DNA of 64,000 nt from the NCBI RefSeq assembly GCF_032116555.1, contig NZ_CP134949.1, positions 3,100,001 to 3,164,000 on the forward strand, in the 5' to 3' direction. Each line of letters opens with the position of its first letter. Within the stretch, counting starts at the first letter, position 1. The translations under genes and the position numbers were made by a program. Positions 1 through 64,000 of the stretch are shown piece after piece. The notes below the pieces were generated by a model that was not told the origin of the DNA, made no database searches, and saw only the letters and a list, made by a program, of their open reading frames with translations. This DNA is from Halobaculum sp. XH14 (GTDB taxonomy: Archaea > Halobacteriota > Halobacteria > Halobacteriales > Haloferacaceae).

Positions 1-317
1 CGGTCGACGCCCCCCTCCAGCAGCCGGGTCGCGCCCTCGACGGTCCTGATGCCGCCGCCGACCTGGACGCCGACGGCGTCGCCGACGGCGTCCACGATGG
101 CGTCGAGCGCGGGGGCGTTCTCGCGCTCGCCGACGAACGCGCCGTCGAGGTCGACGAGGTGGAGCGTCCGCGCGCCGGCCGCGAGCCAGCGCTGGGCGAC
201 CTCGACCGGGTCGCCGTACGACGATTCCGTCCCCGGTTCGCCGCCGACGAGCTGGACGGTCTCGCCGCCTTTCACGTCGACGGCGGGGACGACCTCGAAC
301 TCCGGAAAGTGGGTCAT
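1..317 (-). CDS. hisA: HisA, phosphoribosylformimino-AICAR ribotide isomerase (3' part cut by window edge)
   Basis: Histidine biosynthesis enzyme that isomerises ProFAR to PRFAR, a cytosolic (beta/alpha)8 barrel. About 105 N-terminal residues are visible; the family is usually about 240 residues, so the rest lies left of the window. The protein opens MTHFPEFEVVPAVDVKGG, the first barrel strand with the catalytic Asp of the AVDVKGG motif, and continues with a HLVDLDGA strand and a QVGGGIRT phosphate-binding loop. The start is the ATG at 317. No other his gene is visible. Divergent from cheF. Confidence 0.93.
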   Translation of the reverse strand, partial: MTHFPEFEVVPAVDVKGGETVQLVGGEPGTESSYGDPVEVAQRWLAAGARTLHLVDLDGAFVGERENAPALDAIVDAVGDAVGVQVGGGIRTVEGATRLLEGGVD

Positions 318-474
318 TCGCTGTCGGTGCTAGCGCGGGCGGGGGCAAAACGGTTCCCAGTGCGGCAGGCTGCCGGGGACGACGGAGCTGACGGTCCCCG
401 TTCGGCTCCCCCGCCGTTTTCACGAACGAGACGGGGTGCGAAACTGTCAAGTATGGTTGCTCGAACCGGACTTC

Positions 475-1341
475 ATGAGCGAGTCGGTCGTCGCGGACTT
501 CGTCGGCCACTTCTTCGCGGCCGGCGTGCGGGGTGAACCCCCGACCGGCCGGATCGTCCTCAGCCAGCGACGGCTGGTGCTCGCCGCGGACGAGGTGAAG
601 GAAACCATCCCCCTCTCGTCGGTGTTCGACGTGAAGGTGGGGCAGGTCCCGGCGGAGATGGAGGGCTACTTCAACGACACCATCACCATCGCCTACCGCG
701 TCGACGACGAGCGGCGCGTCGCCGCCGTCGAGGGCTCGGACACGAACATCGACCGCTTCGGCACGGTGCTGTTCAAGGTGCTGCTCAACGGGACGACCGC
801 GCTAGTTCGCCACCCGGCGCGGCTGGGCGGTCGGGTCACGGACGCCGACGCGGAGAAGGCGTCGCTGAAGCTCGAGCACGGCTCGCTCACGTTCAAGCGG
901 AAGAGCGGGCCGTTCACGGTCGATCTGGGGACGGTCATCTCGGTCGAGCGCGCGGACCGCGACCTGGGCAACGGCCCACACCCGGTCGTCACGTTCCGTC
1001 ACATCGAGGACGGGACGGCGGCCACCTCCGAGGTCGGAATCGACTCGGCCCGGAAGACGAACCTGCTCGGGCGGTACATCCGACTGCGCTACGCCGACGT
1101 GCAGGAGGAACTGGCCGACGTCAGTCTCGACGAGGAGGAACTGGAGGTGCTCGTCGCGCTCTACTCGGCCGGCGAGGGCGTCTCGCTGTCGGCCGTCGTC
1201 GACATCGACCCCCAGCCGCTCACTTTGCTGTTGAACGGACTCGCGGAGAAGGGCATCGTCGTCGACACGGAGACCGGCACGAAGCTGACGGCGAAGGGGC
1301 GGGTCGTCGTCGGCCAGCGGCTCGAGTCCGTGAACACGTAG
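475..1341 (+). CDS. cheF: Taxis protein CheF
   Basis: Archaea-specific adaptor known to link the Che phosphorelay (CheY, CheC, CheD) to the archaellum motor. The 288-residue protein begins MSESVVADFVGHF and has the family layout: an N-terminal beta-rich half (around residues 1-180, with TGRIVLSQRRLVLAADEV near the start) and a C-terminal winged-helix-like part (EELEVLVALYSAGEGVSLSAV near 230). An in-frame ATG at 436 would add 13 residues, but homologs as I recall them start at MSES. It is not beside che or arl genes here, yet two orphan transducers lie in the window. Identification is by family resemblance, not a search. Confidence 0.85.
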   Translation: MSESVVADFVGHFFAAGVRGEPPTGRIVLSQRRLVLAADEVKETIPLSSVFDVKVGQVPAEMEGYFNDTITIAYRVDDERRVAAVEGSDTNIDRFGTVLFKVLLNGTTALVRHPARLGGRVTDADAEKASLKLEHGSLTFKRKSGPFTVDLGTVISVERADRDLGNGPHPVVTFRHIEDGTAATSEVGIDSARKTNLLGRYIRLRYADVQEELADVSLDEEELEVLVALYSAGEGVSLSAVVDIDPQPLTLLLNGLAEKGIVVDTETGTKLTAKGRVVVGQRLESVNT

Positions 1342-1474
1342 ACGGCGACACGAGCGACCCGCCCTGCTCGCGGTTCAGTCGGACGGTGACGCCCGAGCGC
1401 CGGTCTCATTTTCGCCGAAATTCCCCGACAGCAGCCGATTCTCCCGGCCGCGCGTCGATGGTGTCGATTCGATT

Positions 1475-1482
1475 GATTTATA
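1475..1482 (+). promoter_or_regulatory. TATA box for the small gene at 1507
   Basis: GATTTATA is centred about 27 nt before the ATG at 1507, the spacing expected of a leaderless haloarchaeal transcript. The AT-rich hexamer stands out in GC-rich surroundings and supports both the small gene and its start. Confidence 0.6.
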
Positions 1483-1506
1483 CGCCCGTGTATGTGAGTA
1501 GCATCC

Positions 1507-1650
1507 ATGACACCCGCTCGCACGGAGTCAGAGGTGATGGCGTCGGTCGACGAGGACAGTTCCGAGTTCGTCATCGCCGACATCGCGCGGGAGGACGCGT
1601 GGCTATCCGTGGGCGAGCGGGACGCGCCGGTGCTCGAACAGTGGTGTTGA
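1507..1650 (+). CDS. Small conserved haloarchaeal protein (47 aa)
   Basis: Encodes 47 residues starting MTPARTESEVMASVDED and ending APVLEQWC. The central part SSEFVIADIAREDAWLSV resembles a small haloarchaeal family that I recall as DUF7556 (not verified). No membrane segment or metal-binding motif is visible. A well-spaced TATA box at 1475-1482 supports leaderless expression from this ATG. The function is unknown. It faces the minus-strand gene at 1676. Confidence 0.6.
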   Translation: MTPARTESEVMASVDEDSSEFVIADIAREDAWLSVGERDAPVLEQWC

Positions 1651-1675
1651 GCCCGGCTCGACGCCCGGCGTCGCC

Positions 1676-1927
1676 CTAGATCTCCTCGTCCGGGTCGTGG
1701 CGGTCGGCCACCCGCCGCGCCTCGCTCGCGTACCGTTCTACCGTCTCCTCGTCCTCGACGAGTCCCAGCTCGGACTCCGGTCGCTCGATCCCCGCGGTGG
1801 CCGGGTTCCGGGAGAGCAGTTCCACCGACGCCTGCCGGCGGTAGTACCGCTCGCCGTCCTCGCTCGCGTAGGTGAGCGAGACGGTCTGTCTCGTGTCGTA
1901 CTCGCGCTCGACGAGCCACAGGTGCAT
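1676..1927 (-). CDS. Hypothetical protein, 83 aa
   Basis: Opens MHLWLVEREYDTRQTVSLTYASEDGERYYRRQ, a beta-hairpin-like N-terminus, followed by an acidic, probably helical tail (VEDEETVERYASEARRVADRHDPDEE). No catalytic motif or membrane segment is visible. It looks like a small conserved haloarchaeal protein, but I cannot name the family. It lies 62 bp from the transducer gene, whose stop is at 1990; the two run in the same direction with this gene downstream, so a shared transcript is possible. Confidence 0.6.
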   Translation of the reverse strand: MHLWLVEREYDTRQTVSLTYASEDGERYYRRQASVELLSRNPATAGIERPESELGLVEDEETVERYASEARRVADRHDPDEEI

Positions 1928-1989
1928 GTGACCGGATACGGACGAACGGGATGAAAAGGTGAGCCGTCTCCGTGCGGGCCGGGCGACGA

Positions 1990-3675
1990 TCAGCCGAACT
2001 GGAAGCCGCCGACGTCCTCGGGGACTCCGGCGTCGTCGCCGTCCTCGACCGCCTCCCGGCCGACGTCGACGCCGCCGTCGGCGCGGTACTCGACCGACTC
2101 GTCGTCGCGCCCGCCGTCGGTGGCCGTTTCCTGCCCGCGGAGTTCGCGGACCTGCTCGGAGAGGTCCTCGATGGCGTCGGTCTGCTCGTCAGTGGCCGCG
2201 ACGATGCGGTCGGCCGCGTCCTCGGTCTCGCCCGAGCGTTCGCGGACGTCCTCGATGGTCGCGGTCAGCTCCTCGACGGTCGTCGCCTGGTCGTCGGTCG
2301 CGCGGGACACTTCGGCGATGCCGTCGGCCGCCTGGTCGATGGAGGCCGCGATGTCCTCGAACGCCTCCAGCACGTCGTCGATCTGGTCGGCCGCGTGGTC
2401 GATCTGCTGGTGTGACTGCTCGGCGGCGACGACCGTCGAGTCCGTCTGGTTCTGGAGCTGTTCGATGCTGCCCGTGATCTGCTCGGTGTGCTGGCGGGTC
2501 TCGTCGGCGAGCGTCTTCACCTCCTCGGCGACGACCGCGAAGCCGTCGCCGTCCTTGCCGGCCCGTGCGGCCTCGATGTTCGCGTTCAGCGCGAGCAGGT
2601 TGGTCTGTTCGGCGACGTCGGAGATGACCTCGACGACGTCCTCGATGTCGTCCATGCGCTCGCCCAGGTCGGTGACCGACTGGACGAGTTCCTCGCCGAT
2701 GTCCGTGACGTCGTCGGTCGCCTCGCGCGCGTCCTCGGAGGCGTCGAGCCCCTCGGTCGCGGCCTCGCGGGCCTGTTCGGCCGCGGTGTCGACCTCCTCG
2801 GCCGTGGCGGCGACCTCCTCCATCGAAGCGGAGAACGTCTGCATCTCGCTCACGCCCTCCGTGAGCAGGTCGTTCTGCTCGGCGACGTTCTCGGCGATGT
2901 CTTCGGCGGCATCCACCGCCTCGTTGACGGAGCCCTCCAGTTGCGCCGTCTGCTCGTCGACGCCGAGGGCGGTCGACTCGAACGCCTCCGCCATCTCGTT
3001 CAGTTCGCCGACGACCTCCAGGAGCCGCTCGTCGAGACAGTCGTCCTCGTCGACGTAGTTCGCGCGCGCCTCGAGGTGCCCGTCGATGAGCAGCTGGATG
3101 GTCCCCTGAACCTCGTCGACCAGCGCTTCGACCGCCTCCTGTCGCTGAACCTGTTCCGTTCGGTCGCGGACCGTCTCGATGACTGCGACGAGTTCGTCTC
3201 CCTCGTACAGCGGCATCGCCGTGAAGTAGATGTGGCGTTCGTCGCCGTGCTGGTCCGTCATGACGCTCGTGTCGGCGTACAGCGAGAGCGCCTCGTCCTC
3301 CACCGAGATGTCGTACTCCTCGTGGGCGGACTCGGGCGTCTCGAGCACCTTGTCAGCGAGGGTCTGGGCCCGCCGGCCGTCCGGGTAGAACATCTCGCTC
3401 GCGTGTGGATGCCCGACGGCCTCCTCGCTCGATGCGCCCGTCAGGTCCTCGATGGCCCTGTTCCAGGCGACGATCGTCCCGCTCGAATCGAGCATGAACA
3501 CTGCCGACCCGACGCCGTCGAGCAGCAGGTCGTCGTCGACGTTCAGCTCGGATTCGTCCTCCTCGACGTCCAGGGCGTCGACGTCGGCTCCCGACTCGAC
3601 GGCGACACCTCCGTCCGGCACCGGATCGCGTTCGGACGCGAACCGGTCCCGGAGGCGACTGAGTAGCGACCGCAT
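1990..3675 (-). CDS. Soluble PAS-containing methyl-accepting transducer (Htr family)
   Basis: Cytoplasmic chemoreceptor of 561 residues with no membrane segment. It has a PAS sensor domain at about residues 50-172 (LDGVGSAVFMLDSSGTIVAWN, then SEEAVGHPHASEMF) and a long coiled-coil signalling domain. The conserved hairpin tip that docks CheA/CheW is at about 349-373 (SDVAEQTNLLALNANIEAAR). Glu/Gln-rich methylation-type helices flank it. The ligand could be a small molecule, redox state or oxygen, but no haem or flavin motif is decisive. HAMP is absent. The acidic C-terminus ends GGFQFG. The start is the ATG at 3675. With cheF nearby it belongs to the taxis system, though the site is orphan. 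Confidence 0.93.
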   Translation of the reverse strand: MRSLLSRLRDRFASERDPVPDGGVAVESGADVDALDVEEDESELNVDDDLLLDGVGSAVFMLDSSGTIVAWNRAIEDLTGASSEEAVGHPHASEMFYPDGRRAQTLADKVLETPESAHEEYDISVEDEALSLYADTSVMTDQHGDERHIYFTAMPLYEGDELVAVIETVRDRTEQVQRQEAVEALVDEVQGTIQLLIDGHLEARANYVDEDDCLDERLLEVVGELNEMAEAFESTALGVDEQTAQLEGSVNEAVDAAEDIAENVAEQNDLLTEGVSEMQTFSASMEEVAATAEEVDTAAEQAREAATEGLDASEDAREATDDVTDIGEELVQSVTDLGERMDDIEDVVEVISDVAEQTNLLALNANIEAARAGKDGDGFAVVAEEVKTLADETRQHTEQITGSIEQLQNQTDSTVVAAEQSHQQIDHAADQIDDVLEAFEDIAASIDQAADGIAEVSRATDDQATTVEELTATIEDVRERSGETEDAADRIVAATDEQTDAIEDLSEQVRELRGQETATDGGRDDESVEYRADGGVDVGREAVEDGDDAGVPEDVGGFQFG

Positions 3676-3790
3676 GCTTCCAGCGCGATGGAGGAACCCC
3701 GTTAACGTTACCCCCCAATACTCACATGTGATACCGGCGTGACGGTCGAACGCGTCACCCTCAAGCGGTCGGAGCGCCGAGGACGGGGCG

Positions 3791-5524
3791 ATGGACGCGA
3801 CGGAGCTCCGTGACCGGGCCGACGCCCTCCCCCGCGAGCCCGGAGTCTACCAGTTTCACGAGGACGACGCCGTCCTCTACGTCGGGAAGGCGGTGGACGT
3901 CCGCGACCGGGTGCGCTCGTACGCCGACCCGCGCTCGGCCCGCGTCCGACGGATGGTCCGGCGGGCCGACGCCCTGGAGTTCGCCGTCACGGACACCGAG
4001 ACGCAGGCGCTGTTGCTCGAGGCGAACCTCATCAAGCGGCACACCCCGCGGTTCAACGTCCGCCTGAAGGACGACAAGTCCTACCCGCTCGTGCAGTTGA
4101 CCGACCACCCGGTCCCGCGCATCGAGGTGACGCGCGACCCGGCCGAGGGTGCGACCGTGTTCGGCCCGTTCACGGACAAGGGCCGCGTCGACACCGCCGT
4201 GAAGGCGCTCCGGGAGACGTACGGCCTCCGGGGCTGTTCGGACCACAAGTACGCCGGGCGTGACCGCCCGTGTCTCGACTACGAGATGGGCCTGTGTAGC
4301 GCACCCTGCACCGGGGAGATCGCGGAGGCGGAGTACCGGACTGACGTGGAATCGGTCACGCGATTCTTCGAGGGCGAGACCGGCGTGCTCGCCGACCCGC
4401 TCACGCGGGCGATGGACGAGGCCGCCCGCGAGCAGGAGTACGAACGCGCCGCGAACCTGCGCGACAGGCTCGACGCCATCGAGTCGTTCCATGGCGAGGG
4501 CGAGGCGGCGGTCTCGGGCCGGTCGGACGAACGGGCGGTCGACGTGCTCGGTGCCGCCCTCGAGGGTGACGCCGCGACGGTCGCGCGGCTCCACAGCGAG
4601 CGCGGACAACTCGTCGACCGGACCCGGCACTCGCTCGACGCCCCGGAGGGCGAGGACAGGGTTGCCGCGGTGCTCGCGGCGTTCCTCGTCCAGTACTACG
4701 CCGAGCGGGAGCTCCCGGACGCGATCCTCCTGTCGGAACGTCCGGACGACGGCGACGTGCTCGACTGGCTCGCGGCCGAGGACGTCGCGGTCCGCGTTCC
4801 CGGCACGGGTCGGGAGGCGAAGCTGGTGGAACTGGCGCTCAAGAACGCCCGGAGCGCGCCGACGCGCACGGACGGCGTCGCCGCGCTCGGCGACCGGCTG
4901 AGCATCGACCGACCCGACCGGATCGAGGGGTTCGACGTGAGCCACGGGCAGGGGAAACACGTCGTCGGCTCGAACGTTTGCTTCGTCGACGGCTCCGCGG
5001 AGAAGTCGGACTACCGGCGGAAGAAGCTCCACGAGGCGAACGACGACTACGGGAACATGCGCGACCTCGTCCGCTGGCGCGCCGAGCGCGCGGTCGAGGG
5101 CCGCGAGGACCGTCCCGATCCGGGGCTGCTGCTCATCGACGGCGGCGACGGCCAGCTCGGCGCGGCCAGGGACGCCCTCGGGGAGGTCGGCTGGGACGTG
5201 CCGACCGTCGCGCTGGCCAAGGACCGGGAACTGGTCGTGACGACCGACGGCGTCCGCGACTGGCCCGACGACGACCCCGCGCTCCACGTGCTCCAGCGGG
5301 TGCGCGACGAGGCGCACCGCTTCGCGGTCCAGTACCACCAGACGCTCCGGGACGACGTCTCGACGGTGCTCGACGAGGTGCCCGGCGTCGGCCCGCAGAC
5401 TCGCCGGCGCCTGCTCCGGCGGTTCGGCTCGGTCGAGAACGTCCGCGGAGCGAGCGTCGAGGACCTTCGGGACGTTCCGGGCGTCGGCGCGAAGACGGCC
5501 GAAGCGCTCCGCTCGCGGCTGTAA
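3791..5524 (+). CDS. uvrC: UvrABC system protein C (excinuclease)
   Basis: Nucleotide excision repair nuclease of 577 residues that cuts both sides of a lesion bound by UvrA/UvrB. In order: a GIY-YIG nuclease (PGVYQF at 17-22, LYVGKA at 29-34) for the 3' cut; a UVR motif near 205-230 ([19 protein letters not shown]); an RNase H-like domain for the 5' cut ([15 protein letters not shown] near 380 and [11 protein letters not shown] near 447); and tandem helix-hairpin-helix DNA-binding motifs at the C-terminus ([25 protein letters not shown]). Length fits archaeal UvrC, which haloarchaea share with bacteria. The start ATG at 3791 is 115 bp from the divergent transducer. A short T-run lies at 5529-5532 after the stop. 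Confidence 0.97.
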
Positions 5525-5608
5525 ACAGTTTTGGCTGACAGGCGGTCCGACGATTCGGCCCATCGCGACGGACTGGACCGCACAATCGCGCGTCCCGCCG
5601 CGACCGCT

Positions 5609-5649
5609 CTCAGGTCACGGCGGTGCTGGTCCCGGTTTCCTACTTGAAT
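5609..5649 (-). repeat. Dispersed RKPGPAPP repeat, copy 2
   Basis: Read on the minus strand, this stretch immediately after the CPBP stop matches 47140-47178 on the plus strand at most positions, including the block CCGGGACCAGC and CCGTGACCTGAG. In one frame both encode RKPGPAPP followed by TGA. No start codon is apparent close by in that frame here, so this copy may be a remnant. Confidence 0.65.
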
Positions 5650-6561
5650 CTACGCCGCCGGGGTCTCGTCCTCGTCGAGGGCGGGCGACCGGTACAGGAG
5701 CCAGACGGCGAGCGCGGCGAACGGGACCGTTCCGAGCACTCCGACCGGTAGCGGTCCGAGCAGCGGGTTCGGGTCGCCCTGGAGGAACAGGAGGGCGAGC
5801 CCCGCGACGGCGTTGACCGCGCCGTGGCCGATCGCCGCGGGCCAGACGCTCCCCTCGCGGACGGTCGCCCAGGCGAACAGGACGCCGAGCGAGACGGTGA
5901 ACCCGAGGAAGACGACGAACCCGGCCCAGGGGAACCCGACGTAGCCGAAACCGTACTCGTAGCCCATCGCGATCAGCGGCCAGTGCCAGACGCCCCAGAC
6001 GACGCCGTGGAGGAGGACCGCCCGGCGGGTGCCGAGCGGGAGCAGTTTCGGGAGGAGGTAGGCCCGCCAGCCGAACTCCTCGCCGAACGCGAACAGCCCG
6101 TTGATGAGCGGCGCGACCGTGACCGCGGCGACGACCTGCACGAGGACGAGGACGGTCGGGTCGAGCCCCGTCGCGCCGGCGGAGGCGAACGACTCGGCGG
6201 CGGCTCGCATCGAAGGGTCGAACGCGTCGGGGAAGACGGCAAAGAACACGAGCGCGCCGAGGGCGGTGAGGACGAGCGGCGCGACCCAGACGGCCGCGTA
6301 CGTTCGCAGGTTCCCACTGACGCGGGGGCGGAGCATGAGATCCGACCGACCCTCGCCGGTCGCCAGTCGGGCGACGACGTTTCCGACGGCCGGACCGAAC
6401 ATGTACGTCGTCGGGAGGAGGACGCCCGCGAGCGTCAGCGGGCCGAGGACGGTCGGGCTGTCGGTCAGGCCGCCGGTCGCGTAGATGACGCCCGCGGTGG
6501 CCCACGAGACGGCAAAGGTGATCGCGAGAAAGACGGCGATACGGCGGCTTCGGAGCGTCAC
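5650..6561 (-). CDS. CPBP family intramembrane metalloprotease
   Basis: Polytopic membrane protein of 303 residues with about eight hydrophobic segments and the CPBP/Abi (CAAX protease-like) signature: EEFGWR at 161-166, a conserved His at 185 with WHWP at 192-195, and HGAVN at 246-250. These Glu/His/Asn residues form the metal site in the family. The substrate is unknown; relatives process prenylated proteins, anchor surface proteins or act in bacteriocin immunity. It stands alone on the minus strand, with uvrC convergent to its left and mdh 115 bp upstream. The start ATG at 6561 leads into the first membrane helix. A short dispersed repeat directly follows the stop. Confidence 0.9.
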   Translation of the reverse strand: MTLRSRRIAVFLAITFAVSWATAGVIYATGGLTDSPTVLGPLTLAGVLLPTTYMFGPAVGNVVARLATGEGRSDLMLRPRVSGNLRTYAAVWVAPLVLTALGALVFFAVFPDAFDPSMRAAAESFASAGATGLDPTVLVLVQVVAAVTVAPLINGLFAFGEEFGWRAYLLPKLLPLGTRRAVLLHGVVWGVWHWPLIAMGYEYGFGYVGFPWAGFVVFLGFTVSLGVLFAWATVREGSVWPAAIGHGAVNAVAGLALLFLQGDPNPLLGPLPVGVLGTVPFAALAVWLLYRSPALDEDETPAA

Positions 6562-6675
6562 GATGCGGAACGTGTTCCTCTCGTGAGGTGAATCTGTCGG
6601 TGGGGGAGCGCTCGGTGTCGGTTGCAGGGGGTCCGGAAAACGGAATCGGGCCCTCGGATCGACGGTCGGTGCCGA

Positions 6676-7590
6676 CTACGAGATCTTCTCGTACTGCTCG
6701 GAGAGCTTCCCGGCGGCCTCGTCCATCAGGTCGGCCTCGTAGTCGTCCAGGTCCCACTCGATTACCTCCTCGACGCCGTTCGCGCCGAGCTTTACCGGGA
6801 CGCCGAACGCGGTGTCCTCGTGGCCGAACTCGCCGTCGAGCGCGATCGAGCCCGGCAGCACCTCCCCGGTGTCGTGGAGGACGGCCTCGACCATGTGGGC
6901 GACGCCGGTCGCGGGACCCCACTGGGTCGCGCCCTTGCGCTCGATGACGTCCATGGCGGACTCCTGGAGGTCGCCGAGGATCTCCTCGCGCTCGTCGGCC
7001 GAGAACGCGGGGTCCCGGCCGTCGACGCGCACCTTCGAGAAGACCGGGACCTGGGCGTCGCCGTGCTCGCCGAGGATGGTCGCCTCGACGTTTTTCACCT
7101 GCGTATCGAAGCGCTCGGAGAGGACGTAGCGGAAGCGCGCCGAGTCGAGTCGGCCGCCGAACCCGACGACCTGGTTCCGGTCCCGGTCGCCCGCCTCGTA
7201 CAGGTGGCGGTTCAGCAGGTCCACCGGGTTCGAGGTCGTGATGGAGACGAAGTCATCGTTGTACTCGGCGAGCGAGGAGCCGATGTCCTCCATGATCGGC
7301 GCGTTGTCGCCCGCGAGGTCGATGCGCGTCTGGCCGGGCTGGCGCGGGATGCCGGCCGTGACGACGACGACGTCCGAGCCCTCGGTGTCCTCGTACTCGC
7401 CCTGCACGACCGTCGTGTTCGAGTCGTACGCGATGCCGTGGTTGGTGTCGGCCGCCTGTCCCACCGTCGTCTCCCGCTGGTCCGGGATGTCGACGAAGAC
7501 GAGTTCGTCGACGACGTCCCGGAGCGCGAGGTTGTAGCCGGCCGCGGCGCCCACCGTGCCGGCCGCCCCGATGATGCTAACCTTCGTCAT
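6676..7590 (-). CDS. mdh: Malate dehydrogenase (LDH-like)
   Basis: NAD-dependent oxidation of malate to oxaloacetate in the TCA cycle. The 304-residue protein has the Rossmann loop GAAGTVG (8-14), [15 protein letters not shown] with the malate-specifying Arg (R83, R89), the NPVD motif at 121-124 and the catalytic GEHGD (H176). It is of the lactate-dehydrogenase-like group found in haloarchaea. The promoter is the AT-rich GGTAAACG about 27 nt upstream of the ATG at 7590, facing the upp promoter across a 233 bp gap. Confidence 0.97.
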
Positions 7591-7727
7591 ACCACGTAAA
7601 CTGCGGCCCGAAATTCGGGTAAACGTTTCGAAAGCCGCGGTTTCGGTTGCCGGACGTCGTATTGGGATACGACGATCGTCGATTTTCCTTGGCTCGTCGA
7701 TCCTGCTTCGGCGGTCTCTGGCGACGA

Positions 7728-7766
7728 GCGGGCGAGGGTTCGCCCGCGGCCGTGCGTGAGGCTCAC
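7728..7766. other. Two hairpins in the mdh-upp intergenic region
   Basis: A perfect stem with arms GCGGGCGA / TCGCCCGC (7728-7735 and 7740-7747, 4 nt loop) is followed by GTGAG-G-CTCAC at 7756-7766. Both lie 60-95 bp upstream of upp, before its TATA (GTTTATGG, near 7794-7801). They may be a regulatory structure or remnants of dispersed repeats; nothing decides between these. Confidence 0.4.
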
Positions 7767-7823
7767 GACCCCGGAGCCGGCGTTCCGCCGGGGTTTATGG
7801 CCACACGCGTTGGCCTCTCGGAT

Positions 7824-8501
7824 ATGCCAATCGAGGAACGCGGCGACGCGCACCTCATCACCCACGCGCTCGCCAAGGACACCCTCTCGCGGCTCCGCGA
7901 CGTCGACACGTCCCAGGTCGGCTTCCGGAAGGGGCTCGTGAAGCTCGGCCGCATCTGTGGCTACGAGATCATCGACGGCGCGATGGAGACGGAGTTCGTC
8001 TCGATCCGGACGCCGCTGGCCGAGACGACCGGCGAGCGCGTGAAGCGGCTCGACGACGTGGTCATCATCAACGTGCTCCGTGCAGCGACGCCGTTCGTCG
8101 AGGGGCTGCTCAAGGCGTTCCCGCGCGCGAAGCAGGGCGTCATCTCGGCCGGGCGCGACGAGGAGGCCGGGATGGGCGAGGACGGCACGTTCCCCATCAG
8201 CATCGACTACACGAAGCTTCCGGAGATCACCGAGACCGACACGGTCATCGTCGCCGACCCGATGCTCGCCACCGGCTCGACGATGTGTACCGTCCTCGAC
8301 CACGTGCTCGACCAGGAGGCCGACCCCGAGCACCTGTTCGTCCTCTCGGCCGTCTCGGCCCCGGACGGCCTGGTTCGCGTCGGCGAGCAGTTCCCGCAGG
8401 CGGACCTGCTGACCGTCGCCATCGACGACCACCTCAACGACGAGGGGTTCATCGTGCCCGGACTGGGCGACGCCGGCGACCGCGCGTTCCGGACCGAGTG
8501 A
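7824..8501 (+). CDS. upp: Uracil phosphoribosyltransferase
   Basis: Pyrimidine salvage: uracil plus PRPP gives UMP. The 225-residue protein begins [19 protein letters not shown] and carries the PRPP-binding loop DPMLATGST (145-153) and the uracil-binding C-terminus ([12 protein letters not shown]). The ATG at 7824 was chosen because a TATA-like GTTTATGG sits about 27 nt before it and because homologs start here; longer in-frame readings upstream pass through non-coding DNA. Single gene, divergent from mdh. Confidence 0.95.
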
Positions 8502-9055
8502 CGGCATTCCGGTTGCGTCGTCCAGCTTTCTGTCGCGGTCGGCGCGTACCGGCGCGGACGGAGCCGCGCCGGATGCGCGCGAGGGATGAGCGAGCTTGCG
8601 AGCGAATCGGCTGTTCACGCGAGCGAAGCGAGGGTGAGTTCCGGGGAGCTTGCTCCGAGGTAAGGGAGGCGTGTGGCTGTGCGGTGCGTGGCGGGTGGGT
8701 GGGACTGAAAGGGGCCGCGGCTCCCGACGAACCCCGGACCCGTAAGCACCGTGGTTCGAGAGAGCTCCGCTCTCTCGTCATCACGAAAATCTTCGATTTT
8801 CGAACGACAGCGCGACCGAAGGGAGCGAGGAGCGCAGCGCGGTCCGCGGGAGTCGAGAGCCGCAGGGGCTTTCGAGACGGTCGAAACGACGACCGAACCA
8901 ACACCAAAACCGACACCCGCGGGAGCTTTCGAGCCGTTGCGGTCGGTGATGCCGAAACCAACCACCGCCATCCACCAACCGGCCACGACCACCCACCAAC
9001 CCGTAGCCGCAATTCCTGCCAGTTTATCACTCCGGACGAACACGCCACGGACAAG
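8502..9055. repeat. Repeat-rich intergenic region between upp and lpdA
   Basis: No gene is supported in these 554 bases. They hold a mosaic of short hairpins and dispersed repeat modules: an arm starting GTTCACGCGAGCGAAGCGAG at 8613 followed by GGAGC-TT-GCTCC (8645-8656); the GTGGGACTGAA block near 8699; hairpins GAGAGAGC/GCTCTCTC (8758-8776) and CGAAAATC/GATTTTCG (8784-8802); and two cores of the GGGGCTTTCGAG family (8865-8876 and 8931-8943). Related modules recur at 20.1-20.5, 51.7-52.1 and 56.3 kb. The lpdA promoter should lie in its last 60 bases (GTTTATCAC near 9022). Confidence 0.75.
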
Positions 9056-10480
9056 ATGGTCGTCGGAGACATCTCGACCGGCACGGACGTGGCTGTCATC
9101 GGCGCTGGACCCGGCGGATACGTCGCCGCCATCCGCGCCGCCCAGGAGGGGCTCGACACGACCCTCATCGAGCGGGACGCCTACGGCGGGGTCTGCCTGA
9201 ACCACGGCTGCATCCCCTCGAAGGCGTTCATCCACGGCGCGGACGTCGCCCACGAGGCCGGCAACGCCGAGGAGATGGGTATCCACGCGGACCCCGCGGT
9301 CGACGTGGCCCAGATGCAGGAGTGGAAGTCCGGCGTCGTCGACCAGCTCACGGGCGGCGTCGAGAAGCTCTGCAAGGCGAACGGCGTGAACCTGATCGAG
9401 GGCACCGCCACCTTCGCCGACGAGAACAAACTCCGCGTCGCCCACGGCGGCGAGGGGCAGGGCAGCGAGTCCATCGAGTTCGAACACGCCATCGTCGCCA
9501 CCGGCTCCCGGCCGATCCAGATCCCCGGCTTCGATTTCTCGGACGACCAGGTGCTCTCCTCCCGTGACGTGCTGGCGATGGACGCCGTGCCGGACCGCCT
9601 CGTCGTCGTCGGCGCGGGCTACATCGGGATGGAGCTCTCGACGATGCTCGCCAAGCTCGGCTGTGACGTGACCGTCGTGGAGATGCTGGAGGACGTGTTG
9701 CCGGGGTACGAGGACGACGTCAAGCGCGTCGTCCGGAAGCGCGCCGAGGAGCTGGGCATCGAGTTCCACTTCGGCGAGGGCGCGAGCGACTGGCGCGAGA
9801 CGCCCAACGGCGTCGTCGTCACCACCGAAACCGAGGACGGGATGGAGACCGAGTACGCCGGCGACGCGGTGCTTGTCGCGGTCGGTCGCCAGCCGGTCAC
9901 CGACACGCTCGAACTCGGCGCGGTCGGCATCGAACCGGACGAGGACGGCTTCATCGAGACGGACCACCAGGCTCGCACCGAGGTCGACAGCATCTTCGCC
10001 GTCGGCGACGTCGCCGGCGAACCGATGCTCGCACACAAGGCCAGCAAGGAGGGCATCGTCGCCGCCGAGGTCGCCGCGGGCGAGCCGGCCGCGCTGGACT
10101 ACCAGACCGTCCCCGCCGCGGTGTTCACGGAGCCCGAGATCGGCACGGTCGGGATGACCGAGGCGGAGGCCGAGGAGGAGGGGTTCGACCCCGTCGTCGG
10201 CCAGATGCCGTTTAACGCGTCCGGTCGGGCGCTCACCACGGGCCACACCGAGGGCTTCGTCCGCGTCGTTGCCGACGAGGAGTCGGGGTTCCTGCTCGGC
10301 GGCCAGATCGTCGGCCCCGAGGCGTCGGAGCTGATCGCGGAGCTCGCGCTCGGCATCGAGATGGGCGCGACCCTGGAAGACGTCGCCGCGACGATCCACA
10401 CCCACCCGACGCTCGCGGAGGCCGTGATGGAGGCCGCCGAGAACGCGATGGGGCGGGCGATCCACACGCTGAACCGGTAG
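9056..10480 (+). CDS. lpdA: Dihydrolipoyl dehydrogenase
   Basis: FAD enzyme that reoxidises dihydrolipoamide with NAD+, as E3 of 2-oxoacid dehydrogenase or glycine-cleavage complexes. The 474-residue protein has the FAD loop GAGPGG (16-21), the redox pair in GGVCLNHGCIPSK (C47, C52), a second NAD-binding fold near residue 185 (VVVGAGYIGMEL) and the C-terminal catalytic HTHPTLAE. The start ATG at 9056 begins MVVGDISTGTDVAVIG. No E1, E2 or lipoylation genes are adjacent, so this is a stand-alone copy. The 554 bp upstream is packed with dispersed repeats. A T5 tract at 10508-10512 may end the transcript. Confidence 0.95.
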   Translation: MVVGDISTGTDVAVIGAGPGGYVAAIRAAQEGLDTTLIERDAYGGVCLNHGCIPSKAFIHGADVAHEAGNAEEMGIHADPAVDVAQMQEWKSGVVDQLTGGVEKLCKANGVNLIEGTATFADENKLRVAHGGEGQGSESIEFEHAIVATGSRPIQIPGFDFSDDQVLSSRDVLAMDAVPDRLVVVGAGYIGMELSTMLAKLGCDVTVVEMLEDVLPGYEDDVKRVVRKRAEELGIEFHFGEGASDWRETPNGVVVTTETEDGMETEYAGDAVLVAVGRQPVTDTLELGAVGIEPDEDGFIETDHQARTEVDSIFAVGDVAGEPMLAHKASKEGIVAAEVAAGEPAALDYQTVPAAVFTEPEIGTVGMTEAEAEEEGFDPVVGQMPFNASGRALTTGHTEGFVRVVADEESGFLLGGQIVGPEASELIAELALGIEMGATLEDVAATIHTHPTLAEAVMEAAENAMGRAIHTLNR

Positions 10481-10510
10481 TAGGATCCGATCCGGCCGAA
10501 ACGCACGTTT

Positions 10511-10528
10511 TTCACGTGGATTCGTGAA
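10511..10528. promoter_or_regulatory. Inverted repeat at the promoter of the 10544 gene
   Basis: TTCACG (10511-10516) and CGTGAA (10523-10528) flank a 6 bp spacer, overlapping the region where the TATA box of the gene at 10544 is expected (GTTTTTCACG). It could be an operator or part of a terminator for lpdA, since a T5 run abuts it. Confidence 0.35.
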
Positions 10529-10543
10529 CCGTCGCTCGGGACG

Positions 10544-11011
10544 ATGAACGAGTTCGAGACCGAGACCGGCGTGGCCCGCGAGCAGGCCCGGGCGCTGGTC
10601 GAACAGGAGGGCGCGGCCGACGTGCTCGCGGTCGTCGATTACGAGCTCTATCTGGCGGACCTGACCGTGGAGATCGACGTCGCCGAGGAGACGTACGGCT
10701 ACCTCGCAGCGCTCGCCGACGTCGATCCTGTCCGGGACTTCTCCCACCTCACCCTGTACGTCGGGGCGGAACTGGACGACCTCGTGTCGCGGGCACCGGA
10801 CTCCTACTTCTCGACGGTCCGGGACCACGCCCCCGACGCCGACGTGTACCCGATCGGCGAGGACCCGCGGCTCGACCTCGTGTTCGGCGCCGGCCACCCC
10901 GACCGGCGGACGTTTCCGACCCGGTACGGCAGCATCGACTTCGGGCTGCCGACGATGGAGGCGTATCGGCGACACGCTGTGGACGTGCACGGCACCGACT
11001 ACGACTGGTGA
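10544..11011 (+). CDS. Hypothetical protein, 155 aa
   Basis: Acidic soluble protein (MNEFETETGVAREQARALV...DVHGTDYDW) with mixed helix and strand and no membrane segment. Recognisable phrases are DPRLDLVFGAGHPDRRTFPTRYG near 108-130 and TMEAYRRHAVDVHGTDYDW at the end; the latter looks conserved but I cannot assign a family. The start ATG at 10544 is 63 bp after lpdA and has its own AT-rich promoter element, so it is probably a separate transcript. Confidence 0.65.
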   Translation: MNEFETETGVAREQARALVEQEGAADVLAVVDYELYLADLTVEIDVAEETYGYLAALADVDPVRDFSHLTLYVGAELDDLVSRAPDSYFSTVRDHAPDADVYPIGEDPRLDLVFGAGHPDRRTFPTRYGSIDFGLPTMEAYRRHAVDVHGTDYDW

Positions 11012-11036
11012 GCGTGAAACCGGTCCGGCGCGCCGC

Positions 11037-11099
11037 CGGGAGCGTCCTCCCGAGCTCTGGGAGTACCGTCTCGAACTCCGGGAGCGACGTCCCGACTCG
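11037..11099. repeat. Three degenerate 21 bp tandem units
   Basis: Units begin at 11037 (CGGGAGCGTCCTCCCGAGCTC without its last base), 11058 and 11079 and share YGGGAG..C....CG..CTC. They lie just after the stop at 11011, in non-coding DNA. Period is 21 bp with several mismatches per unit. Confidence 0.45.
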
Positions 11100-11169
11100 T
11101 CCGCTCCGGATGAAACGGTAGCAGTCCCGGCCCGAGTGATTCTTGCCACCCCGCTTCGAACGTCACACT

Positions 11170-11481
11170 ATGGGTCTGTTCGACCGCAACACCGACATGA
11201 GTGACGGTGAGCCCTCCGAGACCGACGACGAGCCGGCGTTCGAACCGGTGGCGGGAACCGGGCCGGACGAGGACTCGTCCGCCGACGATTCGGAAGCCTC
11301 CACGCCGTGGCCGCCGGACGCACGGCTCGTCCCCGCGGAGTTCCGGGATGACGACTTCAGTGGCACGCTCAAGCGCGCCGTGGACGAGGAGGCCGGGGTC
11401 GTGCTGTACGCCTACGCCAACGGCAACGCCGGCGGGCTGACCGCGGTTCCGATCGACCGGACGCGACTGGCCGACGAGTAG
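11170..11481 (+). CDS. Hypothetical acidic protein, 103 aa
   Basis: Starting at MGLFDRNTDMSDGEPS, the protein has an acidic, low-complexity first half (residues 9-45) and a more ordered second half (LVPAEFRDDDFSGTLKRAVDEEAGVVLYAYANGNAGGL). No family is recognised. ATG 11170 is preferred over an upstream in-frame start at 11143 because the additional residues look non-coding; ATG 11197 is also possible. No membrane segment. Confidence 0.5.
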   Translation: MGLFDRNTDMSDGEPSETDDEPAFEPVAGTGPDEDSSADDSEASTPWPPDARLVPAEFRDDDFSGTLKRAVDEEAGVVLYAYANGNAGGLTAVPIDRTRLADE

Positions 11482-11606
11482 AACGGGGAAGCCGAGCGAC
11501 CCGGTCGACGACCGTCAGCGCCCGCCGAGCTGCTCGCCACCGAGCAACGCCGTGCTGCCGATCGGCTCCGGGTGCGGTAGCGTCCGGGTACGGCCGACCG
11601 GACCGC

Positions 11607-12119
11607 CTAGAGCGGGAACCGCGCGGAGAACTCCCGGTACTCCTTCGTCCAGATGCCGAGCTCCGAGACGGTCCATGGCTCGGATTCGAGCCCGCGCGCC
11701 CGGAGCCGCTCGACGGCGGCCTCGGCCGAGTCGCGGTCCTCGGCGACCCCTCTCGCGAGCGTGACGTGCGGGTCGTACTCGTCGCCCTCGAGCCCCTCGA
11801 CCGCGCCGAACTCCCGGACGACGCGCTCGTGGACGTCCCGCAGCCCCTCGCCCTCGACGGCGAGATAGACCACCGGACTGTCGCCGTTCGGCGGGTTGTC
11901 GAACGTCTCGACTCCGGTGATCCTGGCCGCGAACGGCCGCACGTCGGCGAGCGTGGGGCGCAGTTGCTCGCGGAGGCGGTTGAGCGAGCGGTCGTCGCCG
12001 AACCGCTTGACGACGATGGTTGGTCGCTTGCGAACCGTCCGGAACGCGGTCAGTTCCGGCGCGACGTCGGCGGCGATCCGCCGCGCGGCGGGCGGCACCG
12101 GCACGTTCAGGCTGAACAC
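11607..12119 (-). CDS. 2H phosphoesterase (2'-5' RNA ligase / cyclic phosphodiesterase family), first His apparently lost
   Basis: A 170-residue protein of the LigT/2H family, whose members use two HxT/S motifs to open 2',3'-cyclic phosphates or act on 2'-5' linkages. The second motif is intact (DPHVTLARG, H118). At the place of the first motif the sequence reads KRPTIVVKRFG, with Pro33 where HT would be expected; the codons are CCA ACC rather than CAC ACC. If read correctly the enzyme lacks one catalytic His and may be inactive or act only as an RNA-binding protein. The start is GTG at 12119, 9 bp after the stop of the small membrane gene upstream, so the two probably form an operon. Confidence 0.8.
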   Translation of the reverse strand: MFSLNVPVPPAARRIAADVAPELTAFRTVRKRPTIVVKRFGDDRSLNRLREQLRPTLADVRPFAARITGVETFDNPPNGDSPVVYLAVEGEGLRDVHERVVREFGAVEGLEGDEYDPHVTLARGVAEDRDSAEAAVERLRARGLESEPWTVSELGIWTKEYREFSARFPL

Positions 12120-12128
12120 GGCGTGCTC

Positions 12129-12302
12129 CTAGATGCGGTCCAGGAGCCAGAGGACGATAAGCACCGCGACGAGGACCCCCAGGATCGAGGGGAGCGCCGC
12201 GAGGGCCCCGACGAACAGCCCGAGCACCTCGCCGACGATTTCGAGCACGAGCCACACCAGCACCAGCACCAGCACGAGTTTCAGCAGGTCATCCACGTCC
12301 AT
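12129..12302 (-). CDS. Small two-helix membrane protein, 57 aa
   Basis: Almost entirely hydrophobic: MDVDDLLKLVLVLVLVWLVLE, a Gly-containing turn, then VLVAVLIVLWLLDRI, predicting two membrane helices. It resembles a small haloarchaeal family that I recall as DUF7554 (unverified). The start ATG at 12302 fits the start of the hydrophobic protein. It precedes the 2H phosphoesterase by 9 bp on the same strand. Function unknown. Confidence 0.65.
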   Translation of the reverse strand: MDVDDLLKLVLVLVLVWLVLEIVGEVLGLFVGALAALPSILGVLVAVLIVLWLLDRI

Positions 12303-12486
12303 GCGCCCCCAATCCCGGTCGGGGGTCAAAAGCCCGACGGCAGCGCTGGGCGATCCGACGGTATCGGCCGGCGATCCGACACCAGCATCGCCCGAGAACG
12401 AAACCCTTCGACGGCCGACACGATCGGACGGAAGGGCGTCGGGACACACGGCAACGGTTTTTGCCACCCCGGTCGCTCCTCGGGAC

Positions 12487-13719
12487 ATGCGACGCGTCCT
12501 CGCCGTCCTGCTCGCGCTGGCGCTGCTCGGCGCGGCCGTCCCCGCGACGGCAGGAGCCCAGAACGGCGGGGGCTTCGCCTCGTTCCTCCAGACCGGCGAC
12601 GTCGACCCGGACGGCGTCTCGCTCCGCGCACACGTCAGTTCGAACGGAACCGCCGAGTGGCGAATCGCCTACCGGATCCGCCTCGACGACGAGAACGCGA
12701 CGGCGGCGTTCGAGAGCCTCCGCGAGGACGTCGAGGCGAACCGGAGCGCCTACGGCGACCAGTTCGCCGCGCGGATGCGCTCGACGGTCGCGGCGGCCGA
12801 GAACGCCACCGGCCGGGAGATGGCCGTGAGGAACGTCTCCGTGACGGCCGAGCGGGACCCGTTCCAGGACTTCGGCGTGGTGGCGTACACGTTCACCTGG
12901 GAGGGGTTCGCCGGGGTCGAGGGCGACCGCCTCGTCGCCGGCGACGCGCTCGCCGGCCTGTTCCTCGACGCCGGGACCGACCTCACGGTCACGTGGCCCG
13001 ATGGGTACGAGGTCCGGTCGGTCGATCCCGCGGCCGACGAGCGGACCGACGGCAGCGTGACGTGGGAGGGCAAGCGCGGGTTCGGCCCGGACCAGCCCCG
13101 CTTGGTGGTCGCGCCGGCCTCCCCGCTCCCCGTCGGGACGCTCCCCGCGGCGCTCGCCGGACTCGTCCTCCTCGCGGCGGTGGGCGGCGTGTGGTACCGC
13201 CGGCGCGGGGCGGGACTGCCGGTCGCGCCGCTCGGGCGCGACGGCGGCGCGGCGTCGGGGAGTACATCGTCGGGGAACGCCGGCGGCACCGGATCCGGCG
13301 GTCCACGGGACGAACCCGGTACGGGCGGGTCGACCACGGCCGCCGCTGGAAGCGGGGAGGCGAACCTCGAACCGACCGACGACGGACCGCCGGAGGAACT
13401 GTTGAGCCCCCGGGAGCGCGTCCTCCGGCTCGTCGAGGGCAACGGCGGGCGGCTGAAGCAGGCCCGCGTCACCGACGCGCTCGACTGGAGCGCAGCCCGG
13501 ACGAGCCAGGTCGTCGGCGACCTGCGGGACGACGGGGAGCTGGAGAGCTTCCGACTCGGCCGGGAGAACGTCCTCAGGCTCCCCGAGGCGGCCGACGGGA
13601 ACGACGAGGGAGTCGGGACGGGGACCGGCCGCGACCCGGACAGTGACGACTCGGACGACGACGACCCGGACGGTGACGACTCGGACGACGACGACCCGGA
13701 CGGCGGCGACCGAGCCTGA
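12487..13719 (+). CDS. Membrane-anchored protein with C-terminal winged helix-turn-helix
   Basis: A 410-residue protein with signal peptide MRRVLAVLLALALLGAAVPATAGA, an extracytoplasmic domain (about 25-215, many N-x-S/T sites), one membrane helix near 220-240 (TLPAALAGLVLLAAVGGVWY) followed by Arg, a low-complexity linker, and a cytoplasmic winged helix at about 310-365 (LSPRERVLRLVEGNGGRLKQ, then ALDWSAARTSQVVGDLRDDG). The topology suggests a one-component transmembrane regulator. The tail is a DNA-repeat-encoded DSDDSDDDDPDGD stretch. The gene after it (13814) encodes a secreted acidic protein, a likely functional partner. The start ATG at 12487 is set by the signal peptide. Confidence 0.8.
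   Translation: MRRVLAVLLALALLGAAVPATAGAQNGGGFASFLQTGDVDPDGVSLRAHVSSNGTAEWRIAYRIRLDDENATAAFESLREDVEANRSAYGDQFAARMRSTVAAAENATGREMAVRNVSVTAERDPFQDFGVVAYTFTWEGFAGVEGDRLVAGDALAGLFLDAGTDLTVTWPDGYEVRSVDPAADERTDGSVTWEGKRGFGPDQPRLVVAPASPLPVGTLPAALAGLVLLAAVGGVWYRRRGAGLPVAPLGRDGGAASGSTSSGNAGGTGSGGPRDEPGTGGSTTAAAGSGEANLEPTDDGPPEELLSPRERVLRLVEGNGGRLKQARVTDALDWSAARTSQVVGDLRDDGELESFRLGRENVLRLPEAADGNDEGVGTGTGRDPDSDDSDDDDPDGDDSDDDDPDGGDRA
13641..13700. repeat. Two 30 bp tandem units inside the HTH gene
   Basis: Units 13641-13670 and 13671-13700 are identical but for one base and encode a repeated acidic decapeptide in the C-terminal tail of the membrane regulator. The repeat keeps frame, so copy number can vary without breaking the gene. 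Confidence 0.8.
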
Positions 13720-13782
13720 TCGGGCGACTGCGGTGGCTTCCCGTCGCTTAACCCGGCTGAAGGCGGCTTCGACGAGTGGACG

Positions 13783-13788
13783 ATATAT
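13783..13788 (+). promoter_or_regulatory. TATA box for the gene at 13814
   Basis: ATATAT centred about 28 nt before ATG 13814 marks a leaderless start and argues against the in-frame ATG at 13787, which falls inside the TATA element. Confidence 0.65.
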
Positions 13789-13813
13789 GGGGACGGGGCG
13801 CGTGACCCGAGCC

Positions 13814-14815
13814 ATGGAACGACCGACTGCCCTGCTGGCGGCAGCCATGCTCGTGGTCGCCGGCCTCCCGGCGGCCGCCGCGGTCGGGAGCCAGCCGTCG
13901 GGGGACGGGATCCAGCCCGGCGCGCAGTTCGCCGGCGCGGTCGCCGTCCAGGGCGCCGAGGTCGACGGCGAGATCGAGGGACGGACGCTCGACCGGCGGC
14001 TCGCCGCGGCCGACTCGAACGAGTCCCGGGCCGGCGTCGTGGCGCGGGAGTCCGAACGGGCCAGCGAGCGGCTCGAACGCCTCGGCGAGCGCCGCTCGAC
14101 GCTCCGTGAGCGCCACGAGAACGGGAGCATCTCCGAGTCCGAGTACCGGGCCAGACTCGCCGCCGTCGCGGCCGAATCCCGCGGGCTGGAGCGCCGGCTG
14201 AACGAGACCGCCGAGGTCGCGCGCAGCCTGCCGCCCGCGGTGGCCGAGGCGCGCGGCGTGAACGCCTCCAGGCTGGCGGCGCTCCGGGCCGACGCGGACG
14301 CGCTGAACGACGGCGAGGCGGCCGAAGCCGCCCGGGCGATCGCCGGCGATGACGCCGGCAACGGCCTCGGCGGGCCGCCCGAGGACGTCGGCCCGCCCTG
14401 GGAAACGGACGCCGAGGACGACGACGCCGAGGGGGCGGCCGATGGCGACAGCGACGCGGACGACGAGCGCGGTCCGCCGGAGGACCCCGGCGCGGAACGC
14501 GGGGAGAACGGCTCGGAATCCGCCGACGGGACCGAGAACGGGACGGCCGAGGAGGACGGGGACGACCGGCCGGGCGAGGGTCGCGGGAACGGGGAGAACG
14601 ACGGTGACGACGACCGCGGCGGCACCGCAGCGGGGAACGGAAACGGCTCCGACGACGGGGCGGGCGGAGTCGGGACTGACGGGAACGATTCGGGCGGCGA
14701 TGCCGGCGACGACGGTGAAGACGGGGGAGCTGGCGGCGAGAACGGGGGAGACGACGGAGAAAAGGGGGAAGCTGAGGGCGCCGACGCCGCCACGGCGGCA
14801 CCCGAGGGCGACTGA
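13814..14815 (+). CDS. Secreted acidic coiled-coil protein, 333 aa
   Basis: Signal peptide MERPTALLAAAMLVVAGLPAAAA, then a helical, probably coiled-coil region (about 60-165: SERASERLERLGERRSTLRE and similar) and a long Gly/Asp/Glu/Asn tail (about 190-333) of low complexity with many N-x-S/T glycosylation sites. No C-terminal membrane anchor is visible. I recall similar haloarchaeal proteins as DUF7096 (unverified). The start ATG at 13814 is fixed by the TATA box at 13783. It follows the membrane-bound HTH gene by 94 bp; the two may work together in sensing the cell surface. Confidence 0.7.
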   Translation: MERPTALLAAAMLVVAGLPAAAAVGSQPSGDGIQPGAQFAGAVAVQGAEVDGEIEGRTLDRRLAAADSNESRAGVVARESERASERLERLGERRSTLRERHENGSISESEYRARLAAVAAESRGLERRLNETAEVARSLPPAVAEARGVNASRLAALRADADALNDGEAAEAARAIAGDDAGNGLGGPPEDVGPPWETDAEDDDAEGAADGDSDADDERGPPEDPGAERGENGSESADGTENGTAEEDGDDRPGEGRGNGENDGDDDRGGTAAGNGNGSDDGAGGVGTDGNDSGGDAGDDGEDGGAGGENGGDDGEKGEAEGADAATAAPEGD

Positions 14816-14857
14816 TTCCGCGAAATCGGTAAGTAGCCGGGCGTGCCAGGTGAGACC

Positions 14858-16015
14858 ATGGATCAGGCCGGGCGGTCGTTCTTCCGACAGCTTGGACGGT
14901 TGAGCGCCGGCCGCGACGCGTCCGGCGGGGGCGAACGAGGGCCCTCCCGCGTCGGCCTCGCGGGCCTCGCGGCCGTCGTCGCGCTCCTGCTGGGCGTGTT
15001 CGCCACGCCCGTCGTCGGGCTCGGGTTCCTCCTCGCCGCGCTCGTGCTGGCGACCGTCATCTCGACGGTCGAGATCGTCCAGGCGTACGAACACCGGGCG
15101 CTCACGGTGTTCGGCAGCTATCGCGGGCTCCTCGACCCCGGCCTGCATCTCGTCCCGCCGTTCGTCTCGCGGACCCACCGGTTCGACCTGCGGACCGTCG
15201 CCATCGACGTGCCGAGACAGGAGGCGATCACGCGAGACAACTCGCCGGTCACCGCCGACGCGGTGGTGTACGTCCGGGTCGTCGACGCCAAGCGGGCGTT
15301 CCTCCAGGTGGACGACTACCGGAACGCGACGGCCCTGCTCGCCCAGACGACGCTCCGGGCGGTGCTGGGCGACATGGAGCTCGACGAGACGCTCTCGCGG
15401 CGGAGCGAGATCAACGCCCGCATCCGGGAGGGGCTCCAGGGCCCCACCGACGACTGGGGCGTCGAGGTGGAGATGGTCGAGGTGCGCGAGGTGCTGCCGA
15501 CGCCCGTCGTCCGCGACGCGATGGAGCAGCAGTCCTCCGCCGAACGCCGCCGCCGCGCCATGATCCTCGAGGCGCAGGGCGAGCGGCGGGCCGCGGTCGA
15601 GTCCGCCGAGGGTGACCGGGTCGCCAACGTGTTGAACGCGCAGGGCGAGAAGCAGGCGTCGGTGCTGGAGGCTCAGGGCGACGCCGTCGCGACGGTGCTG
15701 CGGGCCAACGCCGCCGAGTCGATGGGCGAGCGCGCCATCGTCGACAAGGGGCTGGAGTCGCTCGTCGAGATCGGCGAGGGCGAGTCGACGACGTTCGTGC
15801 TCCCGCAGGAACTCACCTCGACGCTGGGCCGGTACGGCCGGCGGCTCTCGGGTAGCGACACGGCCGTCGGCGACGGGCTGGAGGGCCGCGAGTTCGACGA
15901 GTCCGAGCGCGAGCTGCTGGGGCTCGACGACATCGAGGCGATCGTCGGGGGCGGCGACGGCGAGAGCGACCGGACACAGGTACTGGAGGATGGCGAGCGG
16001 TCGAAGGGCGGGTGA
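14858..16015 (+). CDS. SPFH/band 7 (stomatin-like) membrane protein
   Basis: A 385-residue protein with two adjacent membrane helices (about 30-70, AAVVALLLGVFATPVVGL and FLLAALVLATVISTVEIV), then an SPFH domain (about 70-245; EHRALTVFGSYRGLLDPGLH, VPRQEAITRDNSPVTADAVV), then a coiled coil (about 245-300; SSAERRRRAMILEAQGERRA). SPFH proteins form ring-like membrane scaffolds and regulate proteases or channels; the partner here is not shown, as no NfeD or membrane protease is adjacent. ATG 14858 is preferred, being preceded by GGTGA; a GTG at 14843 is in frame. Confidence 0.92.
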   Translation: MDQAGRSFFRQLGRLSAGRDASGGGERGPSRVGLAGLAAVVALLLGVFATPVVGLGFLLAALVLATVISTVEIVQAYEHRALTVFGSYRGLLDPGLHLVPPFVSRTHRFDLRTVAIDVPRQEAITRDNSPVTADAVVYVRVVDAKRAFLQVDDYRNATALLAQTTLRAVLGDMELDETLSRRSEINARIREGLQGPTDDWGVEVEMVEVREVLPTPVVRDAMEQQSSAERRRRAMILEAQGERRAAVESAEGDRVANVLNAQGEKQASVLEAQGDAVATVLRANAAESMGERAIVDKGLESLVEIGEGESTTFVLPQELTSTLGRYGRRLSGSDTAVGDGLEGREFDESERELLGLDDIEAIVGGGDGESDRTQVLEDGERSKGG

Positions 16016-16092
16016 GGACGTCGGTTCCGGGTGGGAGCGTGCCGGACCGCGTCGGCATCCGACCGCACTCGCTCGGGGCGGTCGAGCGGTCG

Positions 16093-16479
16093 CTACCCCG
16101 AGTCGGTTCCCTCGTCGAGTTCGAACCGGAGGTACGACGTCCCGTTCCGGTAGTTGTAGACCTCGACGCCGGTGCCGAGCAGCGCGAGTCCAGTCAGCGC
16201 CAGCAGGAACGTGCTGTCCGAGCCGGCGAGCACGTACCAGGAGCCGAACAGGGCGACCGTGAAGACGGCCGAGAGGACGTCGTACAGCGGGTGTGCCCGG
16301 ACCGCGTCGACCGTGCTCGCCAGCATGAAGGTCGCAGTCCCGCCGATCAGTACGGCGAGGAACGGGGGGAACGGCCCGTCCACGACCCACCAGATCGCGG
16401 CGGCCACGAGCAGGAAGGCGCCGGTGATCCCGGCCCGGTAGACGCTGACGTGGTCGCGGAACGAGTCGGAGGGGAGCAC
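16093..16479 (-). CDS. Four-helix membrane protein, 128 aa
   Basis: Small membrane protein with about four hydrophobic segments (AGITGAFLLVAAAIWWVV, FPPFLAVLIGGTATFMLAS, LSAVFTVALFGSWYVLAG, TFLLALTGLALLGTGVEVYN) and a short acidic tail. No family is recognised. The start is taken as GTG 16479 (MLPSDSFRDHVSVYRAG) because a TTTATC TATA element lies about 27 nt upstream; a GTG at 16563 would add 28 unlikely residues. Convergent with the SPFH gene. Confidence 0.6.
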   Translation of the reverse strand: MLPSDSFRDHVSVYRAGITGAFLLVAAAIWWVVDGPFPPFLAVLIGGTATFMLASTVDAVRAHPLYDVLSAVFTVALFGSWYVLAGSDSTFLLALTGLALLGTGVEVYNYRNGTSYLRFELDEGTDSG

Positions 16480-16630
16480 GGGTCCCGCGTCGTCCCGCGC
16501 CCCGATAAATCCCGCCGTGACCCCGTCCGAGTGCGGCGGTGATCCCGTCCGAGCACGCCCCACGGTGGAAGGCCGGGATCGGACTCGGTCGGGTCGCTTA
16601 AACCGGCGAGCGACCTATCGAGGGCAACGA

Positions 16631-17752
16631 ATGAGCGACGCACGCGGCGCCGAGTTCTGCCCGCGCTGTGGCGACCCCGTCCCCGAGCGGGACGAGCCGC
16701 TGCCCGGCGAGCCGCGCGACCGCGACCGGGTGCTCTGTGACGCCTGCTACTTCGAGGACTTCGACCTCGTCGACGCGCCCGACCGGGTTGAGGTGCCCGT
16801 CTGCGGGGGCTGTGGCGCGGTCCACCGCGGGAACCGCTGGGTCGACGTCGGCGCGCGCGACTACACCGACGTCGCCGTCGAGGCGGTCTCGGAGTCGCTC
16901 GGCGTCCACCTGAAGGCCGAGGACGTGCGCTGGGGGGTCGAACCTGAACAGGTCGACGAGACGACGATCCGGATGCACTGTACGTTCGCCGGCGTCGTCC
17001 GCGACGTGCCGGTCGAGGCCGAGTTCACCGTCCCCGTCAAGATCTCGCGTGGCACCTGCGACCGCTGTGGCCGCATCGCCGGCGGCTCCTACGCCGCGAC
17101 GGTGCAGGTGCGCGGCGTCGACCGCGTCCCCGACCCGGCCGAGCAGCGCGAGGCCGTCGAGATCGCCGAGTCGATGGTGGCGGATCGGGAGGCCGACGGC
17201 GACCGCGACTCGTTCATCACCGAGATCACCGACCAGCCCGAGGGGAAGGACGTCAAGCTCTCGACGAACAAGCTCGGGAAGGCGGTGGCGACGCGGATCA
17301 CCGAGCGACTGGGCGGGAGCTACACCGAGGCGCCGACGCTCGTCACGGAGGACGGCGACGGCAACGAGGTGTACCGGGTCACGTTCGCCGTGCGACTGCC
17401 GAAGTTCCGCCCCGGCGACGTCATCGACCCCGACGACGGCGACGGGCCGGTGCTCGTCAGGTCCGTGCAGGGCAACCTCAAGGGCGTCAGGCTCCGGACC
17501 GGCGAGCGCTACGAGGCGGGCTGGGAGGACGGCGAGACGCCCGAGGCCGAGAAGCTGGGTGAGGCGGCCGACGCTGCGGAGACGACCGTCGTCACCGTCG
17601 AGGACGAGAACGCCGTGCAGGTGCTCGACCCCGAGACGTACGAGGCCGTCACCGTTCCCAACCCCGAGTTCTACGACGGCGACGAGTCGGCGGACGTGCT
17701 GAAGACCGACGCGGGGCTGTTCGTGGTGCCGGCCGACGAGAGGGAGGAGTAG
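16631..17752 (+). CDS. NMD3-like zinc-ribbon protein
   Basis: A 373-residue homolog of eukaryotic NMD3, the 60S export adaptor; the archaeal protein presumably acts in ribosome biogenesis or on the large subunit, but its role is not established. The N-terminus holds paired zinc motifs: CPRCG (8-12), CDACY, CGGCG and CDRCG (about 150), the arrangement of the NMD3 treble. A TATA-like GCTTAAACC precedes ATG 16631 by about 30 nt. It stands alone on the plus strand between a membrane gene and a small HTH gene. Confidence 0.88.
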   Translation: MSDARGAEFCPRCGDPVPERDEPLPGEPRDRDRVLCDACYFEDFDLVDAPDRVEVPVCGGCGAVHRGNRWVDVGARDYTDVAVEAVSESLGVHLKAEDVRWGVEPEQVDETTIRMHCTFAGVVRDVPVEAEFTVPVKISRGTCDRCGRIAGGSYAATVQVRGVDRVPDPAEQREAVEIAESMVADREADGDRDSFITEITDQPEGKDVKLSTNKLGKAVATRITERLGGSYTEAPTLVTEDGDGNEVYRVTFAVRLPKFRPGDVIDPDDGDGPVLVRSVQGNLKGVRLRTGERYEAGWEDGETPEAEKLGEAADAAETTVVTVEDENAVQVLDPETYEAVTVPNPEFYDGDESADVLKTDAGLFVVPADEREE

Positions 17753-17813
17753 GGCCGAACCGAGCGGACGTGGGACCGAAGCGGATCGGGGACGGTGCGG
17801 CGGGTCGCCCCGG

Positions 17814-17999
17814 TCAGTCCGCGCTGGCGGGACGGGGCGCCGCCGCGGCCACGTCCGACCCGCCGGTTCCGAGACCGAAGCGCTCACAGAGCGTCTCGAA
17901 CCGCTCCTCGGACACGCCGGCCCGCGTTGCCGCCTGTGTCGCCGTGAGCGTTCCCGCGCCGTACAGCGTCAGCGCCGTCTGGACCGCGCTCCGCGTCAT
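17814..17999 (-). CDS. Small HTH-like haloarchaeal protein, 61 aa
   Basis: Begins MTRSAVQTALTLYGAGTLTA; residues 17-45 (LTATQAATRAGVSEERFETL) look like a short helix-turn-helix in which TQAATRAGVS is the turn. I recall a similar haloarchaeal family as DUF7317 (unverified). Start ATG 17999 is preferred over 18026 because the AT-rich element near 18026 (GGATTATG) would be the TATA box at the right spacing. The tail is Ala/Pro-rich. Probable DNA-binding function, inferred only. Confidence 0.6.
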   Translation of the reverse strand: MTRSAVQTALTLYGAGTLTATQAATRAGVSEERFETLCERFGLGTGGSDVAAAAPRPASAD

Positions 18000-18135
18000 G
18001 CCCACCGCTTGTGCAAGGGAATACATAATCCTTCGTGAGATAATATGTCATGAAGGGCGTGGGATCGGCGGCGATGGCATTCAGTGTCGGTAAAACGTCC
18101 TCGAACCTCCCGCCGCGCGGTCGCTCCCGTGGATC

Positions 18136-20064
18136 TTACTCGCCCCAGACGTCCGAGAGCGGGTGGTCGGCCATCGGGTCGTCGCCGTCCTCGTCGGGAC
18201 TCGACCCGTTCGCGGACGGGTCGGAGCCGGTGGAGTCGGACGACCCGCCACCCGTGCGACCCGAGTTCGCGTTCCCGCCCGAACCCGAGACGGCCCCGTT
18301 CCGGAACCCGTCGCCACCGCCCCGAACGCTTCGGCCTGCTCGGCCGCCTCGACCGCTCCCGCCGCCGCGACCCCGTCGGGCGCTCGACGGGCCCGGTTCG
18401 GCGTCCATCCCGGCGAGCGCGGCCGCCGGGTCGAACTCGGGGAGGTCCGGTTCGGTCATCCGGTCGACCTGCTCGCGGAACCACGGCGGCGTGTCGTGCT
18501 CGGCGCGCTCGAACAGGTCGAGCAGGCTCGCGTCGGCCAGGTACGTCGCGCCGTGGTCGTCGGGCGCGCGAACGACCCGGCCACAGCCCTGGATGACCGT
18601 CCGGAGCGCGGCGCGGTGGTACCACGCCCACTGGCCGTCCTCCAGCCGGCTGGCGACCCGCGAGTCGCCCGTGTTGAGGTACGGCGCCTTGCAGAGCACC
18701 TGCCAGCGGCAGCGGTCGCCCTTCAGGTCCAGCGCCTCCTCCATCTTCACGGAGACGAACACCTCGGGGTCGCGGCTCGCCTTCCACTCCTCCAGTTGCA
18801 CGTCGCGGTCCTCGCGCTCGTGGCTTCGAACCCGGGCGCTCACGCCGAACTCGCCGAACTTCTCGGCCAGTTGATCGGCGATGGCGTAGCTGTGGGCGTG
18901 GATCAGCCCCTTCTCGTCGGGGTGTTCGGCCATCAGGCGGAGACAGAGCCTGGCGACCTTCGGGAGCGTCTCGTCCCGGTGCTCGTAGGTCATCTTCCCC
19001 TGGGTGACGTCGTACAGCGGCCGGTGCTCGACCGGGAACGTGTGCTCGACGTCGACGAGCGCGACGTTCCCTGGAGCCAGTCCGACCTGCCGGCAGAACG
19101 CCTCCTTGTTGAGGATGGTCGCAGAGAGCAGGCAGTGCCTGTTCCCGCGGTCCCAGACCGTGTGTTTCAGGTACTTCTCGGGGTCGAGCGGTTTGATTGC
19201 GAGTTCGCCGCCCTCGCCGTCGGGCTGGTCGACGACCCACGTCGTCGACGAGTCACGGTCGCGGTAGTCCTCGAGGAACCAGTTCAGCTCCGAGCGGAGC
19301 TCCTGGAGGCGGTCCCGGCGGGCGGCCTCCTCGGCGGTCAGGTCGCCCTTGGCGAGCAAGTCGTCCTTCGCGCGCTCGCAGACGCCGGCCAACTGGTCGG
19401 CGAAGCGGGCGGTGCGCTCGACGGGTCCGACCTCGTGGTTGTGCACGTCGGGCACGGTGATGTCGTCCCAGACGGGCACGGTGCGGGGCTTCAGCTCGAT
19501 GGTCGCGTACATCTCGGCCCACTCGGCGAGCCCGTGGGCCTCGTCGACGACGACGACGTCACGCTTGCGGAACACCTCGGAGCCGGCGGTCTGCATGAAG
19601 TACGCCAGCGTCATCGCCGCGATGGGACGGTTCGAGGCGATGGCGCGGTCGGAGTAGTACGGACAGCGGTGCTTGACCGAGCAGTCGTAGCCGCGCTGGC
19701 GGGCGCAGGGCGCCCGGTTCACGGGCGTCGTCTCCTCGCCGGGGAGGATGCAGGTGTAGTTCGACTTCCCGCGGATGACGTTGAGGTCCTCCAGCAGGTC
19801 GTCCGCGGCGACGTCGTCGAGCTGTGACACCTGCGGGGTGGTGTAGTACGCGCCGGCGGCCTGCGAGGGGCTGGCGTCCTCGACGGTCCGGGCGGCGCCG
19901 GCGACGGCGCGCGCGAGGAGGGACTTCCCGCTCCCGGTCGGCGCGCGCACGAGGACGACGTCGTTGCCGGCGGCGAAGGCGTCGCGGATGTCCTCCAGGG
20001 CCCGTTCCTGGGCGCCGCGGAAGGAGGGCGCGGGGAACGACGGGAGGATTCGCTCGGGGTCCAC
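18136..20064 (-). CDS. XPD/DinG-type ATP-dependent DNA helicase (Fe-S)
   Basis: Superfamily 2 helicase of 642 residues. Walker A APTGSGKS (41-48), four Cys spaced as in the XPD/DinG iron-sulfur domain (C105, C120, C128, C134), Walker B/DEAH in VVVDEAHG (171-178), motif III-like LLSATIL (about 325) and motif VI QGCGRVVRAPDD (about 510). The family unwinds DNA 5' to 3' in repair or replication-fork rescue; which role applies here is not shown. A Gly/Ser/Arg-rich tail of about 100 residues follows the helicase core (about 540 on), likely disordered. Start ATG 20064 is the only good one. Convergent with NMD3 and the small HTH gene. Confidence 0.93.
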   Translation of the reverse strand: MDPERILPSFPAPSFRGAQERALEDIRDAFAAGNDVVLVRAPTGSGKSLLARAVAGAARTVEDASPSQAAGAYYTTPQVSQLDDVAADDLLEDLNVIRGKSNYTCILPGEETTPVNRAPCARQRGYDCSVKHRCPYYSDRAIASNRPIAAMTLAYFMQTAGSEVFRKRDVVVVDEAHGLAEWAEMYATIELKPRTVPVWDDITVPDVHNHEVGPVERTARFADQLAGVCERAKDDLLAKGDLTAEEAARRDRLQELRSELNWFLEDYRDRDSSTTWVVDQPDGEGGELAIKPLDPEKYLKHTVWDRGNRHCLLSATILNKEAFCRQVGLAPGNVALVDVEHTFPVEHRPLYDVTQGKMTYEHRDETLPKVARLCLRLMAEHPDEKGLIHAHSYAIADQLAEKFGEFGVSARVRSHEREDRDVQLEEWKASRDPEVFVSVKMEEALDLKGDRCRWQVLCKAPYLNTGDSRVASRLEDGQWAWYHRAALRTVIQGCGRVVRAPDDHGATYLADASLLDLFERAEHDTPPWFREQVDRMTEPDLPEFDPAAALAGMDAEPGPSSARRGRGGGSGRGGRAGRSVRGGGDGFRNGAVSGSGGNANSGRTGGGSSDSTGSDPSANGSSPDEDGDDPMADHPLSDVWGE

Positions 20065-20572
20065 TTGTTCGGTGTATGGCTTCGTCGCTGTCGGCGTAAG
20101 GGTGTCGGATGGTGTCGTCGTCCGGTGTTTTGTTGACTAGTTACCGTGAGTGACGTTCGAGTACGGATGGTCGGTCTCGCGTTCGGTCTGGACGTAGTGA
20201 CGACCGCGAAAGCCCCCGCGGCCCCGTTCAGTCCCACCCGGTGGATGGTCGGCCGAGCGACGGAGGCCGACTACCGCATGCGTCGCCGTGGGTAGTCCAC
20301 GGTGACCCTTGCGCGGCCAGCCGGCGGTGGCGCTGGCAGCAGGGGTGCGGTCGGCGCGTGCTGGCGAATGGCGCGCGTGACGGCGAGCCCCGGAGGGGCG
20401 ATGCGACGCGCGCGAGGGACGAGCACCACAGCGACCGAGCGAAGCGAAGGAGCGAGGAGCGCAGGAGGCTGGGGAGGGCGAGGCCCTACTCACCGCCAGC
20501 AGTAGTGATCTGCTTCGTCGGCCAGCCGACGAAGATTCGCTTCACCGTTCAATCAACGCCTCACCCCAAAAA
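20065..20572. repeat. Repeat-rich intergenic region between the helicase and the CxxC gene
   Basis: About 500 bases without a supported gene. It contains, in reverse orientation, the GGGGGCTTTCG core (CGCGAAAGCCCCC near 20206-20217) beside a TTCAGTCCCACC block matching the upp-lpdA gap; a hairpin CCGTGG/CCACGG (20286-20302); and, at about 20370-20460, a module (GGCGCGCGTGACGGCGAGCC onward) that is nearly identical for about 60 bp to the reverse complement of 51998-52059. The helicase promoter lies at its left edge. Confidence 0.75.
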
Positions 20573-20791
20573 TCACTCTCCACCGTCACCGAGTTCCGAA
20601 ACGTCCCGCTCGGAAACCTCCTCGTCCTCGGGCAACCGATCGATGCAGTCGTAACAGAGGAAGTGCTCGGTCCCGTCCGCGAGTTCGAGCGTCAGGCCGT
20701 CCGTGCTCCCCGTCTCGAACGACCACAGGTCGCCGATGCCGCCGCCGACCCGCACCCGCCGGCCGCAGCCGTCACAGGCCTGTTTCGCCAT
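20573..20791 (-). CDS. Small zinc-ribbon (CxxC...CxxC) protein, 72 aa
   Basis: MAKQACDGCGRRVRVGGG carries the first CxxC (C6, C9) and FLCYDCIDRLPE the second (C46, C49), spaced for one zinc site; the rest is acidic. I recall it as a haloarchaeal DUF7561-type protein (unverified). TATA-like GTTTTTGTACC (minus strand, near 20815) sits about 27 nt from ATG 20791. A T5 run follows the stop directly (minus strand 20572-20568) and probably ends transcription. Role unknown, perhaps protein or RNA binding. Confidence 0.7.
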   Translation of the reverse strand: MAKQACDGCGRRVRVGGGIGDLWSFETGSTDGLTLELADGTEHFLCYDCIDRLPEDEEVSERDVSELGDGGE

Positions 20792-20866
20792 ACTCCCTCT
20801 CGGGGCAGGGGGTACAAAAACGCCCGGCCAAGGTTCTTACTCGCCGGGAGCCAACTCGTCGGGGAC

Positions 20867-21823
20867 GTGGAGCTGAACTGCGAGGGCTGTGCGGGCTGCT
20901 GTCTCGACTGGCGGCCGCTGGGGGGCGTTCACGCGAGCGACGCGAGTGTGAACTCGGGGGATTCGTCCCCCGTAGTGCCGGACCACGAGCGTCGCGGCCG
21001 CTACCGCGCGCTGGACGCCACCTACAACCTCGTGCCGCTCACCCGCGACGAGGTCCGGGCGTTCCTCGATTCGGGCTACGGCGACGTGCTCGTCCCGCGA
21101 CTGTTCGAGTCGTTCGCGGACGACCCCGGGCGCGCGGTCACCGTCGACGGCCACGAGGTCGCGGCGATGGGCGAGCGACCGCTGTTCCTCGTGGGGCTCC
21201 GCAAACACCCCAAGCCCGTCGCGCCGTTCGGTCACGACCCCGTCTGGCTCGACGCCTGCGCCTTCCTCGATCCGGAGACGCTCCAGTGTCGCGTCCACGG
21301 CGACGACCTGTACCCGGAGACCTGCGGCACCTACCCGGGTCGGAACCTCGACCTCGACCGGGAGACCGAGTGCGAGCGCGTCGAGGCCGCCCACGGCGAC
21401 CCCGGCGAGCGCCTGCAGGACCGGTCGGTGCCCGAGGACCTCCCGCCGCCCGCCTTCGGCCCGCAGGCGCTCGGCTCGACCGTGTTCGCCTACCCCGAGC
21501 CGGACGACCTCCGGGGCGTCGTCGCCCGCCTCGAGGCCGGCGAGTCGACACGCGAGGACCGCGCGCTGTTCGTCGGCGCGGCCGCGGGCTCGGCGCCGGG
21601 GATGGCCGAGGTGAACGAGGACCGGGCCGAGGAAGCCAGGGAACTGGCCCGCGACGCGGATTCGTGGGTCGGCCGCGCCGCGAGCGAGTGGGCCGCGGCG
21701 GCGGAGTCGGCGGGCGGTCCCGGCGCTTCCGCCGAGGACGCCCCCGACCCGTACCGCGTCGAGGAGGACCGCGGCGCGCCGCCGACCCCGGGCTGGGACG
21801 CGCTGTACGGGGACGGCTCCTGA
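20867..21823 (+). CDS. YkgJ-type cysteine-cluster protein with repeat-derived insertion
   Basis: A 318-residue protein of the YkgJ/Fe-S-oxidoreductase-like metal cluster family. The N-terminus MELNCEGCAGCCLDW gives C5, C8, C11 and C12, and DACAFLDPETLQCRVHG plus YPETCGTYPG supply the later Cys, as in family members that chelate Zn or Fe. Residues 21-36 (VHASDASVNSGDSSPV) come from a hairpin repeat that also occurs between genes; they separate WRPLGG from PDHERRGRYRALD. The start is GTG 20867, with TTCTTAC at about -27. The C-terminal 60 residues are Ala/Glu-rich. Biochemical role unknown. Confidence 0.82.
   Translation: MELNCEGCAGCCLDWRPLGGVHASDASVNSGDSSPVVPDHERRGRYRALDATYNLVPLTRDEVRAFLDSGYGDVLVPRLFESFADDPGRAVTVDGHEVAAMGERPLFLVGLRKHPKPVAPFGHDPVWLDACAFLDPETLQCRVHGDDLYPETCGTYPGRNLDLDRETECERVEAAHGDPGERLQDRSVPEDLPPPAFGPQALGSTVFAYPEPDDLRGVVARLEAGESTREDRALFVGAAAGSAPGMAEVNEDRAEEARELARDADSWVGRAASEWAAAAESAGGPGASAEDAPDPYRVEEDRGAPPTPGWDALYGDGS
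20927..20974. repeat. Hairpin repeat inserted in frame in the YkgJ-type gene
   Basis: Arms GTTCAC (20927-20932) and GTGAAC (20948-20953) are followed by GGGGGA-TTCG-TCCCCC (20956-20971), a perfect stem with a TTCG tetraloop. The first arm and the GCGAGCGACGCGAG core match the intergenic repeat at 8613 (GTTCACGCGAGCGAAGCGAG). The element begins on a codon boundary and spans 16 codons, leaving the frame open. Confidence 0.75.
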
Positions 21824-21909
21824 CGCGAACGACGCCTCCCCGACGCCCCGAGTATCAACCGAGCACGCGGAGGCACCATAATTAATTCCGGGGGTCGCGT
21901 GAACCTGGT

Positions 21910-22899
21910 ATGCGCGTCCTCGTCACCGGCGCGACCGGCTTCGTCGGGAGCCGGCTCGTGCCCCAACTCCTCGCGGCGGGCCACGACGTCACCGTGCTCG
22001 TCCGCGACGCCGACGCCTACGAGGCCCCCGACGGCGTCAGGGTCCTGGAAGGCGACCTGCTCGAACCCGGCTCGTTCCGCCTCGTGGCCGGTGCGGGCGA
22101 GACGCCGGGTCAGCCGCTCGACCGGCTGCTCGAGGCGCTCGACGTCGAGGCGGCCTACTACCTCGTTCACTCGATGCGCGCCGGCGAGGACTTCGCCGAG
22201 CGCGACCGGACCGCGGCGGGCACGTTCGCCGAGGCGGCCGGGGCGGCAGGCGTCGACCGCGTCGTCTACCTCGGTGGCCTCGGCGAGGCGGGCGAGGAGG
22301 GCGATCTCTCCGAGCACCTCGCCTCCCGGCGCGAGGTCGAGGCCGTGCTCGCCGGGGGCGAGTACGACCTCACGACGCTGCGCGCGGGGCTCGTCGTCGG
22401 CGACGGCGGCGCGAGCTTCGAGATGGTCCGCCAGCTCGCAGAGCGGCTCCCGGTCATGATCACGCCGCGCTGGGTGCGCACGGAGTGCCAGCCCATCGCC
22501 GTCGCCGACGTCGTCGCCTACCTCGTCGGCGTCCTCGACGCGCCAGCGACCGCCGGAGGGACGTTCGAAATCGGCGGCCCGGAGGTGCTCACCTACGGGG
22601 AACTGCTCGGCCGGACGCGGCGCGAACTCGGCGGCCGGCTCCTCGTGGTTCCCGTCCCGGTGCTCTCGCCGGGGCTCTCGTCCCGCTGGGTCACGCTCGT
22701 CACCGACGTCGAGCCGTCGGTCGTCAGACCGCTCGTCGCCGGACTCGCCACGCCGATGGTCGTCGGCGACGACGCCATCCGCGAGCACGTCCCGGTGACG
22801 CTGACGCCGCTGGAGGAGGCGATCAGGACGGCGATCGGCGGGGACGGGACCCCGGACGCGGACGGGACGGAAACCCCCGCGGCCACGGCGGGGGACTGA
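21910..22899 (+). CDS. NAD(P)-binding atypical SDR (NDUFA9/NmrA-like)
   Basis: A 329-residue Rossmann protein: dinucleotide loop GATGFVG (7-13), YYLVHSM near 84, VYLGGLGE near 123, and a substrate-domain half (TECQPIAVADVVAYL). The layout matches atypical short-chain reductases related to complex I subunit NDUFA9 and NmrA; the YxxxK catalytic pair is not clear, so it may be a sensor or assembly factor rather than an oxidoreductase. Stop 22899 is 3 bp before the GTG of the membrane gene at 22903, so the two are co-transcribed. Confidence 0.88.
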   Translation: MRVLVTGATGFVGSRLVPQLLAAGHDVTVLVRDADAYEAPDGVRVLEGDLLEPGSFRLVAGAGETPGQPLDRLLEALDVEAAYYLVHSMRAGEDFAERDRTAAGTFAEAAGAAGVDRVVYLGGLGEAGEEGDLSEHLASRREVEAVLAGGEYDLTTLRAGLVVGDGGASFEMVRQLAERLPVMITPRWVRTECQPIAVADVVAYLVGVLDAPATAGGTFEIGGPEVLTYGELLGRTRRELGGRLLVVPVPVLSPGLSSRWVTLVTDVEPSVVRPLVAGLATPMVVGDDAIREHVPVTLTPLEEAIRTAIGGDGTPDADGTETPAATAGD

Positions 22900-22902
22900 G
22901 CG

Positions 22903-23676
22903 GTGGACGGGCGCTCCGAGCCCGGATCGGGCGCGGACGCCGAGGGGGCGGAGTCCGCGAACGAGCCGGAGCGGCTGCCGCCCGCCTCGCCGGCGTACGG
23001 TGACGCCTGGACCTACGAGAGCATCGTCGGCGCGGTGCCCGGCACGGACCTCTCGACCGCGGCGGCCGTGACGATCCAGGTCGTGTCCTTCGAGGCGGCC
23101 GTGCTCGCGCTCGCGGCGGCGTACGGGCTCCCGGACGCGGCCGTCGCCGGCACCGTCGCCGTCGCCGTCGCGGGGGTCGGCAGCGTGCTGATGACCCGGA
23201 TCGCGTCCGCGAACCGGATCCTCTCCGCGCCGACGCGGTACTACCGGCTGCTGTTCGGTTCCAGCATCGAGGTGGTGCTCGGGGTCGTCGCGTTCTGCGC
23301 GCTCGTCACCTACCTGTTCGTGGTCGAACCGGCGTCCTCGTCGCTCCTGACGGAGCTGTTCGGCCCCGAGCCGCCCGTGCCGGCCGTGTTCCTCGCGCTG
23401 CTGGTGCTGTGGGACCTCTGTTACCGCATCGGCACCTCCTGGTGGACGGCGGTCGTCTCGCTCGTCCGCGAGGTCCGGTTCGGCCCGACCGGGGAGACGG
23501 CAGCCGCGTTCCGGCGGCTCGACCGGACGAACGTCGTCTTCGCGCTCTGTCAGCTCGCGCTGGTGCCGTTCGTCGCGGACCGCCCGGTCCTGGTTGCGGC
23601 TATCGGCGGCCACGTCCTCGCAGTAACAGCCGTCTCAGCCGTCGCGGTGGGCCTCTCGACGCGTCGGTGTCGGTGA
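22903..23676 (+). CDS. Membrane protein of a conserved haloarchaeal family, 257 aa
   Basis: An acidic N-terminus (about 1-30) precedes the conserved YGDAWTYESIVGAVPGTDLS and about six hydrophobic segments (for example VVLGVVAFCALVTYLFVV and VFLALLVLWDLCYRIGTSWW). I recall it as DUF7530 (unverified). Function unknown. The start is GTG 22903, 3 bp after the preceding SDR stop, implying translational coupling. Confidence 0.75.
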   Translation: MDGRSEPGSGADAEGAESANEPERLPPASPAYGDAWTYESIVGAVPGTDLSTAAAVTIQVVSFEAAVLALAAAYGLPDAAVAGTVAVAVAGVGSVLMTRIASANRILSAPTRYYRLLFGSSIEVVLGVVAFCALVTYLFVVEPASSSLLTELFGPEPPVPAVFLALLVLWDLCYRIGTSWWTAVVSLVREVRFGPTGETAAAFRRLDRTNVVFALCQLALVPFVADRPVLVAAIGGHVLAVTAVSAVAVGLSTRRCR

Positions 23677-23677
23677 G

Positions 23678-23848
23678 CTACTCACCCTTCATTCGCTGGA
23701 ACTGATCGAGGAGCGCCTCCGCGGACTCGCCGGAGTCGTAGGAGAGTTCGCCGCGGTACTCGCTGCGTTCCTCCGCGAACTCGGTGTCCACTTGCGCTTT
23801 CTGCTCGCGCCGTTCGTGTTCGTCCTCGTCGTAAGCACCCATCGACAT
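23678..23848 (-). CDS. Small conserved haloarchaeal protein, 56 aa (DUF5786-like)
   Basis: MSMGAYDEDEHERREQKAQV, then YRGELSYDSGESAEALLDQF, is a highly charged, helical protein that I recall as DUF5786 (common to haloarchaea). The stop overlaps nothing but lies 1 bp from the convergent gene's TGA at 23676. A TATA-like CATAAG (minus strand, about 23875) is 27 nt from ATG 23848. Role unknown. Confidence 0.75.
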   Translation of the reverse strand: MSMGAYDEDEHERREQKAQVDTEFAEERSEYRGELSYDSGESAEALLDQFQRMKGE

Positions 23849-23966
23849 GGTACGCCATCACTTGGCAAACGGTACTTATGAATGTAACGGTCCTTCACGT
23901 CCGGTCGGAGCGTGGGTCCTCCCGCGATGCGGAGGGTTGAAACCCGGTGCGGGCCGAGGTAAGAGC

Positions 23967-25007
23967 GTGGCTCGCCCCCTTCGCTTCCGGTACGCCCCCG
24001 GCTCCTGGTCGCGCTCGCGCGTCGAGTCGGACGTGTACCGGCCGCTCGACTCCAACCTCGGGGCGACGATGGACGACCCGTGGTTCAAACCGCCGGACGG
24101 CTACGAGGCCGTCCGGCTCGACATGGACGACGGGAGCCTCGCGCTGTTCTGCTGGACCGACGACGAGGGGCCCGACGGGCTGAACGGCGGCGGTCCCGCG
24201 GGCTACTGGCTCGGCAACACGGAGACGCCCTCCTCGCTGTGGCGCACCGACAAGTACGCCTTCGAGGCCGCGCCGTACCCGGTGCGTCGCTGGGCCGAGC
24301 GCGAACTCCTGGCCGGCCTCCACGACGAGGAGCCGTGGCTCGCGGACTACCCGCACGTCTCGTGGTACTTTCTCACCGTCTTCTGTTCGAAGGACGGCGC
24401 GGGGACGACCCGGGAGTTCTTCCGCGAGCACGCCGCCGGCTTCCCCGACGCGACCCGCGAGGCGGCGCTCGACTTCTACGAGGAGTTCCTCGACACCGGC
24501 GTCCTCGATCCGTACCGCGAGGAGATGGCGAGCAAGCTCGGCACCTCCGAGTACTTCGACGAGACGCGGATGACCGCGACGATGGGCGAGTTCGACGTGG
24601 CGCGCCTGCTGACGCTCGCGGACTACGAGATCGTGCCCGAGATCGAGGTGACGACCGACCACGTCATCGACTACCGCGTCGAGCGCGGGGACGGCACCTC
24701 GACGCTCGTGGAGGTGACCCGGCCGGTCGCGCTGAACCGCCGGAGCGCGAACAATCCGCTCACCGCCATCCGCGACACCGTCCAGACGAAGACCTCCGGG
24801 CAACTGGAGGAACACGGCGGCGGCGTCACCCTGTTCGTGGACTGCTCGTCGTTCCGCGACGACGCCTGGGCGGCGCTCCGGGGCGAGCAACCCGACGTGG
24901 GCCACCGCCCGGCGGTCGTCTTCCGGAGCCGACCCGACGGCCGGACCGAGGCCTACAGCAGGGGAAGCGTTCCGCTGGAACTGGACGACGCTGTCGAGTG
25001 GGTGTGA
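23967..25007 (+). CDS. Conserved haloarchaeal protein, 346 aa (DUF5784-like)
   Basis: Soluble acidic protein beginning MARPLRFRYAPGSWSRSRVE, with RPLDSNLGATMDDPWFKPP, LADYPHVSWYFLTVF and GVTLFVDCSSF as apparently conserved blocks; I recall it as DUF5784. GTG 23967 is preferred because the family pattern includes MARPLRFRYAPGSW; the ATG at 24069 would cut this off. The C-terminal half (about 220-345: DYRVERGDGTSTLVEVTRP, TKTSGQLEEHGG, VFRSRP) is reminiscent of restriction-endonuclease-like folds, which is only a guess. Confidence 0.72.
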   Translation: MARPLRFRYAPGSWSRSRVESDVYRPLDSNLGATMDDPWFKPPDGYEAVRLDMDDGSLALFCWTDDEGPDGLNGGGPAGYWLGNTETPSSLWRTDKYAFEAAPYPVRRWAERELLAGLHDEEPWLADYPHVSWYFLTVFCSKDGAGTTREFFREHAAGFPDATREAALDFYEEFLDTGVLDPYREEMASKLGTSEYFDETRMTATMGEFDVARLLTLADYEIVPEIEVTTDHVIDYRVERGDGTSTLVEVTRPVALNRRSANNPLTAIRDTVQTKTSGQLEEHGGGVTLFVDCSSFRDDAWAALRGEQPDVGHRPAVVFRSRPDGRTEAYSRGSVPLELDDAVEWV

Positions 25008-25082
25008 CGGCTCGTCAAGAAAACCGGTTCGCGGGGGGCAGGCGGCGTGGCAGACGTCGCCCCGGCCCCGACGCCGCGGATG

Positions 25083-25367
25083 CTAGAACGACAGCGGGGT
25101 CGGGCCGTCCTCGCCGACGGTCGGCGCGTCGCGGTCGCTGTAGTAGCGGCGGCCGACCGCCTCGTGGCCGACGCCCGACTGGAGCGCCTCGTACGCCTCG
25201 CCGGCCGAGGCGAACGTCTCCGCACCCATCCGGCCGAGTACCGTGCCGAGCGACTCCGAACCGTCCTGGAGTTCGATCCGGGTCTCTCCGTACGCGTCGA
25301 TGAGTTCGCCGCTCGTCGCTGGGTACTCGTGTGCTGACAGGAGTTCTCCGGTGCCGTTCAGGCGCAT
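25083..25367 (-). CDS. Small conserved haloarchaeal protein, 94 aa (DUF5789-like)
   Basis: Begins MRLNGTGELLSAHEYPATSG and contains ELIDAYGETRIELQDGSESL and VGHEAVGRRYYSDRDAPTVG, matching the haloarchaeal family that I recall as DUF5789. No membrane segment. A TATA-like element (GCGAATATAACG, about 25388-25399) is about 27 nt from ATG 25367. Function unknown. Confidence 0.78.
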   Translation of the reverse strand: MRLNGTGELLSAHEYPATSGELIDAYGETRIELQDGSESLGTVLGRMGAETFASAGEAYEALQSGVGHEAVGRRYYSDRDAPTVGEDGPTPLSF

Positions 25368-25556
25368 CGTGTGAACGAATCGTCGGGGCGAATATAACGA
25401 TTGTCCATGTACGACCTTCGAGTGGTCGGTAGTCCTTAATGGTCCTTAATCCAGGCCGAGTGACATCCGCCGTCGATGTCGGAGCCGCCGACCCCCACGG
25501 GGCGACCATCGCACGACCATCGGAAGCGCTTTTCGCCGGGGGAGACACCGCCCGGT

Positions 25557-26351
25557 ATGGTCGTCGCGGACCTCCACGCCCACACGACGGCGTCCGACGG
25601 GACGATGACGCTCGAGACGCTTCCCCGCGTCGCCGACGAGGCGGGCGTCGAGGTCGTCGCCGTCACCGACCACGATCGGTTCCACCCGGGGCTGGATGCG
25701 CCCGCCTCGGAGCTGGACGGCGTGACGGTGGTCCGCGGCATCGAACTCCGCGTCGACGCCGGCTTCGAGGAACTCGACCTGCTGGGCTACGGCCTCGTCG
25801 AGACCGATGACCTCCGCGCCGAGTGCGAGCGCCTCCAGCGAAACCGGGTCGAACGCGGCCGGGAGATCGTCGAGCGCGTCGAGGCGGAGACCGGGGCGGA
25901 ACTCGGGATCGAACCCCGCGAGGGGCTCGGCCGGCCCCACATCGCCCGTGCGATCGCCGAGAGCGACGCGGGCTACGACTACGAGGGCGCGTTCGAGCAC
26001 CTCATCGGCGACGACGGGCCCTGCTACGTCGGCCGCGACGTGACGTCGTTCGACCGCGGCGTCGACCTGCTCTCGGACGCCTGCCCCGTCGTCGGCCTCG
26101 CGCACCCGTTCCGGTACGAGGACCCCGAGGCGGCGCTGGCGCTGTGTGAACATCTCGACGCAGTCGAGCGGTTCTACCCCTACGGCGACCGCGGCGAGGA
26201 CGACCCCGAGCGCGTCGAGGCGGTCGCCGCGGAGCACGACCTGCTGCTCACCGGCGGCTCGGACGCGCACGGCGAGGAGATCGGCCTCGCCGGCCTCGAC
26301 GGGGACGGCTGGGAGCGGGTTCGGGCGCGACTCGGCGAGCCCCGGACGTAA
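25557..26351 (+). CDS. PHP-domain metal-dependent phosphoesterase
   Basis: A 264-residue PHP-family hydrolase. Metal ligands: HAHTTASDGT (H7, H9, D14), TDHD (D38, H39, D40), HPFRYEDP (H about 183) and SDAHGEE near the end. Such proteins act as nucleoside-monophosphate or histidinol-phosphate phosphoesterases; the substrate here cannot be fixed from sequence. ATG 25557 was chosen because MVVADLHAHT starts the fold and a T-rich promoter (GCTTTTCG) lies about 27 nt upstream. Confidence 0.9.
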   Translation: MVVADLHAHTTASDGTMTLETLPRVADEAGVEVVAVTDHDRFHPGLDAPASELDGVTVVRGIELRVDAGFEELDLLGYGLVETDDLRAECERLQRNRVERGREIVERVEAETGAELGIEPREGLGRPHIARAIAESDAGYDYEGAFEHLIGDDGPCYVGRDVTSFDRGVDLLSDACPVVGLAHPFRYEDPEAALALCEHLDAVERFYPYGDRGEDDPERVEAVAAEHDLLLTGGSDAHGEEIGLAGLDGDGWERVRARLGEPRT

Positions 26352-26402
26352 GCGGGTTCCGGAAACGCGGGCTTAACTACGATGGCGCCCCAGAGGTCGA
26401 GT

Positions 26403-26573
26403 ATGCAGTGTCACTACTGCGAGCGCGAGGCCGCCTACGCCGCCGAGCAGGACGGACTGCGGGTCGGCCTCTGCGAGCGACACTTCCGCGAGCGCGTCGA
26501 GGAGCTCGCCGAGAGCGAGGGGCTCGAATCGCTCCGCGAGCGGGTCGACGTGACCCAGACCGAGGGGGAGTGA
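26403..26573 (+). CDS. Small Cys-rich haloarchaeal protein, 56 aa (DUF6757-like)
   Basis: MQCHYCEREAAYAAEQDGLR, then GLCERHFRERVEELAES, gives CxxC (C3, C6) with a later Cys and His (C27, H30), a plausible zinc site. Recalled as DUF6757, a small haloarchaeal family. ATG 26403 is preferred over 26382; the TTAACT TATA-like element lies near 26374. It follows the PHP gene by 51 bp on the same strand. Confidence 0.75.
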   Translation: MQCHYCEREAAYAAEQDGLRVGLCERHFRERVEELAESEGLESLRERVDVTQTEGE

Positions 26574-26654
26574 GCGGTCGGTCCCCGCGAGCGCCCCGCC
26601 CTCCGTTCGCCCGGCGTCCGCGGCTCGTTCCCGCCCGTGGTCCGCCCGCCGGTC

Positions 26655-27206
26655 TCAGTCGGCCCGGCCCTCCCGATTCGCCCGCCACTCACGAGCCAGC
26701 AGGCCGTAGCGCAGCGTGTCGCGCCGCTCGCCGCCCCAGACGTTGGCCTCGCGGAGGCGACCCTCCTCGAGGAACCCCAGCTTTTCGAGCACGTTCGCCG
26801 AGGCGTCGTTCCCCTCGTACACCCGCGCCGAGAGCCGGTGGAGCGCGCGCTCGTCGAACGCGTGTTCACACAGCAGGTCGGCCGCCTCCGTGGCGTAGCC
26901 GTCGCCCCACGCCTCGGGTGCGAGCCAGTAGCCGAGTTCGGCGACGCCCGACCGCGGCTCCTCCCGGAACAGGAACGCCAGGCCGACCGGGTCGCCCTCG
27001 GCGCAGATCAGCAGCGTGAGGCCGTCCTCGCCGCGGACGACCTCCTCGCGGTACGCGGCGACGTCCGCGGCGGTCTTCGGTTCGACCTCGCCGAGCGGTC
27101 GCCGGACGGTCGGGTCGTTTCGATGCCGCCGGAGGAACTCGTCGTCCCCGGCTTCGACGGTCCGGAGGGAGACGCGGTCGCCCGGTTTGAACACGGAGCC
27201 TGGCAC
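26655..27206 (-). CDS. GNAT family N-acetyltransferase (RimJ/RimL-like)
   Basis: A 183-residue acetyltransferase with acetyl-CoA-binding motif A (GYWLAPEAWGDGYATEAADLL, about 92-112) and the RimJ/RimL pattern NDASANVLEKLGFLEEG with R..LYGLL at the end (YGLLAREW). The substrate (protein N-terminus or small molecule) is unknown. Start ATG 27206; an AT-rich GTTTTGCCC lies about 27 nt upstream on the minus strand. Convergent with the small gene at 26403. Confidence 0.9.
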   Translation of the reverse strand: MPGSVFKPGDRVSLRTVEAGDDEFLRRHRNDPTVRRPLGEVEPKTAADVAAYREEVVRGEDGLTLLICAEGDPVGLAFLFREEPRSGVAELGYWLAPEAWGDGYATEAADLLCEHAFDERALHRLSARVYEGNDASANVLEKLGFLEEGRLREANVWGGERRDTLRYGLLAREWRANREGRAD

Positions 27207-27323
27207 GAGCGTGGACGCTCACGCGACGGGCAAAACGGTCACGGTCGCTGGGCGTTGCGCGGGGCGGCCCGGGCGGCCCGGGCGGTCCGCAGGGGTAGCG
27301 CGGTCACCGGGCCGGACGGCGCG

Positions 27324-27854
27324 CTACCACAGCAGGTCGACGCCGAACACGTACAGTCCCGCCAGCGCGGCCTCGAAACAGAGCGTCCCGACCGCCGAGA
27401 GCGCGACGAACGTCCGGTCGTCCATCTCGGCGAGGCCGGCGGGGACGGTGAGCATCCCGCGCGTGAACAGCAGCGAGTTCGAGACGGGGACGACGACCGG
27501 GCCCCAGCGGTCGAACCAGCCGTCGAAGCGGTCGAGGCTGTCCTCGCTGATCCGGAACCAGCGCTTCTGCAGGAGCCACTCGCGGCCGCCCCGTTCCGCG
27601 AGTTTGAACAGCGCGAACTGGCCGATCGTCGCGCCGAGCACGGCGACGGCGAGGATCGCGGCGATGCGGTCGGCCGAGTGGCCGAGCAGGACGAGCGATC
27701 CGGGGACGACCAGTTCGCTCGGGACGAAGTACATCAGCATTGCACCCTCGAGCACGAACACGCCGAAGAGGACGACGTAGGCCCACTCCGAGGTGAGCAG
27801 TCCCTCCAGCCACGGGGGGAACTGGCCGGCGATGTTCTGGAGGGGAACGGTCAC
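27324..27854 (-). CDS. DedA family membrane protein
   Basis: A 176-residue protein with the DedA/SNARE-associated pattern: an early hydrophobic segment (WAYVVLFGVFVLEGAMLMYF), then FVPSELVVPGSLVLLG, GATIGQFALFKLAERGG and FTRGMLTVPAGLAEM (the conserved R..PG.AG-like block). DedA proteins are membrane transporters or flippases connected with proton-motive force and undecaprenyl- or archaeal lipid carriers. Start ATG 27854 with TATA (minus strand CATTTAGC) about 27 nt before. Runs opposite to acs. Confidence 0.88.
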   Translation of the reverse strand: MTVPLQNIAGQFPPWLEGLLTSEWAYVVLFGVFVLEGAMLMYFVPSELVVPGSLVLLGHSADRIAAILAVAVLGATIGQFALFKLAERGGREWLLQKRWFRISEDSLDRFDGWFDRWGPVVVPVSNSLLFTRGMLTVPAGLAEMDDRTFVALSAVGTLCFEAALAGLYVFGVDLLW

Positions 27855-28115
27855 GACCGCGGGTTACACACCGGTCGCTAAATGGCTTGTGTCACGCCGT
27901 CGGCCGGGGGTCCCGGGACGTCGCTGCGTCGAGACGGCCTCTCGGATGCGCGCGGACGGGCGCGACGCCGCCGAGCGGACGGAGCCGCCGCCGGTCCTGT
28001 CAGCTTTTCGCCGACAGGAACGGATTATTCGACGGCCGAGAAAACCGCAAGCAAGCAGATACAATCGCACGGTGAGGTAGGTTTATCACGGTCGATTCCG
28101 ACGGTTTCCGTGAGT

Positions 28116-30113
28116 ATGTCAGACGATGACGTTCAACTGGAGGCCCGGCTCGAGGAACAGGAGGAGTTCGAGCCGCCGGCGGCGTTCGTCGAGCAGGCGA
28201 ACGTCTCCGACCCTGGCATCTACGACGAGTTCGAGGAGAACTGGCCGGAGTGCTGGGAGGGAGCTGCGGACCTGCTCGACTGGGAGGCCGGCTACGACCA
28301 GGTGCTCGACGACTCGAACCCGCCGTTCTACGAGTGGTTCACGGACGGCACGCTGAACGCCTCGACGAACTGTCTCGACCGGCACCTCGCGGAGCGGGGC
28401 GACGAGGCCGCCATCGAGTGGATCGGCGAGCCGACCGACGAGGCGAACCGGACGTTCACCTACGAGGAACTCCACCGCGAGGTGAACGAGTTCGCGGCCG
28501 CGCTGCGCGAGATGGGCGTCGGCCAGGACGACATCGTGACGATGTACATGCCGATGGTGCCCGAACTGCCCATCGCCATGCTGGCGTGTGCCCGCATCGG
28601 CGCGCCCCACTCGGTCGTCTTCGCCGGCTTCTCCGCGGAGGCGCTCGCGACCAGAATGGACGCCGCCGACTCCGAGCATCTCGTCACCTGCGACGGCTAC
28701 TACCGCCGCGGCGACCCGCTCGACCACCTCGAGAAGGCCAACGAGGGGCTCTCGATGGTCGAGGGGACCGTCTCGGACGTGGTCGTCGTCGACCGGCTCG
28801 GCCCGAACGGCGACGACTTCGGCCACGATCTGGCCGACAACCAGCACGACTACGACGCCCTGGTGGACGAACAGTCCGGCGCGACCGTCGATCCGGTCGA
28901 CCGCGACGCCGAGGACATGCTGTTCCTCATGTACACCTCGGGCACGACCGGCCAGCCGAAGGGGGTGAAACACACCACCGCCGGCTACCTCGCCTGGGCC
29001 GCCTGGACCTCCCAGTCGGTCCTCGACGTGAAGCCGGACGACACGTACTTCTGTGCGGCCGACATCGGCTGGATCACCGGCCACTCGTACATCGTGTACG
29101 GGCCGCTCGCGCTCGGCACGACGACGATGATGTACGAGGGGACGCCCGACTACCCCGAGCGCGACCGCCTCTGGGAGATCGTCGACGAGTACGACGCGAA
29201 CCAGCTCTACACCGCGCCGACCGCCATCCGCGCGTTCATGAAGTGGGGCTCGGAGTTCCCCGAGCGGCACGACCTCTCCAGCCTCCGCCTGCTCGGCACC
29301 GTCGGCGAGCCGATCAACCCCCGGGCGTGGAAGTGGTACTACAAGCACATCGGCGACGAGTCCTGCCCGGTCGTCGACACGTGGTGGCAGACCGAGACCG
29401 GCGGCATGATGGTCACGACCCTCCCCGGCGTGAAGAACATGAAACCCGGCTCCGCGGGCCCGCCGCTGCCCGGCGTCGACGCAGAGATCGTGGACACGAA
29501 CGGCGACCAGGTCGACGCGGGACGCGCGGGCTATCTCACCGTCCAGAAGCCGTGGCCCGGGATGCTCCGGACGCTGTACGACAACGACGAGCGCTTCATC
29601 GAGGAGTACTGGGCCGAGTACTCCGACGTCGACTCCGAGGACCCGGACGACTGGGTGTACTTCCCCGAGGACGGCGCGAAGATCGACGACGACGGCTACA
29701 TCACGGTGCTGGGCCGCGTCGACGACGTCATCAACGTCTCGGGTCACCGCCTGGGAACGATGGAGATCGAATCCGCCATCGTCGGCGTCGAGGGCGCCGC
29801 CGAAGCCGCGGTCGTCGGCGGCAACCACCCGGTGAAGGGCGAGGCGGTCTACGCCTACGTCATCCTCGAGGACGGCTACGAGGGCACCGGCGAGATGCGC
29901 GACCGCATCGTCGCGGGCGTCGAGGACGCCATCGGCCCCATCGCGCGCCCCGAGGAGGTCGTGTTCACCTCCGAACTCCCGAAGACCCGCTCCGGGAAGA
30001 TCATGCGCCGCCTGCTGGAGGACATCGCCAACGAGGACGAACTCGGCGACACGTCGACGCTGCGGAACCCGGACATCGTGGAGGACATCCGGGTGAAGGT
30101 GCAGGAGGAGTAG
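28116..30113 (+). CDS. acs: Acetyl-CoA synthetase
   Basis: AMP-forming acetate:CoA ligase of 665 residues: acetate, ATP and CoA give acetyl-CoA, AMP and PPi. It has the adenylation signature YTSGTTGQPKG (near residue 275), DTWWQTETGG (near 420), the hinge and GRVDDVINVSGHR (near 530), and the C-terminal catalytic Lys in PKTRSGKIMRR (near 628). An in-frame GTG at 28110 lies exactly 26 nt after the TATA GTTTATC and could be the true leaderless start (MSMSDDD). A T5 run at 30130-30134 follows the stop. Confidence 0.95.
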   Translation: MSDDDVQLEARLEEQEEFEPPAAFVEQANVSDPGIYDEFEENWPECWEGAADLLDWEAGYDQVLDDSNPPFYEWFTDGTLNASTNCLDRHLAERGDEAAIEWIGEPTDEANRTFTYEELHREVNEFAAALREMGVGQDDIVTMYMPMVPELPIAMLACARIGAPHSVVFAGFSAEALATRMDAADSEHLVTCDGYYRRGDPLDHLEKANEGLSMVEGTVSDVVVVDRLGPNGDDFGHDLADNQHDYDALVDEQSGATVDPVDRDAEDMLFLMYTSGTTGQPKGVKHTTAGYLAWAAWTSQSVLDVKPDDTYFCAADIGWITGHSYIVYGPLALGTTTMMYEGTPDYPERDRLWEIVDEYDANQLYTAPTAIRAFMKWGSEFPERHDLSSLRLLGTVGEPINPRAWKWYYKHIGDESCPVVDTWWQTETGGMMVTTLPGVKNMKPGSAGPPLPGVDAEIVDTNGDQVDAGRAGYLTVQKPWPGMLRTLYDNDERFIEEYWAEYSDVDSEDPDDWVYFPEDGAKIDDDGYITVLGRVDDVINVSGHRLGTMEIESAIVGVEGAAEAAVVGGNHPVKGEAVYAYVILEDGYEGTGEMRDRIVAGVEDAIGPIARPEEVVFTSELPKTRSGKIMRRLLEDIANEDELGDTSTLRNPDIVEDIRVKVQEE

Positions 30114-30129
30114 GCAGCGACTCCCGGAC

Positions 30130-30134
30130 TTTTT
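30130..30134 (+). terminator. T-run after acs
   Basis: TTTTT lies 16 bp after the acs stop. Archaeal transcription ends at such U-runs without a hairpin, so this is a likely terminator. Confidence 0.45.
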
Positions 30135-30388
30135 CAGGCAGAACGCGCCAGACTGCCCGGTGACATCGACGGTGTTCGTCCCCCGATTCACGAACTTACG
30201 GATTTACGAGGGGTAAGGGGCGAGTCCATCCTGCCGTCGCGGCGAAATCCGCCAGCGAGGTGAAACGATTTCTCGTCGAGTGAGGACTGATTCCGGCGGC
30301 GATGCGTTCCAAACTTTTCCTCACCCCTCGTCAGGTGTTACCAATCCCGCAACGATTATCACGAACGTCCCGGAAGTTCGCGGCAGGC

Positions 30389-31999
30389 ATGGAGAAACCG
30401 CTGTTAGTCACGGACTTTCTCGACCGCGCCCGGCGCAACTACGGGGACCACGAGGCGGTCCTCGCCGTCGACGGCACGCGGTACACGTACGACGAACTCG
30501 GCGAGCGCGCCGACGGCTTCGCCGCCGCGCTCCAGGAACGCGGGGTGGGGAAGGGCGACCGCGTCGCCGTCCTCGACCCGAACACGCACTACCACCTGGA
30601 GGCGGCCTACGGGAGCCACGAGATCGGCGCGGTCCACACGCCGCTGAACTACCGGCTCGTCGAGTCGGACTTCGAGTACATCCTCAACGACGCTGGCGTG
30701 ACGGCCATCTACGCCGACGCCGAGTACGCCGACCGCATCGAGGCGATCCGCGACACGGTGCCGACCGAGACGTTCATCACCAACGACGCGGACGCCGTCG
30801 AGGGCGACTGGGAGTCGTTCGACGGGGCCATCGCGGACGCCGGCGAGCACGAGCGCCCGGAGATGAGCGAGGACGACGTCGTCACCATCAACTACACCTC
30901 GGGCACCACGGGCGACCCGAAGGGAGTCTGCCGGACCCACCGGACCGAGACCGTCCACGCCTACCTCATCTCGATCCACCAGGAGATCCGCGACGACGAC
31001 ACCTACCTCTGGACGCTCCCGATGTTCCACGTGAACGGCTGGGGCCACCTCTACGCGATCACCGGGATGGGCGCGCGACACGTCTGCACCCGCGGGGTCG
31101 ACGCCGCCGCGGTGTTCGACCGCCTCCGCAACGAGGACGTCTCCTACTTCTGTGCGGCCCCGACCGTGCTGAAGATGCTCGGGGACCACCACGACGAGCA
31201 CGGCGGCCCGGTCGACGGCGGCCAGGACGTCCGCGTCGCCACCGCCGGCGCGGCACCGCCGGAAGCGACGATCCGGACGGTCGAGGACGAGTTCGGCTGG
31301 TACCTCAAACACGTGTACGGCGCGACCGAGACGGGGCCGCTCATCACCACCTCGGACGCCCGGCGCTACTTCGATGACGACTCGGACGACCGCTTCGGGG
31401 TGAAGAAGACGCAGGGGTTCGGCTACCTGGGCACGGAGATCCGCGTCGTCGACGAGAACGGCCAGGACGTGCCCGAGGACGGGCAGACGATCGGCGAGAT
31501 CGTGGTCCGCGGCAACCAGGTGATGGACGGCTACTGGGAGAAGCCGGAGGCGACCGAGGAGGCGTTCAACGACCGAATCTCGGGCTACTACCACATGGGC
31601 GATCTGGCGGCGGTCAACGAGAACGGCATGCTGGTCATCCAGGACCGCAAGAAGGACATCATCATCTCTGGCGGGGAGAACATCTCCTCGCTCGAACTGG
31701 AGGACACGCTGTTCTCGAACGACGCGGTCGGCGACGTGGCCGTCATCCCGGCGCCGAGCGAGGAGTGGGGCGAGACCCCGAAGGCGTTCGTCGTGCCCGC
31801 CAACGGCGACGTCTCGTCGCCGGGCACGAGCGAGGCCGACCTCATCGACTACTGCCGCGAGCGCCTCGCGTCGTTCAAGGTGCCGAGCCAGGTCGAGTTC
31901 GTGAAGCAGCTCCCGAAGACGGCGACGGGCAAGATCCAGAAGTTCGAACTGCGCCAGCAGGAGTGGGAGGGCGAGGAGCGGATGGTCGGCGAGGGCTGA
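30389..31999 (+). CDS. Acyl-CoA synthetase (AMP-forming, medium/long-chain type)
   Basis: A 536-residue AMP-binding ligase that activates a fatty acid or similar acid. Signatures: NYTSGTTGDPKG (near 169-180), YGATETGP (near 310), YHMGDLA and the C-terminal LPKTATGKIQKF with the catalytic Lys near 517. The N-terminus (MEKPLLVTDFLDRARRNYG) and length match haloarchaeal acyl-CoA synthetases of class I fatty acid or branched-acid catabolism rather than acetate activation. ATG 30389 was chosen as the start of the fold; GATTATC lies about 30 nt upstream. It follows acs on the same strand but has its own promoter. Confidence 0.88.
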   Translation: MEKPLLVTDFLDRARRNYGDHEAVLAVDGTRYTYDELGERADGFAAALQERGVGKGDRVAVLDPNTHYHLEAAYGSHEIGAVHTPLNYRLVESDFEYILNDAGVTAIYADAEYADRIEAIRDTVPTETFITNDADAVEGDWESFDGAIADAGEHERPEMSEDDVVTINYTSGTTGDPKGVCRTHRTETVHAYLISIHQEIRDDDTYLWTLPMFHVNGWGHLYAITGMGARHVCTRGVDAAAVFDRLRNEDVSYFCAAPTVLKMLGDHHDEHGGPVDGGQDVRVATAGAAPPEATIRTVEDEFGWYLKHVYGATETGPLITTSDARRYFDDDSDDRFGVKKTQGFGYLGTEIRVVDENGQDVPEDGQTIGEIVVRGNQVMDGYWEKPEATEEAFNDRISGYYHMGDLAAVNENGMLVIQDRKKDIIISGGENISSLELEDTLFSNDAVGDVAVIPAPSEEWGETPKAFVVPANGDVSSPGTSEADLIDYCRERLASFKVPSQVEFVKQLPKTATGKIQKFELRQQEWEGEERMVGEG

Positions 32000-32058
32000 G
32001 GCTCCCCGTCGCTCTCTCATCCCTCGCGGGCCGAACCAGCTATCGAGCCAAACGCCGT

Positions 32059-32071
32059 GGGGGCTTTCGAG
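32059..32071 (+). repeat. GGGGGCTTTCGAG element, intergenic
   Basis: Plus-strand copy of the dispersed core, in the 222 bp gap between the acyl-CoA ligase and hemB. It is framed by CCGTGG and CCACGG, which can pair across it. Confidence 0.65.
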
Positions 32072-32221
32072 AACGACCCCACGGAGAACCAGTGTGCACT
32101 GATGGCAAGAACCACCAGGGATTCGCACCGTTCCGACGCTCCGGAGCATCCCTGACCGACGGCGATCAAACCCCCGAGCGTACCCGACGGCGTTTTCACG
32201 ACGCCCCCGTACACCTCCGAT

Positions 32222-33202
32222 ATGGACCTCACGGACCGGCCGCGCCGGCTCAGAACCGACGGCGTCAGGCCGCTCGTCTCCGAAACCGACCTCGCGGCCT
32301 CGGACCTCATCGCCCCGGTGTTCGTCGACGCGACGACCGACGAGCGCGTCGCCATCGAGTCGATGCCCGGCCACGAGCGCGTCCCGGTCGAGGAGGCCGC
32401 CGCACGCGTCGCCGAGGTGCGCGAGACGGGCGTCGAGGCGATCATCGTCTTCGGCATCCCCGAGTCGAAGGACGCGGTCGGCTCACGGGCGTACGCCGAG
32501 GACGGCGTCGTCCAGCGCGCCGTGCGCGACGTCGCCGCCGAGACCGACGCCTACGTCATCACCGACGTCTGCCTCTGTGAGTACACCGACCACGGCCACT
32601 GCGGGGTCGTGGAGGAGGGTGCCGCCGAGGACCCGACGCTCACCGTGCGGAACGACGAGACGCTCGAACTGCTCGAGAGGACCGCCGTCTCGCACGCCGA
32701 GGCCGGCGCGGACATGGTCGCGCCCTCCTCGATGACCGACGGGATGGTCGGCGCGATCAGGGAAGGGCTGGACGGCGCGGGCTTCGAGGGGGTGCCGATC
32801 ATGAGCTACGCCGCCAAGTACGAGTCGGCCTTCTACGGTCCGTTCCGCGATGCGGCCGACGGCGCACCCGCGTTCGGCGACCGGCGGCACTACCAGATGA
32901 ACCCCGCGAACGGCCGCGAGGCGCTCCGGGAGACGAGACTCGACGTCGAACAGGGCGCGGACGTGCTGATGGTGAAACCCGCGCTGCCGTACCTCGACGT
33001 CGTCTCGGCGGTCCGCCGGGAGTTCGACCACCCGGTCGCGGCCTACAACGTCAGCGGCGAGTACGCCATGCTGCACGCGGCGGCCGACCGCGGCTGGCTG
33101 GACCTGGAGGCCGTCGCCCACGAGTCGCTGGTGAGCATCAAGCGGGCCGGGGCCGACCTGATCCTCACCTACTTCGCCGAGGACGTCGCGGAGTCGCTGT
33201 AG
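32222..33202 (+). CDS. hemB: Delta-aminolevulinic acid dehydratase (porphobilinogen synthase)
   Basis: Condenses two 5-aminolevulinate molecules into porphobilinogen for haem and cobalamin synthesis. The 326-residue protein has the zinc-type Cys triad in [14 protein letters not shown] (C117, C119, C127) and both active-site Lys, in [12 protein letters not shown] (K199) and VKPALPYLD (K252). The start is ATG 32222. It is alone, without other hem genes. The 3' end is followed by a partial duplication of its last bases. Confidence 0.96.
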
Positions 33203-33258
33203 GACGTCGCCGATCCCCGGGGAACCTCGCCGATCCCCGGAGGACGTCGCGGAGTCGC
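33181..33258. repeat. Partial tandem duplication of the hemB 3' end
   Basis: GGACGTCGCGGAGTCGC occurs at 33181-33197 (coding) and again at 33242-33258 (after the stop), 61 bp apart. Between them TCGCCGATCCCCGG is itself present twice (period 20 bp). It is probably replication slippage. Confidence 0.65.
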
Positions 33259-33315
33259 CTCGTCGATCCGGCGCTTCCCGTTCCTGCTTCGAGGCGGGAC
33301 GCTCCGCGCTCCCGC

Positions 33316-34434
33316 TCAGTCCCGGAGCAGGACGGCCGCCAGCGCGGCGCCGCCCAGCAGGAACGCCGCGCCGAACAGCCCCGTCAGCACCGACCCTGAG
33401 AGCCCGCTGCCCGCGGGGCGCTCGGTCGGGGTCGCCCTCGCCCGGGTCGTGTTCTCGCCCGTCGTTTCGGCCGACTGGACCACGACGGCCCCGACGTCGT
33501 CCGGCGAGTCCGCGGTGTCGTTGCCGGCGGACACGACGAGTTCGTACTCGCCGGCGGACAGCGCGGACGGGAGCGAACTCTCCGACCGGACGGTGGCGGC
33601 GTCGTCCGTCGAGGCGCTGACGGTCCGTCCCTCGCGGCCCGCCAGCGCCGTGTCGACGTACACCGTCGCTCGCCCGTCGTCGTTCGCGTCGCGGGCGCGG
33701 ACCACGAGCTCGTAGCCGGTGGCGTTCCGGTCGCCGAGTCGGACGGTCGCCGTCTCCGTCCCGAGGAAGACGAGTTCGAGCGCGACGACGTCCCCCCGGT
33801 CGACGGCGAGGATCGAGTCGGACAGCGAGACGCGGGCGTTCGTCTCCGGCGTCGCCGTCGGGGTCTGTTCCGGGCGGGCCGTGGGGGAGTCGGGAACCGG
33901 CTCGGTGCAGTCGCCCGCACAGCCGACGATCTCGCCGTCCGCCGACGTCGAGTGCGAGCCGTTCTCGGTCGTGACGGTGACCGAGAACGTGCCGCCGGCG
34001 GTCTGCCGGGAGAGATCGGCCGCGATCGCCCAGGTGCCGTTCTCCGTCACGACGGCGTTCGAGCTGACGAAGAACGCGGGCTGGGTGTCGCCCGTCGACT
34101 CGAGCCGGACGAGGAGCTCGGTGCCGACGCGGAACTCGGCAGTCCCCGAGATGACCTGCGAGGAGTCGTTGGCCACTGTGACGCGTTCGCCCTCGTGATC
34201 GATCGTGATCGCCCCCCGGGTCGACTCGAACGCGGCGGAGGCGCCGGCGGCCGACGTCGACCCGGCGGCGGCTGATGTCGACCCGGCGGCGACCGACGTG
34301 GACGCGGGAGCGACCGACGCGGTGGCGGTCGATCGTGACGTCGTGGGGGCCGACGCCGACGCGGTCGCGGCCGGCGCGACCGCCCCCAGCACCAGACAGG
34401 CGACGAGCGCGAGCCGGAGCGCGTTCGATCTCAC
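33316..34434 (-). CDS. BGTF-type surface glycoprotein, 372 aa
   Basis: Signal peptide MRSNALRLALVACLVLGAVA (then PAATASA), a Ser/Thr/Ala repeat (about 28-65: AGSTSAAAGSTSAAG), a beta domain (ITIDHEGERVTVANDSSQVI) of the haloarchaeal BGTF surface type, a second domain (ALELVFLGTETATVRLGDRN, near 220), many N-x-S/T sites, and a C-terminal membrane helix (VLTGLFGAAFLLGGAALAAVLL) with positive end (RD). GTG 34434 was chosen because it starts the signal peptide and overlaps (GTGA) the stop of a short upstream ORF; the promoter is about 115 bp upstream. Divergent from the protease at 34616. Confidence 0.75.
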   Translation of the reverse strand: MRSNALRLALVACLVLGAVAPAATASASAPTTSRSTATASVAPASTSVAAGSTSAAAGSTSAAGASAAFESTRGAITIDHEGERVTVANDSSQVISGTAEFRVGTELLVRLESTGDTQPAFFVSSNAVVTENGTWAIAADLSRQTAGGTFSVTVTTENGSHSTSADGEIVGCAGDCTEPVPDSPTARPEQTPTATPETNARVSLSDSILAVDRGDVVALELVFLGTETATVRLGDRNATGYELVVRARDANDDGRATVYVDTALAGREGRTVSASTDDAATVRSESSLPSALSAGEYELVVSAGNDTADSPDDVGAVVVQSAETTGENTTRARATPTERPAGSGLSGSVLTGLFGAAFLLGGAALAAVLLRD

Positions 34435-34523
34435 GGCGACCACCCCGCGCCGGTCGCGGCGGTCGCGGCGGCGTGCGGACGGTCCGTCTCGCTGCCCGGC
34501 AGGTGGACGTTGAGGGAGGGCAT
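34431..34523 (-). CDS. Short upstream ORF, 30 aa, coupled to the surface protein
   Basis: Begins MPSLNVHLPGSETDRPHAAA and ends GAGWSP. Its ATG at 34523 lies 28 nt after a TATA element (GTATAA, minus strand, 34548-34553), the spacing of a leaderless start, whereas the surface protein's GTG is 116 nt from that TATA. Its TGA overlaps the surface protein's GTG as GTGA. These two observations suggest a real, translated leader ORF that couples expression of the surface protein. No homolog is recalled. Confidence 0.45.
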   Translation of the reverse strand: MPSLNVHLPGSETDRPHAAATAATGAGWSP

Positions 34524-34547
34524 TCCGTCGGCACATCGTCCCTGGTG

Positions 34548-34553
34548 GTATAA
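34548..34553 (-). promoter_or_regulatory. TATA box for the leader ORF/surface protein
   Basis: Minus-strand TTATAC centred 28 nt from ATG 34523. The inverted repeat GAAGCA-GCGAA-TGCTTC (34554-34570) lies beside it, between this and the divergent protease promoter (GTTTTACGG, about 34577-34585), and could be an operator for both. Confidence 0.5.
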
Positions 34554-34615
34554 GAAGCAGCGAATGCTTCGAGCGCGTTTTACGGTACGGTGTCCCGCCC
34601 GCGGCCCACCCCGTC

Positions 34616-36022
34616 GTGGCCCACGACCGACAGATTGAACGGCGGGCCGCGGGTCGTTCCGGCGACCCCGTGGCCTCCGACCGCTCACGCGCCGGCTCGC
34701 GCGCCGTCGATCGCCGTCGGGCACTACGGATCGGTGCCGCCGCCGTCGCCGCCAGCGTCGCCGCCTCGCCGATCCCGCGCCTCGGCAGCCTGTTCGACCC
34801 CGACGGGCTGTTCGGCCCGGACGATCCGCCGCCGGCCGAACCGACCTCGAACGCCGGGACCGACCCGATCGAGACGATTCACGCCGCCGGCGTCACCGGC
34901 GAGGGGGTGCGACTCGGCGTGGCGGACCCGACGGGGTTCGACCCGGGCCGTCCGGAACTCTCCTCGGCGACCACGGCCCTGCGCGGGTTCGGGGACGACC
35001 CGGTCGCGGTGAGCGGGCCGACCCACGGGACCGCGGCGGCCGCGGCGGTCGCACGGGTCGCGCCCGCCGCCGACCTCGCGCTCGCGCGGTTCAGCCGCCC
35101 CCGCGAGTTCGCCCTCGCGGTCGAGTGGTTCCGGGACCGAGGAGTCGACGTCCTGCTCGTGCCGGTCGCGGCCCACGGCACCGCGAGCCCGGAACGGGGA
35201 CCGGTCGCTCGCGCCCTCCGGGACGCGGAGGCGGCGGGAACCGTCGTCGTCGCACCGACCGGAAACGCCGCCCGTGGCCACTGGCAGCGGCCGGTCGCTC
35301 CGGACTCGCTGCGCGAGGGGCGAGCGATCCGCGGGTTGCAGGTCCGATCCCCGTCCGGGGACGACGGGCCGACGGGGCGACTCGTCGCGTGGGTGACCCA
35401 CGACGGCCCGCCGGCTCTCGACCTCTCGCTCGCGCTCGTCCGCCGGACCGACACGGGCGACGGTCGGAACCTGATCGCGCTCTCGACCGACGCGCCGACC
35501 GGGACGGGCGAGCGGCTCGTCGCGCGGCTCGACGGCGGGGACTACCGGCTGCTGGTCCGGCCGTCCGGCGAGTCTCCCGAACCCGGCACGCTCGACACGT
35601 TCCGGCTGGAGGTGACGACGCCGACCCATCGGCTGGTCCCGACGACGCCGACCGGGAGCGTGGCGTCGCCGGCCTCGGCGGACACGGTCCTCGCCGTGGG
35701 GGCGGCCGACGGCGACGGCGCGGCGCCGTACAGCGGTCGCGGGCCGACGTCCGACGGGGGGACCGGCGTCGACCTGGTCGCGCCACCCCGGCCGTGGTCG
35801 GGGCCGGGAAAACCGGGGACGTCCGCTGCCGCGGCCCGGGCGGCCGGCGTCGCCGCGCTCGTGTGCGACGTGCTCGGTGGGAGCGAGCCGCGACGCGTGC
35901 GGGAACTCCTCGAAACGACGGCGAGCGAGGCCGGGCGCGCCGGCACCGACCTCGGGACGGGACACGGTCGGCTCGAACCGCTCCGCGCGGTGCGGAGAGC
36001 GCGCGCCCGGAACGGGTCCTGA
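34616..36022 (+). CDS. Tat-exported subtilisin-like (S8) serine protease
   Basis: A 468-residue protein with a twin-Arg signal (RRRALRIGAAAVAA, residues 33-46). The S8 catalytic residues are all placed: Asp104 (GVADPTG), His137 (GPTHGTA), oxyanion Asn217 (APTGNAA) and Ser403 (GTSAAAA). A beta-rich domain of about 110 residues (about 240-345), like those in exported halolysin relatives, is inserted between Asn and Ser. The sequence around the triad departs from the standard family motifs, so activity is likely but not certain. Start GTG 34616; a TTTTAC promoter lies about 35 nt upstream. Divergent from the surface glycoprotein. Confidence 0.82.
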   Translation: MAHDRQIERRAAGRSGDPVASDRSRAGSRAVDRRRALRIGAAAVAASVAASPIPRLGSLFDPDGLFGPDDPPPAEPTSNAGTDPIETIHAAGVTGEGVRLGVADPTGFDPGRPELSSATTALRGFGDDPVAVSGPTHGTAAAAAVARVAPAADLALARFSRPREFALAVEWFRDRGVDVLLVPVAAHGTASPERGPVARALRDAEAAGTVVVAPTGNAARGHWQRPVAPDSLREGRAIRGLQVRSPSGDDGPTGRLVAWVTHDGPPALDLSLALVRRTDTGDGRNLIALSTDAPTGTGERLVARLDGGDYRLLVRPSGESPEPGTLDTFRLEVTTPTHRLVPTTPTGSVASPASADTVLAVGAADGDGAAPYSGRGPTSDGGTGVDLVAPPRPWSGPGKPGTSAAAARAAGVAALVCDVLGGSEPRRVRELLETTASEAGRAGTDLGTGHGRLEPLRAVRRARARNGS

Positions 36023-36116
36023 CGCGGGTCTCGACGAGACGTGCTGACGCGAGCGCCGGGAGTAGTCCCGACCGTCGGTAGCAACGTTTATGCCGCGAAT
36101 ATGTGGACTGGATCGC

Positions 36117-36587
36117 ATGACGAGTAGCCGCACCTTCGCCGGAACCGCCGCCGCGGTCGGCCTCCTCTCGCTCGCTCACGCCGCGGTCACCTGGCCGGTG
36201 CCCGCGATGGTCGCGCTGTTCGGCGGCGGCGCGGTCCTCGCGTTCGTCGCCGAGGCGGTCGTCGTCGACCTCGACTGGCTGGACCACCACGTCGGCCCGA
36301 AAGTCATCGGCGTCCCCCTCTACGTCCTGCTCGGCTGGACGGGGACGATCTACGTCGCGTTCCGCGTCGCGCTCCTCGTGACGGACGGCTGGACGGCGGT
36401 CGTCGCGACCGGCCTGCTCGCCACGACCTACGACGTGCTCACCGACCACCAGGGGGTCGCGGACGGCCACTGGACGTACACCGACGACCTCCCGGGGCCT
36501 CGCTGGCGCGGCGTCCCGTGGTGGAACTTCGCCGGCTGGTTCGCCATCAGCTGTGTCACGGCGGCGGTCACCGTTCCCTTCCTCTGA
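36117..36587 (+). CDS. CruF-like/DUF422 membrane protein, 156 aa
   Basis: Four or more membrane segments and the blocks DHHVGPKVIGVPLYVLLGW, TTYDVLTDHQGVADGHWTYT and RGVPWWNFAGWF, which match the CruF/carotenoid-biosynthesis-like family (bisanhydrobacterioruberin hydratase relatives) but the protein is shorter than typical CruF (about 260 aa). ATG 36117 with TATA ACGTTTATG about 27 nt upstream. Substrate is unproven; bacterioruberin-type carotenoids are the plausible context. It precedes an ArsR-type regulator. Confidence 0.65.
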   Translation: MTSSRTFAGTAAAVGLLSLAHAAVTWPVPAMVALFGGGAVLAFVAEAVVVDLDWLDHHVGPKVIGVPLYVLLGWTGTIYVAFRVALLVTDGWTAVVATGLLATTYDVLTDHQGVADGHWTYTDDLPGPRWRGVPWWNFAGWFAISCVTAAVTVPFL

Positions 36588-36676
36588 CGGGCGGCCGCGA
36601 CCGCGTCACGGCGCGGTAAAATCCGCGTTTGATCTTCGCGCACGTTGAAGTACCGGCGGGCGTTACCGCGGGGTAG

Positions 36677-37297
36677 ATGGCATCGCCGCTGACCCGGCTC
36701 GGCGGCCGGACCGACTCCGCCGACGCCGCGCCGAGAGTGCTCCCGGTGGACGACGAGGAGACCGACGACGTGATCGAGGCGCTCGGTTCGGGGACGGCCC
36801 GCGAACTGTTCCGGGCGGTCCACGCCGACCCGGCTCCCCCCTCGGAGCTGGCCCGCCGCGTCGACACGTCCGTCCAGAACGTCCACTACCACCTTACCAA
36901 CCTGGAGGCGGCCGGCCTCGTCGAGTCGCTCGGCCGCACCTACTCGGAGAAGGGCAACGAGATGACGGTGTACGGGCCGGCGGCCGAGCCGATCGTCCTG
37001 ACCGCCGAGCCGGAACCGGACGCGCGGGGCGAACTCGACCGGCTGCTCGGCGACTGGGCCTCGGGCGTCGCGGCGCTCGGGCTCGCCAGCCTGGCCGTCC
37101 AGCTCGCCGTCGAGCGGCTGGTCGGGACCACGCCGGTCGAGCTGTTCGAGCCGGCCAGCAGGGCGGCCGGCGACCCGAACTGGGTGGTCGGCGTCGCGCT
37201 CACGGCGGCACAGCCGGGCGTCCTGTTCTTCGTCGGCGGCCTCGTCACGTTCGCGCTCGCCGCGTACCGGGACCGCGACCGGTCGCCGTCGGCGTGA
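36677..37297 (+). CDS. ArsR-type winged-helix regulator with membrane helices
   Basis: A 206-residue protein. The N-terminal wHTH (about 30-95: VIEALGSGTARELFRAVHAD, VDTSVQNVHYHLTNLEAAGL) is of the ArsR/HTH_20 type; the C-terminal half has two hydrophobic segments (ASGVAALGLASLAVQLAV and VLFFVGGLVTFALAAY), so it is membrane attached. Haloarchaea have many such proteins; the signal and target are unknown. Start ATG 36677. Downstream gene argF is convergent. Confidence 0.82.
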   Translation: MASPLTRLGGRTDSADAAPRVLPVDDEETDDVIEALGSGTARELFRAVHADPAPPSELARRVDTSVQNVHYHLTNLEAAGLVESLGRTYSEKGNEMTVYGPAAEPIVLTAEPEPDARGELDRLLGDWASGVAALGLASLAVQLAVERLVGTTPVELFEPASRAAGDPNWVVGVALTAAQPGVLFFVGGLVTFALAAYRDRDRSPSA

Positions 37298-37363
37298 CGG
37301 TCGGTCGGCTCGCGAGCAGTTCCCCCGCGAGCGACGTGCCGACAGTGGCGTCCCGCGAAAACA

Positions 37364-38305
37364 CTACGCCAGCAGTTCCACGAGCAGCGCCTTCTGGGCG
37401 TGCATCCGGTTCTCCGCCTGCTCCCAGACGAGCGTCCGGTCCGACTCCAACACGTCGTCGGTGATCTCCTCGCCCCGGTGGGCCGGAAGACAGTGCATCA
37501 CCCGCGCGTCGGTGTCGGCCAGCAGGTCCCGGTTCAACTGGTACCCCTCGAACGCGGGCAGCTTCTCCTCGCGCAGTTTCTCCTGACCCATGCTCACCCA
37601 GACGTCGGTGTAGACGACGTCCGCGTCGGCGACGGCGTCCGCGGGCGAGTCGGTCATCGTCGGCGCGGAGCCGGCCGCGGCGGCGCGCTCGATGGGGTCC
37701 TCGCCGAGGCCGTACCCCTCCGGCGTCGCGACCGTCAGGTCCACGCCCGCGACGCCACAGCCGACGGCGAACGAGCGGGCGACGTTGTTGCCGTCGCCGA
37801 CCCAGGCGACCGAGACGTCCTCGAGGTCGCCGAACGCCTCCCGGATGGTCAGCAGGTCGGCCAGCGTCTGGCACGGGTGCGCGTCGTCGGTCAGCCCGTT
37901 CACCACGGGCACGTCGGCGTACTCGGCCAGGGTTTCCAGGTCCGAGTGGTCGAACAGCCGGGCCATGATCGCGTCGACGTAGCCCGAGAGCGCCCGGGCG
38001 GTGTCCTTCAGCGGCTCGCCGTGGCCGAGCTGGATGTCGTCAGGGCCGAGGAACATCGCGTGGCCGCCGAGCTGGGTCATCCCCGTCTCGAACGACGCCC
38101 GGGTGCGCGTCGAGGGCTTCTCGAACAGCATGGCGAGCGTCGACCGCGGGAGCTGCGTCAGGTCCTTGCCGGCCTTCAGTTCGGTCGCGCGGTCGAGCAC
38201 CGCCCCTAGCTGGGTGGACGAGAGGTCGTCCACGTCGAGCAGGTCGGTCGGGAACGGGTCGTCGGTGTCGGTCGTCATCTCGGTGTCGTGGGTCGGTGTG
38301 TTCAT
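37364..38305 (-). CDS. argF: Ornithine carbamoyltransferase
   Basis: Ornithine plus carbamoyl phosphate to citrulline. The 313-residue protein has the carbamoyl-phosphate loop FEKPSTRTR, the HPCQTLADL motif and the C-terminal HCLPAHRG with the catalytic Cys. Last gene of the lysW-lysX-argC-argB-argD-lysK-argF operon; its ATG at 38305 lies 7 bp after the lysK stop. Other in-frame starts (GTG 38341, ATG 38278) give 12 more or 9 fewer residues. Confidence 0.96.
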   Translation of the reverse strand: MNTPTHDTEMTTDTDDPFPTDLLDVDDLSSTQLGAVLDRATELKAGKDLTQLPRSTLAMLFEKPSTRTRASFETGMTQLGGHAMFLGPDDIQLGHGEPLKDTARALSGYVDAIMARLFDHSDLETLAEYADVPVVNGLTDDAHPCQTLADLLTIREAFGDLEDVSVAWVGDGNNVARSFAVGCGVAGVDLTVATPEGYGLGEDPIERAAAAGSAPTMTDSPADAVADADVVYTDVWVSMGQEKLREEKLPAFEGYQLNRDLLADTDARVMHCLPAHRGEEITDDVLESDRTLVWEQAENRMHAQKALLVELLA

Positions 38306-38312
38306 CGGATGG

Positions 38313-39404
38313 TCAGTCGGCGAGGCGCTCACAGACCGCACACAGCACGTCGACCGTGCGGTCGAACTCGGCGAGCGCGAGGCGTTCGTTCGGGGCGTGA
38401 TCGAGGTCCGAGTCGCCGGGGCCGTAGGTCGCCATCGGGGCGTCCCAGGCCGCGGCGTACAGGTTCACGTCGGCGGTGCCGGTCTTGCGGAGCAGTCGCG
38501 GGTCCCCGCCCGCTCGTCGGATCGCCCCGCGGAACGCCGTCGCCACCTCGCTGCGGGGGCTGGTCATCACCGGGGGGATCGGCTCCTCCCAGTGGACGGT
38601 CCCGGCGTCGAGTTCGGCGTCGGCGCGCTCGCGCACGTCCGCCGGCTCCATCTCGGGCGGAACGCGGAACTGGACGTCCATCGTCGCCTCCATCGAGAGC
38701 CCGTCGGCCGAGAGCCCGCCGTCGAAGCGCACCGGCTTCGTCGTCACGCCCTCGAACACCGGCTCGTAGTCCGCCGCCTCGAACGCGCCCTCGACACGAT
38801 TCCACCAGTTCATCGCGTGCTCGACGGCGTTCGGGTCCGGGCGCGACGTGTGGCCGGACTCGCTCGTCGCGACGTACGTGCCGGCGAGGAAGCCGCGGTA
38901 GCCCAGCGTCACGCCGTCCCAGCCGGACGGCTCGCCGTTGACGACCGCGTCGGGTTCCTCGCGGTCCTCCACGAGGAAGCGCGCGCCCCGGGAGTCGGTC
39001 TCCTCGCCGACGACGCCGGCGAAGGAGACGCCCGTCTCGACGGCCGCGACGGCCATGGCGGCGAGGGGACCGGTGGCGTCGACGCTGCCGCGCCCCCACA
39101 GCACCGCGTCGCCGTCGGGCGAGTACTCGTCCTCCGGGTCGCGCTCGATGCGGACCGGGATGTCGCCCGGCACGGTGTCGACGTGGGAGGTCAACAGCAC
39201 GGAGTCGTCCGCTGGGGCGCGGACGTTCCCGACCCCGTCGAGGAACACCTCGCGGTCGTGTTCCGCGAAGAACGCCGCCAGGCGCTCGGCGGCCTCGGCC
39301 TCTTCGCCCGACTCCGAGGGAATCGAGACGAGGTCGTACAGCAGCCGACGTCCCCCGCTATCGAGCGCGTCGAGGTCGGTCGCGTCGTCGACGGCCGAGG
39401 CCAT
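38313..39404 (-). CDS. lysK: [LysW]-ornithine (lysine) hydrolase LysK
   Basis: Zinc-dependent M20-family amidase of 363 residues that releases ornithine from the LysW carrier. Metal and catalytic residues: TSHVDTVPGD (His and Asp), WGRGSVDATGP (bridging Asp), VGEETDSRG (Glu pair), then Asp and His downstream. Gene order and LysW place it in arginine synthesis instead of an ArgE route. ATG 39404 is 2 bp after the argD stop codon, so the genes are translationally coupled. Confidence 0.93.
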   Translation of the reverse strand: MASAVDDATDLDALDSGGRRLLYDLVSIPSESGEEAEAAERLAAFFAEHDREVFLDGVGNVRAPADDSVLLTSHVDTVPGDIPVRIERDPEDEYSPDGDAVLWGRGSVDATGPLAAMAVAAVETGVSFAGVVGEETDSRGARFLVEDREEPDAVVNGEPSGWDGVTLGYRGFLAGTYVATSESGHTSRPDPNAVEHAMNWWNRVEGAFEAADYEPVFEGVTTKPVRFDGGLSADGLSMEATMDVQFRVPPEMEPADVRERADAELDAGTVHWEEPIPPVMTSPRSEVATAFRGAIRRAGGDPRLLRKTGTADVNLYAAAWDAPMATYGPGDSDLDHAPNERLALAEFDRTVDVLCAVCERLAD

Positions 39405-39406
39405 CG

Positions 39407-40573
39407 CTACAGCACCTCCGTCAGCGCGTCCACGACCGCGTCGACGTGGTCCTCCTCGACCACCAGCGGCGGCAGGAGGCGCAACACCGACCGGCCGGCC
39501 GGGAGCGCGAGGATCCCGTGGTTCAGCGCCAGGTCCCGCAGCAGGCGGTTCGACCCGCGCTTCACCTCGATGCCGACCATCAGCCCCTGGCCGCGCACCT
39601 CGCGCACGCCCAGGTCGTGTTCGTCGACCGCAGCGGAGAGTTCCTCGTGGAGGTAGTCGCCGACGTCGGCCGCGTGGCCGGGCAGGTCCCCCTCCACGAT
39701 TCCCTCCAGCGTCGCGTTCGCGGCGGCGGCGACGACCGGGCCGCCCGAGAACGTCGAGCCGTGGTCGCCCGCCTCCTCGGCGAGCCAGTCGGCACACAGC
39801 GTCGCGCCCATCGGCAGGCCGGAGGCGAGTCCCTTCGCGGTCGTGAGCGCGTCGGGGGTGACGCCGGCGTGCTCGCACGCCCAGAACGCGCCCGTCCGCC
39901 CGAGACCCGTCTGGATCTCGTCGAACACGAGCGCCGCGCCCGCGTCCTCGGTCAGGTCGCGCGCGGTCCGCAGGTACTCGGCCGTCGCGGGGTTCACCCC
40001 GCCCTCGCCCTGCACGGGTTCGAGGAACACCGCCGCCGTCTCGTCGTCGACGGCTGCGGCCAGTTCCTTGGCGTCGCCGTAGTCGACGAACTCCACGCCG
40101 CCGGCGAGCGGTTCGAACGCGGCGCGGTACTTCCTCTTCCAGGTCAGCGCCAGCGCGCCCATCGTCCGGCCGTGGAAGCCGCGCCTGGCGGCGATTATCT
40201 TCTCCCGGCCGGTGGCCGAGCGCGCGAACTTCATCGCCGCCTCGTTCGCCTCGGTCCCGGAGTTGCAGAGCCACACCTTCCGGAGGTCGCCGGGCGCGAG
40301 CGCGCCGAGTTTCCCGTACAGTTCCGTCCGAGCCTCGACCGGGTACGAGCCCTGCACGTACAGCAGCTCGGCCGCCTGTTCCTGGACGGCCTCCACGACC
40401 GCGGGCGGGCTATGCCCGAGCGGCGTGCAGGCGTAGGAGGCGCCGAAGTCGAGGTACTCCGTGCCGTTCGTCCCCGTGAGACGGACGCCCTCGCCCGACT
40501 CGATGCCGAGCGGCTTCTCCGAGAAGACGAAGCTCTCGCCCAGTTCGTCCTCCGCGGGGTCGAGCGAACTCAC
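39407..40573 (-). CDS. argD: Acetylornithine/[LysW]-aminotransferase
   Basis: PLP-dependent class III aminotransferase of 388 residues (LysJ/ArgD type) that makes LysW-ornithine from LysW-glutamate semialdehyde. PLP Lys in TTAKGLASGLPMGA; GTEANEAAMKFAR and FDEIQTGLGRTG are the family's motifs. Its ATG overlaps the argB stop by 4 bp (40570-40573). Confidence 0.95.
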   Translation of the reverse strand: MSSLDPAEDELGESFVFSEKPLGIESGEGVRLTGTNGTEYLDFGASYACTPLGHSPPAVVEAVQEQAAELLYVQGSYPVEARTELYGKLGALAPGDLRKVWLCNSGTEANEAAMKFARSATGREKIIAARRGFHGRTMGALALTWKRKYRAAFEPLAGGVEFVDYGDAKELAAAVDDETAAVFLEPVQGEGGVNPATAEYLRTARDLTEDAGAALVFDEIQTGLGRTGAFWACEHAGVTPDALTTAKGLASGLPMGATLCADWLAEEAGDHGSTFSGGPVVAAAANATLEGIVEGDLPGHAADVGDYLHEELSAAVDEHDLGVREVRGQGLMVGIEVKRGSNRLLRDLALNHGILALPAGRSVLRLLPPLVVEEDHVDAVVDALTEVL

Positions 40574-41553
40574 TGCCCCACCCCGCGGATGTCGTCGACG
40601 CCGGCGGCGTCGGCACCGTCGTCGGCGTTCGGACCGTCGCCGTCCACGATCTCCTCGCCGCCGTCGGCGACCGTCGAGTCAGCGACGGCGGCCGCGTCGA
40701 TTCGCGTCCCCGCGCCGTCCAGCGCGGCGATGATCGGGTCCCGGACGTTCGCGTCCGAGACGTAGACGGCGGTCGCGCCGCCCTCCAGCGCCTCCTCGGC
40801 GGCCATCACCTTGCGGGTCATGAACCCCTCGGCGGCCGACTCCAGGGCCGCGAACTCGCCGGGCGTCCCGATGGCCCCGATGAGCGTGTCCGGGTCGTCG
40901 GGGTCCTCGTAGACGCCCGCAACGTCGGTCAGGACCACGAGTTCCGCGCCGAGCGCGGCCGCGACGGCCGCGGCCGCGCGGTCGGCGTCGGTGTTGACCG
41001 CCGTGTGGCTCCCGTCGTCCTCCTCGCCGAGCATCGGCGGGGAGAGCACCGGCGTGTAGCCGTCGGCGAGCAGCGAGCCGAGCAGCGCGTCGTTGACCGA
41101 CTCGATGCGGCCCGAGTGGTCGCCGCGTTTGATCTTCTTCTTGCCGTCCTCCAGCACCCGGACCGCCGACTTGCGGGGGCCGGTCAGGAGGCCACCGTCG
41201 ACGCCCGAGAGGCCGAGCGCGTCGACGCCGGCGTTCCGGAGGCCGACGACGAGGTCGGTGTTGAGCTTCCCGGGCAGGGCCATCTCGAACACCTCCATGG
41301 TGTCCTCGTCGGTGAACCGGCCGGTGACGCCGCCTGGCGTCTCGACGTACTCGGGTTCGCGCCCGAGCGCCTCGAGCTGGTCGTCCACCTCGGTCGAGCC
41401 GCCGTGGACGACGACGACCTTCCGGCCGTTGGCGACGAGGTGGGCGACGTCACCAACCGCGCCCGCCGGGTCGACCGCGCGGGCGCCGCCGAGCTTCACG
41501 ACGACGGGCGGCTCCGCGCCGCCGTCCGTGCGGAGCTCCGAGAACCCCTTCAT
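40570..41553 (-). CDS. argB: [LysW]-glutamate/aminoadipate kinase
   Basis: Amino acid kinase family (LysZ/ArgB), 327 residues, phosphorylating the LysW-bound glutamate gamma-carboxyl. VVKLGGARAVDPAG, VVVHGGSTEVDDQL and VVLTDVAGVYEDP carry the nucleotide and substrate loops. The acidic C-terminal tail (GEEIVDGDGPNADDGADAAG) is an extra. It overlaps argC by 4 bp at 41550-41553, hence translational coupling. In this cluster the carrier-protein route is indicated by lysW and lysX. Confidence 0.94.
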   Translation of the reverse strand: MKGFSELRTDGGAEPPVVVKLGGARAVDPAGAVGDVAHLVANGRKVVVVHGGSTEVDDQLEALGREPEYVETPGGVTGRFTDEDTMEVFEMALPGKLNTDLVVGLRNAGVDALGLSGVDGGLLTGPRKSAVRVLEDGKKKIKRGDHSGRIESVNDALLGSLLADGYTPVLSPPMLGEEDDGSHTAVNTDADRAAAAVAAALGAELVVLTDVAGVYEDPDDPDTLIGAIGTPGEFAALESAAEGFMTRKVMAAEEALEGGATAVYVSDANVRDPIIAALDGAGTRIDAAAVADSTVADGGEEIVDGDGPNADDGADAAGVDDIRGVGQ

Positions 41554-42620
41554 GGCGACCCCACCGGGTGGAGCCCCAGTTGATCCAGCCCTGCCGTTTC
41601 CTCCAGCCCGAGCGCGACGTTCGCGGCGTGGACCGCCTGGCCGGCCGAGCCCTTCATCATGTTGTCGATGGCGCCGAACGCCACGACGCGCTCGTTGCCG
41701 GGGTCGAGCGCGAAGCCGACCTCCGCGCGGTTCGTTCCAGCGACCGCCTTCGGCTCGGGGTAGCGGTACGTCCCGCCGCCGCCGGCGACGACGTCGACGA
41801 ACGGCTCGTCCTCGTACGCCCCGCGGTAGGCGCCCCAGAGGTCGCCCTTCGTGACGGGGCCGCCGGGGAAGGCGTGACACGTCGCCGAGGCGCCGCGGAC
41901 CATCTCGACCGCGTGGACCGTGAACGCCGTCGAGAGTCCCAGATACGCCTCCAGTTCCGCCTCGTGGCGGTGGCCGGTCGGCGCGTACGGGCGGACGACG
42001 CCCGAGCGCTCGGGGTGGGAGGACGCCTTGCCCCCGCCCGCGCCGCCCTCCGAGGAGCCGACCTTCACGTCGACGACGACCCGGTCCTCGTCCGAGACGA
42101 CGCCGGCGTCGACGAGCGGCTTCATCGCGAGGAGCGTCGCCGTCGCGTTGCAGCCGCCCGCGGCGATCAGGTCCGCGCCGGCGAGGTTCCCGCGGTTCAA
42201 CTCGGGGAGCGCGTACTCGGCGTCCGCGAGGTGTTCCGGCGCGGCGTGGCCGTCGTACCACTCGTCGTACAGCTCCGCCTCGGGCAGGCGGAAGTCCGCC
42301 GAGAGGTCGACCACGAGGTCGGCGGCGTCGCGGAACGCGTCGACGTGCTGCATGGAGACGCCGTGGGGCGTCGCCGCGAACAGCACGTCCACCGATTCGA
42401 GCTCCTCGGGCGAACTGAAGCGGAGGTCGAGCCCCCGCAGGTTCGGGTGGACGTAGCCGACGGTCTTCTTCTCGTACTCGCGGGAGGTCGCCTGGACGAC
42501 GTCGAACGCCGGGTGGCCGACGAGCAGGCGCAGCAGTTCGCCGCCGGTGAAGCCGGAGCCGCCGACGACCGCGGCGGTGAACGCCTCGCCTGCCCCCCCG
42601 CCGTCGGCGCTGGTCGTCAT
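41550..42620 (-). CDS. argC: [LysW]-glutamyl/aminoadipyl-phosphate reductase
   Basis: NADPH-dependent reductase of 356 residues (ArgC/LysY) reducing LysW-glutamyl phosphate to the semialdehyde. Nucleotide loop VVGGSGFTGGELLRLL, LPELNRGNLAGADL, the catalytic Cys in AAGGCNATATLLA and a conserved His in the C-terminal half (HAVEMVRGASATCH). Start ATG 42620, overlapping the lysX stop by 4 bp. Confidence 0.95.
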   Translation of the reverse strand: MTTSADGGGAGEAFTAAVVGGSGFTGGELLRLLVGHPAFDVVQATSREYEKKTVGYVHPNLRGLDLRFSSPEELESVDVLFAATPHGVSMQHVDAFRDAADLVVDLSADFRLPEAELYDEWYDGHAAPEHLADAEYALPELNRGNLAGADLIAAGGCNATATLLAMKPLVDAGVVSDEDRVVVDVKVGSSEGGAGGGKASSHPERSGVVRPYAPTGHRHEAELEAYLGLSTAFTVHAVEMVRGASATCHAFPGGPVTKGDLWGAYRGAYEDEPFVDVVAGGGGTYRYPEPKAVAGTNRAEVGFALDPGNERVVAFGAIDNMMKGSAGQAVHAANVALGLEETAGLDQLGLHPVGSP

Positions 42621-43507
42621 ACCGCCGCCGCCTCCGCCGCCACGTCGGCTTTGAGTTCGAGCCAGTCGACGACCGCGGCGGGCACGTCGACGTCGACGCA
42701 GCCGTCCAGCGCCTTGAACTCGACCGTGTGGTTCACCTCGTGGACGGTGTACTCGCCGCTTCCGGCCCCGCCGACCTCCATCAGGTCGACGCCGAGCAGG
42801 CCGCCGCCGACCGCGGCGCTGGCCTTCTCGACCAGTTCCGTCGCCTCCTCGTCCAGGTCGAACGCCGCCGTCTCGCCGCCCTTCGCGGCGTTCGTGAGCC
42901 AGTGGTCCGAGGTGCGCGTCATCGCGGCAACGGGCTCGCCGTCGCAGGCGAGCACGCGTACGTCGCGGCCGGGCTTCTCGACGAACTCCTGGACGTAGAA
43001 CACCTTGTGCTCGTAGTGACCGAGCGTCTCCTTGTGTTCGAGGACGGCCTCGGCCGCAGAGCGGGTGTCGATCTTCGCCATCAGGCGGCCCCACGAGCCG
43101 ATGACCGGCTTGAGGACGCAGGGGTAGCCGAACCGCTCGATGATCTCGAGGGCGGCGTCGCTCGTGAACGCCACCTCCGTCGCGGGCGTGGGGACGTCCG
43201 CGGCGTCGAGCGCGAGGCTGTTTTTCACCTTGTTCGCGCAGGTCTCGGCCGTCTCGGGCGCGTTGACGACCGGCACGCCGTAGTGCTGCAGGAACTTGGT
43301 CGCGTACAGCGAGCGCGAGGTGGCGAGACAGCGGTCGAGGACGACGTCGCAGTCGCCCACGTCGACCCCGCCGGCGGACACGCCGTGGAGGCCGAACTGG
43401 AGCGTGCGAACGTCCAGCTTCTCGACGTCGTGACCGCGGTCGCGCAGCTCCCCGAGGAGGAGCTTCTCGTCCCGGCGGATGCGGGAGTAGAGGATGCCGA
43501 TCTTCAT
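42617..43507 (-). CDS. lysX: [LysW]-glutamate ligase LysX/ArgX
   Basis: ATP-grasp ligase (RimK-like) of 296 residues that attaches glutamate through its alpha-amino group to the C-terminal Glu of LysW. Blocks: MKIGILYSRIRRDEKLLLGE, DRCLATSRS, VLKPVIGSWGRLMAK (ATP loop) and GVDLMEVGG...VHEVNHTVEFK (metal-binding Glu/Asn). Substrate preference between glutamate and 2-aminoadipate is decided by a short motif that I have not assigned, but with argG, argH and argF beside it glutamate is the likely one. ATG 43507 is 1 bp after the lysW stop. Confidence 0.93.
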   Translation of the reverse strand: MKIGILYSRIRRDEKLLLGELRDRGHDVEKLDVRTLQFGLHGVSAGGVDVGDCDVVLDRCLATSRSLYATKFLQHYGVPVVNAPETAETCANKVKNSLALDAADVPTPATEVAFTSDAALEIIERFGYPCVLKPVIGSWGRLMAKIDTRSAAEAVLEHKETLGHYEHKVFYVQEFVEKPGRDVRVLACDGEPVAAMTRTSDHWLTNAAKGGETAAFDLDEEATELVEKASAAVGGGLLGVDLMEVGGAGSGEYTVHEVNHTVEFKALDGCVDVDVPAAVVDWLELKADVAAEAAAV

Positions 43508-43508
43508 C

Positions 43509-43679
43509 TCACTCCCCCCAGTCCTCTTGGAGCTCCGGGGCTCGCTCGAGGACCGGCGGGGAGACGTCGACGACCTCCAGTTCCGCACCGCACGTGCCAC
43601 AGTCGAGTATCTCTCCGATCTCCAGGTCGTCGTGCAGGGCCACGGTGGACCCGCACTCGGGGCAATCTGCTTCCGTCAT
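43509..43679 (-). CDS. lysW: LysW amino-group carrier protein
   Basis: A 56-residue acidic carrier protein: CPECG (C6, C9) and CGTCG (C27, C30) form a zinc ribbon and the protein ends QEDWGE, the EDWGE sequence whose terminal Glu is the attachment site. It protects the amino group and delivers the substrate to ArgB, ArgC, ArgD and LysK by its acidic surface. The start is ATG 43679. TATA-like GATTAAAGG lies about 30 nt upstream on the minus strand, and a TCGATT/AATCGA inverted repeat directly before that. First gene of the seven-gene operon. Confidence 0.97.
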   Translation of the reverse strand: MTEADCPECGSTVALHDDLEIGEILDCGTCGAELEVVDVSPPVLERAPELQEDWGE

Positions 43680-44037
43680 GTGTACCCCGTCCTACCCGTC
43701 CGGACACCTTTAATCCGTCGATTCTATAATCGAAATTAAACGGGAGGGGCGTCGCTACCGGGGCCGAGAGAGGCTGTAACCGCCGTGTTCCGGTTTGACG
43801 TCGGAAATGTGTGATGTGGCCCCGAGGAGGGCCGGCGGCGGCACCTCCGGGGTCGGGACCGGAACCGGGAGCGACGCCGGACCGGGCGCGCCCGTCGGGA
43901 CCGGTCCTCGCGCCCGTCGGGGTCGTCGCGGCGGTCGTGGCAGCCGGCCACGTCGCCCGGCCACCACGCCGGGTCGCGGTCGCGCGGCTCGTCGTGCCTG
44001 GAGCCGTCGTCGAAGCCGCCGGACCGCCGTGGTCGCT
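43680..44037. other. Intergenic region between lysW and argH
   Basis: 358 bp without a supported gene. The right part (about 43750-44037) is GC-rich and continues codon-like periodicity, but no good start or family is seen. The left 60 bp is AT-rich and holds the lysW promoter and an inverted repeat. The arginine genes are therefore split into two transcription units, argG-argH and lysW to argF. Confidence 0.6.
43718..43733. promoter_or_regulatory. Perfect inverted repeat upstream of the lysW promoter
   Basis: TCGATT-CTAT-AATCGA, 6 bp arms about 40-55 bp before ATG 43679 and next to the TATA-like GATTAAAGG (minus strand), in an otherwise GC-rich setting. A likely operator for a regulator of arginine or lysine-type genes (Lrp-like candidates), inferred from position only. 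Confidence 0.5.
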
Positions 44038-45540
44038 TCAGACATACTCGCTCACCGCCGTCTCCAGGTCGTCGGCCGCGGATTCGAGCGCCGCGTCGCG
44101 CTCGGCCAGCGCGGCCGCGTGGCCGTCGTGCGATTCCGCCAAGCGTGCAAGGGACTCGGCCAGCGCGTCCGGGGCGGGGGCGCCACGCGAATCGCGGGCG
44201 GCGACGCTCCCGACCGGGTCGAGCACGGCGTCGAGTTCCTCGCGGCTCACGTACGTCGCAAGGGGTTCACCCAGTACCTCCTCGGCGGCCGCGTCAAGAT
44301 TTGCGGCGAGAGCGGCCCGAGAGCCCCCCGAGGCGGCAGCGTTCGCCGCCGAGGTGTCGGCCGGACTCTCGGTTTCGGCCGCGGCCGCCGCGACGAGTTC
44401 GTGGGCCGTGCGGAACGGCACGCCGGTCATCGCCAGCGCGTCCGCGACGCCCGTCGCCGTCGAGAACCCGGCGCCGGCGTCGGCCTCGCAGGCCTCGGCG
44501 TCCCACTCGGCGGTGGCGACCGCGCCGGCCGCGACCTCGGTCGCCTCGGTCACGGAATCGACCGCGTCCCAGGCGTGGGGGGTCGCGCGCTGCAGGTCGC
44601 GGTTGTACGCGCGGGGGAGCCCCTTCAGCGTCGTCAACAGCGCCGTCAGCGACCCGGTCGCGTCGCCCGCGACCGCGCGGACGAGTTCCAGCGTGTCGGG
44701 GTTCTTCTTCTGGGGCATGATCGAGGAGGTCGAGGAGTAGTCGTCCGAGAGGACGAGGTAGCCGTCCGCGGCGTGCTCGATCAGGTCCGTCGACAGCCCC
44801 GAGAGCGTCGTCGCCAGCGTCGCCAGCGCCGCGCACGACTCCGCGAGGAAGTCGCGGGCAGAGGAGGCGTCCGTCGAGTTCTCCACGACGCCGTCGAATC
44901 CGAGCAGGTCCGCCGTCCGCTCGCGGTCGATATCGAACGGCGTACCCGCGAACGCCGCCCCGCCGAGCGGCGAGCCGTTCGTCCGGTCGTAGGCGTCGAG
45001 CAGGCGCGCGGTGTCGCGCTCCAGCGCGCCGGCGTAGGAGGCGAGGAAGTGGCCCGCGGTCGTCGGCTGAGCGTACTGCCGGTGCGTGAACCCCGGCATC
45101 ACGGTCTCGGCCTCGGCGGTCGCGGCCTCGAGCAGCGCCTCGCGGAGCGCGAGCGTCGCCTCGACGGCCGAGAGGAGGTCCGCGCGGAAGCGGTACCGGA
45201 TGCAGGCGGCGACCTCGTCGTTGCGCGAGCGGGCGGTGTGCATCTTTCCGCCGTTCGGGCCGACGCGGTCGACGACGGCCGACTCGATGGCCTCGTGGAC
45301 GTCCTCCCCGTCGGGGAGCGTCGAGTGGCCCGCGGCTTCGACGTCGTCGAGCGCGGCGAGGACGTCGGCGGCCTCGTCGTCGCCGATGATTCCCTGCTCG
45401 GTGAGCATGACCACGTGCGCGCGGTCGACCGCGAGATCGGCGGCGAAGATGCGCTCGTCGGCCGCGAGGCTCGACATGAACGAGCGGGCCGGGCCGTCCG
45501 CGAAGCGATCGCGCCGAATCACGGTGTCTTCGCCCTCCAT
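44038..45540 (-). CDS. argH: Argininosuccinate lyase
   Basis: Cleaves argininosuccinate into arginine and fumarate. The 500-residue protein has HTARSRNDEVA, the loop SSIMPQKKNPDTLE with catalytic Ser, and PFRTAHELV near the C-terminus. ATG 45540 lies 8 bp after the argG stop, so the two are one operon. The tail (EYV) ends before the gap that separates it from lysW. Confidence 0.96.
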   Translation of the reverse strand: MEGEDTVIRRDRFADGPARSFMSSLAADERIFAADLAVDRAHVVMLTEQGIIGDDEAADVLAALDDVEAAGHSTLPDGEDVHEAIESAVVDRVGPNGGKMHTARSRNDEVAACIRYRFRADLLSAVEATLALREALLEAATAEAETVMPGFTHRQYAQPTTAGHFLASYAGALERDTARLLDAYDRTNGSPLGGAAFAGTPFDIDRERTADLLGFDGVVENSTDASSARDFLAESCAALATLATTLSGLSTDLIEHAADGYLVLSDDYSSTSSIMPQKKNPDTLELVRAVAGDATGSLTALLTTLKGLPRAYNRDLQRATPHAWDAVDSVTEATEVAAGAVATAEWDAEACEADAGAGFSTATGVADALAMTGVPFRTAHELVAAAAAETESPADTSAANAAASGGSRAALAANLDAAAEEVLGEPLATYVSREELDAVLDPVGSVAARDSRGAPAPDALAESLARLAESHDGHAAALAERDAALESAADDLETAVSEYV

Positions 45541-45548
45541 GGTCGGTT

Positions 45549-46811
45549 CTACTCCCCGGCGCCGCCGTCGGTGGTCAGCGTCGCCTTCTCCTCCTCGTCC
45601 GTGCTCGCGTCCTCGGTCTCCTCCGTCGCGTTCGCCAGCACCTCGTTCGCCAGCCGCTCCTGGAAGCCGTGGTACTTGGCGACGCCCGTCGCGTCGGCCT
45701 GTTCGATGCCGTCGACCGTCTCCGTGTTGAACGAGGCGGCCGACTCGGAGTAGACGCCGAACTCGGAGTCGCGGGCGACCGGGCGTGCCTGCCCGCCCTG
45801 GAGTTTGATCGTGACGGTGCCGGTGACCTTCGACTGGCTGGCGTCGAGATAGCCCTCCAGCGAGGCCATGAGCGGCGTGTCGACGAGGCCCTCGTAGCCC
45901 TGCTGGGCCCACTCCTCGTCGACGGTCGCCTTGAAGTCGCGCTCGGACTTGGTGAGGACGAGCTGTTCGAGCGCCTCGTGGGCGGTGAGGAGGACGGTCG
46001 CGGCCGGGTGCTCGTAGTTCTCGCGCACCTTCAGCCCGAGCATGCGATCCTCCATCATGTCCGTGCGCCCGACGCCGTGCGCGCCCGCGAGTTCGTTCAG
46101 CTCCTCGATGAGCGCCACGGCGTCGAGTTCCTCCCCGTTCAGCGCGACGGCGTGGCCGTCCTCGAAGGTGACCTCGACGAGCTCCTCGCCGCCTGCCTCG
46201 CCGGGGGCGGCAGTCCAGTCGTAGATGTCCTCGGGCGGGACGTAGGTGGGGTCCTCGAGGTCGTCGCCCTCGACCGAGCGGGACCAGAGGTTCGTGTCGA
46301 TGGACCAGGCGCCCTCGTTGCCGCTCTCGACGGGCAGGTCCTTCTCGTCGGCGTACTCGATCTCCCACTCGCGCGTCAGCCCGAGTTCGCGGACGGGCGC
46401 GATGACCTCGAGATCGGACGCGCGCCAGACGGCCTCGAACCTGAGCTGGTCGTTCCCCTTGCCGGTGCAGCCGTGCGCGACGGCCGCGCAGTCGTGCTCT
46501 TTCGCCACGTCGAGAATCTTCTCGGCGATGACGGGGCGCGCGAGCGCCGTCCCGAGCGGGTAGCCCTGGTAGGTCGCGTTCGCGCGCACGGAGTCGAGAC
46601 AGAGGTCGGCGAACTCCGCCTTCGCGTCGACGACGTGGTGTTCCAGGTCGAGCGCCTCGGCGGTTTCGGCGGCCTCGTCGAACTCCTCCTCGGGCTGGCC
46701 GACGTCCACGGTCACGCCGATGACTTCGTCGTGCCCGTACTCCTCCTCGAGGAGCGGGACACAGACCGTCGTATCGAGTCCGCCGCTGAATGCAAGTGCC
46801 ACGCGTGTCAT
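45549..46811 (-). CDS. argG: Argininosuccinate synthase
   Basis: Citrulline, aspartate and ATP to argininosuccinate. The 420-residue protein has the PP-loop SGGLDTTV (near 8-15) and the family's GCTGKGNDQLRFE and CLDSVRANATYQGYPL motifs. An acidic, low-complexity tail follows (EETEDASTDEEEK). ATG 46811 was chosen; a GTG at 46820 is also in frame. TATA at 46835-46844 is about 28 nt upstream. Confidence 0.97.
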   Translation of the reverse strand: MTRVALAFSGGLDTTVCVPLLEEEYGHDEVIGVTVDVGQPEEEFDEAAETAEALDLEHHVVDAKAEFADLCLDSVRANATYQGYPLGTALARPVIAEKILDVAKEHDCAAVAHGCTGKGNDQLRFEAVWRASDLEVIAPVRELGLTREWEIEYADEKDLPVESGNEGAWSIDTNLWSRSVEGDDLEDPTYVPPEDIYDWTAAPGEAGGEELVEVTFEDGHAVALNGEELDAVALIEELNELAGAHGVGRTDMMEDRMLGLKVRENYEHPAATVLLTAHEALEQLVLTKSERDFKATVDEEWAQQGYEGLVDTPLMASLEGYLDASQSKVTGTVTIKLQGGQARPVARDSEFGVYSESAASFNTETVDGIEQADATGVAKYHGFQERLANEVLANATEETEDASTDEEEKATLTTDGGAGE

Positions 46812-46834
46812 TACCGACACCTGTGGCCTTCAGG

Positions 46835-46844
46835 GTATTAAATT
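46835..46844 (-). promoter_or_regulatory. TATA region of argG-argH
   Basis: Minus-strand AATTTAATAC is centred about 28 nt from the argG ATG at 46811, flanked by more AT-rich sequence (to 46866). Leaderless transcription is expected. Confidence 0.6.
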
Positions 46845-47092
46845 CGGTGTTTTGGTATTTGGAATAAAATGGCGGAGTGCGGGCTCGGGGAGCCTGGTCG
46901 GCTGGGAATGCGGCAGCAAGCGGCGTGGGGAGAGGGGTGATAAGTGGGCTCAAAGGCCCGGTCGTCGCGGCGCTCGCGACGGGACGCGGACGCGTCGCTC
47001 GGTGGAAGAGCGGACGTGAGCGACGACGTCGTCCGTCATTACGAACGAGTACTGGCTACAGCGGCTTAAATCGTGCCGGTCCGGCAAACGTT

Positions 47093-47173
47093 GTGTGTCT
47101 CACCACGTCGGGATTCCCCGCTCGCTCGTCGGGCGAGGGTTCAAACCGGAAGCCGGGACCAGCGCCCCCGTGA
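47093..47173 (+). CDS. Candidate micro-ORF, 26 aa
   Basis: GTG at 47093 is 25 nt after a TATA-like CTTAAATC, the spacing of a leaderless start, and opens MCLTTSGFPARSSGEGSNRK, ending PGPAPP. Its last codons occur again at 5615-5640 on the minus strand with synonymous differences only in RKPGPAPP. Whether it is translated is unknown; I know of no named homolog. Confidence 0.35.
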   Translation: MCLTTSGFPARSSGEGSNRKPGPAPP

Positions 47174-47178
47174 CCTGA
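47140..47178 (+). repeat. Dispersed RKPGPAPP repeat, copy 1
   Basis: Plus-strand copy matching 5609-5649 (minus strand), including CCGGGACCAGC and CCGTGACCTGAG. Identity extends about 6 bp past the shared TGA, so constraint is not purely coding. Confidence 0.65.
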
Positions 47179-47298
47179 GCGTCGCCGCCGGGGGCGACGC
47201 GGTCGTGCGGCTCATCCTCCGGCGGACCCGCGGAGCCGCCCGTCAGCCAGCAAGCGAACCTGCCGAGCGACGCGTCGTGCCGGGCGTCGGCCGGAGAG

Positions 47299-48528
47299 TC
47301 AGCCCGGGAAGAGGCTCGCGTGGACGGGTGCCCGCCGTTCCTTCCCCGCGTCCCCGCCGTCGGTCGCGGTCCCCTCGTCGCGGACCGCGCGACCGTCGAC
47401 GCCGTCCGCGAGGAAGTCGCGGAGCGGCGGCCCGACCGACTCGGGTTCGACGAGGAACGCGTCGTGGCCGTGGTCCGAGTCGACGACGTGGTGGGCGACG
47501 GGCGCCCCGCCGTCCTCGAACGCCGCCGCCAGCGACCGCGACTGCTCGACGGTGAAGTGCCAGTCGGCCGAAAAGGAGAGCAGCAGCGCCTCTCCCTCGA
47601 ACGCGGCGAGCGCGTCGGCGTCCGAGCCGTACTCCGCCGAGAGGTCGTAGTCGTCCATCGCCCGCGTCAGGTAGAGGTAGCTGTTCGCGTCGAACCGGTC
47701 GGTGAACCCGGCGGCGTTGTAATCGAGGTACGACTCCACCTCGCGGTAGGGGAAGAACGCGCCCGCCGGGTCCTCGGGGAACGCGTCCCGGCGGGCGTCG
47801 CGGCCGGCCGCGCGCCGGCCGAACTTCCGCTCCATCGACCCCTTCGAGAGGTACATCACGTGACCGAGCTGTCGGGCCAGGGCGAGCCCGTCGTCGGGGT
47901 CCGGCCCGTCGCCGTAGTACTCGCCGCCGTTCCAGTTCGCGTCGGTGGTGATGGCACGGCGTGCGACGGCGTCGATGGCGAGACACTGGGCGTCGAGCCG
48001 CGCTGCCGCCGCGATGGGGACGACGCGCCGGACGTCGTCCGGGTATCGCGTCGCCCAGTCGAGGGCGTTCATCCCGCCGACGCTGCCGCCGACGACCGCG
48101 TGGAGCCGGCCCACGCCGAGTTCGTCGAGCAGCCGTCGCTGCGCGCGCGTCCAGTCGCCGACCGTCACCGGCGGGAAGTTCGTCCCCCACGGCTCGCCGT
48201 CGGGGCCCTCGCTCGACGGGCCGGAGGAGCCGTAGCAGGAGCCGGGAACGTTCACGCAGACGACGTAGTACTCGGTCGTGTCGATCGCCTTCCCCGGCCC
48301 GACGACGTCGTTCCACCAGGCCCGCGCCTGGCCGGCGGTGGGCGTCCCGTCGTCCCCCTCCTCGCGCCAGCCCGAGTCGGTGACGTGGTGGCTCCCGGTG
48401 AGCGCGTGACAGACGAGCACCGCGTTCGAGCCGTCGAACTCGCCGTACGTCTCGTAGGCGAGTTCGAGGTCGTCGATCGTCTCGCCGCAGGCGAACCGGA
48501 ACTCGCCGACCCCGGTCGTCTCCGCCAT
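47299..48528 (-). CDS. metX: Homoserine O-acetyltransferase
   Basis: Alpha/beta hydrolase of 409 residues that acetylates homoserine with acetyl-CoA, the first step of methionine synthesis here. Nucleophile elbow [15 protein letters not shown] (Ser about 142), catalytic Asp in LSFSADWHF and His in [12 protein letters not shown]. Early HALTGSHHV oxyanion segment. Its ATG directly follows the metY stop (0 bp), so the two form an operon. A Ser/acyl-donor choice (acetyl versus succinyl) is not settled by sequence. Confidence 0.95.
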
Positions 48529-49815
48529 TCAGGACACCTCCGCGATGGCGCGGTCGAGGTCGGCGACGACGTCCTCGGGGTCCTCGATGCCGACCGAGAG
48601 CCGGAGGAGGTCCGGGCTGACGCCCGCGGCCCGCTGTTCCTCCTCGGTGAGCTGTGCGTGGGTCGTGCTCGCAGGGTGGATGAGGAGGCTGCGCGCATCG
48701 CCGATGTTGGCGAGAAAGGAGATCAGGTCAACTTCCTCGCAGAGCCGTTTCCCCGCCTCGAACCCGCCGTCCAGCCCGAACACGACCATGCCGCCGAAGT
48801 CGTCGAGGTAGCGGGCGGCGTGGTCGTGGGTCGGGTGCTCCGCGAAACCCGGGTACGTGACCCACGCCACGTCCGGGTGGTCCCGGAGGTGTTCGGCGAC
48901 GACGCGGGCGTTCTCGCAGTGGCGCTCCATCCGCAGCGGGAGCGTCGAGAGCCCCTGGAGCGTCTGCCACGCGTCGAATGGCGACTGGCAGTTGCCGAGC
49001 GCGCGGACCGCCCGGTGGCGGACGACCTGCGCGAACGCCCGCTCGCCGTACCGCTCGGCGAAGTCGACGCCGAAGGCGGGGTTCTCCCCCGAGAGCTCCT
49101 CGTAGTCGGCGTCCGGGTGGTCCCACGGGAACGTCCCGCCGTCGACGAGGACGCCCCCGACCGTCGTGCCCGCGCCGTGGATCCACTTCGTCGTCGAGTT
49201 CCAGACGACGTCCGCGCCGTGTTCGATCGGGGTACAGAGCGCGGGCGTGCCGAACGTGTTGTCGACGACGAGCGGGACGGCGTGCTCGTGGGCCACGTCG
49301 GCGATCGCCTCGAAGTCGGGCGTGACCAGCGACGGGTTCGCGACGGTCTCGACGTGGACGAACGCCGTGTCCTCGTCGACCGCCTCGGCGTAGGCGTCGA
49401 CGTCGGTCGTCGGCACCGTCCGGAGATCGACGCCGCGCCGACTGGCCATGTGGATGAAGTAGGCGCTCGTGCCGCCGTACATGTCGCTGCTGGCGACGAC
49501 GTTCTCGCCCGCCCGGGCGAGCACGCTCGTCGCGGCGTCGACGGCGGCCATCCCCGAGGCGGTGGCGACCGCGTCGACCCCGCCCTCGAGGCTCGCGAGT
49601 CGCTCCTCCAGTACCCGCGTCGTCGGGTTCGAGATGCGTGTGTACACGTCGCCCTCCCGCTCCAGGGCGTACAGGTCAGCGGCCGTGTCGGCGTCCGTGA
49701 AGGCGTACGAGGTCGTCTGGTAGATGGGCGGTGCCCGGGCGCCCGTCTCGGGATCCCCGTCCCACCCGGCGTGGAGCGCTCGGGTGCGGGGGCCGCGTCC
49801 GTCCTCGTCGGTCAT
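48529..49815 (-). CDS. metY: O-acetylhomoserine sulfhydrylase
   Basis: PLP-dependent enzyme of 428 residues that forms homocysteine from O-acetylhomoserine and sulfide (direct sulfhydrylation). PLP Lys in WNSTTKWIHGAGTTVGG; early TRALHAGWDGDPETGARAPP is typical. ATG 49815; TATA GATATGC at 49842-49848 about 27 nt before. A GAAT-A-ATTC palindrome (49825-49833) lies between TATA and start. First gene of the metY-metX operon, divergent from the ABC exporter. Confidence 0.95.
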   Translation of the reverse strand: MTDEDGRGPRTRALHAGWDGDPETGARAPPIYQTTSYAFTDADTAADLYALEREGDVYTRISNPTTRVLEERLASLEGGVDAVATASGMAAVDAATSVLARAGENVVASSDMYGGTSAYFIHMASRRGVDLRTVPTTDVDAYAEAVDEDTAFVHVETVANPSLVTPDFEAIADVAHEHAVPLVVDNTFGTPALCTPIEHGADVVWNSTTKWIHGAGTTVGGVLVDGGTFPWDHPDADYEELSGENPAFGVDFAERYGERAFAQVVRHRAVRALGNCQSPFDAWQTLQGLSTLPLRMERHCENARVVAEHLRDHPDVAWVTYPGFAEHPTHDHAARYLDDFGGMVVFGLDGGFEAGKRLCEEVDLISFLANIGDARSLLIHPASTTHAQLTEEEQRAAGVSPDLLRLSVGIEDPEDVVADLDRAIAEVS

Positions 49816-49841
49816 GTGCTAAACGAATAATTCTCCGTGGG

Positions 49842-49848
49842 GATATGC
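49842..49848 (-). promoter_or_regulatory. TATA box of metY-metX
   Basis: GCATATC on the minus strand, about 30 nt before ATG 49815, with the short palindrome GAATAATTC between it and the start. The latter might bind a methionine or general Lrp-like regulator. Confidence 0.45.
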
Positions 49849-49895
49849 ACGTCAGTTACGGCAAGTGGTGCCGCGGACGGGGCGGTCCCAAAACC

Positions 49896-49902
49896 CTTTA
49901 TT
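49896..49902 (+). promoter_or_regulatory. TATA box of the ABC exporter genes
   Basis: CTTTATT centred about 27 nt before ATG 49926, giving a leaderless start. Confidence 0.6.
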
Positions 49903-49925
49903 GTGGACCGGGGGAAGCGGAGCCT

Positions 49926-50861
49926 ATGCCAGCCATCGAGCTGCGGGGGGTCACGAAGCGGTACGGCGACGTGGTCGCCGTCCGCGATCTCGATCTCACG
50001 GTCGAGGAGGGGACCGTCTACGGCTTTCTGGGCCCGAACGGCGCGGGGAAATCGACGACCATCAACATGGTGCTCGACTTCGTCCGCCCGACGGAGGGGA
50101 GCGTCGAGGTGCTCTCCCGGGACGCCCAGGCCGAGTCGGTCGCCGTCCGCCGCCGGACCGGCGTCCTCCCCGAGGGGTACGACGTGTACGACCGGCTCAC
50201 CGGCCGGAAGCACGTCGAGTTCGCCATGCGCTCGAAGGGCGTCGAGGGGGACCCGGAGAGCCTGCTCGAACGGGTCGGCATCGCCGACGCGGCCGACCGG
50301 AAGGCCGGCGGCTACTCGAAGGGGATGTGCCAGCGCCTCGCGCTCGGCATGGCGCTCGTGGGCGAGCCGGAACTGCTCATCCTCGACGAGCCGTCCTCGG
50401 GGCTCGACCCCGCGGGGGCCAAGGAGATGCGCGACATCGTCCGAACGGAGGCCGACCGCGGCGCGACGGTGTTCTTCTCCAGCCACGTGCTCGGACAGGT
50501 CGAGGCGGTCTGTGACCGCGTCGGCATCCTGCGCGAGGGCGAACTCGTCGCCGAGGACAGCATCGACGGCCTCCGCGACGCCGTCGGCGGCGAGGAGCAG
50601 CTCGTCGTCACCGTCGACGCGGCGAGCGAGGACGACGTCGAGTCGCTCCGCGCGCTCGACGGCGTCTCCTCGGCCAGCACCGACGGCGGCACCGTCACGG
50701 TGTCGTGTTCCAGCGACGCGAAGACGGCCGTCATCTCCACGCTGGAGGGCGAGGGCGTCGCCGTGAAGGACTTCTCCACCGAGGAGGCGTCCCTGGAGGA
50801 CCTGTTCCTCCACTACGCGGAGGGACGTGACGTCGCCGAAACCGGGGAGGTTTCCGCATGA
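49926..50861 (+). CDS. ABC transporter ATP-binding protein
   Basis: A 311-residue ATPase of the multidrug/NosF-like exporter group. Walker A GPNGAGKS (36-43), signature YSKGMCQRLALG (in place of LSGGQ) and Walker B LLILDEPSSGLDP, then SSHVLGQVE. A C-terminal extension (about 225-311) has a small beta domain (VVTVDAASEDDVESL, TVSCSSDAKTAVIST). ATG 49926; its stop overlaps the permease start by 4 bp. Substrate unknown. Confidence 0.94.
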   Translation: MPAIELRGVTKRYGDVVAVRDLDLTVEEGTVYGFLGPNGAGKSTTINMVLDFVRPTEGSVEVLSRDAQAESVAVRRRTGVLPEGYDVYDRLTGRKHVEFAMRSKGVEGDPESLLERVGIADAADRKAGGYSKGMCQRLALGMALVGEPELLILDEPSSGLDPAGAKEMRDIVRTEADRGATVFFSSHVLGQVEAVCDRVGILREGELVAEDSIDGLRDAVGGEEQLVVTVDAASEDDVESLRALDGVSSASTDGGTVTVSCSSDAKTAVISTLEGEGVAVKDFSTEEASLEDLFLHYAEGRDVAETGEVSA

Positions 50862-51694
50862 GCCTGGGGGCCGTCGCGCGCAAGGACTTCGAGGACGCGG
50901 TGCGGTCGCGCTGGCTGCTCGCGCTCTCGGCGCTGTTCGTCGTGCTCGTCTCGCTGGCCGTGTATCTCATCCGCCCCGCGGCGGGCCAGACCGCCCCCTC
51001 GAACGCGGTGTTGAACTACATCCTCGTCAAGGACGGCCTGGTCACGACGCTCATCCCGCTCATCGCGCTCGTCGTCTCCTACTCGGCCGTGGTCGGCGAG
51101 CGCGACTCGGGCTCGCTGAAGCTACTGCTCTCGCTGCCGCATTCGCGGGCAGAGGTCGTGTTCGGCAAGGTGCTCGGCCGCTCGGGAGCCATCTCGGTGC
51201 CGGTGCTCGTCGGCTTCCTCCTTCCGGGGTTCCTGCTCGTCGTGGTCCCCGGCGTCCGGTTCCTCCCCGGCTACTACGTCGGCTACACGCTGCTCACGGC
51301 GCTGCTGGCGGCCGTGTTCGTCGCCATCGCCGTCGGGTTCTCGGCGGCGATGTCGTCCCAGCGGCTCGCGGTCGGGGGGGCGGTCGGCATCTACTTCCTG
51401 TTCGTCCCGCTGTGGGGCGTCATCCAGTTCCCGCTCCGGCTCTATCTGGGCGTCGGCGGCGGTCCGAGCTGGCTCCCGGTCTCCGGGACGGGCCTACTCA
51501 ACTTCCTCCAGCTGCTCAACCCGACCGGCTCGTTCAAGATCGTGGTGAACGCGTTCATGGCCGGCTCGCTGTTCACGAGCGCGCAGGGCGTCCGTCCCGT
51601 CGACATGCAGATCGCCGCGGTCGTGATGCTCGTCGCCTGGCTGCTCGTGCCGCCGCTGCTGGGGCTGTGGCAGTTCGAACGGGCCGACCTCTGA
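50858..51694 (+). CDS. ABC transporter permease (ABC-2/NosY-like)
   Basis: A 278-residue membrane subunit with six or so helices. MSLGAVARKDFEDAVRSRWL is the usual amphipathic start, then LIPLIALVVSYSAVVGERDSGSLKLLLSLPHSRAEVVFGK, the conserved Y...E..SGSLKLLLSLP coupling segment that meets the ATPase. Pairs with the ATPase by a 4 bp ATGA-type overlap. Substrate unknown. Confidence 0.92.
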   Translation: MSLGAVARKDFEDAVRSRWLLALSALFVVLVSLAVYLIRPAAGQTAPSNAVLNYILVKDGLVTTLIPLIALVVSYSAVVGERDSGSLKLLLSLPHSRAEVVFGKVLGRSGAISVPVLVGFLLPGFLLVVVPGVRFLPGYYVGYTLLTALLAAVFVAIAVGFSAAMSSQRLAVGGAVGIYFLFVPLWGVIQFPLRLYLGVGGGPSWLPVSGTGLLNFLQLLNPTGSFKIVVNAFMAGSLFTSAQGVRPVDMQIAAVVMLVAWLLVPPLLGLWQFERADL

Positions 51695-52068
51695 TCGGCT
51701 TCTCTCCGGCGACTTTTCGCTGGTCGCAGTTGAGCGTTCAGTCTCCGCGAACGGGTCGAGAGTCTCCGTGACTCCCGGCTCAGCCGCTGGTTCGGTCGTC
51801 GCTTCGACTGCCTCGAAAGCCCCCGCGATGCTCGACTCGGTGGGGCCGCCGTCGTTCGAAGATCGAAGGTTTTCGTGATGCTGTCGGATTCCGTCGGGAT
51901 CCGACCGTCGACGGGAAACCGACGGGTTCCCGTACTGACGAACGGCGCTCGCGCCGTTCGAACCACGCTCCTCGGCTCACTCACGTCGCTCGTTCGCCCG
52001 CGGTGCTCGTCCCTCGCGCGCGTCTGCTCGCCCCTCCGGGGCTCGCCGTCACGCGCGCCGGAGCCGAC
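51695..52068. repeat. Repeat-rich intergenic region between the permease and ligA
   Basis: 374 bp without a gene. Reverse-orientation modules: the core CTCGAAAGCCCCC (51812-51824) beside a block matching the complement of 8860-8900; TTCGAAGATCGAAGGTTTTC (about 51857-51876), whose complement matches 8784-8804; GAACGGCGC/GCGCCGTTC (51943-51962, perfect hairpin); and about 51998-52059, whose complement nearly equals 20370-20430. The ligA 3' end is at its right edge. Confidence 0.75.
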
Positions 52069-55546
<3,478 letters not shown>

Positions 55547-55567
55547 CGGGGCCCGTTCTCGACGCCC

Positions 55568-56227
55568 TTACCGTTCGGTTCCCGCGTCGGCGGCCAGTAA
55601 CCCCTCCGCCTCCAGCACCTCGGCCAGTTCGGCCATCGACTCCACGAGGAGGTCGCAGGCCGGTTCCACGGCCGGCTTCGGCTCGTAGCCGACGGCCAGC
55701 CCGGCGACCTCCAGCATCGGCAGGTCGTTCGCGCCGTCGCCGACCGCCAGGGTTCGTGCGAGCGGGACCGACCGGTCCGCGGCCAGCCGCTCCAGCTGCT
55801 CGTCCTTCGTGCCCTCGATCAGCGGCCCCTCGACCTCGCCGGTGAGGCGGCCGCCCGAGACCGGCAGGCGGTTGGCGACGATCTCGTCGACCTCGACCCC
55901 TTCGCGCTCGAGCGCGCGCGCGACGCCGCGCTCGAAGCCGCCGGTGAGGATGGCGACGTAGTGGCCGCGCTCGCGGAGGCGCTCGATGACGTCGGCCGCG
56001 CCGGGTCGCAGGCGGACCTCGCCGAAGGCCGCCTCCGCGAGGTCGTCATCGAGGCCGTCGAGGAGGCCGGCGCGCTTCCGGAGGCTCTCGGCGTAGCTGA
56101 TCTCGTCGTTCATCGCCCGCTCGGTGATCTCGGCCATGTCGGCAGCCACTCCCTCCTCGTCGCCCAGCAGGACCGTCATCTCCGAGTCCGAGAGCGTCCC
56201 GTCGAAGTCGAACGCGACGACGTGCAT
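55568..56227 (-). CDS. serB: Phosphoserine phosphatase
   Basis: HAD-family phosphatase of 219 residues hydrolysing phosphoserine to serine. Nucleophile motif FDFDGTLSD (D7, D9), Ser/Thr in LTGGFERGV and the C-terminal GDGANDLPML with Asp pair. ATG 56227 was chosen because MHVVAFDFDGTL begins the fold; the sequence farther upstream is an intergenic repeat region. Part of the serine group with the aminotransferase and serA. Confidence 0.93.
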   Translation of the reverse strand: MHVVAFDFDGTLSDSEMTVLLGDEEGVAADMAEITERAMNDEISYAESLRKRAGLLDGLDDDLAEAAFGEVRLRPGAADVIERLRERGHYVAILTGGFERGVARALEREGVEVDEIVANRLPVSGGRLTGEVEGPLIEGTKDEQLERLAADRSVPLARTLAVGDGANDLPMLEVAGLAVGYEPKPAVEPACDLLVESMAELAEVLEAEGLLAADAGTER

Positions 56228-56688
56228 GGGAGGTGGTTGGGGCTGTGTGGCTTGAACTTCGTGGTCTTGGCCATTCTTCCTGGTCGTCTCGTGCGCTGGC
56301 GTGGTTCGTGTGACCGGTAGTCGTCGCATCGTCTCGGACATCGCCGCTCGCGTCGAACTCGGCGCGCTCGTTCGGATCGCCTCGAAAGCCCCCGATGTGG
56401 TTCGTACCGAGACTAGTCCAGTCGTCGCCTCGTCCGCGAAGACGGCAGTAACAAAGCGTGTGTCCGCCTCCACGGACGACGGCAAACGACCCCGCCAGCG
56501 CCGTCGAAGTACCTCCGAACCGATCACGGTCGGAAGACGAATCGGGCTAATAACCGCGCCGAACCGCCCAAAACTCCACCCGAAACGAAGGGGTTAGCAG
56601 ACGGCTAACAGGTCGGGGACCGGCGACCACCAGGGCGAGTTCCGCCGACGGAGAAAGGCTTACCCTCGCGCCGGAGTTCCCTCGGTGC
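56228..56688. repeat. Repeat-containing intergenic region between serB and serA
   Basis: 461 bp without a gene. Holds the reverse core CTCGAAAGCCCCC (56381-56393) and a TGGTTCGTACCGA-type block next to it that recalls the other repeat regions. The right end (56650-56688) contains the serA promoter (GGCTTACCC near 56656-56664). Confidence 0.65.
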
Positions 56689-58275
56689 ATGAAGGTACTC
56701 GTCAGCGACCCGGTCGCCGACGCCGGGATCGAACTGCTGCGGGAGGCGGGCCACGAGGTCGAGACGGGCTACGACCTCGCGGGCGACGCGCTCCTCGACG
56801 CCGTCGCGGACGCGAACGCGCTCATCGTGCGCTCCGGGACGGAGGTCGACCGCGCGCTGTTCGAGGCCGCACCCGACCTCGTCATCGTCGGCCGGGCCGG
56901 CGTCGGCGTCGACAACATCGACATCGACGCGGCGACCGATCACGGCGTCATCGTCGCCAACGCCCCGCAGGGGAACATCCGCGCCGCCGCCGAACACACC
57001 GTCGCGATGGCGTTCGCCGTCGCGCGCTCCATCCCGCAGGCCCACACCCGGCTGAAGGACGGCGAGTGGGCGAAGGGCGACTACCTCGGGCGCGAACTGA
57101 ACAACAAGACGCTCGGCATCGTCGGCCTCGGCCGGGTCGGCCAGGAGGTCGCAAAGCGGCTCGACTCCTTCGGGATGGACCTCATCGTGTTCGACCCGTA
57201 CGTCTCCGAGGAGCGCGCGGAGCAGTTCGGCGCCGAACTCGTCGAGGACCTGGACGACTGTCTCGCCCGCGCGGACTTCGCCACCATCCACACCCCGCTG
57301 CTCCCCGAGACCGAGGGGATGATCGGCGCGGCGGAGCTGGACGCGCTGGGCGACGGCTACCTCATCAACGTCGCCCGCGGCGGCCTCGTCGACGAGGACG
57401 CGCTGGCCGAGGCCGTGGGGGACGGTTCCGTCCGGGGCGCCGCCCTCGACGTGTTCGCCGAGGAGCCGCTACCGGCCGACTCGCCGCTGCTCGACGTGGA
57501 CGAGGTCATCGTCACGCCCCACCTGGGCGCCTCGACCGAGGCCGCACAGGAGAACGTCGCCATCGACGCCGCCAGACAGGTGCTCGCGGCGTTCAACGAG
57601 GAGCCGGTGATGAGCGCGCTGAACGCCCCGTCGATGGACGAGTCGGCGTTCCCGCGCGTCGAGCCGTACATCGACGTCGCCGAGACGGCCGGCCGCATCG
57701 CGGCCCAGCTGCTCGGCGAGCGCATCTCCTCGGTCGAGGTCACCTACGAGGGCGACATCGCCGAGGAGGAGGTCGACCTCGTCACCGCCTCCGCGCTGAA
57801 GGGCGTGTTCTCCCAGCTCGAGTACGAGGTGAACGCCGTCAACGCGCCCCAGCTCGCGGAGGACCGCGGCATCGACGTGACCGAGAGCAAGACCCGCCAG
57901 ACCGAGGACTTCCAGAGCCTCGTCACCGTCACCGTCGAGGACGGCGACACGTCGATGTCGGTCGACGGGACGCTGTTCGCGGGCGACGACCCGCGCATCG
58001 TCCGCATCGACGACTACCGCGTCGACGCCCGACCGTACGGCCACATGCTCGTCGCGCGCAACCGCGACGAACCCGGCGTCATCGGCCTCATCGGCACCGT
58101 ACTCGGCGACGCCGGCGTCAACATCGCGGGGATGTTCAACGCCCGCGAGACCATCGGCGGCGAGGCGATTACCGTCTACAACCTCGACGGCGCGGTGCCC
58201 GAGGAGACGCTCGAGCGGCTCCTGTCCGACGACCGCATCATCGAGGTGACTGCGATCACCCTGGACGGGACGTAG
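56689..58275 (+). CDS. serA: D-3-phosphoglycerate dehydrogenase
   Basis: First step of serine synthesis, NAD-dependent. A 528-residue long-type enzyme: substrate domain, NAD domain with GIVGLGRVGQEVAKRL (near 143-158), catalytic Arg230 in INVARGGLVDE and His278 in VTPHLGAST, then an intervening allosteric domain (about 310-450) and a C-terminal ACT domain (about 452-528, LVARNRDEPGVIGLIG) for serine feedback. ATG 56689 with CTTACC about 27 nt upstream. Confidence 0.97.
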   Translation: MKVLVSDPVADAGIELLREAGHEVETGYDLAGDALLDAVADANALIVRSGTEVDRALFEAAPDLVIVGRAGVGVDNIDIDAATDHGVIVANAPQGNIRAAAEHTVAMAFAVARSIPQAHTRLKDGEWAKGDYLGRELNNKTLGIVGLGRVGQEVAKRLDSFGMDLIVFDPYVSEERAEQFGAELVEDLDDCLARADFATIHTPLLPETEGMIGAAELDALGDGYLINVARGGLVDEDALAEAVGDGSVRGAALDVFAEEPLPADSPLLDVDEVIVTPHLGASTEAAQENVAIDAARQVLAAFNEEPVMSALNAPSMDESAFPRVEPYIDVAETAGRIAAQLLGERISSVEVTYEGDIAEEEVDLVTASALKGVFSQLEYEVNAVNAPQLAEDRGIDVTESKTRQTEDFQSLVTVTVEDGDTSMSVDGTLFAGDDPRIVRIDDYRVDARPYGHMLVARNRDEPGVIGLIGTVLGDAGVNIAGMFNARETIGGEAITVYNLDGAVPEETLERLLSDDRIIEVTAITLDGT

Positions 58276-58301
58276 CTCCGGCGTCGTCGCCCCGGCGGGG
58301 C

Positions 58302-59261
58302 TCAGTCGTCGGTCGAACCGCCGTCGGCGACGGCGGTTTCGGTGACGTCGTTGATGGTGTCGACGTGGTCGTCGGCGTCCCGGATCGCGTCCGACTGCTC
58401 GCGCACGGCGGCGTCGATCTCGCGGGCCTCCGTCAGGATGCGGTCCGCGTTCTCGGCCGTCTGGTCGACCATCGCGGAGATCTCCTCGGCGCTCGCGGCC
58501 TGCTGGTCGGTCGCGGTCGCCACCTGCGTCACGCCCACGTCGAGCTCCTCGACCGAGTCGGAGATGTCCTCGAGGTTCTCCATCGCGTTGTCCACCTCGT
58601 CGATGCCTTCACGAACCTTCCCGTCGCTCTCGTCGAGCGCGTCGACCGCCGAGGACGTGTCGGACTTGATGCCGTCGAGCGTCGCCTCGATGTCGGCCGC
58701 GCGCTGCTGTGACTCCTCCGCGAGCCCCTTGATCTCCTCTGCGACCACCGAGAAGCCCGCACCCGCCTCGCCCGCGCGGGCGGCCTCGATCGAGGCGTTG
58801 AGCGCGAGCAGGTTCGTCTGGTCGGCGATGTCGTTGATCACGTCGATGATGACGTCGATCTCGTCGACGCCGTCGTCGATCTTCCTGACGCGATCGGAGA
58901 CGGTGTCGGAGGCGTCCCGGACCTCCCCCATGGCGTCGATGACCTTCCGGGCCGACCGGCGGCCCTCGCCCGCGAGGTCGCTCACCTCCTGGCTCTCGGC
59001 GGCGACTTCCTCGGCCGAGGAGGCGACCTCCTCGACCGCGGCGCTCATGTCCGTGACCTCCGAGCGCACCTCGCCCATCCCCTCGCTCTGTTCACGGCTG
59101 AGTTCGACGATCTCGTCGGTCCGTCCGGCGATCTCCTCGGACGTGCCCTGAAGCTCCGCCAGCGCGTCCGACACCTCGTCCTCGACGTCGTCCAGTTCGT
59201 TCTCGATGTCCGATGCGACCGCCGGCCCGTCGTCCGCGTTCGGTGATGACACTGTCTTCAC
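58302..59261 (-). CDS. Soluble minimal methyl-accepting transducer
   Basis: A 319-residue chemoreceptor that is nearly all signalling coiled coil. The hairpin tip INDIADQTNLLALNASIEAA is at about 142-161, with methylation-type helices before and after; no membrane, PAS or other sensor domain is visible. It may sense through a partner, or act as a CheA adaptor. GTG 59261 gives the full length; GTG 59252 fits a TATA CATATG (59276-59281) at -27 better. Convergent with serA. Confidence 0.88.
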   Translation of the reverse strand: MKTVSSPNADDGPAVASDIENELDDVEDEVSDALAELQGTSEEIAGRTDEIVELSREQSEGMGEVRSEVTDMSAAVEEVASSAEEVAAESQEVSDLAGEGRRSARKVIDAMGEVRDASDTVSDRVRKIDDGVDEIDVIIDVINDIADQTNLLALNASIEAARAGEAGAGFSVVAEEIKGLAEESQQRAADIEATLDGIKSDTSSAVDALDESDGKVREGIDEVDNAMENLEDISDSVEELDVGVTQVATATDQQAASAEEISAMVDQTAENADRILTEAREIDAAVREQSDAIRDADDHVDTINDVTETAVADGGSTDD

Positions 59262-59396
59262 CGAGGGCGACCTGGCATATGAGAACTCGGCCCCGATTAC
59301 AGATCCTGGTATTTTCCCGACCGATTCGAACGCGTTCCGAACGGTCGGATCGGCCCACGACGGGCCGGGACCGGATGCGTCGGGGTGCCCGGGGAC

Positions 59397-59846
59397 TCAC
59401 CGGAGCCAGTCGCGCAGTTTCCCGATCCACGACCGGTTCCCGGACGGCGAGGACGCGCCCGCGGTGTCGTTCTCGCCCTCGGCGTCCGTGCGGTCCCCCT
59501 CGTGAGCGTCCGCGAGCAGCGCCTCGTATCGCGTGATGATGTGCTGGCGCTCCCGGTCCCGGGCGACCAGTTGCCGCCTGAGCCGGGCGTTCTCCCGCCT
59601 GAGCCGGGCGACCTCCGGGGCGTCCGCGCCGCCGTACGTCTCCCCCGCCTCGCGCCGCAGGTCGCCGTCCGTTTCCTCGTCGCTCCGCCGCTCATCGCCG
59701 TCAGTCGTCTCGCCGTCTCGCGCTTTTCTCCACCGGGGTCCGTCGGCACGCACCCCGGCCCGTGCGCGTCCGGCCTCGGAGGACGTCACGCCCGTCGGCG
59801 TGTCGGGGACCTGTCCGTCGCTTGCGCGTCGCGCGTCCACCACCAT
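59397..59846 (-). CDS. Hypothetical protein with a coiled coil, 149 aa
   Basis: Begins MVVDARRASDGQVPDTPTGV; the first 90 residues are charged and low-complexity, then a coiled coil (APEVARLRRENARLRRQLVA, RERQHIITRYEALLAD) with a hydrophilic tail ending SWIGKLRDWLR. No family is recognised. ATG 59846 is preferred over the one at 59879. Function unknown. Confidence 0.55.
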   Translation of the reverse strand: MVVDARRASDGQVPDTPTGVTSSEAGRARAGVRADGPRWRKARDGETTDGDERRSDEETDGDLRREAGETYGGADAPEVARLRRENARLRRQLVARDRERQHIITRYEALLADAHEGDRTDAEGENDTAGASSPSGNRSWIGKLRDWLR

Positions 59847-60005
59847 GGAACGGTCTAGCACGCGCGGGTGGAAAAACACCCGTCGGACGGACGGGTCACG
59901 CGTCGGACGGGTGGGTCACGCCCGGGTGACGGCCCGGCAACGCGCGAGGACGGCCGCCGATTCGGCCGATCGCTGACCAGGCCGATCGCTGGCCCGGCCG
60001 ACCCG

Positions 60006-61265
60006 TCACTCCAGCAGCGCCCGGACCGCCTCGACGTCGTTCGCCACGGGTTCGGGGTCCTCGCCCGCCGCGAACGCCGCGTCGGGGTCCTTCAGCAGGT
60101 GGCCGGTCGTGAGACAGACCACGTCCTCGTCGACGGCGACGACGCCCCGCTCGCGGAGCTTCCGAAGCCCTGCGACCGAGGCCGCCGAGGCCGGTTCGAC
60201 GCCGACGCCCTCGCCGGCGAGCGCGCGCTGAGCGTCGGTGATCTCCGCGTCACTGACGGCGACGGCGGTGCCGCCGGTCTCGCGGATGCCCGGGAGCGCC
60301 TTCGGCGCGTTCACCGGGTTGCCGATGCGAATGGCGGTCGCGCGCGTCTCCACCTCGTCCCAGCGCTCGACCTCGTCGGCGCCGGACTCGACCGCCTCGA
60401 CCATCGGCGCGGCGCCCTCGGCCTGGACGCCGGTCAGCGCCGGCACCTCCCCGGGCGCGAGTTCACCAGCGGTCACGAGTTCACGGAACGCCTTGAACAG
60501 CGCGGCCGTGTTGCCGGCGTTGCCGACGGGGAGGACGATCCGGTCCGGGAACGCCCCGTAGTCGGCGTAGAAGCGCTCCAGGATCTCGAAGCCGATCGTC
60601 TTCTGACCCTCCAGCCGGAAGGGGTTGAGCGAGTTCAGGAGGTAGACGTCGCCGTCGGCCGCGAGCGCCTGGACGATGTCGAGGCAGGCGTCGAAGTTGC
60701 CGTCGACTTCGAGGATCCGGGCGTCGTGGAGGCTGGCCTGTGCGATCTTCCCGGCCGCGACCTTGCCCGACGGGAGCAGCACGAGCGTCTCCATGCCGGC
60801 GCGGGCGCCGTAGGCCGCGAGCGCCGCGGAGGTGTTGCCCGTCGAGGCACACGCGAGGCGCTCGACGCCGAGTTCGCGGGCGACGCGGACGCCGACGGTC
60901 ATCCCGCGGTCCTTGAACGAGCCGGTGGGGTTCATCCCCTCGTGTTTCACCCGCAGGCGGTTCACGCCGACCGACTCGCGGAGCCGCGGCACCTCGTGGA
61001 GCGGCGTGTTCCCCTCGGGGAGCGAGACGCCTTCCTCGAAGGGGAGCGCCGCCGAATACCGCCAGACGCCCTCACCCGAGAAGTCCTCGAACGTCGGGAG
61101 GTCGGCGTAGCGGGCCTCCAGCAGGCCGTCGCAGTCGTCGCAGGTGTACCGGATGGCGTCGAACGGCGCGAACTGCTCGCCGCAGGCGATACACTCCAGC
61201 CAGGTGCCGGCGGCGGCCGCCGGCGGGGCCGACTGGGCGGGCGCGTCGAGGACGAGGTCGGTCAT
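60006..61265 (-). CDS. thrC: Threonine synthase
   Basis: PLP enzyme that turns O-phosphohomoserine into threonine. A 419-residue archaeal form with an N-terminal zinc ribbon (C25, C28, C42, C45: CIACGEQF...TCDDCD), PLP Lys118 in NPTGSFKDRGM, and GNAGNTAALFKAF. ATG 61265 with TATA (minus strand ACTTTTCA) about 27 nt before. Alone; the homoserine supply genes are elsewhere, and metX shares the homoserine substrate pool. Confidence 0.95.
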   Translation of the reverse strand: MTDLVLDAPAQSAPPAAAAGTWLECIACGEQFAPFDAIRYTCDDCDGLLEARYADLPTFEDFSGEGVWRYSAALPFEEGVSLPEGNTPLHEVPRLRESVGVNRLRVKHEGMNPTGSFKDRGMTVGVRVARELGVERLACASTGNTSAALAAYGARAGMETLVLLPSGKVAAGKIAQASLHDARILEVDGNFDACLDIVQALAADGDVYLLNSLNPFRLEGQKTIGFEILERFYADYGAFPDRIVLPVGNAGNTAALFKAFRELVTAGELAPGEVPALTGVQAEGAAPMVEAVESGADEVERWDEVETRATAIRIGNPVNAPKALPGIRETGGTAVAVSDAEITDAQRALAGEGVGVEPASAASVAGLRKLRERGVVAVDEDVVCLTTGHLLKDPDAAFAAGEDPEPVANDVEAVRALLE

Positions 61266-61311
61266 TGCCGGTGTGTCGGCCTCGGCAGTGAAAAGTCGGC
61301 GGATTGTGGCG

Positions 61312-61378
61312 GGTAGTGCCGAGCGGCAGTCGGAGGCCGCGAGGCGAGGTAGTGCCGAGCGGCAGTCGGAGGCCGCGA
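61312..61378. repeat. Tandem duplication (period 36 bp) between thrC and the XRE gene
   Basis: GGTAGTGCCGAGCGGCAGTC onward (31 bp) is at 61312-61342 and again, identical, at 61348-61378. It lies directly before the 3' end of the XRE gene at 61381 and upstream of thrC. Confidence 0.85.
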
Positions 61379-61380
61379 AC

Positions 61381-61575
61381 TCACTCCTCGGGGTCGAACA
61401 CGTCCTCGATGCGGCAGCCGAAGTGGTCCGCGAGCGCGAACGCCAGTTCCAGCGACGGGTCGTACCGCTCGCGCTCGATCGAGTTGATGGTCTGTCTCGT
61501 CACGTCGACGGCGGCCGCCAGGTCGGCCTGGCTCAGCCCCTCCCGTTCCCGGCGTTCCCGGAGGTCGTTCCTCAT
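61381..61575 (-). CDS. XRE-family helix-turn-helix regulator, 64 aa
   Basis: Compact HTH: MRNDLRERREREGLSQADLA, then VDVTRQTINSIERERYDPSLEL, the Cro/C1-type recognition pattern, ending FGCRIEDVFDPEE. Its ATG overlaps the stop of the upstream membrane gene by 4 bp, so the two are coupled. In bacteria such short XRE proteins often pair with DUF2178 membrane proteins. Target unknown; an inverted-repeat array upstream of the operon is a candidate. Confidence 0.9.
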   Translation of the reverse strand: MRNDLRERREREGLSQADLAAAVDVTRQTINSIERERYDPSLELAFALADHFGCRIEDVFDPEE

Positions 61576-61985
61576 GACCGATACCTGAACACGACGTAGA
61601 TGCCTCCCCACGTCAGACAGATGACCGCGTAGGCGTACAGCAGCGTCTCGGCCCGCGCCGTCATCGTGTACTGGCTGGTCGCCTCGAGGAGGAACATCGC
61701 GACGAAGACGACGAGCCCGAGATAGCCGAACAGCTGGAACGTGACGTCGCTCGCGCGGCGGCCGATCTCGCGCTCGCGCTCGTCCTGGAGTTCGATCTCG
61801 CTGCCGAACTGCAGGAACAGCGTCAACGCCAGCGCGCCGACGGCCGTGACCGCGTACACGACGAGCCCCGCGAGCGAGTAGTCGAGGAACATCCCCCCGA
61901 GGAGGCTCGCGATGCCGACGCCGATGAGGGCGTAGATGATCCGCCTGTACCGTCGTCCGCTCTGGATCGGCCGTGTGGTCGTCAT
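61572..61985 (-). CDS. DUF2178-like membrane protein, 137 aa
   Basis: About four hydrophobic segments (IYALIGVGIASLLGGMFLDY, VVYAVTAVGALALTLFLQFG, FGYLGLVVFVAMFLLEA, LYAYAVICLTWGGIYVVF) separated by a charged ELQDEREREIGRRASDV loop typical of DUF2178. First gene of a two-gene operon with the XRE regulator. ATG 61985. Membrane regulator partner is inferred from the pairing. No precise function known. Confidence 0.8.
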   Translation of the reverse strand: MTTTRPIQSGRRYRRIIYALIGVGIASLLGGMFLDYSLAGLVVYAVTAVGALALTLFLQFGSEIELQDEREREIGRRASDVTFQLFGYLGLVVFVAMFLLEATSQYTMTARAETLLYAYAVICLTWGGIYVVFRYRS

Positions 61986-62019
61986 GGATCGTCTCTTGGA
62001 GGGGGTGGTCAGCGGGAAC

Positions 62020-62067
62020 GTAAAGCGATGGTGTGGAAAGCTCGCTTTACAGTAAAGGGAACTTTAC
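62020..62067. promoter_or_regulatory. Four-half-site GTAAAG/CTTTAC array upstream of the DUF2178/XRE operon
   Basis: GTAAAG at 62020-62025 and 62052-62057; CTTTAC at 62045-62050 and 62062-62067. CTTTAC-A-GTAAAG (62045-62057) and GTAAAG-GGAA-CTTTAC (62052-62067) are perfect palindromes, and the outer pair forms another. The array is 35-80 bp before ATG 61985; one half-site (CTTTACG, minus) may also serve as TATA. Autoregulation by the XRE protein is the simplest reading. Confidence 0.6.
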
Positions 62068-62227
62068 ATCGGATGATAAATCTGCCGCTCGACGCCGCGC
62101 TCCACCGACCGCCACCCGCCCGTCGTCGACCCGTCCCACGGCCGGACGGCAGCCCTCGTTCGATCCGACCGGAACCCGCCGGAGAACGAGCCGTTCGTCG
62201 ATGTTGCTCCTCACCCACCGTCGTCGG

Positions 62228-62602
62228 CTACGCCTCGTCGCCGAAGCCGTCGATGCGGTCGTGGACGGTGTCGGACCACTCGTCGAGCGCCGCGTGGAGC
62301 ATCTCCTTGGCCTCACCCAGCGGGGTCGCCGTGTACTGGTAGACGTAGCCGCCGGGGTCGAGCAGCCGGCGCTCGCGCTCGGCGAGGTTCTTCTCGAGGA
62401 GGGTCGTCAGCGACCGGTTCACGTTCGAGCGGTCCCGATCGAGCACCTCGGCGAGCTCCTCGACGGTGCTGCCCGGGTGGTCCCGCAGCGTGAGATACGT
62501 CCGGCTCTCGTGTTCCTGGATCCCGAAGACGCAGGCCATCACGTGCTGGAACGTCGGCTCCTCGGTGTGGATGAGGTCCTCCATGTCGGGTGCGTCGCTC
62601 AT
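62228..62602 (-). CDS. TrmB/MarR-like HTH regulator, 124 aa
   Basis: A winged-helix regulator: VMACVFGIQEHESRTYLTLR, HPGSTVEELAEVLDRDRSNV, NRSLTTLLEKNLAERERRLL, and YVYQYTATPLGEAKEML as wing. The order and dimer helix at the C-terminus (DEWSDTVHDRIDGFGDEA) fit haloarchaeal sugar/TrmB-like or PadR-like proteins. TATA GGTTTAACC (minus strand, about 62625-62633) is about 27 nt from ATG 62602. Target unknown. Confidence 0.82.
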   Translation of the reverse strand: MSDAPDMEDLIHTEEPTFQHVMACVFGIQEHESRTYLTLRDHPGSTVEELAEVLDRDRSNVNRSLTTLLEKNLAERERRLLDPGGYVYQYTATPLGEAKEMLHAALDEWSDTVHDRIDGFGDEA

Positions 62603-62706
62603 CGGACCGGGCTACGGACGTGGCGCGGTTAAACCCCGACCATGGGGCAGTTCTGCCGGGTGACCTGCCGGAGAATCCGTCTGATAACCCGGCCGACGAG
62701 GTCCGC

Positions 62707-62943
62707 TCACTCCGCCTTCGCGTAGCCCATCTTCTCGATACACGCCCGCATCTCCGACTCGTCGGGGTGTTTGTGCAGCCGCGTCGGCGTGTCGCAGTAG
62801 AACGTCTCGCCGTCGTGGCGGAGCGTGAGTTCCCGCTCGTCGCCGAACAGGTCCGCGGTGACGACGACGCGCCGCCCCGACCGCATCGCCTCGATGAGCT
62901 CGTCGGCGGTCAGTTCACCGGCGTCGACGCGCAGCGGTGGCAT
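62707..62943 (-). CDS. Hypothetical protein, 78 aa
   Basis: MPPLRVDAGELTADELIEAM ... VVVTADLFGDERELTLRHDG ... MRACIEKMGYAKAE. A small alpha/beta protein with no membrane segment. I cannot place it in a family with confidence. ATG 62943 is only 60 bp from the divergent VOC gene. Function unknown. Confidence 0.6.
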   Translation of the reverse strand: MPPLRVDAGELTADELIEAMRSGRRVVVTADLFGDERELTLRHDGETFYCDTPTRLHKHPDESEMRACIEKMGYAKAE

Positions 62944-63002
62944 CGACTAGGCGTGCGTGGCCCGCCGCCATGTTTCTTGCTCCCCGCCTCGAACGTCGGT
63001 CC

Positions 63003-63404
63003 ATGAACGCGCGCACCATCGACCACGCCACGCTCCACGTGCCGACCGACGGGCTCGAGGATGCCCGGGCGTTCTACGGCGACGCGCTCGGCTTCGACCT
63101 GGCGGGCGTCGAGCGCTTCGAGGCCGGGGAAACTCCATTCTTCGACGTCAGATTGACCCCCGAACACCTGCTCCACCTCTGGCCGACCGAGGAGTTCGCG
63201 GAACCGGACGGGACGGGCTACGACCACCTCGCGCTGGTCGTCGAGGAGGGAATCGAGGCGATCACGGCCGAACTGAACGCCGCCGGCGTCGAGATCGAAC
63301 GCCGGCTGGAGAACCCGGTGGGCGCGACCGGCCGCGCGCCGGCGGTGTACGTCCGGGACCCGTTCGGCTATCGGGTGGAGCTGAAGGAGCCGGTGGAGGG
63401 GTAG
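63003..63404 (+). CDS. VOC superfamily protein (glyoxalase-like)
   Basis: A 133-residue metal-binding betaalphabetabetabeta fold: TIDHATLHVPTDGLEDARAF (first His), then GYDHLALVVEEGIEAIT (second His) and the C-terminal VYVRDPFGYRVELKEP with conserved Glu. Such proteins include glyoxalase I and ring-cleaving dioxygenases; which reaction applies is open. ATG 63003 with TGTTTCTT about 27 nt upstream. Confidence 0.88.
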   Translation: MNARTIDHATLHVPTDGLEDARAFYGDALGFDLAGVERFEAGETPFFDVRLTPEHLLHLWPTEEFAEPDGTGYDHLALVVEEGIEAITAELNAAGVEIERRLENPVGATGRAPAVYVRDPFGYRVELKEPVEG

Positions 63405-63421
63405 CGGGAAGGGAGTCGGGT

Positions 63422-63516
63422 CGCCGGAACGGCCTCAGTCGGTTGTCGACTTCTTCGAAACCGACGACGAAGGTATCGGCCGCCGGAGCGGCCTCAGTTC
63501 GTCGTCGATTTCGACC
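63422..63516. repeat. Partial duplication (period 59 bp) at the 3' end of the last gene
   Basis: CGCCGGAACGGCCTCAGTCG... at 63422 and CGCCGGAGCGGCCTCAGTTC... at 63481 are related over about 33 bp, each holding the TCA that is the stop of the minus-strand gene in the second copy (63494). Local slippage is likely. Confidence 0.55.
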
Positions 63517-64000
63517 GCCCCTCGCTGGCGTCCTCGACCGTCTCCGCGGGGGGCTCGACGCCCTCCGCCGCCTCGGCGGTGTCCATCACCTTCTCGGTGT
63601 CGACGTGCCAGCGGCTGATCTCGTCCTCGTAGTCGGCGAGCCGTTCGGACACCTCCGCCTTCAGGTCGTCGTCGTTGACGTTCACCTCGAAGACGAACGC
63701 GGGGCCCTCCTCCTCGCCGCGGTTGGTCTTCTGGATGTTCGCCGAGACGAGATCGTTGTCGAAGTAGTACGGCGCGAGCTGGGTCATCACCTTCCGGTAG
63801 ACGGTGTCCTCGACCTTTCGGACGGCCTTCCTGCTCGCGGAGTCGGCCGCGCGTGCGACGTGGTCGATGGAGTCCTTCCAGGAGTCGAGCGCGCCCTCGC
63901 TGTCGCCGTTCTCGACCTTCTCGTAGGACTCCGAGAGCTTCTCGCCCGCGGTCTGGAGGTCGTCCTCGGCGGACTTGCCAGCCTTCTCTCCCTCGCCCTC
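63494..64000 (-). CDS. Conserved haloarchaeal coiled-coil protein, 5' part cut by window edge (DUF5828-like)
   Basis: The visible 168 residues run in an open frame to the window edge (no start needed). They contain EDDLQTAGEKLSESYEKVEN, VARAADSASRKAVRKVEDTV, MTQLAPYYFDNDLVSANIQK and FVFEVNVNDDDLKAEVSERL, matching the haloarchaeal family that I recall as DUF5828, and end with an acidic, Thr-rich tail. A GTG/ATG at 63790/63787 is internal, not the start. Function unknown. Confidence 0.7.
   Translation of the reverse strand, partial: EGEGEKAGKSAEDDLQTAGEKLSESYEKVENGDSEGALDSWKDSIDHVARAADSASRKAVRKVEDTVYRKVMTQLAPYYFDNDLVSANIQKTNRGEEEGPAFVFEVNVNDDDLKAEVSERLADYEDEISRWHVDTEKVMDTAEAAEGVEPPAETVEDASEGRSKSTTN

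Follow-up and report, generated by a model that had tools for sequence, protein, structure and literature searches.

The analysed stretch of Halobaculum sp. XH14 DNA (64,000 nucleotides; hereafter the window) carries a gene of the DUF7531 family (PF24375), whose 318-aa product is matched by the Pfam profile with 433.5 bits (E=5.6e-130; cut-off 27) and, from a GTG start at 20867, begins with a CxxCxxCC-like cluster of invariant cysteines (C5/C8/C11/C12). Directly upstream of this gene and divergent from it, a short zinc-ribbon-like ORF, with its CxxC motifs in pairs, occupies positions 20573-20791 of the minus strand. Immediately behind the cysteine cluster, codons 21-36 (in the frame from GTG at 20867) are made up of a two-hairpin sequence, GTTCACGCGAGCGACGCGAGTGTGAACTCGGGGGATTCGTCCCCCGTA (20927-20974), which lies exactly where the preliminary description had placed a hairpin repeat. 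A single G leaves two possible placements of the element boundary, 20927-20974 or 20928-20975. A further copy, embedded in a larger repeat, was found in an intergenic region. The features considered here are listed below, R1 being a narrow model and R3 a covariance model built from intergenic copies of other loci alone.

20867..21823, plus strand: host gene, DUF7531 family (PF24375); identified by the Pfam match, with the start residue of homologs matching
20928..20975 (equivalently 20927-20974, codons 21-36), plus strand: inserted palindromic element of 48 bp, TTCAC...GTAG, encoding VHASDASVNSGDSSPV; R3 match with E=4.5e-9; absent in homologs
20927..20953, plus strand: hairpin I, GTTCAC (20927-20932) and GTGAAC (20948-20953) with the loop GCGAGCGACGCGAGT; fold and family covariation
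20955..20972, plus strand: hairpin II, CGGGGGA-TTCG-TCCCCCG; fold and family covariation
20972..20975, plus strand: 3' end GTAG; elsewhere GTAA, GTAG, GGTG, GGCG or GGAG
8614..8663, plus strand: intergenic copy of the element (TTCACGCGAGCGAAGCGAGGGTGAGTTCCGGGGAGCTTGCTCCGAGGTAA); R1 77.4 bits, R3 60.7 bits
8599..8683 (within 8560-8690), plus strand: larger intergenic repeat containing the 8614 copy (GCGCGAGGGATGAG ... CGAATCGGCTGGGGAGGC); repeat searches

An alignment of homologs, which had been set beforehand as the test of an insertion, revealed that the 16-residue loop is unique to this lineage. The extra residues were missing from approximately 100 haloarchaeal homologs across the class (80 loci on genome contigs and, in an overlapping set, 21 in whole genomes), including both same-genus genomes (G001 and G002) and Halobonum, and no DUF7531 protein of other genera with the same 16 residues was found among them. 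The junction reads RPLGG-VHASDASVNSGDSSPVV-PDHER in the window and RPLGG-APDHER in the same-genus genomes (the closest reading of the host-gene junction in DNA being GGCG|TGCCGG), and the 48-bp length difference corresponds to the element end to end. These alignments and the R3 match demonstrate, at the sequence level, a gain of 48 bp in the DUF7531 gene that is lineage-specific, of element length, flush and in frame, and that belongs to a family of intergenic repeats. The earlier proposal of a frame-keeping insertion that joined the protein is supported by them, while its description as recent holds for this species relative to its genus and at no finer level.

Local expansion of a variable loop, palindromic by chance, would find some ground in the loop itself, whose length varies in homologs and which contains other, unrelated extra residues in three of them (L132, L080 and L062). 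Nevertheless, we regard this origin as highly improbable, since a model trained on intergenic copies matches the sequence (R3, E=4.5e-9) and the length difference fits the element from one end to the other. The extra stretch of the L132 homolog (G029; SDPAATAARDDAEGG...), situated in the same loop, is longer and non-palindromic, which suggests that the site is generally permissive. An assembly or sequencing artefact, conceivable inasmuch as the species is represented by one genome, has an equally small probability: the assembly consists of 3 contigs with a completeness of 99.9%, the frame is intact, and analogous inserts occur at identical positions in independent genomes (PheT of G009 and G070; UDG-like protein of G036 and G152).

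The host gene itself remains under purifying selection, with a dN/dS of about 0.29 between the window gene and its congeners and of 0.24 between two uninserted congeners. In the AlphaFold2 model of the host protein (overall pTM 0.87), pLDDT drops below 50 exactly at residues 21-35, and the insert is predicted to be a flexible loop on a protein that is ordered elsewhere.

The first half of the repeat had also been reported from the non-coding gap at 8613. A copy does exist there, but over this part (8613-8632) it is identical at only 19 of 20 positions (GCGAGCGAAGCGAG versus GCGAGCGACGCGAG in the 20927 copy), and the likeness reaches past the first half to the whole element with its second hairpin (8614-8663). 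Searches of the 64-kb window with R3 gave exactly two strong matches, i.e. 8613-8664 (60.7 bits, 1.5e-10) and 20927-20976 (53.4 bits, 4.5e-9), and the same model detected 12 of 12 tested in-gene copies from other genomes, none of which was in its training set. Members of the family are about 51 bp long (mostly 48-54 bp) and comprise hairpin I (GTTCAC ... GTGAAC around GCGAGCGA[A/C]GCGAG), to which hairpin II is joined by a short linker, and end in a short 3' segment. Of 103 copies, 95% are preceded by a G at position -1, and for this reason the limits of the element can be set only to within one base. Folded as single-stranded DNA, the window 49-mer has a z of -4.4 relative to shuffles. Covariation of both helices amounts to 0.53 versus 0.17 in shuffled alignments for 17 copies, and to 0.64 versus 0.21 for 20 intergenic copies, falling to 0.03-0.15 with slid partners, which indicates that the two hairpins are kept by compensatory changes.

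This genome was searched with covariance models as well as at the pattern and DNA level. Within the genus, R1 identified 59, 22 and 51 copies, R2 matches are present in 25 of the 39 genomes around G009, and R3 matches were obtained in 122 of 146 genomes, representing 51 of the 58 genera of the class; the sample consists of one genome per species, and mobility is inferred from between-species comparison. Some near-identical copies have flanks in common, and part of the copy number may stem from duplication of larger repeats. The window contained no Rfam match at the gathering score, and a literature search among open-licence papers found no relevant report of archaeal in-frame palindromes or of the core sequence.

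The larger intergenic repeat of 8560-8690 has about 30 occurrences per genome of the genus and carries elements. Its empty form, CGAATCGGCTG|GGGAGGC, was found 33 times in this genome (with at most 2 mismatches), and copies filled at the same junction are L001-L004 and L026. A second empty target site with an identical junction is CCTCCG|TGCCCGCC, and a third, from other genera, is CGCGCGAGG|GAYGAG. No target duplication is evident at element junctions compared with and without the insert, nor in the DUF7531 gene. At three loci of this genome (L273:1001-1109, L275:941-1048 and L019:1301-1411), the loop of hairpin I is split by another palindromic unit (TCGTTCGAAAATCG...GATTTTCGTGATGACG...), and a similar unit is located in the window near 8748-8812.

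Copies inside genes were called by a codon-usage score on the element flanks, with an open frame through the element required. This score places 13 of 108 elements within coding frames, with more among 71 further elements; L473, which passed the filter only weakly, was left out of the count. In total, 18 distinct in-gene sites were recognised, i.e. the window gene and 17 in other genera. A search of the genome for other copies inside genes had been proposed in the preliminary description, in which the scope was set too low, as the family and its in-gene copies span the whole class Halobacteria. The main frame in the following list is the one encoding V-x-A-S-[DE]-A-S.

PheT site A (G009, G070): main frame
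PheT site B (G030): main frame
MetY-like sulfhydrylase (G009): main frame
Family-4 uracil-DNA glycosylase-like protein (G036, G152): main frame
Acyl-CoA synthetase loop (G025, G012): main frame
Another acyl-CoA synthetase (G039): main frame
Copper P-type ATPase (G019): main frame
DEAH helicase (G009): main frame
BirA (G019): main frame
CobJ/CbiH (G071): main frame
Unnamed protein (G101): main frame
Acetolactate synthase-like protein (G060): main frame
HisD (G146): main frame
Unnamed protein (G096): main frame
HemB (G108): main frame
Window gene DUF7531 (this genome): main frame
CxxCxxCC protein (G020, the Halobonum genome; L337:1501-1556): read from the other strand; name from sequence reading
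Histidine kinases (G013, and G120 with a tandem array): read from the other strand; names from sequence reading

The array in G120 (L488:699-850) is a tandem repetition of the element with a period of 51 bp, placed on the other strand at the NAVEH motif of the histidine kinase (NAVEHGSTSPRSQAREDAVGACSDEPSLADAREDAV...). Six enzymes were checked for a gap opposite the insert and all six have one: it spans 17 residues in MetY and the copper ATPase (against homologs or solved structures) and, between two haloarchaea, in PheT, and is also present in acyl-CoA synthetase, HemB and HisD. At PheT site A, the G009 and G070 copies occupy an identical position, and the differences between them are matched on the two sides of each stem; the hairpins therefore seem to be constrained or renewed even within genes. 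By design, the through-frame filter picks in-frame copies; the filter-free test agrees with it, as no gene-breaking copy with coding on both flanks was found when the open frame was not required.

All six frames of the consensus element are open (by inspection), and yet one of them is used at 16 of the 18 distinct sites, giving the peptide V-x-A-S-[DE]-A-S..., although the motif has decayed to some extent. The corresponding p-value of 2.3e-10 assumes six equally likely frames and independent sites and is indicative only. The encoded peptide, mostly of 16-17 residues, is acidic and rich in Ser, Ala, Gly and Asp, a composition that likely suits halophilic proteins. The frame bias likely reflects a preference for insertion after G as the first codon base together with selection for an acidic, Ser/Gly/Ala-rich peptide, two components that are not separable here.

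Ribosomes are known to hop over the byps elements of some yeast mitochondria, and the insert could likewise be left untranslated, either by such bypassing or by the use of a true start codon downstream; two stable hairpins do stand close behind the start region, and GTG codons are present downstream. Such an arrangement seems very unlikely to us. The frame is kept, free of stops, in every in-gene copy with coding on both sides, and this strictness disfavours bypassing, which would have no need for one dominant frame, although one dominates. A downstream start, in turn, would drop the invariant cysteine cluster.

Our main reading, to which we assign a probability of roughly 0.88, is that the 48 bp are a copy of a class-wide haloarchaeal two-hairpin mobile repeat, inserted in frame in the DUF7531 gene after the species had split from its sequenced congeners. 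On this view, a trans-acting activity would have copied or moved the element in the form of a folded single strand and placed it beside a G, with no target duplication evident. Translation would then run straight through the insert, producing an acidic disordered loop, while selection would purge copies that break genes or lie in worse frames.

In-frame, peptide-coding palindromic elements have mainly been a story of Rickettsia and Wolbachia. On balance, we lean towards the wider view that the repeats constitute an undescribed, class-wide archaeal family of protein-coding palindromic mobile elements of ~51 bp, which spread without a Y1 enzyme and have repeatedly given core enzymes of Halobacteria a similar peptide that is acidic and disordered. 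Such a family would account for insertions of 16-17 residues in haloarchaeal PheT, MetY, HemB, HisD, BirA and similar enzymes, and a counterpart present throughout an archaeal class, in haloarchaea amenable to genetic work, would open the movement of these elements, their survival in genes and their possible supply of new loops to test.

As to the source of mobility, an examination of Y1_Tnp, TnpB and their flanks revealed no transposase connected with the element. Y1_Tnp (PF01797, which we take to cover RAYTs as well) was detected neither in G000-G002 nor in the carriers G030, G027, G039, G009, G040 and G011, and among 8 loci of Y1 and 2 of TnpB, R2 had no credible match, the best E being 0.19. 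The mobilising enzyme is probably not a Y1 transposase. The sole TnpB-like gene of this genome is L215 (G000:C1:488790-488990), a Y1 TnpA being undetected. These results speak against an origin of the element as an IS200/IS605-derived, terminal-only (PATE-like) sequence moved by a Y1 TnpA, or as a REP moved by a RAYT, either of which we consider unlikely, in spite of the near-terminal hairpins, the lack of target duplication, the preference for other repeats, the existence of 52-bp terminal-only PATEs in Haloquadratum (PMC3119063) and, for a REP, the GTAG at the end of the window copy. This tetranucleotide lies on the 3' side of the hairpin and varies between copies.

The two-hairpin mobile repeat described here can be compared with four known systems. 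Like the PATEs of Haloquadratum (PMC3119063), it is haloarchaeal, has near-terminal palindromes, lacks target duplication, is of the size of their 52-bp terminal-only forms and targets other repeats. It differs from them in having a near-constant G at -1 in place of a conserved target oligonucleotide of 4-6 bp, in that no IS605 parent or TnpA was found in many carriers, and in its in-frame in-gene copies, its striking feature. IS605/PATE parentage is not supported, given that neither ends shared with an IS605-type transposon nor a targeting oligonucleotide were found. With the GTAG/CGTC REPs associated with RAYT (PMC3733652) it has in common small hairpins, a mostly intergenic location with some copies in ORFs, and no coding capacity of its own, whereas here GTAG is 3'-terminal and variable and the genus is without a Y1/RAYT gene (no PF01797 in G000, G001 and G002); membership was dropped in view of the varying ends (GTAA, GTAG, GGTG, GGCG, GGAG) and the absence of RAYT. 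The SMRs of Haloquadratum (PMC3119063) are similarly non-coding, devoid of target duplication, preferentially inserted in other repeats and enigmatic in their mobilisation, but carry inverted repeats at their termini and exceed the present element in length (80 bp being called exceedingly short; PMC3119063), in contrast to the two internal hairpins found here, and the ends of the element, T(C/T)(C/T)..CG and CGG(T/C/A)G, are not mutually inverted, which places it outside the SMRs.

In its way of working, the element resembles the Rickettsia palindromic elements (RPE) and other protein-coding palindromes described by Ogata et al. (2000, 2002; cited in PMC10969869 and PMC3733652), and the analogy to bacterial peptide-encoding repeats drawn in the preliminary description holds in this sense. 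RPE occur both within and outside genes, in frame, with a recognisable peptide and with host proteins left intact, and are ~150 bp long, compared with 48-54 bp here. In the same manner, one haloarchaeal repeat family is present in intergenic DNA and inside ORFs, its in-gene copies are in frame in otherwise conserved genes, and it has a preferred frame and a recognisable peptide (16 of 18 sites), although the preference for G at -1 may explain part of this bias. The element is distinguished from RPE by its two hairpins, its archaeal and class-wide occurrence and its acidic, disordered V-x-A-S-[DE]-A-S peptide, and the likeness concerns the way of working, no homology being claimed. It is classed here as an archaeal variant of protein-coding palindromic repeats, distinct from PATEs, SMRs, REPs and RPE.
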